From: Flavobacterium supellecticarium
Lineage (GTDB): Bacteria > Bacteroidota > Bacteroidia > Flavobacteriales > Flavobacteriaceae
DNA: 64,000 nt
Reading direction: 5' to 3'
NCBI RefSeq assembly: GCF_004801375.1
Contig: NZ_SSNZ01000004.1
Span: 62,001-126,000, forward strand
Shown: positions 1 through 64,000 of the stretch, one piece after another
Layout of the letters: every line of letters starts with the position of its first letter
Position numbering within the stretch: the stretch's first letter is position 1
Notes under the pieces: model-generated
The model's database searches: none
Told to the model about the DNA's origin: nothing
Seen by the model: only the letters and a program-made list of their open reading frames with translations
Position numbers and translations under genes: made by a program

Positions 1-622
1 CTACTACTGTTAACGTGGTACTAATGGTATTCGTTGCGGCATCAATCACCGTGATTTCATTTCCGCTTCCGTAGGCCGCATTCTGAAGGTAAACTTTTCC
101 GTTAACAGCCACTACTTTTTCAACCGTTTTATTTACCGGAATCGTAGCTAATTTTGCAAACGTTTCCGTATCGTATACCGTAACATTTTTTGAAACGGCA
201 TTGGTCACATAGAGTTTACCATTTAATGCAGCTGCATATCGCGGCTGACTCAATCCGTCGGTAATGGATCCCAAAGAAACGAACGTATGACGGTTGACTA
301 TTTCAATTTTATTAGAATTATTGATCAAAATAAAAGCCTTATCGTCATAAAGTGTCATGCTCTGCGCTACATCGCCTAAAATTTTACCCGGATTAACCGC
401 TGGAAAAATACTCTCCTGGAAATCCTGAAAATCGTTCGACAGGAACGATACCGAAGCATTCGGTGTCATAAAATTTCCTTCGTTCAGCATAAAAACACCA
501 TTATCATAAGCTTCTAAAGGTGTCTCTATAACAATATCTTCACTTTTACTACAAGAAGCAAAAGCGAAATATAAAAGGAGCAGTGTTAGTATGCTGCTCC
601 ATTTTATGCTATTCCATTTCAT
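1..622 (-). CDS. Beta-propeller (YncE/DUF5074-like) surface lipoprotein, BtuG-like, 3' end outside window
   Basis: Partial gene; the open frame runs off the left edge. The start is the ATG at 622, giving a signal peptide with lipobox FASC (Cys24), so it is probably an outer-membrane lipoprotein. The next residues contain ...NEGNF.TPNASVSF and repeated V.N...I.I VN-type blades, the same pattern as the gene just upstream (634-1713), so the two are tandem paralogues. It follows that gene by 11 bases in the operon headed by the cobalamin riboswitch and the BtuB-like receptor. In Bacteroides, BtuG is a seven-bladed surface propeller lipoprotein that captures cobalamin and sits on BtuB. The same role is inferred here from fold pattern and context, not from binding residues. 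Confidence 0.75.
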   Translation of the reverse strand, partial: MKWNSIKWSSILTLLLLYFAFASCSKSEDIVIETPLEAYDNGVFMLNEGNFMTPNASVSFLSNDFQDFQESIFPAVNPGKILGDVAQSMTLYDDKAFILINNSNKIEIVNRHTFVSLGSITDGLSQPRYAAALNGKLYVTNAVSKNVTVYDTETFAKLATIPVNKTVEKVVAVNGKVYLQNAAYGSGNEITVIDAATNTISTTLTVV

Positions 623-633
623 ACGAGTTACTA

Positions 634-1713
634 TTAATTATTGAAATAGAAACCGTTTGGCATTACTCCTACAGTGTACGTTCTCTGAAGTGTTCCGGCT
701 ACGTCATAAACAGTTACTTTTCCGTTTGCCACATAATCGATCGCGTCACCTACATAGAATTTACTGTTTTGAGCAGCAAAGGCATAAACAGTAGTTGCTG
801 TTGCAGTGAAAACCGGTGTTGTTGGTAAAGCCGCAGCGCCAAGGTCTTTTTTATACACGCCTTTACCTTTCATAAAGTAAATGCTTCCTGCTTCGATATC
901 CATCAAGCTTGGGTGTTCACCCGCAGCAAAAGTAAACGACTGTGCTATTGCATTGCTTCCTAAGTCTACTTTTACCAATTTAGCACTTGTTTCGGTACCC
1001 GACCAAGCCGGTTTTCCGGAACATAGTACATATAATTCATTGTTGTTGATTTCGATAACAGACGGCACATCACCTACAGTAATCGTAGTCTGCACTACAT
1101 CAGAACTATTGATCAACGAAATTTTATCATTAAAACTATAGCCTCCTTTATGTGCTACATATAAAGCGTTATTATAGGCTACGATTTGCTCCGGCCCTTC
1201 CGCTACAGCGATATTCCCTGTAATCTGATTGGTTGTAAGGTTTAGGATTGCCACATAATCATCGGTAGCTACTCCGGCATCACCCCAGTTGGTTATATAT
1301 CCTTTTCCATTAGCAAAAGCAATATATCTTGGGTTTTGTAATCCGGTTTGGATGGTTGCCACACTTTCGAAAGTATAACGGTTCACCACCTCAACTTTGT
1401 TACTTCCGTTTAAAACGATATAAGCCAGATCACCGTTAAATCCAATGCTTTGTGCTGTATTCCCCAAAACTTTTGTTGGGTTAACGGTATTGAAAATACT
1501 ATTTTGGAATAAGGTTGGGAATTCAGATGAGATATAACTTATTTCTGCATTCGGGGAACCGAAATTTCCTTCGTTCACTACCAGGACACCTTTTTCGTAG
1601 GCTCCTTTAGATACGGCAGCCGGTGCTTCTTTGTAAACGATTTCCTCATCGGTACAAGAGGCAAAAAATACAGCTGTTAAAAGGCCTAAACCAAGTAATT
1701 TGTTGATTTTCAT
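634..1713 (-). CDS. Beta-propeller (YncE/DUF5074-like) surface lipoprotein, BtuG-like
   Basis: 359 residues with an N-terminal signal peptide and lipobox FASC (Cys20). The rest is a run of short blade-like repeats (for example VEVVNRYTFESVATI, YVAILNLTTNQITGNI, KVTVYDVAGTLQRTY) typical of YncE-like propellers and the DUF5074 family. It lies 5 bases downstream of the TonB-dependent receptor and shares its cobalamin riboswitch. By analogy with Bacteroides BtuG, it probably helps the receptor capture cobalamin or cobinamide at the cell surface. That role is inference; propellers of this family also occur in other TonB loci. A second copy follows immediately. Confidence 0.8.
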   Translation of the reverse strand: MKINKLLGLGLLTAVFFASCTDEEIVYKEAPAAVSKGAYEKGVLVVNEGNFGSPNAEISYISSEFPTLFQNSIFNTVNPTKVLGNTAQSIGFNGDLAYIVLNGSNKVEVVNRYTFESVATIQTGLQNPRYIAFANGKGYITNWGDAGVATDDYVAILNLTTNQITGNIAVAEGPEQIVAYNNALYVAHKGGYSFNDKISLINSSDVVQTTITVGDVPSVIEINNNELYVLCSGKPAWSGTETSAKLVKVDLGSNAIAQSFTFAAGEHPSLMDIEAGSIYFMKGKGVYKKDLGAAALPTTPVFTATATTVYAFAAQNSKFYVGDAIDYVANGKVTVYDVAGTLQRTYTVGVMPNGFYFNN

Positions 1714-1718
1714 TTGTT

Positions 1719-3545
1719 TTAAAAAATTAAAGTTAGGGTTACATTATAGTTTCTGCCAGGCATTAAACGACTGGCCACACTTTCATATTTTTCGTTAGTA
1801 AGGTTTCGAACCTGCGCGCCAAGACGGTAGGTGTTTTTCTTTCCGATACGATAATCGATTCCAAAATTGGACACCAGATAGTCTTTTACCATATATTTTG
1901 GATCGTTGTCTGATAAGGTAAATACCTCGCCATTATATAATGCCTGATAATAGGCACCAAAATTTTTAAAGGCATACGATACCGCTCCGGTCAGTTTATG
2001 ATAGGGTACATAAATAAGCTGTTTATTCGTATTTTCATCTTCCGACACCGTATAGGCATAGGTTCCTTTTACGCCCAACTCATGCGATCCGATTTTATGA
2101 GTGTAATCCAATAAAACTTCCGCTCCGTACGATTGTACTCTGTCGGTGTTTACCGGCGCCCAATAGCCTTCACTCGTAGGAAGCCAACGCAACATGTCTT
2201 TTATTTTCATATAATAAGCGGTAGCCGTCAGACGCAATCCGCCAAAGCTAAACTCCTGTCCTAAGTCGGCCTGATAGGCACTTTCCGGTCGAAGATTCAG
2301 GTTTCCGCCCGGTTTCCAATAGAGGTCATTAAAGGTCGGTATACGGAAATTATGGGAACCGTTTAGTTTTACTTTATACCAGTTGGTAACGGCACAGGTC
2401 GCTCCGGCCGAAAACAAAAACGGACTTTGATAGGCATCGGTAATTTCTTTTCGTCCGCTTACTTCGTAGGTAAACGCATCGGATACCTTATGTTTAAACA
2501 GTACTACTCCGGAACCTATTTTGCGTTTGGCTTCACCAATCCCTTCACCTTCTCCATCGTTGATCGTATAATCGATAATGGCGTTCAGTTTTATGTTTTC
2601 GGTGATGGCATATACCACATCGTATTTCGCGATAAAGGTCTGCACTTCCCCAAACGAAAAGTTATCACTTTGAATATTGTCGTAATATTGATAGCGTTCT
2701 TTTAGAAAAGCCGCTTTTACATTCGATGTAAATTGCCCTGCGCTATTGGTCCACACCAACAAATTCCGACTGTTGGTATTGCGGTATTTGGTTCGGATCG
2801 CATTTTCGGAAGTAATCGAAAAATGCCGTTCATCTTCGTAAAACTGACTGTATAATTTCAGGCTGTTTTTATCGTTGATCTTATAACCGATATTGGCATT
2901 GACCGTCGCATTATAGTATTCCCCATTGGTATTTTTTTCATCCGATCCGACAAAAGGATAATCGTTATCCGAACTGTTCCGACTAAAACTGATTTGCGTA
3001 TTCCACTTTTTAGTTCCGGCATTCAGACGGTACTGTGTATTGATCGTATTAAAACTACCATAACCCAGATACAATTCATTCTGAAAGGCTTCACGGAAGC
3101 GGAAATCGGTATTTAAGTGAACCGTTCCTCCGATGGCACCACTTCCGTAGACCACACTTCCCCCACCCGATTTTACCGAAATGGAATTAAAATCGCGCGT
3201 AGTAACCGTATTAAAATCCGTCTGACCCAATAGCTGGGAATTGATATTGATTCCGTTCCACAACACGGCCGTTTGTTGCGCAGTAGTTCCTCTAAATGAA
3301 GCCGACGACACCATTCCGTATCCGTTTTCTTTAAAATAGATCACGGAATTATAATTTAAAAGCGAGGTTAAAGCCGGCTGATTTTGCTGAATAATCGAAT
3401 CGTTTAGTTTTAAAACCGTTTGCGACACGTTATTATCGCGTAGCTGAACGTCCGACACGATCACTTCGTTCAGGTTAATAGTATCATTCTGGGCCAATAG
3501 CAACTGGCTCAAAAACAGCAATGCGAAAAGTAGTTTTAATCTCAT
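1719..3545 (-). CDS. btuB: TonB-dependent outer membrane receptor, cobalamin type (BtuB-like)
   Basis: 608 residues. After a signal peptide (cleavage near LLLAQ, residue 19) there is a TonB box-like EVIVS at residues 27-31. A plug domain follows (SFRGTTAQQTAVLWNGININS, GSGAIGGTVHLNT), then a beta-barrel with alternating aromatic strands. The C-terminus, ...NYNVTLTLIF, ends in Phe as expected for BAM substrates. The length fits the short BtuB class rather than the SusC class of about 1000 residues. A cobalamin riboswitch lies directly upstream in the same orientation, and B12 ABC importer genes are divergent. It should move corrinoids across the outer membrane using TonB energy. Substrate is assigned from the riboswitch and neighbours. 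Confidence 0.88.
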   Translation of the reverse strand: MRLKLLFALLFLSQLLLAQNDTINLNEVIVSDVQLRDNNVSQTVLKLNDSIIQQNQPALTSLLNYNSVIYFKENGYGMVSSASFRGTTAQQTAVLWNGININSQLLGQTDFNTVTTRDFNSISVKSGGGSVVYGSGAIGGTVHLNTDFRFREAFQNELYLGYGSFNTINTQYRLNAGTKKWNTQISFSRNSSDNDYPFVGSDEKNTNGEYYNATVNANIGYKINDKNSLKLYSQFYEDERHFSITSENAIRTKYRNTNSRNLLVWTNSAGQFTSNVKAAFLKERYQYYDNIQSDNFSFGEVQTFIAKYDVVYAITENIKLNAIIDYTINDGEGEGIGEAKRKIGSGVVLFKHKVSDAFTYEVSGRKEITDAYQSPFLFSAGATCAVTNWYKVKLNGSHNFRIPTFNDLYWKPGGNLNLRPESAYQADLGQEFSFGGLRLTATAYYMKIKDMLRWLPTSEGYWAPVNTDRVQSYGAEVLLDYTHKIGSHELGVKGTYAYTVSEDENTNKQLIYVPYHKLTGAVSYAFKNFGAYYQALYNGEVFTLSDNDPKYMVKDYLVSNFGIDYRIGKKNTYRLGAQVRNLTNEKYESVASRLMPGRNYNVTLTLIF

Positions 3546-3592
3546 AGTCTTAACAAGCCTTTTTTCCCGAAAGCTTTTAATTATTATTTACT

Positions 3593-3800
3593 ATGGCAGG
3601 TCTCCTGGCTTGCGTCCTGTGGTTCACCTTCCCATAACGATACGTTACAGTGGTCGAAGCATAACAACAGGCATTCTCCGTTTTTACGGAAGAACAAAGC
3701 TCACAGTTGCGGGTACAGCTCAAGATTACATCTTTTATATTCGGACGACACTTGATTCCCTTTTAATATACTCAGCGAAAGGCTTAAGTATAACCATAAT
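3593..3800 (-). promoter_or_regulatory. Cobalamin riboswitch
   Basis: Read on the minus strand, the hallmark elements occur in order: GGGAA (3760-3756), the core GCTGTACCCGCAACTGTGA (3719-3701), CACTGT (about 3655-3650), GGGAAGG, and the B12 box GCAAGCCAGGAGACCTGCC (3613-3595). The box ends about 50 bases before the BtuB-like start codon. Bound adenosylcobalamin or a related corrinoid is expected to shut off expression of the receptor and the two propeller lipoproteins. The exact P1 boundaries were not folded, so the ends are approximate. Confidence 0.93.
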
Positions 3801-3806
3801 ACATTG

Positions 3807-3814
3807 CAAAGATA
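3807..3814 (-). promoter_or_regulatory. Bacteroidota -7 promoter element for the riboswitch-btuB operon
   Basis: TATCTTTG on the minus strand matches the Bacteroidota -7 consensus TAnnTTTG. It lies just before the riboswitch, so transcription would start near 3800 and include the whole aptamer. No good TTG -33 element was found at the usual spacing. Confidence 0.5.
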
Positions 3815-3888
3815 GTCGTAAGATTGAAATTATCTAATCCTTAAACCTTTTTTTTGCACATCTCACAAAAATACATCGAAAATAAATT

Positions 3889-3896
3889 TATTTTTG
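3889..3896 (+). promoter_or_regulatory. Bacteroidota -7 promoter element for btuF-btuC-btuD
   Basis: TATTTTTG matches TAnnTTTG and lies 24 bases before the ATG at 3920, leaving room only for a short leader. The importer operon therefore seems not to have its own cobalamin riboswitch. Confidence 0.5.
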
Positions 3897-3919
3897 CAGA
3901 AACCGCAACCGTCATCATT

Positions 3920-5062
3920 ATGAAAAAAACAGCGCTTTTAGCTTTGCTTTCTTTGGGATTACTAACCGCTACCAGTTGTAAAAAAGACACACAAACTTCC
4001 GAAAAAGCAGTTGTTACCGGAACCAACAGCATTCAATATGCCAAAGGACTTTCTCTTCAACATTACGATGGATACAGCGTGGTAAAAGTGACGAATCCGT
4101 GGCCGGATGCAAAAGAAGGCTTTACCTATATTTTACAGGAAAAAGGCGGAATTATTCCGGACAGTCTTCTAAAATACACCACTATATCAGTCCCGGTACA
4201 ATCGGTTGTAGTAACCTCAACCACCCATATCCCGGCATTGGAATTATTAGGAGTGGAAGACAAACTGGTTGGTTTCCCGAATACGGATTATATTTCTTCC
4301 GAAAAAACCCGGGCGCGTATCGATGCAAAAAAAGTAAAAGAAGTCGGTAAAAACGAAAGTCTGAATACCGAAGTGATGATCGACCTCGATCCGGGTGTTG
4401 TCGTTGGATTTAGTATCGACAGTAATAACAAAACCTATTCCGCACTGGAAAAAGCCGGTTTAAAAGTCGTTTATAACGGCGACTGGACCGAACAAACTCC
4501 ATTGGGAAAAGCCGAATGGATTAAACTAATCGGTGCTTTATTCGGAAAAAACGAAGAAGCCGAAACCCTGTTTAATAAGATCAAAAAAGACTATACCGAA
4601 GCACAGGCCATTGCCAAAAACGCCACAAAACAACCCAGCGTATTTAGCGGTGCGATGTATCAGGATACCTGGTATTTACCGCAAGGCGACAGTTGGGCGG
4701 CCGTTTTCCTAAAAGATGCCAATGCCAATTATTTATGGAAAGATTCCAAAGGAACCGGAAGTGCTTCCGTTTCCTTTGAAGCCGTTTTTGACAAGGCACA
4801 GAATGCCGATTTCTGGATTGCGCCGGGCGATTATTCATCGATTAAAGAATTATTGGATGCCAATCCACATTATGCACAATTCAACGCACTAAAAAACAAA
4901 CAAGTCTATTCGTTTGCTTTAAAAAGAGGTCCAAAAGGTGGTTTTATGTACTTTGAACTGGCACCAACCCGTCCGGATCTGGTTTTAAAAGACATGATCC
5001 GTATTGTACATCCGGAATTACTACCGGATTATCAATTGTATTTTTTCCAAAAATTAAACTAA
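3920..5062 (+). CDS. btuF: Periplasmic cobalamin-type ABC substrate-binding lipoprotein (BtuF-like)
   Basis: 380 residues from the ATG at 3920. An upstream in-frame ATG at 3854 would overlap the promoter and spoil the signal peptide. Lipobox TATSC (Cys20). The fold is the helical-backbone substrate-binding type of the TroA/BtuF/FhuD group, with VPVQSVVVTSTTHIPALELLG and GKNESLNTEVMIDLDPGVVVGFS marking the N-lobe. It is followed one base later by the FecCD permease and then the ATPase, a complete type II importer. The B12 substrate is inferred from the divergent riboswitch-controlled receptor; a heme or siderophore substrate is the alternative. Confidence 0.82.
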   Translation: MKKTALLALLSLGLLTATSCKKDTQTSEKAVVTGTNSIQYAKGLSLQHYDGYSVVKVTNPWPDAKEGFTYILQEKGGIIPDSLLKYTTISVPVQSVVVTSTTHIPALELLGVEDKLVGFPNTDYISSEKTRARIDAKKVKEVGKNESLNTEVMIDLDPGVVVGFSIDSNNKTYSALEKAGLKVVYNGDWTEQTPLGKAEWIKLIGALFGKNEEAETLFNKIKKDYTEAQAIAKNATKQPSVFSGAMYQDTWYLPQGDSWAAVFLKDANANYLWKDSKGTGSASVSFEAVFDKAQNADFWIAPGDYSSIKELLDANPHYAQFNALKNKQVYSFALKRGPKGGFMYFELAPTRPDLVLKDMIRIVHPELLPDYQLYFFQKLN

Positions 5063-5063
5063 T

Positions 5064-6095
5064 TTGACCGCGACCAACCGCCATAAACTGCTATTCGGAT
5101 TACTGGGAATTACCCTGATCGCACTTTTTCTGATCAATATCGGAACGGGTTCTGTTTCCGTACCTTTAAAGGAAATCCTGAACAGCCTGACCGGTAATGA
5201 AGTCAGCAAAAAATCGTGGGAATACATTATCCTGAATTACCGTCTGCCTAAAGCCTTTACCGCTATATTGGCCGGAATGGGCTTATCGATTAGCGGTTTA
5301 CTAATGCAGACCTTATTCCGCAATCCGCTGGCCGGACCTTATGTTCTCGGATTAAGTTCCGGAGCGAGTCTGGGTGTTGCTTTTGTAATTTTGGGCGCCG
5401 GGGTCTTACCGGTATTTTTACGCGATCTGCTGATTTCCTCCTACGGAATCGTAATTGCTTCTACATTGGGTAGCTTTTTGGTTTTAATGGCCGTTCTGTT
5501 TGTATCGCGCCAATTACGGGATACGATGGCAATACTGATCGTCGGTTTGATGTTTGGAAACTTTGCCTCAGCCATTGTAGGCGTATTAACCTATTTCAGC
5601 ACCGCCGAACAATTACAAAAATTCACATTCTGGTCGTTGGGAAGCCTCGGTAACCTGTCGTGGACTTCGATCACGATACTTTTTACCACCGTGTTTATCG
5701 GTATGCTGTTAAGCCTTATCAGTATCAAACCCTTAAATGCGTTGCTTTTAGGCGAAAATTATGCCCGTAGCCTTGGGATCAACTTTGGAAGAATCCGTTT
5801 TATCATTATCATCGCTACGAGTTTACTGGCCGGAAGCATTACCGCTTTTGCCGGACCGATAGCCTTTGTCGGATTAGCTGTACCGCATATGGCCAAACTA
5901 TTGTTCCAAACCAGTAATCATGCGATATTATTCTGGGCGACTTTGGCATTGGGCGCAGCGATTATGCTTTTATGTGATACGCTTTCGCAAATGCCGGGTA
6001 GTGAAATGACCTTACCGATAAACGCCATCACTTCACTGATCGGTGCTCCGGTGATAATCTGGTTATTACTCCGAAAACGCAAAATGATCAACTAA
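5064..6095 (+). CDS. btuC: ABC transporter permease, FecCD/BtuC family
   Basis: 343 residues with about ten hydrophobic segments. The conserved FecCD block is at about residues 70-100 (RLPKAFTAILAGMGLSISGLLMQ, NPLAGPYVLGLSSGASLG), and the cytoplasmic coupling region is near FVGLAVPHMAKLL. The start is a TTG at 5064, directly after the btuF stop; no ATG occurs before the first membrane segments, so the rare start is needed. The stop overlaps the ATG of the ATPase by one base (TAATG), which suggests translational coupling. It forms the inner-membrane channel for the substrate delivered by the BtuF-like protein. Confidence 0.87.
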   Translation: MTATNRHKLLFGLLGITLIALFLINIGTGSVSVPLKEILNSLTGNEVSKKSWEYIILNYRLPKAFTAILAGMGLSISGLLMQTLFRNPLAGPYVLGLSSGASLGVAFVILGAGVLPVFLRDLLISSYGIVIASTLGSFLVLMAVLFVSRQLRDTMAILIVGLMFGNFASAIVGVLTYFSTAEQLQKFTFWSLGSLGNLSWTSITILFTTVFIGMLLSLISIKPLNALLLGENYARSLGINFGRIRFIIIIATSLLAGSITAFAGPIAFVGLAVPHMAKLLFQTSNHAILFWATLALGAAIMLLCDTLSQMPGSEMTLPINAITSLIGAPVIIWLLLRKRKMIN

Positions 6096-6883
6096 TGGAA
6101 ACCGTACAAAACAATATCCTGACAACTTCGGGTTTGACCATTGGTTACAAAACCAAAAAAGCGACCACTATCATCGCCGAACAACTGCAATTGGAATTAC
6201 CTTTGGGTAAACTCATCACGCTAATCGGTAGTAATGGTATTGGAAAATCGACCTTATTACGTACGCTTACCGGGATTCAGAAACCATTGGAAGGAACCGT
6301 TTTACTAAACGATAAAAATATTAGTACCTACGAACCACTTGAACTGGCGCAACATTTAAGCCTGGTACTTACCGAAAAATTACCACCGAGTAACCTTAGT
6401 GTTTTCGAACTGGTAGCCCTTGGTCGGCAACCGTATACCAACTGGCTTGGGACACTTTCGGACGAAGACATCGCTCAGGTTAAAAAAGCTTTGGAACTCA
6501 CTCAGATCACACATCTGTCCGATAAAAGACATTATGAGATTAGCGACGGACAATTACAAAAAGTACTCGTAGCCCGCGCACTGGCTCAGGATACGCCACT
6601 GATCATTCTGGATGAACCGACTACACATCTGGATCTTTTACATAAAGTGACCTTGTTTCAACTTTTAAAGCGACTGGCACACGAAACCGGAAAATGCATT
6701 TTGTTTTCCACTCACGATATCGACCTGGCCATACAACTTAGCGATGAAATGATTGTGATGTTACCGGGAACCGTTTTACAGGATACGCCTTGTAACCTGA
6801 TTGCGAATCAGATATTTGATCAGCTTTTTAAAGACGAAAACATTGTATTCGACAGCGAAAAAGGAAAATTTATCATTCGCTAA
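6095..6883 (+). CDS. btuD: ABC transporter ATP-binding protein, BtuD/FepC-like
   Basis: 262 residues. Walker A is GSNGIGKST (about 47-55). The signature is ISDGQLQKVLVARAL, with D replacing the second G of the usual LSGGQ, a tolerated variant. Walker B is LIILDEPTTHLD and the H-loop is STHDI. It is the energy subunit of the importer and starts inside the permease stop codon. No terminator was seen before the next gene at 6928, but that gene has its own leader and is probably separate. Confidence 0.87.
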   Translation: METVQNNILTTSGLTIGYKTKKATTIIAEQLQLELPLGKLITLIGSNGIGKSTLLRTLTGIQKPLEGTVLLNDKNISTYEPLELAQHLSLVLTEKLPPSNLSVFELVALGRQPYTNWLGTLSDEDIAQVKKALELTQITHLSDKRHYEISDGQLQKVLVARALAQDTPLIILDEPTTHLDLLHKVTLFQLLKRLAHETGKCILFSTHDIDLAIQLSDEMIVMLPGTVLQDTPCNLIANQIFDQLFKDENIVFDSEKGKFIIR

Positions 6884-6927
6884 ATTCAATTTGGTTTTGT
6901 AATTTTAACAGAACTAAAAAACGTGAC

Positions 6928-7701
6928 ATGAACTGGAAAACCCCAACTACTGCTCTGATATTAATGCTAACCAGCAGCATTGCTCAGGCACAGCTCAAAA
7001 CAGTCGATTATTCCGATGGTAAGCAAGCCCTTCAGGGTTTGATGGCTACTCCTAAAAAATCAAAAGCCAATAAGCCGGGTGTATTGATTTTACCTGCCTG
7101 GATGGGTATTGATGCCAACGCAAAAGAAAGTGCTCAGGAATTGGAAAAACTGGGTTACCACGCTTTTATAGCCGATATTTATGGCGTGGGCAATAAACCG
7201 GAAAATACAAAACAGGCTGGAGAACGCGCCGGATTTTACAAAAAGAATCCTTTGGAATATCAAAAACGTATCCGATTGGCCATAGACGAACTGGTTAAAC
7301 AGGGTGCCAATCCGAAAGAACTGGCCGTAATAGGCTATTGTTTTGGCGGAACCGGAGCCATTGAAGCCGCACGGGCCAATTTTCCGGTAAAAGGTATTGT
7401 CTCTTTTCACGGTGGATTAGCAAAAGAACCGAACGAAAAAACCGGATTGATCCAACCAAAAGTACTGATCCTTCACGGCGCCGACGATCCGTATGTACCG
7501 GAAAGCGATATTAAAAACTTCCAGCAGGAAATGCGCGATGCCAAAGCCGACTGGCAGATGGTGTATTACGCCAATTCCGTTCATGGTTTTACGCATAAAG
7601 ATGCCGGAAGCGACAATAGTAAAGGTGTCGCTTATAACGAAAAAGCAGCCAAACGTTCCTGGAAAGCCATGCTTGACTTTTTTGATGAGATTTTTAAATA
7701 A
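6928..7701 (+). CDS. Secreted dienelactone hydrolase family alpha/beta hydrolase
   Basis: 257 residues. A signal peptide ends near SIAQAQ (about residue 22), so it is periplasmic or exported. The nucleophile elbow is GYCFGG (Cys as nucleophile, as in dienelactone hydrolase); an acid is present in HGADDPYVP and the His in SVHGFTH. The true substrate is unknown; many Bacteroidota paralogues of this family are not catabolic dienelactone enzymes. Two hairpins follow the gene. Confidence 0.85.
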   Translation: MNWKTPTTALILMLTSSIAQAQLKTVDYSDGKQALQGLMATPKKSKANKPGVLILPAWMGIDANAKESAQELEKLGYHAFIADIYGVGNKPENTKQAGERAGFYKKNPLEYQKRIRLAIDELVKQGANPKELAVIGYCFGGTGAIEAARANFPVKGIVSFHGGLAKEPNEKTGLIQPKVLILHGADDPYVPESDIKNFQQEMRDAKADWQMVYYANSVHGFTHKDAGSDNSKGVAYNEKAAKRSWKAMLDFFDEIFK

Positions 7702-7720
7702 AGTATAGAAATAAAAAAAA

Positions 7721-7745
7721 CAGTCAGGTTTTAGAAAACTGACTG
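7721..7745. repeat. Short inverted repeat (CAGTCAG/CTGACTG)
   Basis: Hairpin with 7-bp arms separated by an AT-rich loop, between convergent genes. A similar sequence occurs at the end of the IS3 orfB (41086-41108). It may act as a weak terminator. Confidence 0.45.
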
Positions 7746-7760
7746 GTTATAATTAATACG

Positions 7761-7799
7761 AAGACCTGTCAGGCTTTGGAAACCGGACAGGTCTTTTTT
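7761..7799 (+). terminator. Rho-independent terminator between convergent genes
   Basis: AAGACCTGTC pairs with GACAGGTCTT and is followed by a run of six T. It ends the hydrolase transcript. It belongs to a family of CTGTCAGG-containing palindromes also seen at 25210, 61612 and 62459. Confidence 0.75.
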
Positions 7800-7819
7800 A
7801 TAGAATGCTCAAGGTTTTA

Positions 7820-8251
7820 TTATCCCTTTTGTTCGTAATCGTAGTTTACCATCCAGTGGATTCCGAATTTATCGGTAAACATTCCGAATAAAGCACCCCA
7901 GAATGTTTTTTCCAAAGGCATGGTTACTTTTCCTCCGGCTGAAAGACCTTCGAAAATACGTTTTGCATCCGCTTCCGAATCAGCATTGATAGAGATCGAA
8001 ATATTATCACCGGCCGTAACAGCATGTCCGCCGCAACCTTCTGCAGAATCACTTCCCATTAAAATTGTTCCACCAATTGGAAGGCTTACGTGCATGATTT
8101 TTTCTTGTTCCGATTCCGGCATGGGCTGCTCGGAAGGCATATCTTTAAACTTTCCTTTGTACTGGAATTCACCGCCAAATACCGATTGGTAAAAATCAAA
8201 GGCCGCCTCACAGGTACCGTTGAATGTTAAATAAGGATTTACATTTGCCAT
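7820..8251 (-). CDS. VOC (glyoxalase-like/PhnB) family protein
   Basis: 143 residues from the ATG at 8251 (MANVNPYLTF). The longer frame to 8290 adds a basic tail without family support. The pattern PYLTFNGTCEAAFDFYQSVFGGE at the start, then IMHVSLPIGGTILMGSD and FWGALFGMFTDKFGIHWMVN, is characteristic of PhnB-like VOC proteins, sometimes labelled 3-demethylubiquinone methyltransferase-like. Metal ligands and substrate cannot be assigned. It is convergent with the hydrolase gene. Confidence 0.83.
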   Translation of the reverse strand: MANVNPYLTFNGTCEAAFDFYQSVFGGEFQYKGKFKDMPSEQPMPESEQEKIMHVSLPIGGTILMGSDSAEGCGGHAVTAGDNISISINADSEADAKRIFEGLSAGGKVTMPLEKTFWGALFGMFTDKFGIHWMVNYDYEQKG

Positions 8252-8378
8252 AATTTTGCTGTTTTTTGTTTGTTTTGTTTGGAATCTCAAATGTAGCCAA
8301 TATCCGAATCCGACACGTAAACCGTTTGTTATTTTTCAAAGTGATCAGGCTATACTTTTTTCACTAAAAAGCACGCTA

Positions 8379-8960
8379 TTATAGTGTTTCCGGAAGTTCA
8401 AAATGGTCTACTTCGCGTACTGCTCCGGATTCGAGATTTTGTAGTGTTATAGTTCCAATTCGCACGCGAACGAGACGTAACGTTGGAAAGCCTACAGCCG
8501 CTGTCATTTTTCGTACCTGACGGAATTTCCCTTCGGTTAACGTTATCGAAACCCAACTGGTTGGTCCGTGTCGTTCGTCTCGGATTCTTCGTCCCTCTCC
8601 TATAAAATCCGGTAATTCGGTAATACGCCTGGCTTCGCATTTTTTTGTGGTATAGCGTGTTCCTTTTACTCCGATTTCGACACCGTTTTGTATAGCTTCA
8701 ACAGCTTCAGACGTAATGATTCCGTCTACCTGAGCATAGTATTCTTTGGCTACGGTTTTGCTACGCACCCGTTCACTCATCATACCGTCGGTTGTGAGGA
8801 ACAGTAATCCTTCCGAATCTTCATCCAGTCGGCCGATAGCCATCGTTCCTTCCGGAAAAGCATAAAGTTCACCCAGTAGTTTTTTATGTCGTTTCTTTTC
8901 ATAAATAAACTGACTCAGATAGCCATGCGGTTTGTGGATCAGAAAATGATAGTGTGCCAT
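8379..8960 (-). CDS. rluE: 23S rRNA pseudouridine synthase, RluE/RsuA family
   Basis: 193 residues. The catalytic block GRLDEDSEGLLFLTTDG (about residues 42-58) carries the active Asp of the RsuA family. EGKFRQVRKMTAAVGFPTLRLVRVRIG is the conserved C-terminal RNA-binding block. It has no N-terminal S4 domain, which with the short length fits RluE (U2457 in E. coli 23S rRNA). The exact target base here is inferred. Confidence 0.85.
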   Translation of the reverse strand: MAHYHFLIHKPHGYLSQFIYEKKRHKKLLGELYAFPEGTMAIGRLDEDSEGLLFLTTDGMMSERVRSKTVAKEYYAQVDGIITSEAVEAIQNGVEIGVKGTRYTTKKCEARRITELPDFIGEGRRIRDERHGPTSWVSITLTEGKFRQVRKMTAAVGFPTLRLVRVRIGTITLQNLESGAVREVDHFELPETL

Positions 8961-9005
8961 AACAGTGGTATTTGCGGCAAAAATACACTTTTTTAATCGT
9001 ATCGA

Positions 9006-9890
9006 TTAGCCGGAAACCGTTAACTGCGTTTTCTTTTCGCGCGCCAATACCGAGGTGTAATAACTGCACAGCAGGTCGTATAATATCATTTCACACTGAC
9101 GATTATTGGAATCAAACAAACGATTCATCATCATATGAATATGACTCCCCAACACATCGTCCAAACGTTCCGGTTCCAGCTGTTCCCGTATTGTATTGGC
9201 CACTGTCAAAATAGCACGATTTCTTTCCTGAAGCAATGCTTTTAGGTCGTTTGAATCGGGATCGCTTTTCATAAAACGATCGATTTCATTTTTATGATTC
9301 CGGTATTTGGTACTCAGGTCTTTTTTGGTCGCCGCATTTACCTGAAATTCCTTAAAAAATCCTACTCTAAGATGTTCGACCAGATTTTTTCGTGCTTCCC
9401 TATCATAACCGAACACGTCCAGAAACGAATCGATAGCCACCATTCCAACCATCCATCTTTCATTATCATTATCGGTAAGCTCTAATACGGTAAGTAGTTT
9501 GACAATACATTCGCTATCGTAAAAAAAGAGCGTTTCGGTTTCTTCCATTACCATTTCTCCGTAACGATTCAATTCCCGTTCGTAGGTCTCGGTTTGGATT
9601 TTCCAGATCGTATGCTGCTCCGATAAACGGCGAAAGGTAGCCTGAAAAGCGAGAATTACCATTCCGATATGTTCCGGTTCCGTCAGATGCAATCGCAGTC
9701 GCAAGTGATGTTCCGGATCGGCATAACGGATAAAAAACCATTTATCAATTAATCCGTCGCGTAACAAACCGGTTACCACCGTGTATAAATGGTTGTACAA
9801 AACCGAATCGGTTGTTGCAAAACCGGTATAAATCTTATAATACAGCCATTCTTCCCCTATAAGAAAAGACGTTTTGACATTGTTTTCCAT
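9006..9890 (-). CDS. Lanthipeptide dehydratase, elimination domain (LanB C-terminal, SpaB_C-like)
   Basis: 294 residues. The opening (SFLIGEEWLYYKIYTGFATTDSVLYNHLYTVV) and DKWFFIRYADPEHHLRLRLHL are hallmarks of the thiopeptide-type bacteriocin biosynthesis domain. This domain removes glutamate from glutamylated Ser/Thr to give dehydroalanine or dehydrobutyrine. In firmicute NisB it is fused to the glutamylation domain; here it is a separate gene starting 11 bases after the N-domain gene stops. It is the last gene of the cluster. Confidence 0.88.
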   Translation of the reverse strand: MENNVKTSFLIGEEWLYYKIYTGFATTDSVLYNHLYTVVTGLLRDGLIDKWFFIRYADPEHHLRLRLHLTEPEHIGMVILAFQATFRRLSEQHTIWKIQTETYERELNRYGEMVMEETETLFFYDSECIVKLLTVLELTDNDNERWMVGMVAIDSFLDVFGYDREARKNLVEHLRVGFFKEFQVNAATKKDLSTKYRNHKNEIDRFMKSDPDSNDLKALLQERNRAILTVANTIREQLEPERLDDVLGSHIHMMMNRLFDSNNRQCEMILYDLLCSYYTSVLAREKKTQLTVSG

Positions 9891-9901
9891 TTGGTTCCTT
9901 T

Positions 9902-12121
9902 TTAAGATCGGGTTTTAAAAAAAGAAAAAATAAACTCATTAGCGAAATACTCCGTTTCGTTTCCGCCTACCAGCGTCGCATCGGTTCCCAGAAATTCTTC
10001 CAGCTCGAACACGCTTTTTTTCGCAACAGCCGAAACCAACATCTGAAAGGACGTCAGGTTTTCCAGATTTAATAATAACTTATTATCCCCTTCAACCAAA
10101 AAGACATATTGCGGAATCTTTCGTTCGTCCCGCCATTGGGTAACGTCCGCCAAACCGGAGATCGTATCGATAGTCTTTAGTTTTTCAAATTCGTTGCCCA
10201 ATACTTTCCATTTGGCTTTCGACAGGATAACATTTTCGTATTCCACTCGTGGCAGAAAATTCGATTCGTCGCGGTGAACGCCCCAATTCAAATACAAACC
10301 GCCTCTTTTACCCTGTGCCTGTAAATCGCATAAAAAATGATAGACCGGCAAGGAATTGTGACTGTAATTATGCGCATTGGTGAGTCGCGGTAAAACCTCT
10401 TTATTGTGCTTTCGGGAGCGCACTACAATCCGACCGCTTTTTACCGAAACGTATAAATCGGTTATCGGAAGCTGATTTTCCGTGGGTTTACCCGAAGTCG
10501 CCAGATACGGAATCTCGAATTGTCTGAAATCCGGTCGCATCAATACATTTCCCACCCTGTTTTCGGGTAAATGAATGATTTCTGATACCAATTTATCCGG
10601 ATTGAGTTCTTCTTCCGCCCGGATAATAGTGCGCGCATGTTTGTCCATTTCCGGATCACCCAAACAAAAACGCCCCATCAGATTGGCAGCGCCCGATCCG
10701 CCTACGGATCGAATCACCAACTGCTCCTCTTTTTCGCCTTTTACAACCTCTGCCACTACCGAAAATGTATCCGGAAGGTCATCCCAACCTGCTTCGGTTC
10801 CTTTTAAATCGGCTTCCTCAATCCGGATCACAGCACTTTTATTTTCCCGTGCTTCCTGCATTTTCCGGTATAAAATACTATCAAGTGCCGTCCAGCGCAC
10901 TTCTTTTCGTTTTTGCGTTCCAACATTCGGCACACGGATATTATGCAACAGCGTGTTGATTCCTCCTTTGTAATTATTAACCGGATAACCAATACCCAAT
11001 TCATTATCCAATACCAACGATAACGGAACCTCCCGGTCTTCGTAACGTTGCCGGAACTTTTCCATGAATTGTTGTAACTGCTGATTTTCGTTTTTGGGCG
11101 TTATCCGATTTAATACGGTTATCGCCTTTTTTAGCGGAACTGTTACTTCCTGCGCCAATACATTCCGACTGGCGTTCAGGAACATATCGGTTTGAAAAAT
11201 AAACTTTTCATCAAAAGGGATTTCAAACCGGCGTAGTGTTTCGATCAGATCGTGATAGCGTTCCGGATCATTCCCTAAAGTATGATCAAGTGCGTCTATT
11301 TTTGCAGCAACTTCTTCCAATAGCGACACCAGTGTTTCCGCTCCTTTTATTTTTTTAAGAATGTTAAGCGTTTGTCCTATAAATTCCGTTCCGGAAACGG
11401 AAAGTTCCATTTCACTCACCAATATCTGATTATCGATTAGCTCGTCAATAAATTCAGTTGCTTCCGCTTCGGTAATTTCATCGGAAACCAATGCCTCTGC
11501 CAACACCGATTTTAAAACACCCGTTTGTGCCTGTTTCAGACAATCCCGAATATAATCCGAACCTTCAATCTCGATCAGATGATGGATACGATTTCCGTTT
11601 TTATACAGACATTCCACATAACGGATATGATCACCAATAAAATAAAGACTGGAATTCGGATAATATCGCAGTTGTTCCCGGATCGACGGATTGGTTGTAA
11701 ACGATTGATTTAATGCGCCAACAAAATTCATATCCAAACGGGTATGTCGTTTATTTTGGGTATAATCGGCATTCCGGATAGCATTTTCTTCAGCGAAAGT
11801 TCCTAATCCACAACCGGCAAAAAGCCCAAAAGGAGTCGATCGGGAAGCCATTCGGGTTAGGTATTTCAGAAAAGAGAGACGGATTTTCTGTATTTCTTTT
11901 GGATCCTTACTGTTTCCGGATACCCATTTTTCTATTTCGCGATATAAAACCGGCGAAGCCAGGAAAACGGCTTCTTTTACAACCGGATTTTCAAATTGTT
12001 TTTTTATGTTTTCGTCGGATACCTCTTTTCCCGCTGTCAGTTTCAAAAAATGATCAACCGGTAGCAAAGGCATTCTTAAGACGTAGTTATCAAAGTTTAG
12101 ATAGGGCAATTTTTGTTCCAT
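9902..12121 (-). CDS. Lanthipeptide dehydratase, glutamylation domain (LanB N-terminal)
   Basis: 739 residues. TRMASRSTPFGLFAGCGLG (about residues 90-108) is the family motif near the tRNA-Glu/active-site region, and SHNSLPVYHFLCDLQ and YLNWGVHRDESNFLPRVEYENVILSKAKW are conserved later blocks. The domain transfers glutamate from glutamyl-tRNA to Ser/Thr of the precursor. The elimination domain is encoded by the next gene, so this is a split class I dehydratase. It starts 18 bases after the cyclase gene. Confidence 0.9.
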   Translation of the reverse strand: MEQKLPYLNFDNYVLRMPLLPVDHFLKLTAGKEVSDENIKKQFENPVVKEAVFLASPVLYREIEKWVSGNSKDPKEIQKIRLSFLKYLTRMASRSTPFGLFAGCGLGTFAEENAIRNADYTQNKRHTRLDMNFVGALNQSFTTNPSIREQLRYYPNSSLYFIGDHIRYVECLYKNGNRIHHLIEIEGSDYIRDCLKQAQTGVLKSVLAEALVSDEITEAEATEFIDELIDNQILVSEMELSVSGTEFIGQTLNILKKIKGAETLVSLLEEVAAKIDALDHTLGNDPERYHDLIETLRRFEIPFDEKFIFQTDMFLNASRNVLAQEVTVPLKKAITVLNRITPKNENQQLQQFMEKFRQRYEDREVPLSLVLDNELGIGYPVNNYKGGINTLLHNIRVPNVGTQKRKEVRWTALDSILYRKMQEARENKSAVIRIEEADLKGTEAGWDDLPDTFSVVAEVVKGEKEEQLVIRSVGGSGAANLMGRFCLGDPEMDKHARTIIRAEEELNPDKLVSEIIHLPENRVGNVLMRPDFRQFEIPYLATSGKPTENQLPITDLYVSVKSGRIVVRSRKHNKEVLPRLTNAHNYSHNSLPVYHFLCDLQAQGKRGGLYLNWGVHRDESNFLPRVEYENVILSKAKWKVLGNEFEKLKTIDTISGLADVTQWRDERKIPQYVFLVEGDNKLLLNLENLTSFQMLVSAVAKKSVFELEEFLGTDATLVGGNETEYFANEFIFSFFKTRS

Positions 12122-12139
12122 GTTTATGGTGTTGAATCG

Positions 12140-13354
12140 TTACAAACTAAGGAATACCGCTTTGTCTACCAAAGGCGCTCCCATTGGAGAAAGCGTTGCC
12201 AGATAGGCCGCTGCAACTCCCGAAAGACCTTCGAGCAACGAACTATCGTTTTCTTTGCGTTCGCCTCCATCATAAAGGCAATATCCTATTTCGGAATCGG
12301 CACCGGTTTTATAATCATAGGTTTTTTGCAACCAATAGTCCGCGGTTTCCCGGAACGCTATTTCGCCGGTACGATCATAACTGTTTTTAAACAACAATGC
12401 CAATCCGGCCGTTCCGTGACACAATCCGGCGTCGTGGTGCATTGTTTCAGCGACCAACCTCCGACCGGCTACCTGTTTTAATTTTGTCATTGTTTCTTCC
12501 TGTAAAGCATCGTCCTGTAAGACATCCGCTAATAATAAATGCGTGTGCAAAATCCCAAGATCACCATAACACCAGGCCACTCTTGATGTTTCCGGTTTTG
12601 TCGTCCCGTTTCGATAATCATCTTCTAACAACATCGTCGGATAATATGATTTTATCACACCTAATTCCTGTGTATTGTGGCGGTAAAAATTCAGACTTTC
12701 TTCCAACAATTCTTTACAGGTATCTGTTTGGATATTATGTTTGAGACATTTGCCTAAAAAGTATTGGATTCCGGCATTTCCGTGTGCCAGACCAAAATCA
12801 ATCTTATAGGCTTTTGTTTTAAAAAAATCGAACGTACTCCAATAACAGCGATTTTCTTCTCTTTTGGCCGTTATATTCAGGCGGTCGATAACTTTTTCGG
12901 CATATGTTGACGCTCCTTTTTCTAAAAAATAAAGCGCCATTCCCATCGCGCCATGCAGGATATCCACATGATCCATTTCCAGATTGTCATTCAGATGCTC
13001 TGCAATAATTTCGTCAATTTCTTCGATGATATCTTTATAATCAGCTATATCGATATGCTTTTCTTTTGCCAATTGGTACAAGAGAAACCCATATCCCGCC
13101 AAACCGCCACTAAAAGACGGATAAAAAGCTTCACTTTCCGAAAGTAGGGTATATACTTTATCAATATATTTTCTGAGAATGACAGGATCTACAAGTTCCG
13201 GAAATTGTTTCCGGATAGCTGTCAGTGTGAGAATGATCCCGGGTAATCCGGTATGTAATGCGATTTGGGCGACTTTATTATCACGAAAAAGCAGTGTTTC
13301 GTTTTGCAAATACGCCGCTATTGTATTCAGTTCCTTATAACTATCAAAATTCAT
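12140..13354 (-). CDS. LanC-like lanthionine synthetase (cyclase)
   Basis: 404 residues from the ATG at 13354 (MNFDSYKELN). The longer GTG frame to 13432 would start inside a transcription hairpin; an ATG at 13378 is also possible. Zinc-ligand motifs of LanC are present: WCYGDLG (about residue 270) and CHGTAGLALLF (about 320). GLAGYGFLLYQ and GLAHGNAGIQYFLGKCL are the Gly-rich repeats of the alpha/alpha toroid. It should join Cys thiols of the precursor to dehydrated residues. It is the first gene after the precursor. Confidence 0.92.
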   Translation of the reverse strand: MNFDSYKELNTIAAYLQNETLLFRDNKVAQIALHTGLPGIILTLTAIRKQFPELVDPVILRKYIDKVYTLLSESEAFYPSFSGGLAGYGFLLYQLAKEKHIDIADYKDIIEEIDEIIAEHLNDNLEMDHVDILHGAMGMALYFLEKGASTYAEKVIDRLNITAKREENRCYWSTFDFFKTKAYKIDFGLAHGNAGIQYFLGKCLKHNIQTDTCKELLEESLNFYRHNTQELGVIKSYYPTMLLEDDYRNGTTKPETSRVAWCYGDLGILHTHLLLADVLQDDALQEETMTKLKQVAGRRLVAETMHHDAGLCHGTAGLALLFKNSYDRTGEIAFRETADYWLQKTYDYKTGADSEIGYCLYDGGERKENDSSLLEGLSGVAAAYLATLSPMGAPLVDKAVFLSL

Positions 13355-13389
13355 AAACAAAAGTAGGTTCAAGGTCATTTTTAAATGCA

Positions 13390-13423
13390 AAACCGTTGAA
13401 GAACCGGTATTCTCCAACGGTTT
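13390..13423 (-). terminator. Hairpin between precursor gene and cyclase gene
   Basis: A stem of 14 bp with one mismatch (AAACCGTTGGAGAA with TTCTTCAACGGTTT on the minus strand) and a 6-base loop, ending in TTTT. It lies between the lanthipeptide precursor stop and the LanC start. Such hairpins let the precursor be made in excess over the enzymes by partial termination. Function inferred. Confidence 0.6.
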
Positions 13424-13518
13424 AAATAGCACAATTTTACACTATTGCATATTACAATGCATTTATACAATTATAAATGCGATGGTGTGCAATCGCTATT
13501 TATGCTACGATGCTCTTT

Positions 13519-13749
13519 TTACATCTCCTCCCAAGTATAGGTAGGGCAATAGTGATGTGTGACACATTCGATTTGTATACTCACACAATCCATTCTTGTT
13601 ACTTTAATCCCACAAGGCTCCGGATCAGTCCATTTCACTTCCGTTGCGAAGCTGGCACATGTTTCGTTTGTTCCACCACCCTGGATGTTTGCTTTTTCCT
13701 TATCCGTTAAAACGGAAACTACTTTCTTTTTTAAATTTAATCGTTTCAT
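13519..13749 (-). CDS. lanA: Class I lanthipeptide precursor with GG-type leader
   Basis: 76 residues. The leader MKRLNLKKKVVSVLTDKEK continues to ANIQGGG (residues 20-26), the LKKK...LT..E...I.GG pattern of Bacteroidota lanthipeptide leaders. The core from T27 has five Cys (31, 46, 55, 62, 68) and ten Ser/Thr. Each Cys has a Ser/Thr four or five residues N-terminal: T27-C31, T41-C46, T51-C55, S57-C62, T64-C68. This would allow five small, non-overlapping (methyl)lanthionine rings. It sits just upstream of the cyclase and split dehydratase genes. The ring pattern and product activity are inference. Confidence 0.88.
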   Translation of the reverse strand: MKRLNLKKKVVSVLTDKEKANIQGGGTNETCASFATEVKWTDPEPCGIKVTRMDCVSIQIECVTHHYCPTYTWEEM

Positions 13750-13785
13750 TATATAATAAATTTGATTGGTTGCGGTATATGAAAT

Positions 13786-13960
13786 GGTATTTACCTTTTT
13801 AAAAACGTTATTTTCCGTTTAGTAAAAACCTAAAAAACAATGCATTTTGAACCATAAAAATTTTTAACAAATCGCATTTGATATTATTAAAAATCTTGTT
13901 TTTTTCAAATTTAAGAAGTTAAAAAACAGGTTCTTATTCGTTTTAAGGGTAATTTTACCC
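13786..13960. promoter_or_regulatory. Two related palindromes between lanA and the XRE gene (possible operators)
   Basis: GGTATTTACC (13786-13795) lies 37 bases upstream of the precursor start, and GGGTAATTTTACCC (13947-13960) lies 60 bases upstream of the XRE regulator start. Both have GGTA/TACC arms. They are placed so that the divergent regulator could bind both promoters. The match is short and the region is AT-rich, so this remains tentative. Confidence 0.35.
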
Positions 13961-14020
13961 GTTTTTTATAGGATAATATTTATTTTTCATATTTTTAAGA
14001 TCTAAAAAAAGAGTAATTAA

Positions 14021-14386
14021 ATGAATCGGACTGTAGGAGCAAAAATTCGCCATTTGAGAAAAACACGTGGTTATTCACAAGAAGAAGTTGCCGAAAAACT
14101 TAATATCTCCCAATCGGCTTATGCCCGTATCGAAAACGGAGAAAGTCAGTCGTGGGCTTCGCATATTGAACAGCTAAGTACGATCTTTGAAGTTAAGCCT
14201 AAAAGTTTCTTGTCCAAGCAAAAAGAAAGCCCATCAACTAAAAAGCAGAAAGACAAGTTACTGTTTCGGGATAGTCTTCTGGCATTGAACGAAGTCTACC
14301 AAAAATTAATTGATCAATACGAAAAACGTTTACAGGAAAAAGATGAATTGATCACCTTGTTAAAAAGAGAAAAAGACCATTTATAG
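14021..14386 (+). CDS. XRE-family helix-turn-helix transcriptional regulator
   Basis: 121 residues. Residues about 8-62 form an HTH_3 domain (IRHLRKTRGYSQEEVAEKL, SQSAYARIENGES). The C-terminal part (KLIDQYEKRLQEKDELITLLKREK) is a predicted coiled coil, probably for dimerisation. It is divergent from the lanthipeptide precursor and likely controls that cluster; its own target is not shown by sequence. The stop is only about 45 bases from the left end of the IS256 element. Confidence 0.85.
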   Translation: MNRTVGAKIRHLRKTRGYSQEEVAEKLNISQSAYARIENGESQSWASHIEQLSTIFEVKPKSFLSKQKESPSTKKQKDKLLFRDSLLALNEVYQKLIDQYEKRLQEKDELITLLKREKDHL

Positions 14387-14462
14387 CCTTAACGAAAAAG
14401 AATATTGATTATCTGGAAGCCTTTATAGGTAGTATCTCACTAACTGTGTAAGTATAAAAATA

Positions 14463-14482
14463 ATGGGGTTTTAAAACCCCAT
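14463..14482. terminator. Perfect 20-base palindrome upstream of the IS256 transposase
   Basis: ATGGGGTTTTAAAACCCCAT followed by CATTTTT. It lies inside the left end of the element, 36 bases before the transposase start. It probably stops transcription from outside entering the transposase gene, a common trait of insertion sequences. Confidence 0.6.
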
Positions 14483-14518
14483 CATTTTTATGTTTAATTT
14501 TAAATGTTACACAGTCTT

Positions 14519-15715
14519 ATGAAAAAAGAAGATTTATTATCAGAAGAGTTTTTAAAACAGTTCAAAACAGGTGAAGACTTAAATGGTTTTCTTGCCCAAC
14601 TACAAAAACGTGGTTTAGAAGCCATCTTGAATGGTGAGTTAGATGCTCATTTAGGTTACGATAAACACGAAAAATCAACGACATCCAATTCTAGGAACGG
14701 TTATTCCAACAAAAAGGTTAAAACCTCATTTGGAGAATCAGAACTTCAGGTTCCCAGAGACAGAGAAGCTTCTTTCAATCCCATGATAATCCCTAAAAGG
14801 CAAAGTATGGCTGACGGATTGGAAAATGTCATCATATCACTTTATGCAAAAGGAATGAGTGTTAGCGATATTGAAGAGCAGATAAGAGAAGTTTATAATT
14901 TTGATGTATCTACCTCTACTATATCCAGGATTACAGAATCGGTATCCAATGATATTATTGCTTGGCAAAACCGTCCATTAGATCCCGTTTACTTAATTGT
15001 TTGGATGGATGGGATTGTGTTTAAAGTTCGAGAAAGTTCCAAAGTTATTAATAAGACTATCTATTTAGCTGTAGGCCTGAACAAGGATGGTAAAAAGGAA
15101 GTTTTAGGAATGTGGCTGGGTAAGAATGAAAGCGCCAGCTTTTGGTTAGGTGTATTGACTGATCTAAAAGCCAGAGGCGTTGAAGACATCCTCATTACAG
15201 CTACCGACAATTTAAACGGATTTACTCAAACCATTAAAAACGTATTCCCGGAATCTCAAACACAAATCTGTGTTGTTCATCAAATTAGAAACTCAGCCCG
15301 TTATGTAGTCTGGAAAGATAAAAAGGAGTTTTCTAAAGATATGAAACAGGTTTATGATACGCCAACCAAACAAGCTGCAAAAGGAGCTTTGGAAGATTTT
15401 GCCAGCAAATGGAATCATAAATATCCTTATGCGGTTAAATCCTGGGAAGAAAACTGGGAGGAACTTACCGTCTTTTTTGACTTCCCAATTGAAATCAGAA
15501 AAATCATTTACACCACAAATCTAATTGAAAATCTTAATGGGAAAATTAGAAAATATACCAAAAACAAATTGTCATTCCCTACGGATGACGCCGTTTTAAA
15601 ATCCGTATATTTGGCTTTAAGGGAAGCAACCAAAAAATGGTCAATGCCAATCCAAAATTGGGGATTAATTCTCAACCAGTTCTTAACTATATTTGAAAAA
15701 AGGGTTCAACTTTAA
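14519..15715 (+). CDS. IS256-family (mutator-type) transposase
   Basis: 398 residues from the ATG at 14519 ([11 protein letters not shown]). The triad region shows D in [10 protein letters not shown] (about 165), D in ATDNLNGF (about 230) and E in [16 protein letters not shown] (about 345), with the C/H motif CVVHQIRNS between the last two, as in the mutator superfamily. The N-terminal [18 protein letters not shown] and [16 protein letters not shown] blocks are typical. The reading frame is intact. Confidence 0.93.
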
Positions 15716-15863
15716 ATAAAAAGTCAAACCCTGTTATTTTTTAACTTACACACTTTTTGGGATAGCGTCCTTTTAATTCCAATAGAATACCCCTCCGACA
15801 AGTGTAACCTTATCGGAAGCGGATTCTAAAAGATTTTTTTCTACGACAACTATCGCATCATAA

Positions 15864-16523
15864 TTACTGTTTGATAATTTTTTCTCTGACAATACTTCCG
15901 TCAGCATATTGGATAACAACCATATACACTCCGTCCGGCTGTCCTGTCAGATTAAACTGATTTGAACCTGTTTCTACGATCAGAGCACCATTGGTATCAT
16001 ATATCTGCACTGTTTTCAACTCTTTTTCGGCATTAACCGAAAATAAGCCATTGGACGGACTTGGAAAAATAGCTACAACTTGTTTCCTTTCCAGAACCTC
16101 ATCTGTTCCCAACGATTTAACAACAAAAGATCCTAGTTCTTCTACTGAAATTCCTGTCGGATCACAAGGGTATTTTCCATTAACAAGATAGGCCTTATAT
16201 TTTCCCACTTCCGGTATTCTGATATCCCACTTTCCTTTGCCTTTTAACGGTTTGGAAAATTTTCGCCATTCGGCATCCAGAACAGGAACTAATCGATCCT
16301 GGTTTATTCCATCAACCAATAGAATATCATGAGGATCTTTAAGAATCACTATCCTATAGTAATCTTTCACATCATCTGAAACCGGAAAATTTTCATAAGT
16401 CAACTCAATCGATTCATCGCCTCTAAACTCTTCACGATTAATCTTTACACTATAACCTGCCGTTTGTGCATCGGCATAAAATGCTGTAAAAACTCCTAAC
16501 AAGAATAAAATTGTTTTCATCAT
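15864..16523 (-). CDS. Secreted protein with type IX secretion C-terminal sorting domain
   Basis: 219 residues: signal peptide to about residue 19 (FYADAQ), a beta-rich domain of about 120 residues without a recognised family, then a type A sorting domain from VVAIFPSPSNGLFSV to the end (VREKIIKQ). It should be exported by Sec, then sorted by T9SS to the surface. It resembles the protein at 61790-62437 in length, in the pattern G-K-Y-K-A-Y-L-V-N-G / G-N-Y-K-I-L-L-V-K-G before the linker, and in the CTD, so the two are probably distant paralogues. Function unknown. Confidence 0.78.
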   Translation of the reverse strand: MMKTILFLLGVFTAFYADAQTAGYSVKINREEFRGDESIELTYENFPVSDDVKDYYRIVILKDPHDILLVDGINQDRLVPVLDAEWRKFSKPLKGKGKWDIRIPEVGKYKAYLVNGKYPCDPTGISVEELGSFVVKSLGTDEVLERKQVVAIFPSPSNGLFSVNAEKELKTVQIYDTNGALIVETGSNQFNLTGQPDGVYMVVIQYADGSIVREKIIKQ

Positions 16524-16975
16524 ATATTTATTTAAAATTGTTTTTATTCAATCGTATAAAGCACAATATTTCTCAGCTTTTATTTAAAACAAAGCCCCTT
16601 TTTTAGTGACATTGTATACCTATGAAAATCGAATACAAAATGATCCATCTGTTTGGGAGAATTTCTGAACAATATAATAATAATAAAACAGTAAATTTCT
16701 GATCATATTATTAATCAATAACAAAGTCTGTTTTATGACTTATATTGTCTTATTATCACCTCTAAATCACTCCGGCATAGCAGCTTCTTTTAACACTTAT
16801 GGATTTCCGTACTTTTATACTTCATTTCCTTTATTATATTTGAAACCACAACCGGTATTTCTATAAGGCCTATCGTCAGATTGTCTGATGATCTGCTCCT
16901 ATCAATCGGTATTTTTTAGCATTTCTAAAAAACAAATAGCTACTTTTACAGAACCATTACATAACAAAACAAACG
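16524..16975. other. 452-base intergenic region, no gene supported
   Basis: Strongly AT-rich spacer between the divergent T9SS protein gene and rmuC. One 26-codon ORF at 16621-16701 is not supported by composition or start context. No terminator, RNA gene or repeat was recognised; it must hold two divergent promoters. Confidence 0.5.
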
Positions 16976-18340
16976 ATGTTACAAACACTAGTTTTACTCG
17001 CCGTATTTATTTTAGCACTGGCTATCGGAATCTATCTTGGAAAAGCCTTATTCAGCGCGCGTTCACAATCGGAAAAATCGGGATTGGAAGAGCGCATTAA
17101 CGGTCTGTTAGCACAACAGGAGCAACTCAAACAACAGTTTTTACAGGAACGCGGTCAGTTTGAGCGACAACTGGTAGCAGTTCAGACCGAAAAGGAAAAC
17201 ATTCGTAACGAAAAAGAAGCACTGGCCATACAGCTTTCCAAAAAAGAAGTCGACTTTGAAAACCTTTGGGAACGCAACAAAGAACAGAAAGAGGAAGTAA
17301 ACCAGTTACAGGAAAAATTCACCAAAGAATTCGAAAATCTGGCTAATAAAATCCTGGAAGAAAAAACCAATAAGTTTACCGAACAAAACAAAGAAAACTT
17401 AAAAAACATACTATCGCCATTACAGGAGCGTATTCATTTATTTGAAAAGAAAGTTGAAGACACCCATAAAGAGAGTATCGACTATCACGCTGCTTTACGC
17501 CAGCAAATTCTAAATCTGCGGGAAACAAACGAACAGATGAGCAAAGAAACGCTAAACCTGACCAAAGCATTGAAAGGCGACAGCAAAATGCAAGGAAACT
17601 GGGGCGAGTTGATTTTGGAAAAAGTACTGGAAAAATCAGGATTGGAAAAAGGGCGCGAATATGAAGTACAGCAAAGTTTTGTAACCGAAGAAGGTAGTCG
17701 CGTACAACCAGACGTTGTGATCAATCTACCGGATGGTAAAAAAATGATTGTGGATTCCAAAGTATCCCTTACGGCTTACGAACGTTATGTAAACGAAGAC
17801 GATGAAACAACCCAAACTCAGTATCTGAAAGAGCACGTTAACTCAATAAAACGTCATGTTGAGCAACTGGGTAGTAAAAACTATCACGATCTGTATCAGA
17901 TGGAAAGTCCGGATTTTGTATTGCTATTTATCCCGATGGAACCTGCTTTTGCGATCGCTTTAAATGAAGATGCTACCTTATACAATAAAGCTTTTGAAAA
18001 GAATATTGTAATCGTAACGCCATCGACCTTATTAGCGACTTTGCGTACCATCGACAGTATGTGGGCGAATCAGAAGCAACAGGAAAACGCTTATGAAATT
18101 GCACGTCAGGCTGGTGCTTTATACGACAAATTCGAGGGCTTTGTAAACGATCTGATCAAGATTGGTAAAAAAATGGACGAAGCCAAAACGGAATACCAAG
18201 GCGCTATGAACAAGCTTGTAGACGGAAAAGGGAATTTGATCACCAGTGTTGAAAAATTAAAAAAGATGGGAGCCAAAGCCAAAAAGGCATTACCCGAAAG
18301 CATCTTAAACCGTGCTAACAACAACGACTTAACCGAATAA
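16976..18340 (+). CDS. rmuC: DNA recombination protein RmuC
   Basis: 454 residues. One N-terminal membrane helix (LVLLAVFILALAIGIYLG) is followed by a long coiled coil (about 30-180, rich in QEQLKQQ and EKE) and the RmuC nuclease-like domain (GDSKMQGNWGELILEKVLEKSGL, QPDVVINLPDGKKMIVDSKVSL, TPSTLLATLRTI). RmuC limits inversions and is thought to act at stalled or broken DNA. It is followed 2 bases later by a thioesterase gene, so the two are probably cotranscribed. Confidence 0.92.
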   Translation: MLQTLVLLAVFILALAIGIYLGKALFSARSQSEKSGLEERINGLLAQQEQLKQQFLQERGQFERQLVAVQTEKENIRNEKEALAIQLSKKEVDFENLWERNKEQKEEVNQLQEKFTKEFENLANKILEEKTNKFTEQNKENLKNILSPLQERIHLFEKKVEDTHKESIDYHAALRQQILNLRETNEQMSKETLNLTKALKGDSKMQGNWGELILEKVLEKSGLEKGREYEVQQSFVTEEGSRVQPDVVINLPDGKKMIVDSKVSLTAYERYVNEDDETTQTQYLKEHVNSIKRHVEQLGSKNYHDLYQMESPDFVLLFIPMEPAFAIALNEDATLYNKAFEKNIVIVTPSTLLATLRTIDSMWANQKQQENAYEIARQAGALYDKFEGFVNDLIKIGKKMDEAKTEYQGAMNKLVDGKGNLITSVEKLKKMGAKAKKALPESILNRANNNDLTE

Positions 18341-18342
18341 AA

Positions 18343-18888
18343 ATGAGTACCGAACCTAAAAAAATCAGCTCTTCGCGAATCAGCATTTCCGAACTAATGT
18401 TGCCATCGCATTCCAATTTTAGCGGAAAAATACACGGTGGCTATATTCTATCCTTAATGGATCAGATTGCTTTTGCCTGTGCTTCGAAATATTCGGGTCG
18501 CTATTGCGTAACCGCATCGGTTGATACAGTTGATTTTTTAAATCCTATAGAAGTAGGCGAATTGGTAACTTTAAAAGCTTGCGTCAATTATGTAGGCCGG
18601 AGTTCTATGGTGGTTGGCATCCGGGTTGTATCGCAAAACATTCAAACCGGAAAAATCAAACACAGCAATTCGTCTTATTTTACGATGGTCGCCAAAGATG
18701 ATCAAGGAAATACTGTAAGTGTACCAAAACCCATTTTAAACACCCTTGATGAAGTTCGACGTTTTTACGACTCCATCCGACGCATTCAATCTAAAAAAGA
18801 GCATCAGGAACACATCAGCCGATTTGATCATACTTCGCAGGAAGCTTTAGACAAATTATCCGATTATGGTGTAACACTGGCCTTATAA
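18343..18888 (+). CDS. Acyl-CoA thioesterase, hotdog fold (YciA/BFIT-like)
   Basis: 181 residues. NFSGKIHGGYILSLMDQIAFACASKYSG (about 20-47) is the hotdog-helix signature with the catalytic Asp, and VDTVDFLNPIEVGELVTLKACVNYVGRSSMVVG continues the single hotdog domain. It should hydrolyse acyl-CoA esters in the cytoplasm. It is probably cotranscribed with rmuC; the pairing says nothing obvious about function. Confidence 0.87.
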   Translation: MSTEPKKISSSRISISELMLPSHSNFSGKIHGGYILSLMDQIAFACASKYSGRYCVTASVDTVDFLNPIEVGELVTLKACVNYVGRSSMVVGIRVVSQNIQTGKIKHSNSSYFTMVAKDDQGNTVSVPKPILNTLDEVRRFYDSIRRIQSKKEHQEHISRFDHTSQEALDKLSDYGVTLAL

Positions 18889-18892
18889 CAAA

Positions 18893-18919
18893 AAGAAAAG
18901 CGTTTTGCTTTTCTTTTTT
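18893..18919. terminator. Bidirectional terminator
   Basis: GAAAAGC, loop GTTTT, GCTTTTC then six T, with an A run before it on the other strand. It separates the plus-strand thioesterase from the convergent T9SS array. Confidence 0.75.
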
Positions 18920-19821
18920 CTATGTTTTAATTAATTTCTTACAGGTTTGCGTTCCATCGTTATGTATTACAGTTCCAAAATAAACTCCCTCAGGAAAAAC
19001 AGACAGATCGATTATATCCGTCGCACTCTTCAACACCAATTGGCCACTTAAATTATAAACCAAAACAACAGCAATCTCTTTCGGGGTCTTTATTCGAAAA
19101 ATACCATTTGATGGATTTGAAAAAACGTTGTACCAACAGTATAAGCATCCAATTCCGGCATCCCTAATTTCACTTCCTCACCTTCAATACTATACGCTGT
19201 AGCAGAAACACCACCATAACCCCATTCCGCATCACCGCTTTGCCATACCAGTGTATCAAATCCGCCACCATCACCATCGTACCAATACCAAATTTTATCT
19301 TCCGGCAAACCATCGGTAGCCACCACCGGAGCAAAAGCCAGCCAATAATAATTATTTTTTGCTTCCAGAACTAATTCTTTACCGGCTAGAGCCAAATCAA
19401 CTGAAACAATAATTTTCTCATCCTCAATCCTTTTTAACAATCCAGGATTGGTATCATCCAGATAAAAATGAGCCAAAGAAGTTCCCGAAAACGGAATTTT
19501 AAACCTATCGTCATAAAGACCTTTATCAAAAACAAACACATGCACTCCTTGTATCAGGGAAATATCTCCGGGAGCCGTTTTACCCATTTGTCCTACAAAA
19601 TTAAATCGGGTGATTTTACTGTTATGTCCAATATAAAAATTATCAGCCAGGATTTTCTTTTGGGTATTCGTAACTGTTGAAATATTATCAACAAAACGAT
19701 ACGGCTTAGTAGCAGGACGGTCTAAAAACGTCGAAACCAGCACTTCCCCTTCTTGTGCCTTCAAAAGCGTAATCGCAAACAGCATGCAAAAAAACAATAA
19801 CCGACATCTTGTTGTTTTCAT
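18920..19821 (-). pseudogene. Frameshifted T9SS-sorted secreted protein (third member of a tandem array)
   Basis: The start at 19821 gives a signal peptide and a domain very similar to its two upstream paralogues (NFYIGHNSKITRFNFVGQMG, GTSLAHFYLDDTNPGLL, DKIWYWYDGDGGGF). After ELDAYTVGT the frame runs into a stop at 19090. In another frame the same DNA continues as NVFSNPSNGIFRIKTPKEI and ends KKLIKT with a stop at 18920, that is, the expected sorting domain. The shift lies at or near the six-A run at 19120-19125; one extra A would restore a 300-residue protein of the same length as its paralogues. It could be a true mutation, slippage-based variation or a sequencing error. Confidence 0.85.
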
Positions 19822-19827
19822 TTTATT

Positions 19828-20745
19828 TTAGATTTTAATTAATTTTTCACAAACCTGTGTACCATCATTACAAGTCACAGTCAATAAATAAATCCCTTTA
19901 GGAGAAGACGACAAATCGATAATTTCCGATGAGTCCTTCAACACTATCTCCCCACTTCCATTATAAACCCTAACGCCAACAATCTCTTTCTCTTTTGGTG
20001 TCGCAATTTTAAAGATATCGCAAGACGGATTGGGATATACCGTTATTACAGCTGTTTGCATATCTAATTCAGAAATTCCTAATACCACTTCTTTACCTTC
20101 GATACTAAAAGCCATCGACCTCGGACTTCCCCCTCTAACAGGGCCCCATTCTGTATCACCATTATTCCATTTTCTAACATAATAACTAGCACCATCTCCT
20201 TCATACCAATACCAGACGCTATCAGCAGGCAAACCATCGGTAGTAATAACCGGAGCAAACGCTATCCAATAAGAACCTGATTCCAAAATCAGTTCTTTTC
20301 CAGCCAGATCCAAATCAACCGAAATAATAATTTTCTCTTTCTCAACTTTTTTTAATAAACCTGCGTTGGCATTATCCAAATAAAAATGCGCCAAAGAAGT
20401 TCCTGAAAACGGAATTTTTTCATGTTTCCCATCGACCTTCTCAAATATATCCTTAAAAATAAATACATGTACTCCTTTAATCTGCGACATATCCCCTGGC
20501 GCAATTAAACCAATTTGTCCCACAAAATTAAACCGGCTAATCTTACTCCTTTTACTCAAAAAATAATTATCCGTCAGTACTCTTTTTTGAGTATTACTAA
20601 CTGTTGAGATACTTGCGGCAAAATCATCTAATTTTTTCACATCATCTAAAGTTGAAAATATTACCTTTTCCTGAGCATTTAATAAATTAACCACAAACAA
20701 ACTACAACAAAGTGCTACCCAATTTTTCACTTTTTTTATTTTCAT
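19828..20745 (-). CDS. Secreted protein with T9SS type A sorting domain (array member 2)
   Basis: 305 residues. A signal peptide ends near LLNAQE. The main domain shares long stretches with both neighbours (STVSNTQKRVLTDNYFLSKRSK, FNFVGQIG, SGSYWIAFAPVITTDGLPADSVWYWYEG). The C-terminal sorting domain begins at ITVYPNPSCDIFKI and ends CEKLIKI. The function of the domain is not recognised; it looks like a cell-surface or extracellular beta-sandwich. It is separated by 6 bases from both neighbours, so the three form one transcription unit arising by tandem duplication. Confidence 0.82.
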   Translation of the reverse strand: MKIKKVKNWVALCCSLFVVNLLNAQEKVIFSTLDDVKKLDDFAASISTVSNTQKRVLTDNYFLSKRSKISRFNFVGQIGLIAPGDMSQIKGVHVFIFKDIFEKVDGKHEKIPFSGTSLAHFYLDNANAGLLKKVEKEKIIISVDLDLAGKELILESGSYWIAFAPVITTDGLPADSVWYWYEGDGASYYVRKWNNGDTEWGPVRGGSPRSMAFSIEGKEVVLGISELDMQTAVITVYPNPSCDIFKIATPKEKEIVGVRVYNGSGEIVLKDSSEIIDLSSSPKGIYLLTVTCNDGTQVCEKLIKI

Positions 20746-20751
20746 TTTATT

Positions 20752-21642
20752 TTATGTTTTAATTAATTTTTCACGAACCTGTGTACCATCATTACAAGTC
20801 ATAGTCAAAAAATAAATTCCTTTAGGAGAAGCCGACAAATCAACAGTTTCCGACTGGCTCTGCAACACCAATTGTCCGTTTCCATTATACACCACAACAG
20901 AAACAATCTCTTTTGGTGTACTAATTTTAAAAACATCATACGAAGGATTAGGATACACCTTTGCAGTAACGGTTTGTATATCCGATTTTGAAATTCCCAA
21001 CGTTACTTTTTTACCTTCAATACTAAAAGCTACGGATCCGGAACCTGTTGATGACCAACCGCCATTGTCCCATACTACTGCTTCGTTGCCGAAATCGGTT
21101 CCCGGAAACCAGCTCCATACTTTATCGGGTGACATTCCCTCTGTAGCAATTATCGGCGCAAAGGCAATTCCATATGTTCCCGCTTCAAGTATCATATCAA
21201 ATCCGAGCGATTTTATATCGATACCAATTATAACCTGATCTCCTTGCTGTATTATTTTTAATCCCGGAGCATACTCCCGTATCAGCTCAAAATAATTCAA
21301 ACTGCTTGCTTCAGATAATGGCTGACCAGTAGTAAACGCTCTAAGAATATACAACCGTACTCCTTTAATTAATGCTATGTTTTCGGGCGTTGCTTTTCCG
21401 AGTTGCCCAACAAAATTAAATTGAGTGATCTGACTCTTTTTTGACAATTTAAAATCATCCATTATAATCAATTCCTTTGTATTCGTAATTGTTGAAAGGT
21501 TTGGTGCGAGAGGCACAGGTTTTCTAACCTCATCCAACGTTGAAAACAACACTTCTTGTCCCAGACTTGGCAACCCACACAGCATCGTTAAACCATAAAA
21601 CAACACCGGCAGGCATTTTTTCAGTTTTATTTTTCTTCTCAT
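20752..21642 (-). CDS. Secreted protein with T9SS type A sorting domain (array member 1)
   Basis: 296 residues from the ATG at 21642 (MRRKIKLKKC), which gives a normal basic-hydrophobic signal peptide ending at SLGQE; an in-frame ATG at 21669 would lengthen it. Shared paralogue features are LSTITNTKELIIMDDFKLSKKSQ, FNFVGQLG, AGTYGIAFAPIIATEG and the sorting domain KVYPNPSYDVFKIST...REKLIKT. The middle of the domain is the most diverged of the three. It is the first gene of the array; the promoter was not identified. Confidence 0.8.
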   Translation of the reverse strand: MRRKIKLKKCLPVLFYGLTMLCGLPSLGQEVLFSTLDEVRKPVPLAPNLSTITNTKELIIMDDFKLSKKSQITQFNFVGQLGKATPENIALIKGVRLYILRAFTTGQPLSEASSLNYFELIREYAPGLKIIQQGDQVIIGIDIKSLGFDMILEAGTYGIAFAPIIATEGMSPDKVWSWFPGTDFGNEAVVWDNGGWSSTGSGSVAFSIEGKKVTLGISKSDIQTVTAKVYPNPSYDVFKISTPKEIVSVVVYNGNGQLVLQSQSETVDLSASPKGIYFLTMTCNDGTQVREKLIKT

Positions 21643-21993
21643 ATTCAAAATATTTAATACGTTCATCAACTAAATTACACAAACTTAGTAGCAACGGCGA
21701 AGACAATTCAACATGCAAAACAGACAAATAACTCTATTTTATCATTGCTCAAAATAGTGGACAAAAAGCGAATACCTCTTTAAGTCATATTATTATTCCA
21801 TAACACTATTGGAGCCAATATGAGCAAACCGGACAAAAAACAAACATCCCATAAACAAATCACTACAACAGATTAATAATAAATATTTTTAACAAAAAAA
21901 ATAATATTCTTTAAAATTATTGTTAATTAAAAATCAATTAGCTAATTCTATTATATTTGTTATACAAAACATAAACATTTGAGTAACAATCAC
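21643..21993. other. Divergent intergenic region with one plus-strand -7 box
   Basis: About 350 AT-rich bases between the T9SS array and the diheme cytochrome gene. TATATTTG at 21952-21959 fits the -7 consensus for the plus-strand gene. No other element was recognised. Confidence 0.4.
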
Positions 21994-23115
21994 ATGAAAA
22001 AAAACTACTTTTTACGCACACTACTACTAGCACTAGCACCTTTTGCACTACTTTCCTGTCAATCCGATAACAGTGAATACACAGAAGTTACCCCATCCAC
22101 TCCAACCGGCACACCTGTTTCGGTTAATCTGGCTCAGATTCCCTATCCCAAACTTTCGGACTACCATTTTTTTACCGGTACTCTAAAAAACAACACCCCA
22201 AACGATCGGGTATTACCCTATGAAATTGCCAGCGGGCTTTTTACCGATTATGCGCATAAAAAACGTTTTGTATGGATGCCGGAAAACACCAAAGCTGTAT
22301 ATAACGGCGATGGAAAAGTAGTAACCTTCCCGATTGGGACAGTTTTGATCAAAACTTTTTATTACGATAATGTTCAACCGGAAAATAAAACACAGATCAT
22401 TGAAACCCGATTAATGATCAAAAAAGGTGTCGATAGTGACGGTGTCGATCAGTGGGTTTTCGCCAATTATATCTGGAACGACTCACAAACAGAAGCCGTC
22501 CTTGACATGAACGGCAGTTACCGTTCGCTAACCTGGACGGAAAACGGTCAGACCAAGTCAACCAATTACCGAATTCCTTCATCAGTAGAATGCCTTACCT
22601 GTCATAAAAAAGATGAAAAAGCGATTCCGATAGGACCTAAACCGCAAAACCTCAACATTGTTTACAACTATACCGATGGTGCTAAAAATCAGTTAACAAA
22701 ATGGATGGAACGCGGAATGCTTCAATCCGGTTATCCGGCCAACATTACCAGTACCATCAACTGGCAAGACACTTCGAAACCACTGGAACTACGTGTACGT
22801 TCCTATCTCGATATCAATTGTGCACACTGTCATTCTGAAAACAGTCATTGCGATTACCGTCCGATGCGTTTTGCCTTTAGTGAAACCTCGAATCCGGTCA
22901 ATCTGGGGATTTGTGTCGAGCCACAGGAATTTATCGACAATGATCTGACACATATTGTAAGCCGCGGTAAGTTTCAGCGTTCAATGCTACACTTCCGATT
23001 ACAATCGACCGACGAGGCCAATCGTATGCCGTTACTAGGCCGTACCATGGCACACGAAGAAGCCGTACAGATGATCGAACAATGGATTAGTTCGCTCAAT
23101 CCAACCTGCCCTTAA
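21994..23115 (+). CDS. Diheme c-type cytochrome lipoprotein (SO2930-like family)
   Basis: 373 residues from the ATG at 21994; the earlier TTG at 21979 is less likely. Signal peptide with lipobox LLSC. The stretch from KLSDYHFFTG through NDRVLPYEIASGLFTDYAHKKRFVWMP is the hallmark of a family of diheme proteins first noted in Shewanella. Two heme motifs are present: CLTCH (about residue 204) and CAHCH (about 273). It is probably attached to the outer membrane and takes part in periplasmic or surface electron transfer; the partner is unknown. It is followed 39 bases later by an FG-GAP protein. Confidence 0.85.
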   Translation: MKKNYFLRTLLLALAPFALLSCQSDNSEYTEVTPSTPTGTPVSVNLAQIPYPKLSDYHFFTGTLKNNTPNDRVLPYEIASGLFTDYAHKKRFVWMPENTKAVYNGDGKVVTFPIGTVLIKTFYYDNVQPENKTQIIETRLMIKKGVDSDGVDQWVFANYIWNDSQTEAVLDMNGSYRSLTWTENGQTKSTNYRIPSSVECLTCHKKDEKAIPIGPKPQNLNIVYNYTDGAKNQLTKWMERGMLQSGYPANITSTINWQDTSKPLELRVRSYLDINCAHCHSENSHCDYRPMRFAFSETSNPVNLGICVEPQEFIDNDLTHIVSRGKFQRSMLHFRLQSTDEANRMPLLGRTMAHEEAVQMIEQWISSLNPTCP

Positions 23116-23154
23116 CCTCTAAATCTAATATAATAACCAAAAAACCAAAACGAC

Positions 23155-25167
23155 ATGAAAAAAATTACCTTATTGCTTTTATTGTTGGGATATGTAAACC
23201 TACATGCCCAAACCACTTGTAATAATGCCCAGACAATCGGTCCCGGGCAATATTCCGTACCGTTTATTTCCGGTACCAACCTCCCTTCTATACAATGTTT
23301 ACCGGGAAATCCGATTTTTGGTACAGCCTGTGAATGGTATTCCTATACTCCTACCGCTAATTATTCGGTAACGGTAACCACCGATTTACCGGGCAGCGTA
23401 GGTCGTGACACCCGTATTAACGTTTATAAAGGCACCTGTAATTCGATGATTTGTGTAACCAGTGATGATGATAGCGGTAGCGCGAATACCTCAACCGTTG
23501 TTTTCGAAGCGGTACAAGGCAACACTTATTTCATTGTTTTTGATAACAGATGGGACAGTATCGGTTTTGATTTTCTCTTATCACAAGCAACACCGGGAAC
23601 CAATTTAATCAGTTTTTCACAAATGCCCCAACCGCTTACCGGTTTTACCTATAAAAATTGTGTAGTCGACATGAACGGTGACTATCTTGACGATATTGTA
23701 GGCGTGGGTAATAACCAAATGCGCATTTTATATCAGTCCTCAAACGGAAGTTTTACCGGCACCACTTTTCCGTTAACCGGAGCGAACAATCAACCGTCAT
23801 GGAGTATCGCAGCCGGTGACCTGGATAAAAACGGGTATAACGACCTGATTTTCGGAGGCGGAAGCGGTGCTTCGTTTATTAAGGCCAATACCAATGGTAC
23901 TGCTTATACCGCTCAGTCTTTTTCACAATATATATTCTGTCAGCGAACCAATTTTGTAGACATCAACAACGACGGAAATCTGGATATTTTTGTTTGTCAT
24001 GACGTTAATCCAAACGTATATTTTATGAACGACGGCAACAGCAACCTGACCTATCATCAGGGAGGACTTGGTGATCATCCACAAGGTGGAAACTACGGTT
24101 CCATCTGGATTGATTATGATAATGATGGCGATCAGGATTTATTTATTGCCAAATGCCGTGGCGGAAATATTTCTGCCAGTCTTAACGAATTACACCGCAA
24201 CGATGGAAATGGTGTTTTTACCAATGTAAGTGTACAAGCCGGCTTATCCGACCCAATTCAAACCTGGTCATCGGCCTGGGGCGATTTCGACAATGACGGC
24301 GATATGGACGTTTTTATAGGTGCCAGTTCCAATACAAACGGTATGCACAAACTGATGCGCAATAATGGTGACGGAACTTTCACCGATGTTACGGCCGGTT
24401 CCGGAATCCAGTCACTAACCAATTTAGGACAGGAAAATGTAGCGCACGATTTTAATAACGATGGCTATATTGATATTTTCGGCCCCGGTAACACAATCCT
24501 GTTTAACAACGGCAACATGACCTTTACGCGTCAGCCGTTAGGAGGTATCACCAACGGACCTATCGGAGATTTAAACAACGACGGTTTCCTTGACATCCAA
24601 AACGGAGACAATGTTTTCCTAAATAATGCCAACTCCAACAAGTGGTTAAAACTTTCCTTAAAAGGAATCCAAAGTAATGCAAACGGAATCGGAGCCAGAG
24701 TCGAAATCAGCGGACCATGGGGTAAACAGATTCGCGATGTTCGTAGCGGTGACGGTTTTAGAAACATGAGTTCTTTAAATGTACATTTCGGACTGGGAAC
24801 GGCCACACAAATTACTCAGGTGGTGATCAAATGGCCTTCAGGAATTGTAGACACCTATAGCAATGTCAATCCCAACCAACATCTTGTAGTTATAGAAGGA
24901 AACACACTGCTTAGCACCGGAGATCACAGCAAAGACTCTTTTGTGGTTTATCCAAATCCATCGCATGATTTTATCAAAATACAGCTGGACGCAACAGGTG
25001 CTACTGCCGACAAAGCGATTTTCTATGATATCACAGGACGTATTGCCCTAACAACGGCTATCGAATCCAATCAGATTGATGTTCGTACTTTAGCAAAAGG
25101 AACCTATATCCTATCTATTGAAAGCAATACCGGAGAAAAACACAGTACAAAATTCATCAAGAATTAA
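23155..25167 (+). CDS. Secreted FG-GAP/VCBS repeat protein with ASPIC/UnbV domain and T9SS sorting domain
   Basis: 670 residues: signal peptide (LHAQT), a PPC-like beta domain (about 20-145), then FG-GAP/VCBS repeats carrying at least six calcium-loop motifs such as DINNDGNLDIF, DYDNDGDQDLF, DFDNDGDMDVF and DLNNDGFLDI. An ASPIC/UnbV domain follows (about 495-580, NGIGARVEISGPWGKQIRDV and VVIKWPSGIVDTYSNV), then a type A sorting domain (VVYPNPSHDFIKI to STKFIKN). It is a CRTAC1-like surface or secreted protein, probably adhesive or structural; substrate not known. Confidence 0.9.
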   Translation: MKKITLLLLLLGYVNLHAQTTCNNAQTIGPGQYSVPFISGTNLPSIQCLPGNPIFGTACEWYSYTPTANYSVTVTTDLPGSVGRDTRINVYKGTCNSMICVTSDDDSGSANTSTVVFEAVQGNTYFIVFDNRWDSIGFDFLLSQATPGTNLISFSQMPQPLTGFTYKNCVVDMNGDYLDDIVGVGNNQMRILYQSSNGSFTGTTFPLTGANNQPSWSIAAGDLDKNGYNDLIFGGGSGASFIKANTNGTAYTAQSFSQYIFCQRTNFVDINNDGNLDIFVCHDVNPNVYFMNDGNSNLTYHQGGLGDHPQGGNYGSIWIDYDNDGDQDLFIAKCRGGNISASLNELHRNDGNGVFTNVSVQAGLSDPIQTWSSAWGDFDNDGDMDVFIGASSNTNGMHKLMRNNGDGTFTDVTAGSGIQSLTNLGQENVAHDFNNDGYIDIFGPGNTILFNNGNMTFTRQPLGGITNGPIGDLNNDGFLDIQNGDNVFLNNANSNKWLKLSLKGIQSNANGIGARVEISGPWGKQIRDVRSGDGFRNMSSLNVHFGLGTATQITQVVIKWPSGIVDTYSNVNPNQHLVVIEGNTLLSTGDHSKDSFVVYPNPSHDFIKIQLDATGATADKAIFYDITGRIALTTAIESNQIDVRTLAKGTYILSIESNTGEKHSTKFIKN

Positions 25168-25172
25168 AAAAT

Positions 25173-25198
25173 AAGGGCTGTTCAACAACAGCCCTTTT
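25173..25198 (+). terminator. Rho-independent terminator
   Basis: AAGGGCTGTT, loop CAAC, AACAGCCCTT then TT, six bases after the FG-GAP gene stop. The 10-bp stem is perfect. Confidence 0.85.
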
Positions 25199-25209
25199 CT
25201 TTATTGGAA

Positions 25210-25240
25210 GCCTGTCGGAAATTATAACCGACAGGTTTTT
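25210..25240 (+). terminator. Second hairpin with T-run (CCTGTCGG type)
   Basis: CCTGTCGG pairs with CCGACAGG, followed by TTTTT. Second stop signal between convergent genes; resembles the CTGTCAGG palindromes at 7761 and 62459. Confidence 0.65.
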
Positions 25241-25244
25241 ACTT

Positions 25245-26123
25245 TTAAAATACCCGAACCAGGTTAAATCCAAAAGATATCTCGCCTTTCCCCCAGTCGC
25301 CTGTAGTTTGTCCGAGAAAACCTGCTTCATTCATTGCTCTGGAATTGGTAAAATGCATTTGAAAAACGTGTCCCCCGGTTTCCAGATCGACACCAACCGA
25401 TAGCGGATTCGTAAACACGGAATTTTTAGCCCGGTTAAGATGTGCGGCATAATCGACATTAACCGACCAGCGTTTGGTTAGCTTATAACGTCCACCCATC
25501 CCCAAAGCAAACTGATCGTTCGATTGCGGATTAGGTGTGATCACATTATTATTTTCATCCAATATATCCCGGATCGTATTTTCATGGAAATAGGTTGGTG
25601 CTAATTCCAGCGAAAGCCGTTCGGTAAACTTTCTGGAAATCAATAATTGCGTCACATAACTCAATCGGTTATCAAATTTCAGGTTTGGGAAATCTTCTTT
25701 TTTCATTTCAGTATTGATTGCCAAACTGTTAAATCCGACCAACGTTACCGGGAATCCTTCTTTTTCCTGTGCCATTAACCGATATTTCAGCGCCATTTCG
25801 TAGGTTTTCTGAAAACCACTACGGGAAACATGAGCCGTTAGCCAATTGGTAACTCCATAAGAAAACTTGATTTGCGTATTGGCATCATCCATTCCGAAAA
25901 AATCTTCAAACCCATGTTTGACATATCCAAAACGGTGCGCCACTATAAAATAGAAATCGCCTTTTGCGGCCAGTTTTGTCGATTCAAGGTTCACGATTTT
26001 TAAGGATTTAAATACCGATTCCACCCGGTTATCTGTTTTTACCGTGTCGATTTCCGACAACAGGTCATTTTGAGCCGACGCGCAAAAAGGAAGCAAGAGT
26101 AAAGAGAGTAAACTTTTTTTCAT
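25245..26123 (-). CDS. DUF5777-type outer membrane beta-barrel protein
   Basis: 292 residues with a signal peptide (FCASAQ). Alternating hydrophobic strands include AAKGDFYFIVAHRFGYVKHGFEDFFGMDDANTQIKFSYGVTNWL; the protein ends ISFGFNLVRVF, an outer-membrane barrel signature with terminal Phe. The NxxxxxxxHRFG block near residue 60 is typical of DUF5777. Role unknown. It is next to the OB-fold gene and opposite the cytochrome/YceI pair; similar groupings are familiar from Flavobacteriia, so a common process linked to envelope redox chemistry is possible. Confidence 0.78.
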   Translation of the reverse strand: MKKSLLSLLLLPFCASAQNDLLSEIDTVKTDNRVESVFKSLKIVNLESTKLAAKGDFYFIVAHRFGYVKHGFEDFFGMDDANTQIKFSYGVTNWLTAHVSRSGFQKTYEMALKYRLMAQEKEGFPVTLVGFNSLAINTEMKKEDFPNLKFDNRLSYVTQLLISRKFTERLSLELAPTYFHENTIRDILDENNNVITPNPQSNDQFALGMGGRYKLTKRWSVNVDYAAHLNRAKNSVFTNPLSVGVDLETGGHVFQMHFTNSRAMNEAGFLGQTTGDWGKGEISFGFNLVRVF

Positions 26124-26183
26124 ATAAGGTGTTTAATTGGATTCGTTATTTAATTGAATATCGTCATTGGAAATCGGTTACCC

Positions 26184-26579
26184 TTATTTCACTACGGTAC
26201 ATTGGTCCATTTTAAGTTCGCCCAGTAAATCGTCATAACCAATAAACCGGCCTTTCACTTTGATGTTGGACAAAACCATCAACTCTCCGTTTTTGATTTT
26301 ATCTTTTAACACAGCAAATAGTTTTTCATCAATGATAACCGAATTGGCCTCCAGATCAACACTACTGATTTTACCATAGACTTCTATTGTTTTATCCAGA
26401 TATTTCTGATTGGCTTTGGCCTCATCGACTTTAAATTCATCAAAAATAGAATTGGCCGTTACGAGATAACTCTCTTTTTCCGAGGCAATATCGCGATGCC
26501 CTTTGTACAGATAGGAATAACCGGCAAAGCCCAGCAATACCACCACAATCAAAATTAACACTATTCGTTTTCTTTTCAT
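26184..26579 (-). CDS. Membrane-anchored OB-fold (tRNA_anti-like) protein
   Basis: 131 residues: one N-terminal membrane segment (IVLILIVVVLLGFAGYSYLY), then an OB-fold of the tRNA_anti-like type (DEAKANQKYLDKTIEVYGKISSVDLEANSVIIDE, then NIKVKGRFIGYDDLLGELKMDQCTVV). Proteins of this family are envelope proteins and need not bind tRNA. It is divergent from the cytochrome gene at 26669 and precedes the DUF5777 gene on the same strand. Confidence 0.78.
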   Translation of the reverse strand: MKRKRIVLILIVVVLLGFAGYSYLYKGHRDIASEKESYLVTANSIFDEFKVDEAKANQKYLDKTIEVYGKISSVDLEANSVIIDEKLFAVLKDKIKNGELMVLSNIKVKGRFIGYDDLLGELKMDQCTVVK

Positions 26580-26668
26580 AAATTTTCAATTTAATAAATG
26601 TAAAATTAACGATAATTCATTTTATAAATTAAATTTTAATCATAACTTTAACCATATAATAAAGTAAA

Positions 26669-27034
26669 ATGAAAAAAAGCTACCTATTCACCCTTTCACT
26701 CGGTTTATTAGTACTGACCGGTTGTACGAACGATACCGATTCCGACCTTATCGATAACAGTAGTACTACCGAACCGGTTACCTATACCAACACTGTAAAA
26801 AGCATTATTACCAACAACTGTATCTCGTGTCACGGAACGGTACCGTCCAACGGAGCACCAATGTCGTTAACCACGTATGCCGATGTAAAAAACGCGGTTT
26901 TAAACCGAGGACTGATTGACAGAATATCCCGGTCACAGGGAGCAGATGGCATGATGCCATTGGGTGGCACGCGTTTACCGCAAAGTACAATCAACAAAAT
27001 AATCGAATGGAACACTAACGGTCTTGTCGAATAA
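26669..27034 (+). CDS. Small c-type cytochrome lipoprotein
   Basis: 121 residues. Lipobox LTGC; a single heme motif CISCHG (about residue 51) inside TVKSIITNNCISCHG, and a distal Met in DGMMPLGGTRLP, as expected for a mono-heme cytochrome c domain. The last helix is TINKIIEWNTNGLVE. It is followed 14 bases later by YceI, probably one operon. Confidence 0.85.
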   Translation: MKKSYLFTLSLGLLVLTGCTNDTDSDLIDNSSTTEPVTYTNTVKSIITNNCISCHGTVPSNGAPMSLTTYADVKNAVLNRGLIDRISRSQGADGMMPLGGTRLPQSTINKIIEWNTNGLVE

Positions 27035-27048
27035 TAACCCCTTGAATC

Positions 27049-27591
27049 ATGAAACGTATCCTATACCTTCTCGCCATGCTCTGTACTTTTACAGGGCTAC
27101 AGGCACAAAATAAAAAGGTCACCAAAACCGGAGAAATCAGCTTTGAAGCATCGGTTCCCGCTTTTGAAGAAGTAAAGGCCAAAAGCCGTAATGCCACATT
27201 TGTACTCAACACCGATACGGGTGAAATCGCCAGTTTGGTACTGGTTAAAAGTTTTCGCTTTAAAATTGCTTTAATGGAAGAACATTTCAATGAAAATTAT
27301 ATTGAGAGTGATCGTTATCCGAAAGCAACCTTCAAAGGAAAAATAGATGATTTTAAAATGAGTTCCCTAACAGATGCGGCCAAAGACTATACCCTACGTG
27401 GTAAACTCGAAGTACATGGCAAAACAAAAGATGTTGTTATTCCGGCTAAAATCAAAAAAGTGGGCGACGACATTGTCATCCACGCTGATTTTAATGTTAC
27501 AGTAGACGATTTTGCTATTGCCATTCCGAGTGTAGTTAGCAAAAAAGTTTCTAAAAATGTAGCTGTCAGCTTTGACTGCACGCTAAAATAA
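27049..27591 (+). CDS. YceI-family periplasmic protein
   Basis: 180 residues with a signal peptide (GLQAQ). It shows the YceI lipocalin-like pattern: GEISFEASVPAFEEVKAKSRNATFVLNTDTGEIASLV, MEEHFNENYIESDRYPKATFKG and HGKTKDVVIPAKI. YceI proteins bind isoprenoid-like ligands in the periplasm. Downstream of a mono-heme cytochrome, a link to quinone or lipid-redox chemistry is possible but not shown. Confidence 0.9.
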   Translation: MKRILYLLAMLCTFTGLQAQNKKVTKTGEISFEASVPAFEEVKAKSRNATFVLNTDTGEIASLVLVKSFRFKIALMEEHFNENYIESDRYPKATFKGKIDDFKMSSLTDAAKDYTLRGKLEVHGKTKDVVIPAKIKKVGDDIVIHADFNVTVDDFAIAIPSVVSKKVSKNVAVSFDCTLK

Positions 27592-27610
27592 ATTTCCGAC
27601 GAAAATCATA

Positions 27611-27639
27611 AAAAAAGCTCCCATAAAGGGAGCTTTTTT
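27611..27639. terminator. Bidirectional terminator
   Basis: AAAAAAGCTCCC, loop ATAAA, GGGAGCTTTTTT: a perfect 12-bp stem with A and T runs on both sides, between convergent YceI and the RtcB operon. Confidence 0.92.
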
Positions 27640-27643
27640 ACAA

Positions 27644-28177
27644 TTACTTTTTCTTCTTTTTTGCTTTCGCTTTCTTTTCTTTTTTACCTTCAGACAGTTC
27701 GATTTTTTCTTTTAATCGTTTTTCCGTATCCGAAATATAATAATGTAAATCCGAATTATAGGCGTTAAACTTTACTTCTTTCAGCACTTCTTTCGCAGCT
27801 GTAAAAGCTCTTTTTCGTTCCAACAGGCTCACTTTTTTTAAAAGGATTTCAGCTTTATTACAACCTTTAATGGTTAGTGCAAAATCGATTAATTTTTCAG
27901 CCTGATCAAAATCTTCGTTTTGCAAGAGCGTATCAATAAAATACGGATACACTTCCAAAGCATGCAGATTTTCGGCCAATGCCTGTTCGAAATAGGTTTT
28001 CGCCCCTTCATAATCGTAAAGTTGTTCGGCATGAAGCCTGCCTAAAAGGCAGAGTGCCATGGTATTTTTGGCGTCATACGACAAAGCGTACCCCAATGAT
28101 TCTACGGTTTCTTCCAGATAAGACGGATAGGCATCCATAGCCTGAAACAAAAACTTATCTAATTTATCTGTTTTCAT
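27644..28177 (-). CDS. Tetratricopeptide-like protein in the RtcB-PrfH operon
   Basis: 177 residues, helical, with TPR-like stretches (MALCLLGRLHAEQLYDYEGAKTYFEQALAENLHAL and FIDTLLQNEDFDQAEKLIDFAL) and a very lysine-rich C-terminus (KKEKKAKAKKKKK) suited to RNA or ribosome binding. Its ATG overlaps the PrfH stop by 4 bases (ATGA), showing translational coupling. A role in the RNA-repair and ribosome-rescue module is inferred from position only. Confidence 0.75.
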   Translation of the reverse strand: MKTDKLDKFLFQAMDAYPSYLEETVESLGYALSYDAKNTMALCLLGRLHAEQLYDYEGAKTYFEQALAENLHALEVYPYFIDTLLQNEDFDQAEKLIDFALTIKGCNKAEILLKKVSLLERKRAFTAAKEVLKEVKFNAYNSDLHYYISDTEKRLKEKIELSEGKKEKKAKAKKKKK

Positions 28178-28863
28178 TCGATGTCGTTTTTCAAGTTATT
28201 CTTTAGTTGTTGTCGTGTGGCACTATAATTTTTCACCACGTTTTGTTTTTTAAAATCGGTTCCACTGAACACGCGTTTGGGATTTCCTCTTACAATATTC
28301 AGTTGGTTTTCCCATTTCTTATCGACCTCCTTTTTTAGTAATGCTAATGTTGCTTCTTCCAGCTTTCGAACAAGACGTTCGGTTGCTGTTTTTTTATTCT
28401 GATGTTGCGAACGGCTATCCATCGCCACTACGCTGATTCCCGTTGGAATATGCGTAGCCCGAACAGCCGAGCTGACTTTATTCACATTTTGTCCGCCGGC
28501 CCCGGAACTTCGCATCGCCTGATACTTTATAGCTACATACGAAATTTTCGGTACGGCAGATTGTACTATTTCAAAAATTCCGATAAACCAGTTTTTCCGT
28601 TTGTGCATTTTTCGAAACTGACTGGTTCCAATCCATTGTATCGTTCCGATCCAGGAATCGACAAAAACTGCACTATCCTTTCCTTTAACAATAAGCGTTG
28701 CTGTAGCCACCGTTCCGTTTTCCTGTCCCGGTTCCCTATGTAGTATCTGTACTTCGAGTCCTTCCGATCGCGCCTCTTCCATTATTCTTTTAAGCACCTG
28801 AGCTACAACCCAGGTGCATTCTTCCGGACCTCTTCCGGATGTTATTTGTATGATTTTTTCCAT
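28174..28863 (-). CDS. prfH: Peptide chain release factor homologue PrfH
   Basis: 229 residues. The GGQ loop is in MRSSGAGGQNVNKVSSAVRA (about 123-142), followed by the class I release-factor domain 3 region (THIPTGISVVAMDSRSQHQNKKTATERL). The N-terminal part (ITSGRGPEECTWVVAQVLKRI) is the PrfH-specific region; the usual RF1/RF2 codon-recognition domain is absent. PrfH is known to occur with RtcB, and the pair has been linked to rescue and repair of ribosomes cut in the decoding centre. Its start lies 22 bases inside the zinc-ribbon gene. Confidence 0.92.
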   Translation of the reverse strand: MEKIIQITSGRGPEECTWVVAQVLKRIMEEARSEGLEVQILHREPGQENGTVATATLIVKGKDSAVFVDSWIGTIQWIGTSQFRKMHKRKNWFIGIFEIVQSAVPKISYVAIKYQAMRSSGAGGQNVNKVSSAVRATHIPTGISVVAMDSRSQHQNKKTATERLVRKLEEATLALLKKEVDKKWENQLNIVRGNPKRVFSGTDFKKQNVVKNYSATRQQLKNNLKNDIE

Positions 28864-29468
28864 TCTTTAATCACTTTTAATAGCTTATCCCGGTTACGGG
28901 CATCTTTTACAAACTTCGGAAGACTCGCCACCAGTGTTTTTCCACCGTTATACTGACTGTTTCGCTCCCGCAAACCTGCAGCGATATACGCTTCCAAATA
29001 ATCAATATGTGCTTCATTATATGCCCAGAACACATTCCCCCTTACAGTTTTCTGATACCATAATTCGGTATTAAAACACCATTCTCTGGCATTATTCCCA
29101 TCTGTTTTAAAATACAACTGTACTTCGGTAATTCTCGGTACAAATTCTTTTATCTGGTTACAACTCTTGCACTTTACTTTTATTTTTTGCGGTTTCTCAT
29201 TCAAAAGCTGCGACTCGTATTTTACTTTTTCAACATTGTTACAACAATACTGATTTACGGTTGCTTTATATTTGATCATCGCACTTTCTTCCAGATAGAG
29301 ATAACAACCCGGGCATTTTAAAATCCCAATCGGATAACGCTCGTATTGATCCTTTTCGGAAAACACTCTTTTAATAGTCGCTTTTGCCCCGCATTGCGGA
29401 CATTTTACCTGAAATTCATTGGCAAAATGGTGACTTCTTTTATTTTCGTCCTGAAATCGTTTCATCAT
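28842..29468 (-). CDS. Zinc-ribbon protein of the RtcB-PrfH operon, function unknown
   Basis: 208 residues. Cys pairs at the N-terminus (CPQCGAKA about 24, CPGCYLYL about 52) make one zinc ribbon. CCNN (about 74) and CKSCNQIKEF (about 99) make a second metal site. The C-terminal half is helical and basic (VKDARNRDKLLKVIKEWKKSYK), with WCFNTELWYQKTVRGNVFWAYNEAHIDYLEAYI between. It lies between rtcB (5-base gap) and prfH (22-base overlap), so it is made together with both. A nucleic-acid or ribosome-binding adaptor is plausible. I do not recognise a named family. Confidence 0.8.
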   Translation of the reverse strand: MMKRFQDENKRSHHFANEFQVKCPQCGAKATIKRVFSEKDQYERYPIGILKCPGCYLYLEESAMIKYKATVNQYCCNNVEKVKYESQLLNEKPQKIKVKCKSCNQIKEFVPRITEVQLYFKTDGNNAREWCFNTELWYQKTVRGNVFWAYNEAHIDYLEAYIAAGLRERNSQYNGGKTLVASLPKFVKDARNRDKLLKVIKEWKKSYK

Positions 29469-29473
29469 TATTC

Positions 29474-30865
29474 TTATTTATCCATTCGCACAATTTTAGG
29501 CGTAAACGTCCCTAAAACGGTAACCAGTTCCTGTTGATTCGCCATCACTTTAGTAATATCCTTATAGGCCATTGGTGCTTCATCGATATTACCGCCAATC
29601 AGGTTTACTTCGTGCTTTTTAAGTTCTTTTTTGATGTCACTCTGCGTAAACATCGTTTTACATTTAGCTCTTGAAAACACTCTTCCGGCACCATGTGACG
29701 CCGAATTTAGACTTTCCGGATTTCCCTTCCCCATCACGATATACCCCGGAGCGGTCATCGAACCGGGAATAATCCCCAATTGTCCTTCGGCTGCCGGAGT
29801 CGCCCCTTTGCGATGTACAATGCATTCTCGTCCGTGATGTACCTCTTTCCACGCAAAATTGTGATGGTTCTCAATGGTCACAACCACTCTTTTTCCCAAT
29901 ATCTTCGCAATACGCCGGTGAATATCCTCATGACACGCCTTAGCATAATCGCCGGCCAGATTCATCGCCATCCAGTATTCCTGGCCGTCATGCGTATTCA
30001 GATCCAGCCACGCCAACTGTTGCACATTTTTAGGCAACGGACATTGTTTTGTCGCCAGATAGGTATATTGCTTGGCGATATTGGCGCCCAATCCGCGTGA
30101 TCCGCTATGCGATAACACCGCAAAATATTCGCCGGGCACCAATTTCCATTCTGCTAACGGCGCATCGATTTTCACAATTCCGAATTCCACAAAATGGTTT
30201 CCGCCACCGGACGTTCCCAGTTGCTTATAGGCCTTGTCCAGTAAGCCTTTTACAAATGGGATATCCTTAAACTCCGGTCGGTAAAAAATTTCATGATCGG
30301 CTTTGATCTGATGCGTTTCATACATTCCGAATTTGGTATGCTCGGCCAAAATGGCTTCCAATTGTTGGTCCCTTCCTTTTAGAAAAGAAGCCGGTAAATC
30401 GAAAATCGACAAACTCATCCGACAACCAATATCAACACCCACACCATAGGGAATCACCGCATTTTCGGTAGCCAGTACGCCACCAATCGGCAAGCCATAA
30501 CCGGAATGCGCATCCGGCATCAAAGCGCCTGCTACGGAAATGGGCAACTTTAGCGCATCGTACAACTGGAACTTTGCCTGCTGATCAATTTCATTTTCAC
30601 CAAAAATTGAAAACGGCGCACGAGTGGTGTTGAGTTGTTGCATTCGCACCTGAACCGGATTGAGCAATCCTTCGGCCACTTTTCCCCAGGTACCGTGATT
30701 TTTGAATTTTTCCGGAAACAGCAATACTTCTTTTGCTTCCGTTAAAATACCTTCTTTTTTCTCTCTTTTTCTATATCTGTTAATTTGCCCCAAGGCAATA
30801 TTGATGCTATTATTTTTAGGAAAGCCTAATTTGATCAGGTCCTTCCCGGATAATTTATTTCCCAT
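29474..30865 (-). CDS. rtcB: RtcB-family RNA ligase
   Basis: 463 residues. The RtcB motifs are in order: YGVGVDIGCRMSLS (metal-binding Asp and Cys), GTSGGGNHFVEFG, SHSGSRGLGAN, ENHHNFAWKE, HRKGATPAAEGQLG (guanylation region), GSMTAPGYIVMGKG and NSASHGAGRVFSR. RtcB joins 2',3'-cyclic phosphate or 3'-phosphate ends to 5'-OH RNA ends using GTP and Mn2+. The shorter length and the PrfH partner place it with the RtcB forms associated with PrfH rather than tRNA-splicing RtcB. It heads a four-gene operon. Upstream lie a palindrome (30949) and a small ORF with a terminator. Confidence 0.94.
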   Translation of the reverse strand: MGNKLSGKDLIKLGFPKNNSINIALGQINRYRKREKKEGILTEAKEVLLFPEKFKNHGTWGKVAEGLLNPVQVRMQQLNTTRAPFSIFGENEIDQQAKFQLYDALKLPISVAGALMPDAHSGYGLPIGGVLATENAVIPYGVGVDIGCRMSLSIFDLPASFLKGRDQQLEAILAEHTKFGMYETHQIKADHEIFYRPEFKDIPFVKGLLDKAYKQLGTSGGGNHFVEFGIVKIDAPLAEWKLVPGEYFAVLSHSGSRGLGANIAKQYTYLATKQCPLPKNVQQLAWLDLNTHDGQEYWMAMNLAGDYAKACHEDIHRRIAKILGKRVVVTIENHHNFAWKEVHHGRECIVHRKGATPAAEGQLGIIPGSMTAPGYIVMGKGNPESLNSASHGAGRVFSRAKCKTMFTQSDIKKELKKHEVNLIGGNIDEAPMAYKDITKVMANQQELVTVLGTFTPKIVRMDK

Positions 30866-30948
30866 TGTTTGATGCTTTGATTTTTTTTGGAACGCAAAAC
30901 AACGTGCTCAGTAATCCAAATGGGTCACTGATTTATTTTGCAAAACAT

Positions 30949-30968
30949 TTTATCCGTATTCGGATAAA
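30949..30968. promoter_or_regulatory. Palindrome upstream of rtcB
   Basis: TTTATCCG, 4-base spacer, CGGATAAA: perfect 8-bp arms, 84 bases before the rtcB start. TTTTGCAAAA (30937-30946) is a second small palindrome beside it. They may be operator sites or part of an RNA structure in a leader transcript. Confidence 0.4.
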
Positions 30969-31008
30969 TTAAAGGGCTAAACCGGGAACTTTAAAGTAAA
31001 AAGTATAC

Positions 31009-31038
31009 AAAAAAGCCCGAAACTTGTTGTCTTCGGGC
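31009..31038 (-). terminator. Rho-independent terminator after the small ORF, before rtcB
   Basis: On the minus strand GCCCGAA, 10-base loop, TTCGGGC then six T. It starts 25 bases after the 26-codon ORF stop and ends about 145 bases before rtcB. The stem and T-run are strong. Confidence 0.82.
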
Positions 31039-31062
31039 ATTGTTATCTTGGAAAGTAATTTT

Positions 31063-31143
31063 CTAGGACTGAACAAAACCACGAAGAGCAGCTACACCAC
31101 ATTTTGGTGTCAGACTGATAGCAGATGATTGTAATACAAACAT
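31063..31143 (-). CDS. 26-residue small ORF upstream of the RtcB operon (leader peptide or independent small peptide)
   Basis: ATG at 31143, TAG at 31063. The peptide begins MFVLQSSAIS, has the centre LTPKCGVAALRGF and ends VQS. It is preceded by an A/G-rich stretch (CGAAGAAAA) and followed by an intrinsic terminator, so it looks like a complete transcription unit. Two readings fit: a leader peptide whose translation decides read-through into rtcB, or a separate small peptide gene. The segment CTTCGTGG in codons 20-22 could pair, with one bulge, with the 5' arm of the terminator. No homologue is recalled, so confidence rests on architecture only. Confidence 0.5.
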   Translation of the reverse strand: MFVLQSSAISLTPKCGVAALRGFVQS

Positions 31144-31427
31144 TTTTCTTCGTTTTTAAAAGGTTATTATTTTTTCACATTGCAAATTTTGTAAAATGTT
31201 TTTGACATTTCCTAATATTTCAATCTATTTTTAATTTTAAAATTCAAAAACACTCATTTTCAAGACGATAATTCAGTTTTTTGGATAAAAATCACCCGAA
31301 ACAAACCATTAGCAAAGCCTCCATCGGTTGACATTAAAAAAAATTAACAATAACTTGGGAGATTCGAAAGCGATTATATCTACCTTTATTTTTCAAAAAA
31401 AACATACATATATAATTATATCCTATT

Positions 31428-33017
31428 ATGCCAACTGACTGTATCAGCTATCAAGAATCCAATTATTTTTCCCGCTTAATTGTCGATTATTTAGATAAAA
31501 AAACAGAAACACAGTCCTTATACCATCGTTTTCCCACCCTGGAAAATTTCGGAAGTCAAATTGACGAAAAAGCGGCACATTTTAGTACGACTCACAGAAA
31601 TACACTGGTAACCGTTTTGGAAAAACAGTATGCCTCGACAGCTGCTTCAGAAGCGACACTTCAAAATATCGCCCTGTTAAAAAACGGGAACACTTTTACC
31701 GTAACCACCGGACACCAGTTGAATCTTTTTACAGGACCTTTATATTTCTTATATAAAATTGTATCAGCCATCAATCTGGCTAACGAATTAAAAGCCGCTT
31801 ATCCGACAAATCATTTCGTACCGGTATATTGGATGGCGACAGAAGATCACGATTTTGAAGAGATCAATTATTTTAATTTCAGAAATAAAAAAATAAAATG
31901 GAACCGAAACAGTTCGGGTCCGGTCGGACGTCTTTCGACCGAAGGACTGGATAGTGTTTTTGATGTTTTTTCGAAAGAACTTGGCATTGGCAATAACGCC
32001 GAATATTTACGTCAGTTATTTAAAAATTCCTATCTGAAACATTCGAATCTGGCTGATGCGACGCGTTTTCTGGCCAATGAATTGTTTCGGGAACAAGGAT
32101 TAGTGATCATCGACGGTGATTCTGAAGCGTTAAAACGGGAATTCATTCCGTATGTAAAACGGGAATTGCTCGAACAAGTTGCTTTCCATAAAGTAACGGA
32201 AACGTCGGCTTTATTAAAAACCTACAACATACAGGTTAATCCAAGAGAAATCAACCTTTTTTATATTGAGGACGGATTGCGGGAACGTATCGTTTTCGAA
32301 AACGGTGGCTACATCGTCAACGGAACTTCACGTCGGTTTACCACCGAAGAGATTCTGGATGAACTGGAACGTTACCCCGAAAAATTCAGTCCCAATGTGA
32401 TCATGCGTCCATTATATCAGGAAGTAATTTTACCCAATCTGGCCTATATTGGCGGTGGAGGCGAATTAGCCTACTGGTTGGAATTAAAATCCTTTTTTGA
32501 AGCTTCGAAAGTTCCTTTTCCGATGTTGGTATTGCGAAATTCTGTCGTTCTGGCGACGCCTAAACAGGCACACAAAGCAGACCAATTAGGACTAACCTGG
32601 GCCGATTTGTTTCAAAAGCAACACGACCTGATCGATGCTAAAACCAAAGCCCTTTCAGCCTTTACGCTGGACTTTTCGGAACAGAAAACCCATTTGGAAC
32701 AACAATTTTCCAAATTGCGAGAAATGGCTGCCCAAACCGATGCTTCTTTTATAGGTGCGGTAGCTGCTCAGGAAAAGAAACAGCTAAAAGGATTGGACAA
32801 CCTTGAAAAACGATTGTTAAAAGCCGAAAAACGCAACCATCAGGAACAATTGAGCCGTATTATAGCACTACAAAATGAATTGTTTCCCAACCTGAGCCTT
32901 CAGGAACGAACGGCAAATTTTTCGGAATTTTATCTCGAACACGGCTCGAATTTACTCACCGAATTATACTGCGAGCTAAAGCCGCTAACGCAGGATTTTT
33001 CGGTATTGATTGTATAA
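31428..33017 (+). CDS. bshC: Bacillithiol biosynthesis cysteine-adding enzyme BshC
   Basis: 529 residues. The characteristic BshC blocks are TVTTGHQLNLFTGPLYFLYKIVSAINLA (about 90-117) and FVPVYWMATEDHDFEEINYFNF (about 125-146), with NVIMRPLYQEVILPNLAYIGGGGELAYWLEL in the middle and a C-terminal coiled coil (about 400-490). BshC joins Cys to GlcN-malate in the last step of bacillithiol synthesis. The gene stands alone here; bshA and bshB are not in the window. A GHQLNL-type start and full length suggest it is functional. Confidence 0.95.
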   Translation: MPTDCISYQESNYFSRLIVDYLDKKTETQSLYHRFPTLENFGSQIDEKAAHFSTTHRNTLVTVLEKQYASTAASEATLQNIALLKNGNTFTVTTGHQLNLFTGPLYFLYKIVSAINLANELKAAYPTNHFVPVYWMATEDHDFEEINYFNFRNKKIKWNRNSSGPVGRLSTEGLDSVFDVFSKELGIGNNAEYLRQLFKNSYLKHSNLADATRFLANELFREQGLVIIDGDSEALKREFIPYVKRELLEQVAFHKVTETSALLKTYNIQVNPREINLFYIEDGLRERIVFENGGYIVNGTSRRFTTEEILDELERYPEKFSPNVIMRPLYQEVILPNLAYIGGGGELAYWLELKSFFEASKVPFPMLVLRNSVVLATPKQAHKADQLGLTWADLFQKQHDLIDAKTKALSAFTLDFSEQKTHLEQQFSKLREMAAQTDASFIGAVAAQEKKQLKGLDNLEKRLLKAEKRNHQEQLSRIIALQNELFPNLSLQERTANFSEFYLEHGSNLLTELYCELKPLTQDFSVLIV

Positions 33018-33088
33018 AAAAATCACAATTCTGCGATACCAATAAAATTTCACTAAAAAAGATAGCGTATTATTCAGCTTAAAAATGC

Positions 33089-33096
33089 TATTTTTG
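33089..33096 (+). promoter_or_regulatory. -7 promoter element of ndk
   Basis: TATTTTTG matches TAnnTTTG, 22 bases before the ndk start, the only clear promoter-like element in the 100-base gap. Confidence 0.55.
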
Positions 33097-33118
33097 CGAA
33101 AAATTTAAACAAAACAAA

Positions 33119-33538
33119 ATGGCAACGAATAGAACATTCACTATGATTAAGCCTGATGCTGTTGAAAAAGGACACATCGGAGGAATTATTAACATGATTA
33201 CTGAAGCTGGTTTCAGAATCGTATCGATGAAATTAACACAATTAACAGTAGCGGATGCTCAAAAATTCTACGCTGTTCACAGTGAAAGACCATTCTATGG
33301 AGAATTGGTAGAATTCATGTCAAGAGGTCCTATTGTAGCTGCAATCCTTGAAAAAGACAACGCAGTAGAAGCTTTCCGTACTTTAATCGGAGCTACAAAC
33401 CCTGCTGATGCTGCAGAAGGAACTATCCGTAAAAAATATGCAACTTCTATCGGGGAGAATGCTGTTCACGGATCTGACAGTGATGAGAATGCTGCTATCG
33501 AAAGCGCTTTCCACTTTGCAGGAAGAGAAGAATTCTAA
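33119..33538 (+). CDS. ndk: Nucleoside-diphosphate kinase
   Basis: 139 residues, the usual size. Opening [22 protein letters not shown], then [34 protein letters not shown], and the active-site His in [12 protein letters not shown]. It transfers phosphate between NTPs and NDPs. Single-gene unit with its own promoter and terminator. Confidence 0.97.
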
Positions 33539-33558
33539 TAATATATATATTATTTTCG

Positions 33559-33588
33559 AAAAGCCGTTCCGTTTGGAGCGGCTTTTTT
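33559..33588 (+). terminator. Rho-independent terminator of ndk
   Basis: AAGCCG...CGGCTT with an inner CC/GG pair, followed by seven T, about 20 bases after the stop. Confidence 0.85.
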
Positions 33589-33714
33589 TGTACCTGTACC
33601 TTTCCTTTTTCGGTATTTCTATCTGATTTTAAAAACGCGTAATTATACGCTATTATAGGTTTTACCAAGCCACTAACTTTACAAAACGCCTTAAACACAA
33701 ATCTAATTCGACAC

Positions 33715-33751
33715 AAATTGCAAATTTAACGTCAGAAAAAAATTGCAATTT
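33715..33751. repeat. Two AAATTGCAA-containing repeats upstream of the monoheme lipoprotein
   Basis: AAATTGCAAATTT (33715-33727) and the palindrome AAATTGCAATTT (33740-33751), about two helix turns apart and 70-105 bases before the start at 33820. They could be paired operators. The region is AT-rich, so chance is not excluded. Confidence 0.35.
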
Positions 33752-33819
33752 GACTCTAATTTAACATAAGGCAATTCAACAAAAACAGCATATAAATACG
33801 AACCAAATCTAAAACAAAC

Positions 33820-35253
33820 ATGAAACGACTACTACCCCTTAAGACCATTTCATTTGGTATTCTGGTTGCACTAACGGCTACCAGTCTGGCCATTTCCTGC
33901 AAGAAAAACACCACTCCGGACGCCGGATTATTAGGTGCCGCTCCCATTATTAAACCGCAGGAATTCCCGGACGACTTAAACTTGCCGGGTTTTAAATTTC
34001 CACAGGACTCTACCACAATTTACGGTTGGCTTAACAAACAGGATTCGGCCAGTATCGCCCAACATGCCTGGGGTATCTGGGCTGGTTTAACCTCCAAATC
34101 CGGTCAGGTTTTTAACGGTGATTCGCTATTGGTATTTGAAACCTGGATGAGCGTAAAAGAACTGGCGCAAATGGCCGCCGACGGGAACAAAGAAGGCGGA
34201 TGCTTTCAAATCAAAAAAGAACGCAGTGCTCTGGAAGTGCCCAAACAGTTAATCCACGGGCAATTATTTGGTAAACGAAATGCGGTACTTGATACGGTTT
34301 CTAATGTTTTCGAAACAGTTTCCTACAATCCTGCGGCAGCCTGTTATTCGACACAAAATCTTATTTTCAACCAATCGACACTCAATAAATACCAGGTTAA
34401 AGACGGTATCGGTAACATTCCTCCATTTCCATCAGCCGGTATTACCACCAAACCTACTTATTTTGCCGGTGGTGCTGATGCAAACGGTTTTATCCGCGTA
34501 CCGGTATGGCCAGGCGATCCAAAACCAGCTAAAGCATTTGGTTATAAAGACTGGCAAACCTACGTTTATGTAGACACCAACAACAAACAGGATAAAAACA
34601 AAACCATCGTACCGGTTACCGGTTCCAATCCGACACCTGCTCAAATTGCAGCAGCGAGTTGTAATCTAAACGAATTTATCAACGATCAGGTCGATGCGAG
34701 AATGGCTGCCTATCTGAACGCCAACCAGAAAAACAACAAACGCAAATACAAAGCCGGCGATTATATCCTATTGGTAGCAATGCACGTTGGAACCAAAGAA
34801 ATCAGCAACTGGACCTGGCAAACCTATTTCTGGAGCTATAACCGCGACAATCCATTTTTCCCAAGTTCGGCTTTCAATGCTAAATTACGTCCGAGCATCA
34901 TCAAAGGTGCGGCGGCCAATTATGCTGTATCAACCTCCTATGCCATGGTATGGCCCAACCAGCCCATTACCGGCGGAACCAACAAAGGCGTACGAAGCAT
35001 CATCTCGTTCAACCCGTATCTGGAAGGTTCTTTTGGTCCAAACGTATTTACCGGTAGCAACAACCAGTTAAATCCAAATTACCAATATGGTGTACAAACC
35101 AACTGTATGAGCTGTCATGCTCTGGCATCGGTTACAGGAAGCGTCTACACTGCTGATCAATATATCGATATGAAAGACATGAGTCGTTTCCGCAATCAAA
35201 CATTATTAGATTTTGCCTGGTCAATTCAGAGCAATATCAATGCTAATAAATAA
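33820..35253 (+). CDS. Monoheme lipoprotein of unknown function
   Basis: 477 residues. Lipobox AISC (Cys27). The large middle part has no recognised domain; [33 protein letters not shown] and [27 protein letters not shown] are its clearest stretches. One heme motif, CMSCHALAS, lies near residue 428, with a Met-rich stretch ([10 protein letters not shown]) after it that could give the sixth ligand. It is a surface or periplasmic cytochrome-like protein. It is followed 29 bases later by an amidohydrolase, so the two may be cotranscribed. Confidence 0.78.
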
Positions 35254-35282
35254 TCATATAGTAATCCCTAAATCGCTATACT

Positions 35283-37208
35283 ATGATACATGATCACGAG
35301 CATATTCACCACGGATGCACCCATTGTGGTTGTAATAATCCGGTTTTAAAGATTCTGGAAAAAGAACTTTCTTCTTCGGAGATTATCACAAAATTATCGG
35401 AGAATAAAACCCCATTTACCGCTCATACGGAAGAATCGGTATTGTTTCACGGTGGTATAATCCGTCCTTTAATTGGCGGAAAAACACATACAGTAGAAGC
35501 TATCGGTTTCCACAAAGGGAAAGTCGTAGCTTCCGGTTCCCTGCTACACGTTACAGAGGCTATGATCAAAACGGGGCATCTTTTTAAAACCCGTAAACTG
35601 GACAAAGGTCACACCTTACTTCCGGGACTAATCGAACCACACGTTCATTTGGTACCCTCTGCTATATTGGGAAGCTGGTTGGATTTGAGCCCTTATAACG
35701 GTCAGTTTTTAAAGGATGGCTACAATATCCAATGGTTAAAAAAGCAGCTGGACGACTATCAAAAAGACCCTAAAAACAAAGAAAAACTGGATCAAAATAA
35801 TTATTGGATTTTAGGTTGCAATCTTGATCCGGCCTTTATGCCTTTTGAAAAAAGTCAAACGCCGGGAACCTTAAACAAATTGGTTACGTTCGATTATCAA
35901 TTTCTGGATAACATCGTACCGGATTATCCGGTATTTATCATGAGTGCCTCGATGCATACGGCCTATGTAAACTCGTTGACACTCCGTATTATTTTCGATC
36001 TTAATAAAAGTATACGCGATCAATACAAGACCTTCGAAAATTATCAGCAAACCACAAACGGACAATTACAGGAAACCGAAGAAATCGGACCGGCTTTAAA
36101 ATGTATGCCGATTCGCCAGGTAGCTGAATTTGCTCTCGGTTCATTTAAACATTTAGAAGAATTGTTTGACACCGCTGTTCAACGTGGCGTTACGTTTATG
36201 TATGATGCCGGAATGACATCCGTACAAGAGCTTATCTTAAAATTATATCTGGATTTCCATCAAAAGAAAGTCCGTATTGGCGTAGCCCAAACCTGTTTAA
36301 CATTGGATGATGCTAAAAAACTACCGACTTTTACGCCGATAAAAGAGTATAAAGATCTATATTCGGGTAGTGTTAAAATCATTTCCGACGGTTCGAATCA
36401 GGGATTAACCGGTTATCAGTCGAAACCGTATTGTTGCTATCCGGCCGACAATCTTGGGGTGTTTAATTTCCCGGAAGACAAAGACCATCCGCATCCGGAT
36501 GAGCCGACGCAAACCTATCTTGACATTGTAAAAACGGTTGTAGCAGAAAAAGAATGGCCTTTAATGATCCACGCTAATGGAGATTTGGCTGTCAAATTTG
36601 CAATCGAAGTGTACGATGCCGCTTTTAAAGCCAAAAAAGTAGCAGACCGTCGTCATCGTATCGAGCACTGTTCTATTTTGGAACAGTCACAGATCCAGCA
36701 AATGAAAGATCTTGGTATCGTTCCGAGTTTCCTGATTGGACATGTAGGTTACTATGGTTATCCATTTAAGGAGGCCATCTTTGAAGAAAAAGTAGAAAAA
36801 CTGGATTTGTGTCGTTCATCACTTGACGCCGGATTACGTATCTCCTTGCATACCGATTATTCGGTAAGTCCGATCGGACCGTTACGTATGATGGAACAAG
36901 CCATTACGCGTATGATGGAAGCCGCACCAGACGATTATCCGGACAAAGTATTAAACGAAAAAGAATGCCTTACTCCGGAACAGGCTTTACTTTCGGTAAC
37001 CTATGATGCCGCATGGCAATGTCATGCCGAGCAGTGGACCGGTTCGTTACAGGATGGTTATTTCGCCGATTTCGTGATTCTGGAACAGGATCCGCTAACG
37101 ATGAAAACGTACTATAAAGAACTGCGTAAGGTTCCGGTTCTGGAAACCTGGAAAGGTGGCGTACAAGTATATCAAAACACGGATATTGTCGTTCCCGAAA
37201 CGGTATAA
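35283..37208 (+). CDS. Amidohydrolase (YtcJ-like) with His/Cys-rich N-terminus
   Basis: 641 residues. The amidohydrolase fold is shown by LLPGLIEPHVHLVPSA (metal HxH, about 115), MIHANGDLAV and HRIEHCSI (metal His), and SLHTDYSVSPIGPL (metal Asp), the YtcJ pattern. Residues 3-17 carry H3, H5, H7, H9, H10, C12, H14, C15 and C17, an unusual potential metal-binding tail. There is no signal peptide, so the enzyme is cytoplasmic. Substrate unknown; YtcJ relatives deacylate N-substituted formamides or hydrolyse related compounds. It lies directly after the monoheme lipoprotein. Confidence 0.86.
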   Translation: MIHDHEHIHHGCTHCGCNNPVLKILEKELSSSEIITKLSENKTPFTAHTEESVLFHGGIIRPLIGGKTHTVEAIGFHKGKVVASGSLLHVTEAMIKTGHLFKTRKLDKGHTLLPGLIEPHVHLVPSAILGSWLDLSPYNGQFLKDGYNIQWLKKQLDDYQKDPKNKEKLDQNNYWILGCNLDPAFMPFEKSQTPGTLNKLVTFDYQFLDNIVPDYPVFIMSASMHTAYVNSLTLRIIFDLNKSIRDQYKTFENYQQTTNGQLQETEEIGPALKCMPIRQVAEFALGSFKHLEELFDTAVQRGVTFMYDAGMTSVQELILKLYLDFHQKKVRIGVAQTCLTLDDAKKLPTFTPIKEYKDLYSGSVKIISDGSNQGLTGYQSKPYCCYPADNLGVFNFPEDKDHPHPDEPTQTYLDIVKTVVAEKEWPLMIHANGDLAVKFAIEVYDAAFKAKKVADRRHRIEHCSILEQSQIQQMKDLGIVPSFLIGHVGYYGYPFKEAIFEEKVEKLDLCRSSLDAGLRISLHTDYSVSPIGPLRMMEQAITRMMEAAPDDYPDKVLNEKECLTPEQALLSVTYDAAWQCHAEQWTGSLQDGYFADFVILEQDPLTMKTYYKELRKVPVLETWKGGVQVYQNTDIVVPETV

Positions 37209-37224
37209 CAATTTTAAAAAATGG

Positions 37225-37252
37225 AAAAGCAGGACTCTCATCCTGCTTTTTT
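37225..37252. terminator. Bidirectional terminator overlapping a stop codon
   Basis: AAAAGCAGGA, loop CTCTCA, TCCTGCTTTT. It ends the amidohydrolase transcript; the stop codon of the convergent gene (37238) lies inside the hairpin. Confidence 0.82.
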
Positions 37253-37834
37253 ATGTTTTATTGATTCTATTTTCTTTTTTTTCAACTCGAAAGACATATA
37301 TAGTAACAATACAAGATGTATCATAAAAAGATAATAACCATATTTTATCTGATTGATATCTTCTAAAATTCCACTAAAATATAGTAGCAAAAATAACCCT
37401 ACCGATAAAACAATATTGATCAATCCGAAAATAACCGATAGTGAATATCGCTCTTTAAACAACGAAAACGCTTGCATTCCGCAAAGCAATATCACCATTG
37501 TAAAGAAACTGTATTCAAGACGAAAACGACTCGTAACAGTATTAGTACTAAAAAAACTCATTTCATAACCATTGTAGGTCAATTCGCTTTTCTTTTTTAA
37601 AAAGGCTTCAATGGCTTGTTCTTTTAGCAGAAACAATTCATCGGACGACAAATGATGTTCCTTGTTTTCATTGATATTGATTCCTTGTTCAGACAATAAA
37701 GGAACCGTCTCCAAAGCAGGTCCTCCTTTTAAAAGTCTATTGTGAATAATATTCTTATCGGAGCAGGTTTGAAAAAAGGGTAACATAAGTAATACAAAAC
37801 TCAACAATGAGATTTTTTTCGCAAGTGCCTTCAT
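37238..37834 (-). CDS. Uncharacterised membrane protein
   Basis: 198 residues. An N-terminal hydrophobic segment ends FFQTCSDKN, so a lipobox is possible. Three further membrane segments follow (FFTMVILLCGMQAFSLF, SVIFGLINIVLSVGLFLLLYFSG, GYYLFMIHLVLLLYMSF), then a basic tail. No family recognised. The last four codons and the stop are part of a terminator hairpin. Confidence 0.6.
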   Translation of the reverse strand: MKALAKKISLLSFVLLMLPFFQTCSDKNIIHNRLLKGGPALETVPLLSEQGININENKEHHLSSDELFLLKEQAIEAFLKKKSELTYNGYEMSFFSTNTVTSRFRLEYSFFTMVILLCGMQAFSLFKERYSLSVIFGLINIVLSVGLFLLLYFSGILEDINQIKYGYYLFMIHLVLLLYMSFELKKKKIESIKHKKAG

Positions 37835-37892
37835 TATTTATTATTGTCCAAAAAGTTTAAACATACACACAATCAAGATTTAAACGACACCA

Positions 37893-38189
37893 TTACCGCA
37901 ACACTATATCCTTAACCAGATCCCGGCGCAATTCTTCGTTGATCATCTTAACGATCTTTTCTTTTCCATAGCTTAATTCTTCGCGTAATACAGCAGATGA
38001 CAAGGCCACATAAAGCGTAGTACCTTTTAGCATGATTTCCGTCGTATAATTATTCACACCGTTACCCATCAGGTTTTTCCAGGCATCACGAACGTCGATT
38101 TTGTCCATTCCGGCTTGTAATTTATGATCCTGAATAAACTGCTTCAGTACATCGGATATCGGAGATTCTTCATTAAATCGTTTTGCCAT
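37893..38189 (-). CDS. DUF721 (DciA-like) protein
   Basis: 98 residues, no signal. The pattern ISDVLKQFIQDHKL ... DVRDAWKNLMGNGVNNYTTEIMLKGTTLYVALSSAVLREELSYGKEKIVKMIN is the DUF721/DciA domain. DciA proteins load the replicative helicase in many bacteria, but this short Bacteroidota form is not proven to do so. It is 4 bases after the lipoprotein gene upstream, so it is probably coupled with it. Confidence 0.82.
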   Translation of the reverse strand: MAKRFNEESPISDVLKQFIQDHKLQAGMDKIDVRDAWKNLMGNGVNNYTTEIMLKGTTLYVALSSAVLREELSYGKEKIVKMINEELRRDLVKDIVLR

Positions 38190-38193
38190 GCTT

Positions 38194-38613
38194 TTATTTT
38201 ATAGAAAATGAAGTCGCTTTTTTGTAGTGGTATTCCATATCGTGCTCGTTTTTAAGCACCAATTCTTCATCAGTTATCTTGATCAATTCTTCCTTCCATT
38301 TGGCGTAGGCCGTAGTATACTTCAGGTAAACATGGTCGTCTTGTTTGATCACAGCCACTTTTTCGTCCAGTTCGCTCACCAGATAGGTTCCATCCAGTTG
38401 CGGCATTACTTTTTTACGAAAACCTTTGTTGTCTTTGATTTCAAAATAATCGATAGTCGGATTGATCGAATACTCTTTACTACTTCCGTCGGGCATAATG
38501 GCTTTTTCAATTTCCCAATATCCGTTGATTTTGGCTAGCGCCGCATCATCGATTTTTTTATGACAAGCCGTAAAAGTAAGGCTTAACAGTACTACCGCAA
38601 TTATTTTTTTCAT
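38194..38613 (-). CDS. Small lipoprotein, lipocalin-like
   Basis: 139 residues. Lipobox TFTAC (about residue 17). GYWEIEKAIMPDG followed by regularly spaced beta strands suggests a small lipocalin-like barrel. Function unknown. A -7 box (TAAATTTG) lies 16 bases upstream. Confidence 0.68.
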   Translation of the reverse strand: MKKIIAVVLLSLTFTACHKKIDDAALAKINGYWEIEKAIMPDGSSKEYSINPTIDYFEIKDNKGFRKKVMPQLDGTYLVSELDEKVAVIKQDDHVYLKYTTAYAKWKEELIKITDEELVLKNEHDMEYHYKKATSFSIK

Positions 38614-38629
38614 GGCACAAACATTTTTA

Positions 38630-38637
38630 CAAATTTA
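38630..38637 (-). promoter_or_regulatory. -7 promoter element for the lipoprotein-DUF721 unit
   Basis: TAAATTTG on the minus strand, 16 bases before the ATG; fits TAnnTTTG. Confidence 0.45.
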
Positions 38638-38733
38638 CCTTTTAAAACGGGACAAACGAAACTTTAGAACAAAAAAACCAGTAGCTTTAAACCATTTAAC
38701 AAACGCATAGTCCAAATAGAAATACGATCCCTT

Positions 38734-39825
38734 ATGAAACGAATATTCCTCTCGTTAATAACCCTTTTAGCAATAGCCAGTTGCAGTTCCGAAAACGAAA
38801 CTTCCAGCGGTTCCACTCCGGTAACACCTACGGAAAGCATGTATTTTCCACCGATTAGTTCCGGGACCACCACCTGGGAAACCCGCAGTATTTCCGATTT
38901 AGGCTGGAACAACAGTGCCGTACAACCTTTACTGGATTATCTGGAGCAAAAACACAGTAAGTCCTTTATCATCCTTGTAAATGGCAGGATTGTTATGGAA
39001 AATTATTTTAACGGTCATACCGCCAATAGTTATTGGTATTGGGCCAGTGCCGGAAAAACCTTAACCTCGACAATGACCGGGATTGCGCAACAGGAAGGCC
39101 TTCTCAACATCAACAACAAAGTTTCCGATTATCTTGGTAACGGATGGACGAGCGCTCCTTTAGCGAAGGAAAATTTGATCAAGTGTAAAAACCTATTGAC
39201 GATGACTTCCGGGCTGGATGATGCCAGTAACGGCGATTGTGTCACACCAGCCTGTTTGACCTATCTGGCCGATGCCGGCTCCCGATGGGCATACGATAAC
39301 GTTTATGTTAAACTTCAGGATGTAGTCGCTACTGTAGCACAAACGTCATTCTCTAATTATTTTAATAGTCGGCTACGGGATAAAATCGGAATGAATGGTA
39401 TATGGACCAATACCTCCGACGGTTTAAGCGTTTATTCGAGTAATTCCAGAAGTATGGCGCGTTTCGGGTTGCTAATCCTAAACAAAGGAAAATGGGATAA
39501 CCAGCAAATTCTAAACGAAAGCTACTGGAATGAAGCCACAACTACCTCGCAGAATATCAATCTGGCCTATGGTTATTTATGGTGGTTGAACGGAAAAACG
39601 AGTTATCATTTACCACAAAGTCAATATCAGTTTTCCGGTAGTATAATCCCTTCGGCACCATCGGATATGTATATGGCATTGGGTAAGAATGATCAGAAAA
39701 TCTATATTATACCGAGTAAGAAAATGGTGATCATTCGTATGGGCGATGCCGCCGATAGCAGCAATATGGCTTTATCGGATTTTGACGAAGTACTCTGGCA
39801 AAAAATAAAGGCGTTATATGAATAA
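38734..39825 (+). CDS. Serine hydrolase lipoprotein (beta-lactamase/class C PBP fold)
   Basis: 363 residues. Lipobox AIASC (Cys16). The SxxK motif is SAGK in YWYWASAGKTLTSTM (about residue 104), and VSDYLGNGWTSAPLAKENLIKCKNLLTMTSGLDD is typical of the beta-lactamase family (class C/EstB/AmpH-like). The second motif (YxN) is probably YDN in WAYDNVY, and the C-terminal HxG-like motif is less clear. It may act on esters or peptides in the periplasm or at the surface; antibiotic resistance is not implied. The last codons lie in a 17-bp hairpin. Confidence 0.85.
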   Translation: MKRIFLSLITLLAIASCSSENETSSGSTPVTPTESMYFPPISSGTTTWETRSISDLGWNNSAVQPLLDYLEQKHSKSFIILVNGRIVMENYFNGHTANSYWYWASAGKTLTSTMTGIAQQEGLLNINNKVSDYLGNGWTSAPLAKENLIKCKNLLTMTSGLDDASNGDCVTPACLTYLADAGSRWAYDNVYVKLQDVVATVAQTSFSNYFNSRLRDKIGMNGIWTNTSDGLSVYSSNSRSMARFGLLILNKGKWDNQQILNESYWNEATTTSQNINLAYGYLWWLNGKTSYHLPQSQYQFSGSIIPSAPSDMYMALGKNDQKIYIIPSKKMVIIRMGDAADSSNMALSDFDEVLWQKIKALYE

Positions 39826-39838
39826 CGCCTTTATTTTT
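39801..39838 (+). terminator. Rho-independent terminator overlapping the serine hydrolase 3' end
   Basis: A perfect 17-bp stem around an ATGA loop, with the stop codon in the loop-side of the right arm. The IS3 element is inserted only 5 bases after it. Confidence 0.85.
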
Positions 39839-39884
39839 ATTTTTGTCTCGTCCTGAAATAAGTTGACACTAAATCGACTTTATT

Positions 39885-40277
39885 ATGAAAGACAAAGAAA
39901 GCAAGGCTATTAAGCGTAGTCAAAAGGATTATAACATGGCTTTTAAATTAGCTGTAATTACCCGAGTTGAACAAGGTGAAATGACTTATAGGCAGGCTCA
40001 ATCTATTTATGGAATCCAGGGAAGAAGTACTGTTTTGGTTTGGCTTCGAAAATATGGTAACTTAGATTGGAGTAAACCAAATCTGTTATTTATGTCTAAA
40101 TCTAAAGAAACCCCGGCTCAAATTATTAAACGATTAGAGAAAGAACTGGCCGATGAGAAACTTCGAAATAAGATTCTCAATACGATGATCGACATTTCTG
40201 ATAGTCAGTACGGGACTCAGATCCGAAAAAAGTTTTCTCCCAAACCATCTTCCGACTCCGGGAAGGAGCAGGAATAA
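39885..40277 (+). CDS. IS3-family transposase OrfA
   Basis: 130 residues with an HTH region (MTYRQAQSIYGIQGRSTVLVWLRKYG) for binding the ends and a helical zipper-like C-terminal part (AQIIKRLEKELADEKLRNKILNTMIDI). It is translated alone as a repressor-like product or joined to OrfB by -1 frameshifting at 40226-40232. Confidence 0.92.
   Translation: MKDKESKAIKRSQKDYNMAFKLAVITRVEQGEMTYRQAQSIYGIQGRSTVLVWLRKYGNLDWSKPNLLFMSKSKETPAQIIKRLEKELADEKLRNKILNTMIDISDSQYGTQIRKKFSPKPSSDSGKEQE
40226..40232 (+). promoter_or_regulatory. Programmed -1 frameshift heptamer A_AAA_AAG
   Basis: The heptamer is placed exactly in the zero frame of OrfA (codons at 40227 and 40230). Slipping back one base enters the orfB frame, which is open from 40205, and reads VFSQTIFRLREGAGISLSKS into OrfB. 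It would produce the OrfAB transposase. Confidence 0.85.
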
Positions 40278-40279
40278 GT

Positions 40280-41110
40280 TTGTCCAAAAGTTGCCGATTG
40301 TTTGGGATGAGTAGACAAGCTATATATCAGGAACAAAAAAGAATCTTCCATCGGGAATCTACCTTACTCAAAGTAAAGCATCTGGTTCTTTCTTTGCGAT
40401 TGGAAATGCCACGTATAGGAACACGTAAACTATATTACCTACTTTCGAAGCAATTTGATCAACAGGGTGTAAAGATAGGTCGTGATGCTTTATTTGATTA
40501 TCTAAGAAGGGAGAAGTTACTTGTTAAACCAATGAAGAGTTACACTAAAACCACCTATTCTAAACATTGGCTACACAAGTACGAAAATCTTTTGAAAGAA
40601 TGTGAAATTAACCGTCCCGAACAGGTATACGTTAGTGATATTACTTATATCAAATCACATCAGAAAACGCATTATCTATCTTTAGTTACTGATGCTTATA
40701 GTAGAAAAATAATGGGATACAAACTCAGTGATGATATGAGTTCTGAAAATGTGGTACAGGCATTAAAAATGGCTGTACAGAATAGAAAATCAACATTACC
40801 ACTGATACATCACTCCGATAGAGGATTACAATATTGTTCTAAAATTTATCAGGAAGTATTAGCTAAAAACGGTATTACGCCCTCTATGACCGACGGATAT
40901 GATTGTTATCAGAATGCCTTAGCTGAGAAAATAAACGGAATTTTAAAAAACGAATTTTTGATTTATAAATGTAAAGACGGACAAACATTAGAAAAACTCA
41001 TAAAAACAGCAATACAAACCTATAATAATAAAAGACCACATTTGAGTCTGAAAATGAAAACACCTAACTTTATACATCAAAAAAACCAGCCAGAAAACCT
41101 GACTGGTTAA
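40280..41110 (+). CDS. IS3-family transposase OrfB (DDE integrase domain)
   Basis: 276 residues from a TTG at 40280; in practice made as the OrfAB fusion by -1 frameshift, so no initiation here is needed. N-terminal HTH_21-like region (LRLEMPRIGTRKLYYLL), then the rve domain with D in VYVSDITYIKS (about 120), D in IHHSDRGLQYCS (about 178) and E in NALAEKINGILKNEF (about 214). All three catalytic residues are present and the frame is intact. Confidence 0.92.
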   Translation: MSKSCRLFGMSRQAIYQEQKRIFHRESTLLKVKHLVLSLRLEMPRIGTRKLYYLLSKQFDQQGVKIGRDALFDYLRREKLLVKPMKSYTKTTYSKHWLHKYENLLKECEINRPEQVYVSDITYIKSHQKTHYLSLVTDAYSRKIMGYKLSDDMSSENVVQALKMAVQNRKSTLPLIHHSDRGLQYCSKIYQEVLAKNGITPSMTDGYDCYQNALAEKINGILKNEFLIYKCKDGQTLEKLIKTAIQTYNNKRPHLSLKMKTPNFIHQKNQPENLTG

Positions 41111-41142
41111 TATATTTTTATTCTAAAATATGTCAACCTATT

Positions 41143-41334
41143 TTAGGACGACTCATTTTTATTGAAGTACCTGATAATTGCTACCATCAGCAATACAAAA
41201 CTTGTTAATCGCAATGCCAGAAAAATACCGGGAAACGGTTTTTCTAAAAAGATAGCCAGAATTCCCAAAACAACACTTATGATCACCATTTTTAACGGTG
41301 ACAGGTTTTTAAAAAAAGCGATTAGGTAGTTCAT
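41143..41334 (-). CDS. Small membrane protein, C-terminus changed by IS3
   Basis: 63 residues with two membrane segments (MVIISVVLGILAIFLE, GIFLALRLTSFVLLMVAIIRYF). The last residues (ESS) and the stop codon come from the inverted end of the IS3 element, which ends at 41155. The original C-terminus is lost but only a few residues may be missing. It lies 6 bases downstream of ftsY. Function unknown. Confidence 0.65.
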   Translation of the reverse strand: MNYLIAFFKNLSPLKMVIISVVLGILAIFLEKPFPGIFLALRLTSFVLLMVAIIRYFNKNESS

Positions 41335-41340
41335 TAGCTT

Positions 41341-42294
41341 TTATTTAAAAAAGGAATCTACAAATTCAAATTTATTGAAGACCTGAAGATCTTCGATGCC
41401 TTCTCCTACTCCGATATATTTTACCGGAATCTGGAACTGGTCGGAAATTCCAATCACCACACCACCTTTAGCCGTGCCGTCAAGTTTGGTCACTGCCAGA
41501 CAGGAAACTTCTGTAGCTGCTGTAAACTGTTTGGCTTGCTCGAATGCATTTTGTCCGGTCGAACCATCCAACACCAATAATACGTCGTGTGGCGCATCTT
41601 CCTGTACTTTTTGCATGACGCGTTTTACTTTTGTAAGCTCATTCATTAAACCAACTTTATTGTGTAAACGGCCCGCTGTATCGATGATCACTACGTCAGC
41701 ACCTTGAGAAACCGCCGATTGTAAGGTATCAAAAGCTACCGATGCCGGATCGCTTCCCATTTGTTGTCTAACGATAGGCACCCCAACACGGTCGGCCCAG
41801 ATTTGAAGCTGGTCAATAGCTGCTGCACGAAATGTATCCGCTGCACCTAATACCACTTTATGTCCGGCTTTTTTAAACTGATAGGCCAGTTTACCGATAG
41901 TTGTTGTTTTTCCAACACCATTCACACCCACCACCATGATGACATACGGTTTTTTGTTGACCGGGATTTCAAATTCACTGGCTTCACCGGAATTGGTTTC
42001 CGATAACAGTCCTGCGATTTCTTCGCGTAGAATACCATTTAATTCGTCCGTGCCAAGATATTTGTCCCGTGATACACGGGCTTCAATTCTTTCGATAATT
42101 TTCAGGGTTGTATTCACCCCAACATCAGACGAAACCAGGATTTCTTCCAGGTTATCCAAAACCTCATCATCTACTTTTGATTTTCCGGCTACGGCTTTGG
42201 TCAGTTTAGAAAAGAACGATGTTTTCGTTTTTTCCAATCCTTTATCCAGGGTTTCTTTTTTCTCTGATGAAAATATTTTTTTAAAGAAATTCAT
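41341..42294 (-). CDS. ftsY: Signal recognition particle receptor FtsY
   Basis: 317 residues. NG domain: GVNGVGKTTTIGKLA (G1, about 121), DTFRAAAIDQL, DTAGRLHNKVGLMNEL (G3), TKLDGTAKGG (G4) and GVGEGIEDLQVF. There is no long acidic A domain, as usual in Bacteroidota. It docks ribosome-SRP complexes at the membrane. It follows a terminator after DUF4295, so it may have its own promoter. Confidence 0.96.
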   Translation of the reverse strand: MNFFKKIFSSEKKETLDKGLEKTKTSFFSKLTKAVAGKSKVDDEVLDNLEEILVSSDVGVNTTLKIIERIEARVSRDKYLGTDELNGILREEIAGLLSETNSGEASEFEIPVNKKPYVIMVVGVNGVGKTTTIGKLAYQFKKAGHKVVLGAADTFRAAAIDQLQIWADRVGVPIVRQQMGSDPASVAFDTLQSAVSQGADVVIIDTAGRLHNKVGLMNELTKVKRVMQKVQEDAPHDVLLVLDGSTGQNAFEQAKQFTAATEVSCLAVTKLDGTAKGGVVIGISDQFQIPVKYIGVGEGIEDLQVFNKFEFVDSFFK

Positions 42295-42390
42295 TCGGTT
42301 ATTTTACAATTAAATTACGATTCAGAAACGTAAATCAGATCGTTCTGAAAAAACGATCCTTCTTACAATTCTTACGACAAATATAAAAAT

Positions 42391-42422
42391 AAAAAAGCTA
42401 CTTCCATACGAAAGTAGCTTTT
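42391..42422 (-). terminator. Terminator of the rpmB-rpmG-DUF4295 operon
   Basis: On the minus strand AAAAGCTACTT pairs with AAGTAGCTTTT, then TTATTTTT. It lies 20 bases after the DUF4295 stop and upstream of ftsY. Confidence 0.85.
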
Positions 42423-42442
42423 CTATAAATTGTATACTGGAA

Positions 42443-42595
42443 TTATTTCTTTTTTAAGAATTCATCCACTTCTTCAGGAGACATTACAGACTCAACGAAA
42501 GTATAAGCACCTGTTTTAGGTGATTTTACCATCTTGATAGCCTTAGTTAATCTTTTTGAAGCTGTTTGTAAAGTTGCTACGGTTTTCTTTGCCAT
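42443..42595 (-). CDS. DUF4295 family protein
   Basis: 50 residues: MAKKTVATLQTASKRLTKAI at the start and VESVMSPEEVDEFLKKK at the end. This short basic protein is found in Bacteroidota between rpmG and ftsY, exactly as here. It is probably ribosome-associated, judging from its operon and composition, but its role is not established. Too short for many gene finders. Confidence 0.9.
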   Translation of the reverse strand: MAKKTVATLQTASKRLTKAIKMVKSPKTGAYTFVESVMSPEEVDEFLKKK

Positions 42596-42604
42596 GACTT
42601 ACGA

Positions 42605-42787
42605 TTATTTAATTTCTTTATGAACAGTTACTCTCTTCAAAATTGGATTGAACTTTTTAATCTCTAATCTGTCTGGAGTATTTTTTTTGTTTTTAGTAGT
42701 AATGTATCTTGAAGTTCCTGGAACACCAGAAGTCTTATGCTCAGTACATTCTAAAATTACCTGAATTCTATTACCTTTCTTTGCCAT
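42605..42787 (-). CDS. rpmG: 50S ribosomal protein L33
   Basis: 60 residues, typical size. [18 protein letters not shown], then [22 protein letters not shown]. The four-Cys zinc motif of some L33 forms is absent, which is the C-minus type. It is between rpmB and DUF4295. Confidence 0.96.
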
Positions 42788-42812
42788 CTTGATCTATATT
42801 ATTTAGGTGGGA

Positions 42813-43049
42813 TTATTTTACAAATCCGTTAGCTTTGGCTTGTTTCAAAACCGCAGCAATACCATTTTTATTAATTGTTTTTAAAGCAGCAGTAGATACT
42901 CGTAAAGTAACCCATCTGTCTTCTTCAGGAATGTAGAAACGTTTCTTAACTAAGTTAACGCTAAATTTTCTTTTGGTTTTATTCATAGCGTGAGAAACAT
43001 TGTTTCCTACCATCGCTCTCTTACCTGTAAGTTCACAAACTCTTGACAT
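42813..43049 (-). CDS. rpmB: 50S ribosomal protein L28
   Basis: 78 residues. [20 protein letters not shown], then [16 protein letters not shown] and [19 protein letters not shown] are the L28 signature. First gene of the rpmB-rpmG-DUF4295 operon, with a promoter just upstream. Confidence 0.97.
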
Positions 43050-43087
43050 TATACTTATCTTTATATTCGTTATTCAAAATCAGGGTG

Positions 43088-43118
43088 CAAAGTAACAAAA
43101 AAGAAACCTATTTCACAA
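43088..43118 (-). promoter_or_regulatory. Promoter of the rpmB operon
   Basis: On the minus strand TTG (43118-43116), 20-base spacer, TTACTTTG (43095-43088), one mismatch to TAnnTTTG. It sits about 40 bases before the L28 start in the gap after cinA. Confidence 0.5.
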
Positions 43119-43128
43119 ACTATTTTGA

Positions 43129-44376
43129 TTAGTTTTTTAAAATTTCTTTATAAATTTTTTCCAGAGCTTTGTTTACCGCCCTGTGTATAACCTTTTCGCG
43201 CGGTTGACCAAAGTTAAATTCTTCACTACAAATCCCTTCAGGAGTAGCAATCGCAATAAAAACCGTACCGACACCGGCATCAGAATCTCCTTTGGCCGGA
43301 CCGGCATTTCCTGTAGTTGCAATCGCATAATCCACACCGAGTATTTTTTGCACACGGGATGCCATTTCTTCGGCCACTTCGGTACTTACAACCGAGTGCT
43401 TTTCAATAATCTCCGGTGGAATTCCCAGCAGGTTTATTTTAGTTTCGGTTGCATAGCTTACAATACTGCCTTTAAAATAGGCCGACGAACCCGGAACCGA
43501 TGTAATCGTTGCCGCTACACTTCCCCCGGTACAACTTTCGGCTGTCCCGATAGTTAGTCCTTTTTCCGTTAGCAATTGTCCCAATACAACCTCCAACGTT
43601 TCCTCGTCGTCATAACCGACAATATCGTTTTTGATGATCAATTCGAGTTTTTCTACCTGAATTTTAATTTCCCGATGCAATACAAACTCATCGATCCCCA
43701 TAGCCGAAAGACGCAGACGAACCCGTCCCGGACTTGGCAGATAGGCCAGTTTAATAAATTCCGGAAGTGCATTTTCCCAGCTTTCGATTCGTTCCGCCAG
43801 AAGACTCTCCCCAACGCCGTAGGTAAGAATTGTTTTATGAACGATATACGGCCTGTCGAAACGGGTGATCAACCTTGGAATCACTTCGTTTTCCATCAGG
43901 TATTTCATTTCATACGGAACGCCCGGTAGCGATATAAAAACGGTTCCGTTACGTTCCATCCACATTCCGGGTGCGGTTCCGACTTTATTAAAAAGCACAG
44001 TACTTTTGGACGGTACCAACGCCTGATCTTTATTGATCTGTGAAGCCGGTCGGTTAAACGCTTTTTCGATTATTTCCACCACATGAGCCAATACTGCTTC
44101 ATTGACCACCAATTCGTCTTCGAAATAGTCACAAAGTGTCTTTTTGGTAATATCGTCTTTGGTTGGTCCTAAACCACCAGTAATAATCACCACATCGACT
44201 TTACTTTCCTGTTCCGAAAGCGTATCCAGAATATGCTGTCGATCGTCAGAAACGGATTGCATTTCATGCACTTTAATTCCGATTTTTTCGAGTGTTTTGG
44301 CAATAAAGGACGAATTGGTATCCACAATCTGACCGATAAGGATTTCGTCTCCGATGGTAATAATACTGGCTTTCAT
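43129..44376 (-). CDS. cinA: CinA family nicotinamide-nucleotide amidohydrolase
   Basis: 415 residues, full length. An N-terminal MoaB-like domain ([37 protein letters not shown]) is followed by the C-terminal PncC amidase domain from about 255 ([33 protein letters not shown], catalytic Ser; [23 protein letters not shown]). It deamidates nicotinamide mononucleotide for NAD recycling; the N-domain is a pyrophosphatase in related proteins. Single gene between two transcription units. Confidence 0.95.
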
Positions 44377-44397
44377 TTTTTTTAACTGTAAAAGAAC

Positions 44398-44429
44398 AAA
44401 GGCAAACCATTTCGTTCTGGTTTGCCTTT
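44398..44429 (-). terminator. Terminator after the Hpt gene
   Basis: AAAGGCAAACC pairs with GGTTTGCCTTT around an 10-base loop. It lies just after the Hpt stop; the plus strand has the better T-run. Confidence 0.7.
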
Positions 44430-44442
44430 TTCCGGACGATGC

Positions 44443-44787
44443 CTATAGATTATAGTCTTTTTTAATTTCTTTTAAAGTATTCTCAACATGTTCTTTTAAA
44501 CTTTTGAATACTTCTTTTATTTCTTTCTTTTTTCCTTGTGATTTGGTCCACTCCATGATATGGAGGTTTTCGTCATAAGCCAGATCCATTCCCATCAGAT
44601 CAAGCGTTGGCTTTATCTTATGGGAAGCACTGTAGGTTTTGTCAAAGTCTTTTTCTTCGATTCCTTCTTTTATGAGTCGGATTTCATTAGGAATTTCCGA
44701 CACAAACAGTTGGATAATTTGTTGCGCAAACTCGGCATCATTATCCGAAATCTCGTAAACTTTAGATAAGTTATAATGTATTGCCAT
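44443..44787 (-). CDS. Histidine phosphotransfer (Hpt) domain protein
   Basis: 114 residues, all helical. The phosphorylatable His is H56 in YSASHKIKPTLDLMGM, the Hpt core, preceded by IIQLFVSEIPNEIRLIKEGI. It relays phosphate between a hybrid kinase receiver and a response regulator; neither is encoded nearby. Its ATG shares a base with the stop of the upstream FAH gene (TAATG), so the two are translationally coupled. Confidence 0.85.
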   Translation of the reverse strand: MAIHYNLSKVYEISDNDAEFAQQIIQLFVSEIPNEIRLIKEGIEEKDFDKTYSASHKIKPTLDLMGMDLAYDENLHIMEWTKSQGKKKEIKEVFKSLKEHVENTLKEIKKDYNL

Positions 44788-45398
44788 TATTTTACCTGTA
44801 TTCTAAACAATTGTTTTCCTTCTATAAATCCTTCCAGCACATCATTCGGATTCACCTTAGCCACACCGGCCGGTGTACCTGTAAAAATAACATCCCCGGT
44901 TTTAAGTGTAAAATATTGGGATACATACGCAATCAATTCATCGATTTTCCAAAGCATATGACTTGTATTTCCCTTTTGCACCGTCTGACCGTTACTGGCT
45001 AATTCAAATGTAATATTTTCCAGTGAATTAAATTCAGTTTTTGATAAAAATTCACCGATAACCGCCGAGCCATCGAATGCTTTTGCTTTTTCCCACGGCA
45101 GTCCCTTTTCTTTTAACCGGGATTGCACATCGCGTGCCGTAAAATCAATTCCAAGTCCGATTTCGTCATAATATTTATGTGCGAATTTTGGTTCGATATA
45201 CTTTCCGACTTTACTAATTTTTACAAGAATCTCCACTTCGTGATGTACATCATTTGAAAATTCAGGGATTACAAACGGGAATTGTTTTGGTAAAATGGCG
45301 GTATCCGGTTTTAGGAAAATCACCGGTTCGTCCGGGCGTTCATTTTGCAATTCTGCGATATGCTCGGTATAGTTTCTGCCAATACAGATAATCTTCAT
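44787..45398 (-). CDS. Fumarylacetoacetate hydrolase family protein
   Basis: 203 residues, the short single-domain form. MKIICIGRNYTEHIAELQNE, then PVIFLKPDTAIL, HHEVEILVKISK (metal-binding Glu residues) and GIDFTARDVQSRLKEKGLPW, VIFTGTPAGVAKVNPNDVLEG. Family members are acylpyruvases or oxaloacetate decarboxylases of FAHD1 type. Cotranscribed with the Hpt gene. Confidence 0.9.
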   Translation of the reverse strand: MKIICIGRNYTEHIAELQNERPDEPVIFLKPDTAILPKQFPFVIPEFSNDVHHEVEILVKISKVGKYIEPKFAHKYYDEIGLGIDFTARDVQSRLKEKGLPWEKAKAFDGSAVIGEFLSKTEFNSLENITFELASNGQTVQKGNTSHMLWKIDELIAYVSQYFTLKTGDVIFTGTPAGVAKVNPNDVLEGFIEGKQLFRIQVK

Positions 45399-45416
45399 AA
45401 GTAGCGCTGCGTAGGT

Positions 45417-46193
45417 TTAACTTAATTTATTATTGAGTTTTCTCAACTTAATCCCGGTCAGTACTTTTTTGGTATACAACGGGAAATCGGCATTTTGAAT
45501 CCAACCAAAATAACCCGGTTCTTTATCGAATACCTCATCGACCAACACCCCTTTGTGCTTTCCGAAGGTAAAGATTTCCTGTCCTTCTGCATTTAATGCG
45601 ATAAAACCGGCAAAATCAACTGATTTTTTACGGGTTGTAAACTCCGAAAGTGTTTTCATATCGTTTTCCAATTCCGGATAGCGATCCAATTGCGCTTTTA
45701 AAATCTCGTACGTTGCCATCGTATCGGCTTCTGCGCTATGCGCATTATCCAATGTCTGACCGCAATAGAATTTATAGGCTGCGCTTAACGTCCGCTCTTC
45801 CATTTTATGAAAAATCGTTTGTACATCGACTGAAACTCTGTTTTTCATATCAAAATCTACTTCGGCGCGAAGCAATTCTTCTGCCAACAATGGAATATCA
45901 AAACGATCGGAATTAAAACCGGCCAGATCAGAATCCTTGATCATATTGTGAATCTGTGTCGACAACTGTTTAAACGTAGGTTCATTAGCTACTTTTTCAT
46001 CCGAAATTCCGTGAATCGCAGTCGAATGCGGCGGAATAGGCATTTCCGGATTTACCAGCCAGGTTTTACTTTCTTTATTTCCGTTCGGATATACTTTAAA
46101 TATCGATATTTCCACTATTCGGTCTTTTGCCACATCAATTCCAGTCGTCTCAAGGTCAAAAAAGCAAATAGGTCTGTTTAATTTAAGTTCCAT
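45417..46193 (-). CDS. DnaQ-like 3'-5' exonuclease
   Basis: 258 residues. ExoI CFFDLETTGIDVAKDRIVEI (D, E), ExoII GFNSDRFDIPLLAEEL (D), ExoIIIepsilon AHSAEADTMATYEIL (H, D). The C-terminal part (TFGKHKGVLVDEVFDKEPGYFGWIQNADFP) is a small domain common in such Bacteroidota proteins. It could be the DNA polymerase III proofreading subunit or a stand-alone exonuclease. It has its own promoter. Confidence 0.9.
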   Translation of the reverse strand: MELKLNRPICFFDLETTGIDVAKDRIVEISIFKVYPNGNKESKTWLVNPEMPIPPHSTAIHGISDEKVANEPTFKQLSTQIHNMIKDSDLAGFNSDRFDIPLLAEELLRAEVDFDMKNRVSVDVQTIFHKMEERTLSAAYKFYCGQTLDNAHSAEADTMATYEILKAQLDRYPELENDMKTLSEFTTRKKSVDFAGFIALNAEGQEIFTFGKHKGVLVDEVFDKEPGYFGWIQNADFPLYTKKVLTGIKLRKLNNKLS

Positions 46194-46213
46194 TTTATTG
46201 ATTTGAATAGCTA

Positions 46214-46242
46214 CAAATATAACGGTTTTGGAATGACACCAA
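46214..46242 (-). promoter_or_regulatory. Promoter of the DnaQ-like exonuclease gene
   Basis: On the minus strand TTG (46242-46240), 18-base spacer, TATATTTG (46221-46214). Both boxes and spacing fit the Bacteroidota consensus. Confidence 0.65.
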
Positions 46243-46254
46243 AAGTATTATAAC

Positions 46255-46289
46255 AAAAAAGACCGGCTCCAAATAAATTTTTCCGGTCA
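46255..46289 (-). terminator. Terminator after the WG-repeat pseudogene
   Basis: GACCGG pairs with CCGGTC on the minus strand, followed by six T. Confidence 0.75.
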
Positions 46290-46357
46290 TTTATTTTACG
46301 CTTCGAACCTACGCAAGTTGGTCGTTTTGATATAAATTGTATCGCCTTATTTCTTTA

Positions 46358-47520
46358 TTAATTTTTAAAATACTCCACTCCATTTTCACCCAGCAATCCT
46401 TTTTTACCGGCTTCGGTTGTCACTTCAAACAAACCAAATTGCCAATGCTTATTTACCGGAATGGCATTTAAGATTTTGATTTCCTTATATTTTGGTTTAA
46501 TGGGCTTATAAATTGAATTTAAAACGAATAGCCCCTTTTTAGTATTCTTTTCAAGAATACAAATACCATCCCATCGTTCTTTTATAGCATCATATTCATA
46601 GTCCAACAGCACTTTGCCGGTTTCATCTATTACCCCATCTGACCGTTCTTTTTCATCAGAAATGTAGCATACCCATGATTCGATCGAAACATTTCGATTT
46701 TATCGTCACTTTTAAAAATGATTTTACCTTTATCCATAGCATACACCCCATATCCCTCCTTCATTTTTATAATGATCATATTATCTGAAACACTCACTAT
46801 TTCACCATAAGTATTTTCTATTCTTTTATAATTATTTTGCTTTGCCTCCCGCTCACTTTCAGTCGTATGAATCGAACGAATAACAGGTGCGTTATACCAC
46901 TCCGGTAGTTCCTTCGCAACAACCCTGTCATCGGTAAAATCGACTCCTTTTCCCTCCCAATAACTTTTTTCATCTTTGGCTATCCAGTAAAATTTGTCGT
47001 TATTTTCATCTTTATTTTGTTCCCAAGGCCAATCTATAACGCTATATTCAATTGGTATAACCCATTTTCCTTTTGAGTTGATCAATCCTTTTTTAGTCCC
47101 TTTTCTCACTTGATAACTTTCATTGGAAACAGACGAGACCTCATCATATTCAACAGGAATAAAAACATTAAAATCCCTGATAACTCCCATCTTATTATTC
47201 TTATACGCAAAAATATCATTTGAAAACCGGGATATACTTACTGAATCCAGATTTGCTTCCGCAAGCAGCTTTTTTTTACATTGATCAATAATTGAAATTT
47301 TTCCATTTTTTTTAATCACATATTTACCTTTAAAATCCGGTGGCGTTATCACAAAATCCACCATACCGACTGTAAAGGGTTTTACCTTTACCGCTCCCAA
47401 AGTATCACAAAGCCCCCAAAGATTGCCATCCCGATACGGCAACAACAATTCGTTCTTTTTCGTATTCTGAGAAAAGACAGCAGTAACACTCAATAAAAAA
47501 AGCAGATAAATTATTTTCAT
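46358..47520 (-). pseudogene. WG-repeat protein, frameshifted duplicate
   Basis: The start at 47520 gives a signal peptide (AVFSQ) and a WG-repeat sequence close to that of the intact paralogue at 47785-48963. The frame ends at 46630 after LMKKNGQMG, where the paralogue continues GLVDETGKVLLDYEYDAI. The missing part follows in another frame (LLDYEYDAIKERWDGICIL to GENGVEYFKN, stop at 46358). Alignment with the intact copy shows one deleted base after GGGG near 46630-46633. Repaired, it would encode about 387 residues. The -7 box has also changed (CATATTTG at 47565-47558 against TATATTTG). Confidence 0.85.
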
Positions 47521-47687
47521 AAATAATAAAATTAGGTCCGCGAAATTACTGAAATATCAAATATGTTCTTAAAACCCTCAAACAGCAATTTTCATTCAAT
47601 ACATTCAAGAACCGATTCCTGTTTCATATTACCCATTTTTGCTATCCAAATAGTTCCCAATTACCCAAATCCGGGCTAAAAACCATA

Positions 47688-47717
47688 AAAAAAGCCCCGA
47701 AACTAAATTTCAGGGCT
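47688..47717 (-). terminator. Terminator after the intact WG-repeat gene
   Basis: AGCCCTGAAA pairs with TTTCGGGGCT with one mismatch on the minus strand, followed by a T-run. Confidence 0.8.
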
Positions 47718-47784
47718 CTTATCTTATATTTTATCGCCATAGAAACAGGACGCTTTGACTAACCTTCGTCACGTCACTTTTCGC

Positions 47785-48963
47785 TTAATTTTTGAAATAT
47801 TCTACTCCATTTTCACCCAGCAATCCTTTTTTACCATTCATTGTTGTCACTTCAAACATACCGAACTGCCAACTATCACTCACCGGAATGGCCTCTAAGA
47901 TTTTGATTTCCTTATATTTTGGTTTAACGGGTTTATAAATTGAATTCAAAACAAATAGTCCTTTTTTATCCCCCTTTTTAAGAATACAAACATTTCCCCA
48001 TCCCCTTTCAATAGCATCATATTCGTAATCCAGCAACACCTTGCCGGTTTCGTCTACCAACCCCATTTGTCCATTCTTTTTCATCAGGAAGGTCGTATAT
48101 CCATTGTTCAACCCGCAAGCTTCGATAATATCGTCACCGGTCAAAATGATTTTATCCTGATCCACACTATATACACCATACCCTGTGCTCATTTTTACAA
48201 TATACATATCGATAACGGCCGTATTAGTATTGATCGAATACGAAACTACTTCGCCGTATTTTTCCCCTATTCTTTTACTTCTGTTTTCTTCTTCCTCTGT
48301 TATCTGTATTTTCATTCCAATAACAGGTGGACTATACCATTCCGGTGTCTCTTCAACCAGAACTTTAGTGTCGGTAAAATTAACCTCTTCACCCTCGCCA
48401 TCGCTATTTTCATTTTTAGCTATCCAGTAAAATTTGCTGCTATTTTCATCGCTATTTTCTGACCAGGACTCATATATAGTAGTATACGCAATAGGGATAA
48501 TCAACTTTCCCTTCGAGTTAACTAATCCTTTTTTACCTTTCTTTTCAACGGTAAAACTTTCATTTTCAGCAAACTCCACATCATCATATTGAACAGGTAT
48601 TAGCATTTTAAAATTCCGGAGAAGTCCTTTCTTATTATTTTTATACATGACAACAACCTTTGAAAAAAGATACATTTGTACCGAATCCAAATTCGTTTCA
48701 ACCAGTAGTTTTTTCTGATGCTGATCAATAATTGAAATTTTTCCGTTTTTTTTAATAACATACCTCCCTTTAAAGCTCGGTGGTGTTGTTACAAAATCCG
48801 TCATCATACCGGTTGTAAAGGGCTTTACTTTCACCTTACCCAACGTATCGCAAAGCCCCCAAAGATTGCCATCCCGATACGGCACCAACAACTCGTTCTT
48901 TTTAGCATTCTGAGAAAAGGCAGTAGTAACACTCAATAAAAAAAGCAAATAAATTTTTTTCAT
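47785..48963 (-). CDS. Secreted WG-repeat protein
   Basis: 392 residues. Signal peptide ends near TAFSQNA. Several WG-type repeats: VPYRDGNLWGLCDTLG, KKGLVNSKGKLIIPIAYT, KNGQMGLVDETGKVLLDYEYD, KKGLLGENGVEYFKN. WG repeats (KEG-type, W/G plus LID.G) form beta-solenoids or propellers of unknown role. It is duplicated next to the broken copy, including part of its 5' region. Probably periplasmic or surface-exposed. Confidence 0.85.
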   Translation of the reverse strand: MKKIYLLFLLSVTTAFSQNAKKNELLVPYRDGNLWGLCDTLGKVKVKPFTTGMMTDFVTTPPSFKGRYVIKKNGKISIIDQHQKKLLVETNLDSVQMYLFSKVVVMYKNNKKGLLRNFKMLIPVQYDDVEFAENESFTVEKKGKKGLVNSKGKLIIPIAYTTIYESWSENSDENSSKFYWIAKNENSDGEGEEVNFTDTKVLVEETPEWYSPPVIGMKIQITEEEENRSKRIGEKYGEVVSYSINTNTAVIDMYIVKMSTGYGVYSVDQDKIILTGDDIIEACGLNNGYTTFLMKKNGQMGLVDETGKVLLDYEYDAIERGWGNVCILKKGDKKGLFVLNSIYKPVKPKYKEIKILEAIPVSDSWQFGMFEVTTMNGKKGLLGENGVEYFKN

Positions 48964-49006
48964 AAATAATAAAATTAGGCCGATAAAACTACTGAAATAT
49001 CTGACA

Positions 49007-49014
49007 CAAATATA
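49007..49014 (-). promoter_or_regulatory. -7 promoter element of the intact WG-repeat gene
   Basis: TATATTTG on the minus strand, 43 bases before the ATG. The duplicated copy has CATATTTG at the matching place (47565-47558). Confidence 0.5.
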
Positions 49015-49137
49015 ATATTAAAACCATTCTAATATCATTTTTTTTATCCAATTCACACCAAAACCGATTCCTGTTTTATACCTCACTTTTTTGCTCTCCG
49101 AATCGTTCTCAATTCCCTAAATCCGAGCAAAAAACAA

Positions 49138-49167
49138 TAAAAAAGCCCCGAATAAATTTCGGGGCTT
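49138..49167 (-). terminator. Terminator after the E2 acyltransferase gene
   Basis: AAGCCCCGAA pairs with TTCGGGGCTT, then T-run, on the minus strand. Confidence 0.88.
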
Positions 49168-49185
49168 CTACTATAATTGGTTTTA

Positions 49186-50490
49186 TTAAATATCTCTGTT
49201 GATATCCCATGCTTCCAGGTAATCGGCAACGCGTTTTACGAAGCTACCTCCTAACGCACCATCTACTACACGGTGGTCATAACTGTGTGACAAGAACATT
49301 TTCTGACGGATTCCGATAAAATCACCTGCCGGAGTTTCAATAACCGCCGGTACTTTTCGGATTGCACCCAATGCCAAGATACCTACTTGTGGCTGGTTAA
49401 TGATTGGTGTACCGAAAACACTTCCAAAAGTTCCCACATTCGTTACCGTATAGGTTCCGCCTTGTGTATCGTCTGGTTTTAATTTACCTGCTTTTGCACG
49501 GTTTCCTAAATCGTTTACCGCTTTCGCCATTCCAACCAGATTTAACTGATCGGCATTTTTGATCACCGGAACAATAAGATTTCCATTTGGCAAGGCTGCA
49601 GCCATACCTAAGTTAATATTTTTCTTTTTGATGATATAGTCACCTTCTACCGAAATGTTCATTCCGGGGAAGTCACGTAACGCTTTAGCTACCGCTTCCA
49701 TAAAGATTGGTGTAAACGTTAATTTTTCACCTTCCCGTTTTTCGAAAGCATTTTTAACTTTATCTCTCCATTTTACGATATTGGTTACATCCACTTCGAT
49801 AAACGATTGTACGTGAGCCGAAGTTTGTTTGGACTGAACCATATAACCGGAGATCAGTTTACGCATTCTATCCATTTCAACGATTTCGTCGCCACCATTT
49901 ACAGAAACCGGAACTGCTTTTGTTGCCGTTGCTACCGGTTGCGGAGCCGCTGCTTTAGGCGCTTCTACCGCTACAGGAGCCGCTACTGGTTGACTACCTC
50001 TGTTTTTAACATACTCGAGGATATCGTTTTTCGTAACGCGTCCGTCTTTTCCGGTACCGTTGATTGCTTCCAATTCAGCAACCGATACGCCTTCTTCTTT
50101 AGCGATATTTTTCACTAATGGTGAGAAAAACTTATCCGATCCGGAAAAATCAGCAGGAGCCGAAACTGCAGCCGCTACTTCCACGGTTTTCGCTACTTCA
50201 GCCACAACAGCAGGAGTTGCTTCCGCTTTTGGAGCTGCTACCGCACCACCTTCTGTTTCGATAATGGCTATTGTCTGACCAACTTTTACCACATCGTCTA
50301 CATTAAAAAGGATTTCCGTTAATGTCCCGGAAACCTCCGATGGCACTTCACTATCTACCTTATCCGTAGCGATTTCCAAAACCGCTTCATCTGCTTCGAT
50401 AGTCTCACCTACGTTTTTCAACCAGTTGGTTATCGTTGCCTCAGCAACACTTTCTCCCATTTTGGGCAGTTTTAATTCAAACCTTGCCAT
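49186..50490 (-). CDS. Dihydrolipoamide acyltransferase (E2 of a 2-oxoacid dehydrogenase)
   Basis: 434 residues. A lipoyl domain (about 1-78, lipoyl Lys in EIATDKVDSEVPSEVSG) is followed by an Ala/Pro-rich linker and the E3/E1-binding domain (FFSPLVKNIAKEEGVSVAELEAINGTGKDGRVTKNDILEYV). The catalytic domain ends in SHSYDHRVVDGALGG with the active-site HxxxD. No E1 or E3 gene is in the window, so substrate (branched-chain, pyruvate or 2-oxoglutarate) is unclear; the branched-chain type is most common for stand-alone Bacteroidota E2 genes. A -7 box TAATTTTG (50535-50528) lies upstream. Confidence 0.92.
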   Translation of the reverse strand: MARFELKLPKMGESVAEATITNWLKNVGETIEADEAVLEIATDKVDSEVPSEVSGTLTEILFNVDDVVKVGQTIAIIETEGGAVAAPKAEATPAVVAEVAKTVEVAAAVSAPADFSGSDKFFSPLVKNIAKEEGVSVAELEAINGTGKDGRVTKNDILEYVKNRGSQPVAAPVAVEAPKAAAPQPVATATKAVPVSVNGGDEIVEMDRMRKLISGYMVQSKQTSAHVQSFIEVDVTNIVKWRDKVKNAFEKREGEKLTFTPIFMEAVAKALRDFPGMNISVEGDYIIKKKNINLGMAAALPNGNLIVPVIKNADQLNLVGMAKAVNDLGNRAKAGKLKPDDTQGGTYTVTNVGTFGSVFGTPIINQPQVGILALGAIRKVPAVIETPAGDFIGIRQKMFLSHSYDHRVVDGALGGSFVKRVADYLEAWDINRDI

Positions 50491-50573
50491 ATCTTTAAAC
50501 TAAAGTTGTTTTTCTTTATTTGCTTTGCAAAATTAGTATTTATTTCGATTTATTATTTCACAAAACGCAATTA

Positions 50574-51737
50574 TTATTTAATTTTTACGACCTCACCCCG
50601 ATCGTTACTACTGTCACTTCCGATCCAGAACACACTACCTTCCGGGATGATTCTATAGCGGAACTTTGCTGCTTTATTGCGTTCTAAAAAAGCAATAATT
50701 TCACGGAAACTAAAACTGTTATTATCCAATAGAACTTCAATTTGTTTCCCTTTTAAATCCGATTGCGAAAATAACGCATTTTCATTAATATTTTTATTCC
50801 AATAAAGCTTTTTTTGTAACTGCTTTGCTATTTTTTCCTTTAGCTCCATATCGTTAGAAAACAAGTAATAGGCTTCCGTTTCCATCGGTTTTTTTGCACC
50901 GGTCTGCTTTTTTTTAAACAATGCAAAAGCAAACGTTCCAATTTCCATAAATACGGTAAAGAAAAACGAGGCTTTAAAATGTTTCCGGTAAAAAAACTGC
51001 ATCGCTTCCCGGAAACGCTTCATATAGGTGCCGTCTTTTACGGTGCTTTCTCCTTTATAATGAATCACCGTGGTTTCGTTAAAATAGTAATTGGACTTCC
51101 CTGTTTTCAGTACCAGATACGACAAATCAATATCATCGGAATACATAAAACAATTTTCATCAAATCCGCCAACTTCGAGATACAGTTCGCGTTTCAACAC
51201 CATAAAAGCTCCGACAAGAATTGCCACCTTACCGGTCTGATTTTCATCCAGATGCTGTGCATAATACTGATTAAACAATCGTGTTTTCGGAAAAAATTTA
51301 TACAGACTTGTAATTTTGGTAAAAGCCACCCAGGGTGTTGGTACGCCTCGTTTGGATTCTGGCAGAAAATTTCCGGTACCATCGATCAATTTACAACCGA
51401 TAATCCCCGAATCGGTTTGTTTTTGTGCAAAAGCAAGCACTTTTTCAAACGTATCTTCGGCCACTACTGTATCCGGATTCAGGATACAAACATATTCTCC
51501 TTTTGCCTGAGCAACACCTATATTATTCCCTTTCGGAAATCCCAGATTCTCCTGATTTGCAATAAGCATAACCTCCGGAAAACGTTCGCGCATCATTGCA
51601 CAACTATCATCCGCGGAAGCATTATCCACAACAATAATTTCAGCCTCAATATTTTGCAATGCTTTTTGTACACTCAAAACGCATTGTTCCAAAAAATAGC
51701 GGACGTTGTAATTCAGAATAATAACCGATAACTGCAT
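50574..51737 (-). CDS. Family 2 glycosyltransferase
   Basis: 387 residues. GT-A fold: MQLSVIILNYNVRYFLEQCVLSVQKAL, VVDNASADDSCAMM, CILNPDTVVAED (DxD-like), GGFDENCFMYSDDIDLSYLVLKTG. A membrane-associated C-terminal segment (ASFFFTVFMEIGTFAFALF) follows. It probably transfers a sugar to a polyisoprenoid or surface glycan. A -7 box (TATATTTG) ends 5 bases before the start codon, so the transcript may be almost leaderless. It stands alone. Confidence 0.9.
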   Translation of the reverse strand: MQLSVIILNYNVRYFLEQCVLSVQKALQNIEAEIIVVDNASADDSCAMMRERFPEVMLIANQENLGFPKGNNIGVAQAKGEYVCILNPDTVVAEDTFEKVLAFAQKQTDSGIIGCKLIDGTGNFLPESKRGVPTPWVAFTKITSLYKFFPKTRLFNQYYAQHLDENQTGKVAILVGAFMVLKRELYLEVGGFDENCFMYSDDIDLSYLVLKTGKSNYYFNETTVIHYKGESTVKDGTYMKRFREAMQFFYRKHFKASFFFTVFMEIGTFAFALFKKKQTGAKKPMETEAYYLFSNDMELKEKIAKQLQKKLYWNKNINENALFSQSDLKGKQIEVLLDNNSFSFREIIAFLERNKAAKFRYRIIPEGSVFWIGSDSSNDRGEVVKIK

Positions 51738-51798
51738 GCTACAAATATAAACAGTAAAAGTTCAAAATGATCCGGTATAGCTATCCGGGAATATTTTT

Positions 51799-52200
51799 TT
51801 AACGTTTGCGTACCGCCACTCCATAAAAAACTTCCGAAGAATATACCTCAGGTTTTACATCGGTAAACAACAACCCTTTTTCTCTGGTTTGGTATACTTT
51901 TTTAATTCCGATAATCGCATCGGCGCACTTACTTTGCGCGCCTTTTTTCAATTTAATGATCAATTCTTTCTGTGATGTATCTATAGCCCCTTCCACCTGA
52001 ATGAGTCCGATTTTCACATAGTCAAAATCAATTTTCTCACCTTCGAAAAACAAATCCACTTGTTCCGGCGGTGTTGTACAGGCTTCAATTGTCTCCGTTA
52101 ATGGCGTAAATGTCTCACCTACATAGGTTCCGTAACTACACGAATGCAGTAGTAGCGATCCGCTTATAATGACAAAAAAATTCATCAATCGTAACTTCAT
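51799..52200 (-). CDS. Small lipoprotein of unknown function
   Basis: 133 residues. Lipobox LLHSC (about residue 21). A CDxIIG-like block KCADAIIGIKKVYQTREKG resembles small beta-alpha heavy-metal-binding-like proteins of the YbjQ type, but this is weak. It starts divergently from the ABC-F gene. Confidence 0.6.
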   Translation of the reverse strand: MKLRLMNFFVIISGSLLLHSCSYGTYVGETFTPLTETIEACTTPPEQVDLFFEGEKIDFDYVKIGLIQVEGAIDTSQKELIIKLKKGAQSKCADAIIGIKKVYQTREKGLLFTDVKPEVYSSEVFYGVAVRKR

Positions 52201-52292
52201 TATTCTTTTTCTTTAAAAACGAGTCCAAAAGTAGTTCTTTTCTTATTTTATCATTCTAAAAATTTCACAAATCGAAAATTATAAATAAAGCT

Positions 52293-52300
52293 TACTTTTG
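52293..52300 (+). promoter_or_regulatory. -7 promoter element of the ABC-F gene
   Basis: TACTTTTG, 15 bases before the GTG at 52316. It overlaps the TTG that would start a longer frame, which argues for the GTG start. Confidence 0.5.
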
Positions 52301-52315
52301 CAAAAAAGTATTGTC

Positions 52316-54172
52316 GTGAATTACCTATCAGTAGAAAATATTTCCAAGTCGTTTGGAGAACGTGTTTTATTTGAAAACCTTTCCTTTGGAATCAACAAAG
52401 ACCAGAAAATTGCTTTTGTGGCCAAAAACGGAACCGGAAAGACTTCAATCTTAAAAATCATTACCGGTGAAGACACGCCCGACAGCGGTCAGATCGTAAT
52501 GCGGAAAGAAATCAAGATGGCTTTCTTATCACAGGAACCGAGTTTACAACAGGAACTAACGATTGAAGAAAGCATTTTCGCTTCTGACAATGAGATACTA
52601 AAGGTAATTGAACAATACGAAAAGGCACTTGAAAACCCGGAAGATGAGGAATCCTACCAGAAAGCTTTTGAAAAAATGGAGCTGCACAATGCCTGGGATT
52701 TTGAAACCCAGTATAAGCAAATCCTGTTTAAGCTAAAACTGGAAGACCTAAAACTTAAAGTCAAAAACCTTTCCGGAGGGCAAAAAAAACGTTTGGCACT
52801 TGCCATTATTCTGATCAACAAACCCGATTTATTGATTCTGGATGAGCCAACCAACCATTTGGATCTGGAAATGATCGAATGGCTTGAAAATTATTTTGCC
52901 AAAGAAAACATAACCCTGTTTATGGTCACACACGACCGTTTCTTTTTGGAACGCGTTTGTAACGAAATCATCGAACTGGACAACGGAAAATTATACCAAT
53001 ACAAAGGTAACTACTCCTATTATCTGGCGAAAAAAGAGGAACGAATTGCCTCCGAAAATGCCAGCATTGACAAAGCACAAAATCTTTTTGTAAAAGAACT
53101 CGACTGGATGCGTCGTCAACCCAAAGCCCGTACCACCAAATCCAAATCGAGAATCGACGACTTCTATTTGATCAAAGAAAAAGCCCAAAGCCGCCGTAAG
53201 GAAAACCAGGTCGAACTGGAAATCAATATGGAACGTATGGGAAGCAAGATTATCGAACTCCATAAAGTTTCCAAAAAATTCAACGACCGTGTGATTCTGG
53301 ATGGTTTTGACTATACGTTTAACCGCGGAGAGCGCATCGGAATTATTGGGAAAAACGGAACCGGTAAATCGACTTTTTTAAACATACTAACCCAAACCAT
53401 TCAACCGGACAACGGAAAAGTGGTTATTGGCGAAACGATAAAAGTGGGCTATTACACCCAAAGCGGTATCAATCCGAAACCGGAACAAAAGGTTATCGAC
53501 ATCATTAAAGAATACGGCGAATACATTCCACTAACCAAAGGGCGTACTATTTCGGCCGGACAATTACTGGAACGTTTCCTGTTTGACCGTAAAAAACAAC
53601 ACGATTACGTTGAAAAACTAAGTGGTGGCGAACTAAAACGTTTGTATTTATGTACCGTTTTAATTCAGAATCCAAACTTCCTGATTCTGGATGAACCTAC
53701 AAACGATTTGGATATCGTAACACTAAACGTACTCGAAAACTTCCTGTTGGATTATCCGGGCTGTTTACTGGTGGTTTCGCACGACCGTTACTTTATGGAC
53801 AAAATCGTGGATCACTTGTTTGTATTCCGCGGTCAGGGTGTGATCGAAGATTTCCCCGGAAACTATTCTGATTTCCGATCGTACGAAGATAGTGCCGAAC
53901 CGGAAAAGGAAGAAGTCAAAGAAAAAGTCAACTGGAAACAAAACCAGGTAAAACAAGGATTATCCTTTAATGAGCAGAAAGAATTTCAGAAAGTAGAACG
54001 CGAAATCAAAGATCTGGAATACAAAAAAGCGGAAATCGAAAAACTTTTTTCTGACGGCAAAGTAGCCGACAATGACATTTCGGCAAAAGCCACCGAATTA
54101 CAGCAAATCATCACGCAACTGGAGGAAAAAGAAGAACGCTGGTTTGAATTGAGCGCTAAAATGGAATCTTAA
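52316..54172 (+). CDS. uup: ABC-F family ATPase, Uup-like
   Basis: 618 residues from the GTG at 52316 (VNYLSVENISKSFG). The longer frame from TTG 52298 starts within the promoter. Two ABC domains: Walker A AKNGTGKTS and GKNGTGKST, signatures LSGGQKKRLALA and LSGGELKRLYL, Walker B LLILDEPTNHLD and FLILDEPTNDLD. The linker ARTTKSKSRIDDFY sits between them, and a C-terminal coiled-coil domain (about 540-618) is typical of Uup. ABC-F proteins act on ribosomes; Uup also affects DNA and ribosome handling. Intact gene. Confidence 0.92.
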   Translation: MNYLSVENISKSFGERVLFENLSFGINKDQKIAFVAKNGTGKTSILKIITGEDTPDSGQIVMRKEIKMAFLSQEPSLQQELTIEESIFASDNEILKVIEQYEKALENPEDEESYQKAFEKMELHNAWDFETQYKQILFKLKLEDLKLKVKNLSGGQKKRLALAIILINKPDLLILDEPTNHLDLEMIEWLENYFAKENITLFMVTHDRFFLERVCNEIIELDNGKLYQYKGNYSYYLAKKEERIASENASIDKAQNLFVKELDWMRRQPKARTTKSKSRIDDFYLIKEKAQSRRKENQVELEINMERMGSKIIELHKVSKKFNDRVILDGFDYTFNRGERIGIIGKNGTGKSTFLNILTQTIQPDNGKVVIGETIKVGYYTQSGINPKPEQKVIDIIKEYGEYIPLTKGRTISAGQLLERFLFDRKKQHDYVEKLSGGELKRLYLCTVLIQNPNFLILDEPTNDLDIVTLNVLENFLLDYPGCLLVVSHDRYFMDKIVDHLFVFRGQGVIEDFPGNYSDFRSYEDSAEPEKEEVKEKVNWKQNQVKQGLSFNEQKEFQKVEREIKDLEYKKAEIEKLFSDGKVADNDISAKATELQQIITQLEEKEERWFELSAKMES

Positions 54173-54182
54173 ACCGCAATCC

Positions 54183-54965
54183 ATGATCACATATCCAATT
54201 AAAGCCTATCTAAAATTCTTATGGCATTCCAAAAACCAGCATGGTGTCCATTCGCCTTTTGTGTTTCGTCTGGTTACCAAATGTTTTTACGATAAAAAAA
54301 GCAAACCGGAATATGCCACATTAGGGAATTACAGAAAAGCGCTTTTACAAAATACTTCCACGATTTCGGTAACCGATTTCGGAGCCGGATCCCGGGTTTT
54401 TAAATCCAACAACCGATCCGTTGCCCATATTGCGAAAAATGCCGGGATTTCAAAAAAAAGAGCCCGTTTGTTGTTCCGGTTAGTCCGTTATTTCCAACCG
54501 GAAAACATTTTAGAGATCGGCACTTCGCTCGGATTGGCCACTGCTTCGCTGGCTTCAGGAAACTCCAAAGCCAACATTACCACTATAGAAGGTTGTCCCG
54601 AAACGGCTCGTATCGCCCGCGAAAACATGACTACATTCGGGTATAACAACATCGATTCTGTTGTTTCCGAATTTCAGGCGTATCTGAATACCAGCACCAA
54701 TCAGAATACAACCTACGATCTGATTTATTTTGACGGCAACCATCAAAAAGAAGCCACGCTACGGTATTTCGACACCTTACTTCCCACAATAACCAATGAC
54801 ACGCTTTGGATCTTCGACGACATCCATTGGTCGGCCGATATGGAAGAAGCCTGGCAAAAAATCAAAGAACATCCGCAGGTAACCGTTACAATCGACACCT
54901 TTCAATGGGGATTAGTTTTTTTCCGACGCGAACAGGAAAAAGAACATTTCATCATACGCGTTTGA
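54183..54965 (+). CDS. Class I SAM-dependent methyltransferase
   Basis: 260 residues. SAM motif I is ENILEIGTSLGLATASLA (about 107), then the acid-loop TIEGCPETARIAREN and YDLIYFDGNHQKEATLRYF. It resembles the O-methyltransferase type in motif order. Start 10 bases after the ABC-F stop, so probably cotranscribed. Substrate unknown. Confidence 0.85.
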   Translation: MITYPIKAYLKFLWHSKNQHGVHSPFVFRLVTKCFYDKKSKPEYATLGNYRKALLQNTSTISVTDFGAGSRVFKSNNRSVAHIAKNAGISKKRARLLFRLVRYFQPENILEIGTSLGLATASLASGNSKANITTIEGCPETARIARENMTTFGYNNIDSVVSEFQAYLNTSTNQNTTYDLIYFDGNHQKEATLRYFDTLLPTITNDTLWIFDDIHWSADMEEAWQKIKEHPQVTVTIDTFQWGLVFFRREQEKEHFIIRV

Positions 54966-55066
54966 TCATTTCCTGTAACATTTCTAAAGTTTAGTGCACT
55001 TATAGGGTATTAAAAAAACCTTTTTAGTATTTTTAAAAACGAAAATCAACCATCGATATAAAGGCA

Positions 55067-55756
55067 ATGGCTAAACCAATCATAGAAATAAAAGAAATTA
55101 CGAGAGATTTCCCTTTGGGTAACGAAACCGTATATGTATTAAAAGGAATCGATTTAACGATCAACAAAGGGGAATATGTAGCCTTAATGGGGCCTTCCGG
55201 TTCCGGAAAATCTACCCTGATGAATATTTTAGGATGTTTAGACACCCCTACTGCCGGCGAATATATCCTAAACGGAAAAGACGTTAGCAAAATGGACGAC
55301 GATGAACTGGCCGGAATCCGAAATAAAGAAATCGGATTCGTTTTCCAGACGTTTAACCTGTTACCGCGTACCACCGCATTAGACAATGTTGCCCTTCCAA
55401 TGGTCTATGCCGGTTATTCCAAAAGTGAACGTATCGAACGGGCCACCGAAGTACTCAACCAGGTAGGTCTGGGCGATCGTATGGATCACAAACCAAACCA
55501 ATTATCGGGTGGACAACGCCAGCGTGTAGCCGTAGCCCGCGCTCTGGTTAACCGTCCTTCAATTATTCTTGCCGATGAACCAACCGGTAACCTCGACAGT
55601 AAGACTTCCATAGAAATCATGAATCTTTTTAACGAGATCCATGCCAATGGAAATACCGTTATTCTGGTAACACACGAAGAAGATATCGCCGAACACGCAC
55701 ACCGCATCATCCGTTTGCGCGATGGTGTTATCGAAAGCGACAATAAAAACAAATAA
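55067..55756 (+). CDS. ABC transporter ATP-binding protein, LolD/MacB type
   Basis: 229 residues. Walker [10 protein letters not shown] (about 42), signature [15 protein letters not shown], Walker [17 protein letters not shown]-loop VTHEE. The sequence [21 protein letters not shown] is typical of the MacB/LolD group, which moves lipoproteins or drives envelope efflux. The partner permease is not in the window. Confidence 0.9.
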
Positions 55757-55799
55757 CCCCAACCCTGTTTCACAACCGTGAGCAAATAATTGCAGTATT

Positions 55800-56372
55800 A
55801 TGAAAGTATATACCAAAACCGGCGACAAAGGAACCACTGCCCTTTTTGGCGGAACCCGCGTCCCGAAACACCATATCCGTATTGAAAGCTACGGAACCGT
55901 AGACGAATTAAATTCTCATATCGGACTAATCCGCGATCAGGAAATGAATACACTCTATAAAAATGTATTAATTGAAGTACAGGATCGGCTGTTTACATTG
56001 GGTGCTATCCTGGCCACGCCGCCGGAAAAAGAAGTTTTAAAAAACGGCCAGCAGCGACTAAACATCAATCGCATTTCGCCGGAAGACATTGCCTATCTCG
56101 AAAATGAGATCGACCAGATGGATACAAGCTTACCGCCAATGACACATTTCGTATTGCCCGGAGGCCACACCACCGTGTCATATTGTCATATTGCACGCTG
56201 TGTTTGTCGTCGTGCCGAGCGTTTAGCGACACATTTACATGAACTGGAACCTGTCGACCCATTGGTTTTAACCTATTTGAACCGACTTTCTGACTACCTT
56301 TTTGTCTTGGCACGAAAGTTGTCATTTGACCTGCAAGCCGATGAAGTAAAGTGGATTCCACGGAAATCGTAA
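55800..56372 (+). CDS. Cob(I)alamin adenosyltransferase, PduO type
   Basis: 190 residues. MKVYTKTGDKGTTALFGGTRVPKHH (ATP-binding N-terminus), YGTVDELNSHIGLIRD and the C-terminal CHIARCVCRRAERLATHL with the conserved Arg/Glu. It makes adenosylcobalamin from cob(I)alamin and ATP. It complements the B12 uptake locus at 1-6883, suggesting the cell uses imported corrinoids. Confidence 0.95.
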   Translation: MKVYTKTGDKGTTALFGGTRVPKHHIRIESYGTVDELNSHIGLIRDQEMNTLYKNVLIEVQDRLFTLGAILATPPEKEVLKNGQQRLNINRISPEDIAYLENEIDQMDTSLPPMTHFVLPGGHTTVSYCHIARCVCRRAERLATHLHELEPVDPLVLTYLNRLSDYLFVLARKLSFDLQADEVKWIPRKS

Positions 56373-56487
56373 ATCGGTCGTTTGGAATTGCACCAGCGAA
56401 TAGCTCCGGAAATCCGGCAAAAACAGCTTATTTGACCGGATTTCAGACACACGTTCTTAACTTTTTTTAAAATAAACAAAATTTTAC

Positions 56488-56517
56488 TTGACTATTTCAG
56501 TAGAAAATTTATTTTTG
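56488..56517 (+). promoter_or_regulatory. Promoter of the DUF2795 gene
   Basis: TTG (56488-56490), 19-base spacer, TATTTTTG (56510-56517), an excellent match to the Bacteroidota consensus, 26 bases before the start codon. Confidence 0.72.
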
Positions 56518-56542
56518 CATAAAACTATAAATCGATAACAAG

Positions 56543-56764
56543 ATGTATTGGACATTAGAATTAGCATCCTATTTGAGCGATGCGCCGTGGCCAGCCACAA
56601 AAGACGAACTTATCGACTACGCTATTAGAACTGGTGCGCCATTGGAAGTGGTTGAAAACCTGCAATCGATAGAAGACGAAGGAGAGATTTATGAATCCAT
56701 GGAAGAGATTTGGCCCGATTATCCAACCGACGAAGATTATCTTTGGAACGAGGATGAATACTAA
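56543..56764 (+). CDS. DUF2795 family small acidic protein
   Basis: 73 residues, strongly acidic. MYWTLELASYLSDAPWPATKDELIDYAIRTGAPLEVVENLQSI is the DUF2795 core, followed by an acidic tail (DEGEIYESMEEIWPDYPTDEDYLWNEDEY). Function unknown; it is conserved in Bacteroidota upstream of secA, as here. Confidence 0.9.
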   Translation: MYWTLELASYLSDAPWPATKDELIDYAIRTGAPLEVVENLQSIEDEGEIYESMEEIWPDYPTDEDYLWNEDEY

Positions 56765-56780
56765 AAAATAAAAAGCAATG

Positions 56781-56809
56781 AAAAGTCTCCTTATGAGGCT
56801 TTTTTTTTG
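56781..56809 (+). terminator. Terminator of the DUF2795 gene
   Basis: AAAGTCTC pairs with GAGGCTTT (one G-T pair) followed by about nine T. Confidence 0.75.
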
Positions 56810-56811
56810 CT

Positions 56812-56819
56812 TAAATTTG
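56812..56819 (+). promoter_or_regulatory. -7 promoter element of secA
   Basis: TAAATTTG just after the DUF2795 terminator, 28 bases before the secA ATG. Confidence 0.5.
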
Positions 56820-56846
56820 CACACTTTTATTAGAAAACTAAAAATT

Positions 56847-59800
56847 ATGAGTTTCATAAACAGCATATTAAAAGCTTTTGTAGGAGACAAGTCTCAAAAA
56901 GACGTAAAAGCAATCCAACCCCTTATCAATAAAATCAAGTCATTTGAAGGGCCACTAGCGGCATTATCAAATGATGAGTTACGGGAGAAAACAGTCTATT
57001 TTAAAGACATCATCAAAAAAGCCCGCGCTGAAAAAGACGCGAAAATTGAGGCTTTAAAACAGGAAGTTGAACAAACGGAAGATATTGATAAAAGAGAAGA
57101 TCTATACGCTTCGATTGATGCTATAGAAAAAGAAGCTTACGACCTTACTGAGAAAGCCTTATTGGACATTCTACCGGAAGCCTTTGCTGTTGTAAAAGAA
57201 ACCGCACGTCGTTTTAAAGAAAACACACATATCACGGTAACCGCTACTCCAAAAGACCGCGAGTTATCGGCTACCAAACCGTATATCGTAATTGAAGGCG
57301 ATAATTCCGTTTGGGCCAATTCCTGGAATGCTGCCGGAAAAGAAATTACCTGGGATATGATCCACTACGACGTACAGTTGATTGGTGGTGTGGTATTACA
57401 CCAGGGGAAAATTGCCGAAATGCAAACGGGTGAAGGTAAAACATTAGTAGCAACCTTACCAATTTACCTGAATGCCTTAACCGGAAACGGTGTACATCTG
57501 GTAACGGTGAACGACTACCTTGCCAAACGTGATAGCTCGTGGAAAGCACCTTTATTCGAATTCCACGGATTAACGGTTGACTGTATCGACAATCACCAGC
57601 CCAATACAGAAGGACGTAGAAAAGCATACGAAGCCGACATTACTTACGGTACGAATAACGAATTTGGTTTTGACTACCTAAGAGATAACATGGCACATTC
57701 GCCGGCAGAACTGGTACAACGCAAACACAATTATGCGATTGTCGATGAGGTGGATTCCGTTTTAGTGGATGACGCCCGTACGCCGTTGATCATTTCCGGT
57801 CCGGTTCCACAAGGTGACCGTCACGAATTCAACGAATTAAAACCGAAAGTAGAAAATCTATACAATCTTCAGCGTCAATTGGCAAACGGATTCCTGACCG
57901 AAGCGAAACGTTTGCTAAAAGAAGGAAACACCAAAGACGGAGGATTCCAGTTATTACGCGCACACCGTGCCTTACCTAAAAACAAAGCTTTAATTAAATT
58001 CCTGAGTGAAGAAGGTGTAAAACAAATTCTTCAGAAAACGGAAAACCACTATATGGCCGACAACAACCGTGAGATGCCAAAAGTGGACGAAGCTTTGTAC
58101 TTTGTAATCGAAGAAAAAAACAACCAGGTAGAATTGACCGATAACGGTATCAAATTCCTATCCAAAGATACGGATGATACGTTTTTTATCTTACCGGATA
58201 TCGGAACCGAAATCGCCGCAATCGAAAAACAACATCTTTCAAAAGAAGAAGAAGCTGAAGCCAAAGAAAGATTATTCCAGGACTTCGGAGTAAAAAGCGA
58301 GCGTATTCACACGTTAACACAGCTTTTAAAAGCCTATACGTTATTCGAAAAAGATACGGAGTACGTTATCATGGATAACAAAATCCTTATCGTCGACGAG
58401 CAAACTGGTCGTATCATGGACGGACGTCGTTATTCCGATGGTTTACACCAGGCGATCGAAGCCAAAGAAAACGTAAAAATTGAAGCAGCTACACAAACCT
58501 TTGCTACAATTACGTTACAGAACTACTTCAGAATGTACAGCAAATTATCGGGTATGACCGGTACTGCGGTTACTGAAGCTGGTGAGTTCTGGGAAATTTA
58601 CAAATTGGACGTAGTGGAAATTCCAACCAACAGAGGAATTGCCCGAAAAGATAAAGAAGATTTAATCTACAGAACGGTACGTGAAAAATTCAACGCCGTG
58701 ATCGAAGATGTTGTTCAGTTATCCGAAGCCGGAAGACCGGTATTAATCGGTACAACATCGGTAGAAATCTCCGAGTTATTAAGCCGAATGTTAAAAATGC
58801 GTGGTGTAAATCACAACGTATTGAACGCGAAATTACACAAACAGGAAGCACAAATCGTTGCCGAAGCCGGTAAACCGGGCGTGGTAACCATCGCAACCAA
58901 CATGGCCGGTCGTGGAACCGACATTAAATTAACAGACGAAGTAAAAGCAGCCGGAGGTTTAGCGATCATCGGTACCGAGCGTCACGATTCCCGTCGTGTT
59001 GACCGTCAGTTACGAGGTCGTGCCGGACGTCAGGGAGATCCGGGAAGTTCCCAGTTCTATGTATCATTGGAAGACAACCTGATGCGTTTGTTCGGATCGG
59101 AACGAGTAGCCAAAATTATGGACCGTATGGGGCTAAAAGAAGGCGAAGTGATCCAACACTCAATGATGACCAAATCGATCGAAAGAGCACAGAAAAAAGT
59201 AGAAGAAAACAACTTCGGTGTTCGTAAACGTTTGTTGGAATATGACGACGTAATGAACGCACAACGTGAGGTAGTTTACAAACGTAGAAAACACGCGCTA
59301 CACGGAGAACGTCTAAAAGTGGATTTAGCCAATATGATGTACGACGTTTGCGAATTGGTAGTAGAACACAACAAACCATCCGGAGATTTTAAAAACTTCG
59401 AATTCGAATTGATTCGTTATTTCGCTATCAGTGGTGCGGTTTCAGAAAGTGATTTCACTCGTTTATCCGATCGTGAATTAGTTGGAAAATTATACAAAGC
59501 TGTATTACAACACTACACGGAAAAATCCGAAAGAAGTGCCAAAGAAGCTTTCCCGGTAATTAAAAACGTATTCGAAAACAACAACGGACAATTCGAGCGT
59601 ATCGTGGTTCCGTTTACAGACGGTATCAAATCGTTAAATGTTTTCACCGACTTACAAAAAGCCTACGAAACAGAAGGAAAATCTTTACTGGCTGATTTCG
59701 AAAAGAACATTACGCTGGCAATCGTAGACGAAGCCTGGAAAAAACATTTACGTAAAATGGACGAATTAAAACAATCCGTTCAGTTAGCCGTACACGAACA

Positions 59801-60212
59801 AAAAGATCCGTTGCTTATCTATAAATTCGAAGCATTCAACCTGTTTAAAAACATGTTGGACAACGTAAACAAAGAAGTGATTTCGTTCTTATTTAAAGGG
59901 GATCTTCCATCACAAAACCCGAACAACATTCACGAAGCAGAAGAAGTTCCGGTACAACAGGAAGAATACACCATTTCAAAAGAAGAGGTATTAAACTCGG
60001 AAGAAATTGCCGAGCGTAACCACCAGGCTGCGATGCAACAACAAGCACAACAGCAACCGGTAACGGAAACAATCGTACGCGATGCTCCGAAGATTAACCG
60101 TAACGACAACGTGACGATCAAACACGTAATGTCCGGTAAATCCGAAACCATGAAATTTAAAAAAGCCGAAGCATTATTAGCATCAGGCGAATGGGTTATC
60201 GTTAACGAATAA
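56847..60212 (+). CDS. secA: Protein translocase ATPase SecA
   Basis: 1121 residues from the ATG at 56847 (MSFINSILKAFVGDK); the ATG at 56778 would include the promoter and terminator. DEAD motifs: QTGEGKTLVATLP (Walker A), VDEVDSVLVDDARTPLIISG, TNMAGRGTDIKL. There is a large insertion compared with E. coli SecA (901 residues). The C-terminus (IKHVMSGKSETMKFKKAEAL) has no CxC zinc motif for SecB binding, as in other Bacteroidota. It drives export of the signal-peptide proteins listed here. Confidence 0.97.
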   Translation: MSFINSILKAFVGDKSQKDVKAIQPLINKIKSFEGPLAALSNDELREKTVYFKDIIKKARAEKDAKIEALKQEVEQTEDIDKREDLYASIDAIEKEAYDLTEKALLDILPEAFAVVKETARRFKENTHITVTATPKDRELSATKPYIVIEGDNSVWANSWNAAGKEITWDMIHYDVQLIGGVVLHQGKIAEMQTGEGKTLVATLPIYLNALTGNGVHLVTVNDYLAKRDSSWKAPLFEFHGLTVDCIDNHQPNTEGRRKAYEADITYGTNNEFGFDYLRDNMAHSPAELVQRKHNYAIVDEVDSVLVDDARTPLIISGPVPQGDRHEFNELKPKVENLYNLQRQLANGFLTEAKRLLKEGNTKDGGFQLLRAHRALPKNKALIKFLSEEGVKQILQKTENHYMADNNREMPKVDEALYFVIEEKNNQVELTDNGIKFLSKDTDDTFFILPDIGTEIAAIEKQHLSKEEEAEAKERLFQDFGVKSERIHTLTQLLKAYTLFEKDTEYVIMDNKILIVDEQTGRIMDGRRYSDGLHQAIEAKENVKIEAATQTFATITLQNYFRMYSKLSGMTGTAVTEAGEFWEIYKLDVVEIPTNRGIARKDKEDLIYRTVREKFNAVIEDVVQLSEAGRPVLIGTTSVEISELLSRMLKMRGVNHNVLNAKLHKQEAQIVAEAGKPGVVTIATNMAGRGTDIKLTDEVKAAGGLAIIGTERHDSRRVDRQLRGRAGRQGDPGSSQFYVSLEDNLMRLFGSERVAKIMDRMGLKEGEVIQHSMMTKSIERAQKKVEENNFGVRKRLLEYDDVMNAQREVVYKRRKHALHGERLKVDLANMMYDVCELVVEHNKPSGDFKNFEFELIRYFAISGAVSESDFTRLSDRELVGKLYKAVLQHYTEKSERSAKEAFPVIKNVFENNNGQFERIVVPFTDGIKSLNVFTDLQKAYETEGKSLLADFEKNITLAIVDEAWKKHLRKMDELKQSVQLAVHEQKDPLLIYKFEAFNLFKNMLDNVNKEVISFLFKGDLPSQNPNNIHEAEEVPVQQEEYTISKEEVLNSEEIAERNHQAAMQQQAQQQPVTETIVRDAPKINRNDNVTIKHVMSGKSETMKFKKAEALLASGEWVIVNE

Positions 60213-60231
60213 CATAATCCTCACAAATACT

Positions 60232-60262
60232 AAAAATCCCGCTGTAAAACAGCGGGATTTTT
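60232..60262 (+). terminator. Terminator of secA
   Basis: AAAAATCCCGCTGT, loop AAA, ACAGCGGGATTTTT: a perfect 14-bp stem. Confidence 0.92.
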
Positions 60263-60352
60263 ATTTTTATAATAGGCTTAACATCTTTTTTCTATTTTTT
60301 TCTTATCTTTTTTCCGATATAAAAATTATTTCTAATCCTTTAAATTATTAGT

Positions 60353-61597
60353 ATGGAGTTATACTATTCTTTTTCTATTTTACTCGTTTTAGCCTCATTT
60401 TTCGCCTATTTAAACCTTCGTTTTTTAAAACTTCCCTCGACTATTGGAGTAATGATCATCGCAATGATCACTTCGATTATTCTGGTTGTTTTCGGACACA
60501 TTTTTCCGGATACCCTAACCCGGTTTTCCAAACTCATCGCCGAATTTGACTTTACCGAAGTCCTGATGGGTGCCATGTTAAACTTCCTGCTTTTTGCCGG
60601 CGCGATCCATATTAACATGCTGGATCTGAAAGAACAACGCTGGCCCATCATCGTCTTTTCAACATTAAGCGTTATTTTATCCACTCTGATCGTCGGTGTA
60701 TTACTTTATAATATCTTACCCTTACTATCAATAGAAGTCCCGTTTATTTACTGTTTACTCTTCGGAGCACTTATCTCACCGACCGATCCTATTGCCGTAT
60801 TGGGAATCCTGAAAAATGCTAATGTACCCAAATCGCTTGAAACCAAAGTTGCCGGTGAATCGTTGTTTAACGATGGTGTAGCAGTAGTGGTTTTTGCCGT
60901 AATCCTGCAATTGGCGCAAGGTCGCAACATCGATTTATCCTTTAGCCATATTTCCTGGTTGATCATCAAAGAAGCGCTGGGCGGATTCCTGTTAGGAATG
61001 GTATTAGGTATTACCGCGTCGAAAGCGATGCGTAAAATCGATGATTATAAAGTGTCCGTTTTAATTACATTATCCGTTGTTATGGGTGGTTATCTGATCG
61101 CTCATGCGATGCATATTTCCGGTCCGTTAACCATGGTGGCTGCCGGTCTTATCATTGGAAACTATGGTAAAAAAACCGCCATGTCTCCCATTACCAAAGA
61201 TTATCTGAACAAATTCTGGGAACTGATCGATGAAATTATGAACGCCATTCTGTTCCTGTTTATCGGATTTGAATTGCTTTTGATTCCGGATATTTTGGGC
61301 TACTGGCAAATCGGTTTAATCTGTATACTGTTGGTATTATTCTCCCGTTTCCTTTCCATCTGGATTCCGACACTGGTGATTCCTTTTAAAGAAAAATTCA
61401 ACCGCGGAACGATTAAAATCCTCGTTTGGGGTGGTTTACGTGGTGGTGTTTCAATTGCTTTGGCCTTATCAATCGAAGAAGGGCCACACAAACAAATGCT
61501 TCTTGCGATTACCTATTTTGTGGTAGTATTTTCGATTGTCGTACAAGGTTTAAGCATCGGAAAACTGGCCAATAAGGTATTACCAAAAGAGGCATAA
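60353..61597 (+). CDS. Sodium/proton antiporter, CPA1 (NhaP-like) family
   Basis: 414 residues with about 12 membrane segments. [42 protein letters not shown] (about 140-180) has the CPA1 ion-binding TDP and FND acids. [16 protein letters not shown] (about 360) is also typical. There is no C-terminal regulatory domain. It exchanges Na+ or K+ for H+. Confidence 0.92.
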
Positions 61598-61611
61598 ATT
61601 TCCAATCTTTT

Positions 61612-61649
61612 CACACACCTGACAAACTTTTAAAACCTGTCTGATGTGT
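61612..61649. repeat. Degenerate CTGTCAGG-type palindrome
   Basis: ACACACCTGACAAACTT against AACCTGTCTGATGTGT: a decayed version of the perfect palindrome at 62459-62495. Confidence 0.55.
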
Positions 61650-61654
61650 AAACT

Positions 61655-61690
61655 AAAAAGGCTGCTTTGATGATCAAAGCAGCCTTTTTT
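61655..61690 (+). terminator. Terminator of the antiporter gene
   Basis: AAAAAGGCTGCTTTGAT followed by its complement ATCAAAGCAGCCTTTTT with a single spacer base, then T-run. Confidence 0.88.
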
Positions 61691-61789
61691 ATAAAGATAA
61701 GCCAAAACATCTAAACAAACAGACAAAAAAGAATCTAAAAATCACCGTATGATCTTATATGTTAAATTTATAACACAATTTTAAATCAT

Positions 61790-62437
61790 ATGAAACAATT
61801 TTTATTCTTATTTTCTCTTTTAACCGGCTATTTGTCAATAGCACAAGTAAATATATATATCAACTATGTGGATGGTAAAATCAATTATGAGCCTGTTGAA
61901 AAATCAATTCAAACCGACACGAGTATCAATTTACATTATAAAGGTTTTCCTTCGCTGGCAAAAAAAGCTCACTTTTGGTTTATAATTATGCCATCCAAAG
62001 AAACATATACTGATTCTGATTTTTCGGATAAGAAAAATAGCATCAAATCAACCAACTATATTTATAAAGGAGGTGTTTTTACACATACTATTAACCGAGA
62101 AGGTAATTATAAAATTCTATTGGTAAAAGGCTCAAAATCAGAACATCCTAAATGGTGGCCACTGGGTACTTTTACAGTGACAAAGCAATTATCCATAGAA
62201 GATGGCTTTGAAAATCAAAAAACAATAGATCTCTATCCGAATCCTTCCGATGGTGTGTTTACCATCACGCCAAACGATTCTATTTCCGAAATTCAAATAC
62301 TGGATCAATATGGTCGATCTATCTTAAAAACGCCCTCAGCCACATTCGATCTGACAAACTATCCCGGTGGTATTTATTATGTCGGCATCTATAATACGGA
62401 TGGCACACAGATTAAAAGAAAAATCATTAAAAAATAA
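61790..62437 (+). CDS. Secreted protein with T9SS type A sorting domain
   Basis: 215 residues. Signal peptide ends at SIAQV. The domain of about 120 residues shares GNYKILLVKGSKSEHPKW and layout with the 15864-16523 protein (GKYKAYLVNGKYP), then a linker (QKTIDLYPNPSDGVFTITPN) and sorting domain ending IKRKIIKK. Exported, then attached by T9SS; function unknown. It has AT-rich codon use like the other T9SS cargo of the window. Confidence 0.8.
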   Translation: MKQFLFLFSLLTGYLSIAQVNIYINYVDGKINYEPVEKSIQTDTSINLHYKGFPSLAKKAHFWFIIMPSKETYTDSDFSDKKNSIKSTNYIYKGGVFTHTINREGNYKILLVKGSKSEHPKWWPLGTFTVTKQLSIEDGFENQKTIDLYPNPSDGVFTITPNDSISEIQILDQYGRSILKTPSATFDLTNYPGGIYYVGIYNTDGTQIKRKIIKK

Positions 62438-62458
62438 AAAATTATAAAGTATCCGTTT

Positions 62459-62495
62459 TCACACCTGACAGGTTTTTGAAACCTGTCAGGTGTGA
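62459..62495. repeat. Perfect 17-bp inverted repeat (CTGACAGG family)
   Basis: TCACACCTGACAGGTTT, loop TTG, AAACCTGTCAGGTGTGA. Located between convergent genes. Related copies lie at 7761, 25210 and 61612, all in intergenic convergent positions. Confidence 0.75.
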
Positions 62496-62503
62496 TCGAT
62501 AAA

Positions 62504-62541
62504 AATAACAAAGCTGTCTTAAATAAGACAGCTTTGTTATT
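62504..62541. terminator. Bidirectional terminator
   Basis: AATAACAAAGCTGTCTTA, AA, TAAGACAGCTTTGTTATT: a perfect 18-bp inverted repeat. It overlaps the stop codon of the convergent oxidase gene by two bases. Confidence 0.82.
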
Positions 62542-63937
62542 ATAGCGTATCCGGAAATATTTTCCCCGGATTAAGAATGTTGTTCGGGTCAAATAGTGTT
62601 TTAATACCTTTCATCAGCAGCAGCTGTTTGTCGCTAAAAGCAATATCCATATAGTTTTTCTGTACGTAACCAATACCGTGTTCACCGGAAAGTGTTCCTT
62701 TTAAAGCAACCGTCAGCTCAAAAATTTCACGGATTCCTTTTGGCACTTCCGTTTTCCAGTTTTCGTCCGTCATAGCACCTTTGATGATATTCACATGTAA
62801 ATTACCATCGCCGGCATGACCATAACAAACCGACTGAAAACCATATTTCGCTCCAATTATTTTGATTCCCTCCAAAAGTCGTGGTAATTCATAACGCGGT
62901 ACAACGGTATCTTCTTCTTTGTAAACCGAATTCGCTTTTACCGCTTCGGCTACACCCCTTCTCATTTTCCATAATGCATTTTTCTGATCGTCGGAATCGG
63001 CAAAAAGGATTTCATCAATTTCAAACGATTCCAATACCTGCATGATTTTTTCGGCTTCGGCAAACAAAATATCCGGATAATTTCCATCGACTTCAATTAG
63101 TAAATGCGCTTCGATCGTTTCTTTTACCGGAACATTAATGCCATCGATAAACCGCAACGTCCAGTCAATCGCGTCACGCTCCATAAATTCGAGTGCACTC
63201 GGTACAATTCCCGCGCGAAAAATGGCCGATACCGCTTCGCAAGCTTCACCCGCTTTAAAAAACGGTACGAGCATCAATACATTATGATGATTTTTCGGTA
63301 GTAATTTCAACACTATTTTGGTAATGATTCCCAACGTACCTTCGCTCCCAACCAGCAATTGTGTCAGGTTATATCCTGTGGAATTTTTCAGTGTATTCGC
63401 TCCCGTCCAGATAATCTCACCGGTAGGCAACACCACTTCCAGATTCAGAACGTAATCTTTGGTCACTCCATATTTTACAGCACGGGCGCCACCGGCATTT
63501 TCGGCAACATTTCCACCGATAAAACAACTGCCGCGACTACTGGGATCGACCGGATAAAACAAACCTTTCTCCAGTACCGTATCCTGTAAAATCTGCGTAA
63601 TAACAGCCGGTTCGGTGATTACCTGTAGATTTTTTTCATCAATTTCCAGAATCCGGTTTAATCGTTCGGTCGAAAGCGCAATGCCACCATGGATACTTAA
63701 AGCACCACCGCTTAAACCTGTACGCCCACCAATAGGAACCACCGGAATTGTATATTCATTCGCCAAAATAACTATAGCCGAAATTTCAGCAGCCGAAGCC
63801 GGTTTTACCACCACCTGAGGTGGAAATACCAGATCTTCCGTTTCATCATGTCCATAACTATTTCGGGTTTCTTCGTCGGTAAAAACATAAGAAACACCTA
63901 CAATTCCCTGAAGCTTCGCTATAATTTCCGGATTCAT
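62540..63937 (-). CDS. FAD-linked oxidase (GlcD/D-lactate dehydrogenase type)
   Basis: 465 residues. FAD_binding_4 domain: VVKPASAAEISAIVILANEYTIPVVPIGGRTGLSGGAL and YPVDPSSRGSCFIGGNVAENAGGARAVKYGVTKDYVL. The C-terminal FAD-oxidase domain has CYGHAGDGNLHVNII and SGEHGIGYVQK (His residues of the active site). Oxidises a D-2-hydroxyacid such as D-lactate or glycolate. No GlcE/F or Fe-S subunit nearby, so it is probably a stand-alone dehydrogenase. Confidence 0.93.
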   Translation of the reverse strand: MNPEIIAKLQGIVGVSYVFTDEETRNSYGHDETEDLVFPPQVVVKPASAAEISAIVILANEYTIPVVPIGGRTGLSGGALSIHGGIALSTERLNRILEIDEKNLQVITEPAVITQILQDTVLEKGLFYPVDPSSRGSCFIGGNVAENAGGARAVKYGVTKDYVLNLEVVLPTGEIIWTGANTLKNSTGYNLTQLLVGSEGTLGIITKIVLKLLPKNHHNVLMLVPFFKAGEACEAVSAIFRAGIVPSALEFMERDAIDWTLRFIDGINVPVKETIEAHLLIEVDGNYPDILFAEAEKIMQVLESFEIDEILFADSDDQKNALWKMRRGVAEAVKANSVYKEEDTVVPRYELPRLLEGIKIIGAKYGFQSVCYGHAGDGNLHVNIIKGAMTDENWKTEVPKGIREIFELTVALKGTLSGEHGIGYVQKNYMDIAFSDKQLLLMKGIKTLFDPNNILNPGKIFPDTL

Positions 63938-63961
63938 ATCGCTAAATTTTAAGTGAAAGTA

Positions 63962-64000
63962 CTATTTCTTCTTAATATTCGGAAGGAAATACGCAATAAG
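63962..64000 (-). CDS. Possible 3' end of a gene entering from the right edge
   Basis: On the minus strand the last 13 codons read LIAYFLPNIKKK then a stop (TAG at 63964-63962). This looks like a membrane segment followed by a basic tail, 25 bases upstream of the oxidase gene. Twelve codons are too few for assignment. Confidence 0.35.
   Translation of the reverse strand, partial: LIAYFLPNIKKK

Follow-up and report, generated by a model that had tools for sequence, protein, structure and literature searches.

Does a row of four genes on the minus strand of the 64,000-nucleotide window analyzed here (the whole stretch of Flavobacterium supellecticarium DNA) make a lanthipeptide, and if so, with what rings and through what exporter? 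The first-pass annotation described a compact class I lanthipeptide cluster with a split dehydratase. All four open reading frames, lanA, lanC, lanB-N and lanB-C, are present where first placed (Table 1) and span about 4.7 kb. The order precursor, LanC, LanB glutamylation protein, LanB elimination protein is confirmed by the ORFs and Pfam matches, and the spacings of 18 and 11 bases between the enzyme genes agree with the ORF coordinates. We consider it probable that the locus functions in class I lanthipeptide biosynthesis starting from a GG leader, of the split-LanB type known in Bacteroidota. As a 'compact cluster' it is incompletely described: a Pfam profile search covering the genes between 8379 and 15715 recognized neither an exporter nor a protease nor an immunity gene. 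The lanC frame ends as annotated, but its listed GTG start at 13432, which sits upstream of a terminator-like hairpin, does not hold. Alignment with the ortholog in a close relative, G382, places the start at an ATG common to both genomes, so that 164 bases separate lanA from lanC. This later start had been overlooked, as had the hairpin, the divergent XRE gene, the absence of a C39 exporter from the contig and an orphan precursor.

Table 1. Positions of genes and putative regulatory elements at the lan locus, numbered along the window.
Feature	Position	Strand	Description
lanA	13519..13749	-	76-residue precursor ORF; 84% identical ortholog in G382
lanC cyclase	12140..13354	-	404 aa from the ATG common to G382; PF05147, 156 bits
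lanB glutamylation protein (LanB-N)	9902..12121	-	739 aa; PF04738, 520 bits, full profile
lanB elimination protein (LanB-C, glutamate lyase)	9006..9890	-	294 aa; PF14028, 242 bits, full profile
Terminator-like hairpin in the lanA-lanC interval	13390..13423	-	15-bp stem, -19.5 kcal/mol, z -6.0
XRE-type regulator gene	14021..14386	+	divergent from lanA; HTH_3, 46.8 bits
TAAATTTG, candidate -7 box for lanA	13906..13913	-	pattern match; identical in G382
Short inverted repeat GGGTAATTTTACCC, candidate XRE operator	13947..13960	n/a	one base different in G382

Class I biosynthesis with a split dehydratase is well supported by sequence comparison, that is, by the Pfam matches and by alignments with NisB and LanC. 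The LanB glutamylation and elimination domains are found in two separate proteins. A single LanB broken by a frameshift was ruled out: both domains are complete, and the same division occurs in G382. LanB-N aligns to NisB (6m7y, E 6.6e-30) and matches it in two Arg before and in RSTPFG, the Asp of FQTDM and the Arg of MGRF; LanB-C matches it in RLR, E106, R109 and the His of HIHMMMN. The functional roles of these residues are taken to be those of their NisB counterparts. Arg109 of LanB-C aligns with NisB Arg826 (alignment with 4wd9), and an Arg at this position is a marker of anti-lyases (PMC9486935), by which LanB-C is predicted to be an anti-type glutamate lyase. The actinobacterial SapT system likewise combines split LanB with LanC, but its lyase is of the syn type and does not have this Arg. 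In LanC, the HGNAG, AWCYG and CHG motifs align with the solved LanC-like chains 8byk_A and 6wq1_A, and the metal-site residues (Cys, Cys-His) are found in the aligned WCYG and CHG within the LANC_like match. We infer that stand-alone LanB-N would activate core Ser/Thr with glutamate from glutamyl-tRNA and stand-alone LanB-C would eliminate the glutamate, giving Dha/Dhb, to which LanC would couple the five Cys of the precursor.

LanB-like proteins are also known that add amino acids, make dehydro residues without rings or carry out cycloaddition. LanB-N and LanB-C might do such chemistry here, the cycloaddition being thiopeptide-like, and the distribution of their relatives gives this some weight. 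We surveyed 398 genomes of the genus, sampled from a larger group, and obtained 117 match rows in 76 genomes; 106 of these rows were typed (ten partial or broken matches were left out, as was the short frame G396:C181, which enters the later LanC and exporter counts; the partial short-frame row G175:C30 stays in the typed set). Split LanB occurs beside LanC at 18 places in 16 of the 398 genomes. Among 71 split LanB-C rows, LanC is matched within 8 kb in 18 and within 20 kb in 20, so that 53 are without LanC nearby by the narrower distance; LanC was likewise seen beside none of 15 LanB-C relatives in the stretches covered of further relatives' contigs. With LanC within 8 kb in only 18 cases, a split LanB-C gene in the genus cannot be equated with a lanthipeptide cluster, and since most have no LanC nearby, the family evidently also takes part in other pathways. 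Cycloaddition relatives of LanB are mentioned in PMC7268733. At the present locus, however, the gene row itself includes a LanC with metal-site motifs, each of the five core Cys has a Ser/Thr partner, and the anti-lyase Arg is kept, all of which makes such other chemistry most improbable.

The precursor is of the kind expected for class I: a leader followed by a Ser/Thr/Cys core, adjoining the enzymes and conserved in G382. The leader comprises residues 1 to 25/26 (MKRLNLKKKVVSVLTDKEKANIQGG/G), and the core, residues 26/27 to 76 (50 residues), holds 10 Ser/Thr and 5 Cys. An LxLxKx5L motif is present in the leader as L4-L6-K8-L14, and glycines G24-G25-G26 precede the core. Both motif and GG are those of the Bacteroidota class I LanA group of Walker et al. 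(2020; PMC7268733), in which many leaders end in GG and split LanB occurs; PedA15.2 of Pedobacter lusitanus is likewise a Bacteroidota class I precursor. Against NCBIfam NF038153 (lant_leader_L1a), LanA scores 18.6 bits (E 0.0016), below the curated 22-bit cut-off. Three strings from core and leader were found in no main text of the literature searched; within those texts, the earlier remark that no product with such a core is known is borne out. We conclude that the core sequence is new and that the lanthipeptide type is already known. The lipid II-binding motifs SxxxCTP(G/S)C and TxTxEC, as given in PMC7268733, are absent from the core on reading; S57-I-Q-I-E-C62 resembles only the end of the second. 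As a default guess, the product would be an antimicrobial directed against neighbours.

As first numbered, every Cys has a Ser/Thr four or five residues before it (T27-C31, T41-C46, T51-C55, S57-C62 and T64-C68), and the simplest ring map would be five successive small rings made from these pairs. Shuffling the core reproduces this -4/-5 pattern at 5/5 Cys in 0.25-0.32% of cases, a share that rises to 1.1-1.7% when every adjacent offset pair between 2 and 8 may count. The non-overlapping rings proposed by the first-pass annotation are therefore plausible, beyond chance and conserved in one close relative, although topology cannot be read from sequence; their description as an unusual architecture finds no support, as nisin itself combines separate and interlocked rings. 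The same biosynthesis may also yield another map, with overlapping rings or fewer than five and some Ser/Thr left hydrated: ten Ser/Thr are available for five Cys, the spacing argument weakens once the choice of offset is allowed for, and further Ser/Thr lie near Cys, T30 directly preceding C31, so that T30 or S33 could pair with C31 and T36 with the second Cys. In G382, T36 also stands nine residues before the second Cys, and the title of a paper on Pedobacter class I lanthipeptides speaks of an 'unusual ring pattern'. In the window, however, T41 is the only Ser/Thr within nine residues upstream of the second Cys, and all five -4/-5 partners are retained in G382, where the T41-C46 spacing becomes 4 with no loss of the partner. 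We regard another map as possible, though the less probable outcome.

G382 has its lanthipeptide locus at the same place. Between the two LanA sequences, all 15 core Ser/Thr/Cys are retained and 12 of 34 other aligned positions are changed (hypergeometric 0.006, for one species pair). This conservation concerns the window genome and G382 only; in a sample of 60 relatives' genomes (37 of the genus, including its own, and 23 of the order), LanA was found in its own genome alone. Selection acts to keep all four proteins, with dN/dS against G382 of 0.07-0.14. Values for lanA, lanC and lanB-N (0.13-0.14) exceed those of neighbouring genes (0.035-0.087), a faster change which, with the missing linked exporter and an IS256-family transposase just past the XRE gene, could mean that the cluster is decaying, its exporter lost, and yields no product. 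Open frames, intact catalytic motifs and the low dN/dS argue against decay, as do the core and hairpin kept in G382, which itself has no linked exporter, and we find this reading quite unlikely.

Nor is the missing exporter exceptional: of the 18 loci that combine split LanB with LanC, at most 8 lack a listed C39 match within 20 kb (an upper bound; the exporter matches listed cover 56 of the 76 genomes, and the 21 rows used are those on the relevant contigs). Three other species, G225, G185 and G218, have like leaders and, as here, lanA adjoining lanC and lanB-N adjoining lanB-C. Their cores differ, an extra gene of 562-568 residues, absent here, lies between lanC and lanB-N (an S41-peptidase match in G225, the one checked), and the gene after lanB-C encodes a C39 exporter, whereas no exporter is linked here. 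Clusters in PMC7268733 'often' have a C39 protease, again in contrast to this locus. The pinensins of Chitinophaga pinensis are a Bacteroidota class I lanthipeptide with split LanB as here (PMC7268733, PMC9011353); their cluster is listed as 24 kb in PMC8358304, far more than the present gene set.

How, then, might LanA be matured? According to a review, LahT150, a C39 protease domain, was used to take off the PedA15.2 leader. Here, a C39 peptidase exporter would cut after Gly-Gly and then export the product. The cluster does not contain the PCAT gene of a GG-leader system that brings along a C39 exporter: the window's contig, C4, has no C39 match, the genome's two being on C2 and C5, and an exporter must be sought elsewhere in the genome. 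On C2, an unlinked PCAT-HlyD pair is the best candidate. Its exporter shares 76-78% identity with the cluster-linked exporters of G225, G121 and G004, 65% with the one in G185, but 30% with the genome's other exporter. An unlinked copy (at least 70% identity) occurs in 8/8 genomes where split LanB adjoins LanC and in 13/15 where split LanB stands alone, versus 22/121 without LanB-C, counted over 150 genomes assumed to be G000-G149, 75 of them named; the Fisher values of 1e-6 to 1e-11 are overstated, as the species are not independent samples and genome size is uncontrolled. The C2 locus has its own GG-type ORF, and this, with the copies in genomes without LanB-C, indicates that the exporter is not dedicated to lanthipeptides.

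An orphan precursor, LanA2, lies on contig C1, with a leader very similar to that of LanA and an unrelated core, in which Ser/Thr precede the three Cys at -4, -5 and -3. It is found at full length in two of the 398 genomes, the same two as lanA; weak matches in G290 and G321 were discounted, as the leader is not covered (that in G290, L072, has no fitting ORF among those listed, and that in G321 contains two stops). We tentatively infer a pathway over three unlinked places, in which the C4 enzymes would modify LanA and LanA2 and the C2 GG-peptide exporter would mature both. Because this exporter goes equally well with split LanB without LanC, we rate the scheme somewhat lower, as possible but less likely than not. 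The two products may act together, and split-LanB loci across the genus may borrow an exporter of the C2 type. Genome mining seeks precursor, enzymes and exporter side by side and would overlook LanA2; if true, the scheme offers a precursor pair and a named exporter to test Gram-negative lanthipeptide maturation from incomplete clusters.

The lanA-lanC hairpin is followed by a short T run and also occurs in G382, where a change on one side keeps pairing; it is absent from the output of a consensus terminator scanner. It is possibly a partial terminator that holds the precursor in excess of the enzymes. For the lanA promoter, the Bacteroidota -7 box pattern TAnnTTTG occurs 81 times in the window against 77 expected, and a sigma-70 scan gave four sites against 4.0 expected; with both patterns at chance level, the candidate box is a suggestion. 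The divergent XRE gene has an 87% identical counterpart, equally divergent, in G382. Next to lanA in G185, no divergent HTH_3 gene was seen. HTH_3 proteins are divergent from lanA in G225 and G218 too, and the XRE-type protein is a possible regulator of lanA, with the nearby inverted repeat as its possible operator.

The four genes of the lanthipeptide cluster were confirmed at the places described in the first-pass annotation, with gaps of 18 and 11 bases between the genes for the cyclase LanC, the glutamylation protein LanB-N and the elimination protein LanB-C, which lie in a row on the minus strand. LanC matches the Pfam profile LANC_like (156 bits), and LanB-N and LanB-C cover the entire Lant_dehydr_N (520 bits) and Lant_dehydr_C (242 bits) profiles. 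In NCBIfam, LanB-C is assigned to the thiopeptide-type bacteriocin biosynthesis proteins (226 bits), and the precursor LanA scores 18.6 bits against the class I lanthipeptide leader model, under the cut-off of 22. Named relatives of LanB-C suggest that the genome belongs to Flavobacterium or a nearby genus. The mechanical ORF start of lanC is a GTG at 13432, and the start common to the window and to G382, a close relative with a lanthipeptide locus in a like place, is an ATG at 13354, giving 404 residues in both (locus alignment). The 164-base gap from lanA to lanC contains a hairpin, which we read as a putative partial terminator; G382 has a similar one, with a G-U pair changed to G-C and a different loop. 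The window hairpin is absent from the output of the consensus scanner.

Table. Coordinates of features in the window, elsewhere in the genome (G000) and in the relative G382
Feature	Location	Strand	Details
lanA	window 13519-13749	minus	76 residues
LanB-N		minus	739 aa
LanB-C		minus	294 aa
lanA-lanC hairpin	window 13390-13423		15-bp stem, -19.5 kcal/mol, z -6.0
S57-I-Q-I-E-C62	window 13564-13581		within lanA
XRE gene	window 14021-14386		divergent from lanA; conserved in G382
IS256-family transposase	window 14504-15715	plus	432 bits
Three tandem paralogues	window 19090-21669	minus	secreted-looking
Two adjoining ORFs	window 39885-41110	plus
LanA2	G000:C1:632083-632298 = L028:9080-9298	minus in L028	72 residues
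LanA2 counterpart	G382:C1:2762015-2762233
HlyD, C39 exporter, GG-type ORF, VKOR-thioredoxin relative	L030:4963-13095 (G000:C2)	minus
LanC, HopA1-like, APH-like kinase genes	L076:9386-12667 (G000:C10)	minus	228, 120 and 36 bits
LanC match	G382:C1:3332324
GG-leader peptide ORFs	L029:14641-18640 (G000:C5)	minus	20 in tandem, 15 near-identical

In alignments with NisB (LanB-N residues 42-738, E 6.6e-30; LanB-C, E 8.6e-12 and 2.9e-11), LanB-N keeps two Arg at or before RSTPFG, the Asp of FQTDM and the Arg of MGRF, while LanB-C has RLR, E106, R109 and the His of HIHMMMN all in place. These are residues with catalytic roles. LanC retains HGNAG, AWCYG and CHG. R109 of LanB-C is the equivalent of Arg826, which PMC9486935 gives as a mark of anti-eliminating lyases. 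Since the motifs of all three enzymes are retained, normal anti dehydration and LanC cyclisation would be expected.

As first noted, each of the five Cys of LanA has a Ser/Thr at -4 or -5. This occurred in 0.32% of 200,000 shuffled cores (0.25% with Cys fixed), or in 1.7% and 1.1%, respectively, when any adjacent pair of offsets from 2 to 8 was allowed. LanA of G382 is 84% identical, with the leader identical at 26 of 26 positions. In pairwise alignment the core keeps its ten Ser/Thr and five Cys without exception, the 12 core differences being confined to the other 34 aligned positions (hypergeometric 0.006); the second predicted ring is one residue shorter in G382 (spacing 4 instead of 5), with both ends kept. 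The shuffling test and this conservation favour the five small rings originally proposed, but do not amount to proof. Neither lipid II motif of PMC7268733 was found in the core. S57-I-Q-I-E-C62 (S-V-K-I-E-C in G382) is similar to the last part of the TxTxEC motif without matching it in full.

The outer neighbours of the locus are the same in both genomes: one side has a pseudouridine synthase, followed by a VOC protein and a dienelactone-hydrolase-like protein (both identified by eye), and the other has the regulator-type XRE gene together with RmuC-like and thioesterase-like genes (likewise by eye). The dN/dS ratios, rough because dS approaches or exceeds 1 in all cases, are 0.13 for LanA, 0.14 for LanC, 0.13 for LanB-N and 0.07 for LanB-C, against 0.035-0.087 for six neighbour genes. 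The lanthipeptide genes are thus under selection, and three of the four evolve faster than their surroundings. The part of the intergenic region next to the XRE gene shows good conservation between the window and G382; HTH_3 genes also diverge from lanA in G225 and G218, two other genomes of the genus, and none was seen in this position in a third, G185. An IS256-family transposase lies just past the XRE gene in the window, where G382 has no ORF of at least 120 residues before the RmuC-like gene. Overall, the locus is a sound class I lanthipeptide locus that is probably working, and we are fairly confident of class I biosynthesis from a leader ending in Gly-Gly (GG).

Lant_dehydr_C matches occur in 76 of 398 genomes searched in the genus; leaving out ten partial or broken matches and one further row, frame length divides 106 of the 117 match rows into 70 split and 36 fused LanBs. 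LanC lies within 8 kb of 18 of 71 split LanB-C rows (16 genomes) and not of the other 53, so most split LanB loci of the genus fall outside the usual meaning of a lanthipeptide locus. In stretches read around LanB-C in 15 named relatives (L009-L023), neither LanA nor LanC was matched, the LanC queries being that of the window and three others. LanA itself has matches at E <= 0.01 in six of 398 genomes, G000 included, with the whole core matched only in G382. Both split LanBs and LxLxKx5L leaders with a terminal GG are already described in PMC7268733, and PMC9011353 calls split-LanB lanthipeptides a rare subtype. From the genus counts and these sources, the locus type is uncommon but known; the lanthipeptide family is known already, the product of this locus is not.

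No C39 exporter match was found on contig C4, that of the window; C2 and C5 carry the only two in the genome. Among the matches listed, 10 of 18 split-LanB loci with LanC have one within 20 kb, and eight, window and G382 included, have none. The C5 exporter adjoins a fused LanB and is 30% identical to the C2 exporter, whose G382 counterpart is 95% identical. The C2 exporter shares 76-78% identity with exporters that form part of lanthipeptide clusters in G225, G121 and G004, and 65% with that of G185. Counting copies with at least 70% identity more than 20 kb from any LanB-C in 150 genomes, we found an unlinked C2-type exporter in 21/23 split-LanB genomes versus 22/121 without LanB-C. Such copies occur in 8/8 split-LanB genomes with LanC and 13/15 without; the exporter is therefore associated with split LanB rather than with lanthipeptides in themselves. 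What counts against a dedicated role is that the C2 locus also has its own GG-type ORF, close to which lie HlyD and a VKOR-thioredoxin gene (Pfam match made on the G382 protein, 71% identical). All of eight further exporter loci have HlyD and a VKOR relative close by, and three of them have GG-type ORFs; related exporter loci of the genus (L099, L100 and L102) carry other GG-type ORFs. Going by gene names assigned by eye, the exporter sits between miaB and topA in G000 and G382, with both genes seen in the G382 stretch, and these flanks are not those of the eight further loci. Unclustered lanthipeptide proteases have a precedent in PMC8960859.

A second precursor gene, LanA2, lies on C1, where genome searches found neither LanB-C nor LanC; LanB-C was matched twice in the genome, on C4 and C5, and LanC also twice, on C4 and C10. 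The LanA2 leader is 77% identical to that of LanA, and the core is different: it contains three Cys preceded by Ser/Thr at -4, -5 and -3, a pattern that shuffling gives in 2.0% of cases. Neighbours scanned encode BspA-type LRR proteins and proteins without significant Pfam match. Of 398 genomes, 8 have a LanA2 match at E <= 0.01, but the match spans the full length in G000 and G382 alone (88%), the pair of genomes that also carries lanA. When the leader was searched in both, each gave two genes at 59-64 bits, with 17 as the highest score among the rest. The shared leader and shared occurrence suggest that LanA and LanA2 may be served by the same enzymes, the two related genomes counting as one observation. 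The wider account, export in trans together with a second precursor, is tentative and rather doubtful.

Other loci deserve mention. On C10, LanC, HopA1-like and APH-like kinase genes stand in a row, the enzyme set of class V lanthipeptides, adjoined by a 459-residue ORF without Pfam match; G382 also has a LanC match on its C1. The paper library searched contained no match for a lanthipeptide with HopA1 in Bacteroidetes. On C5, where no LanC was found, HlyD, PCAT and a fused LanB (1071 aa) are followed downstream by the array of GG-leader peptide ORFs, and G382 has a like array. In the window, two of three tandem paralogues have like C-terminal ends that may be a T9SS sorting domain, and two adjoining ORFs resemble an IS3-type transposase pair (both by eye).
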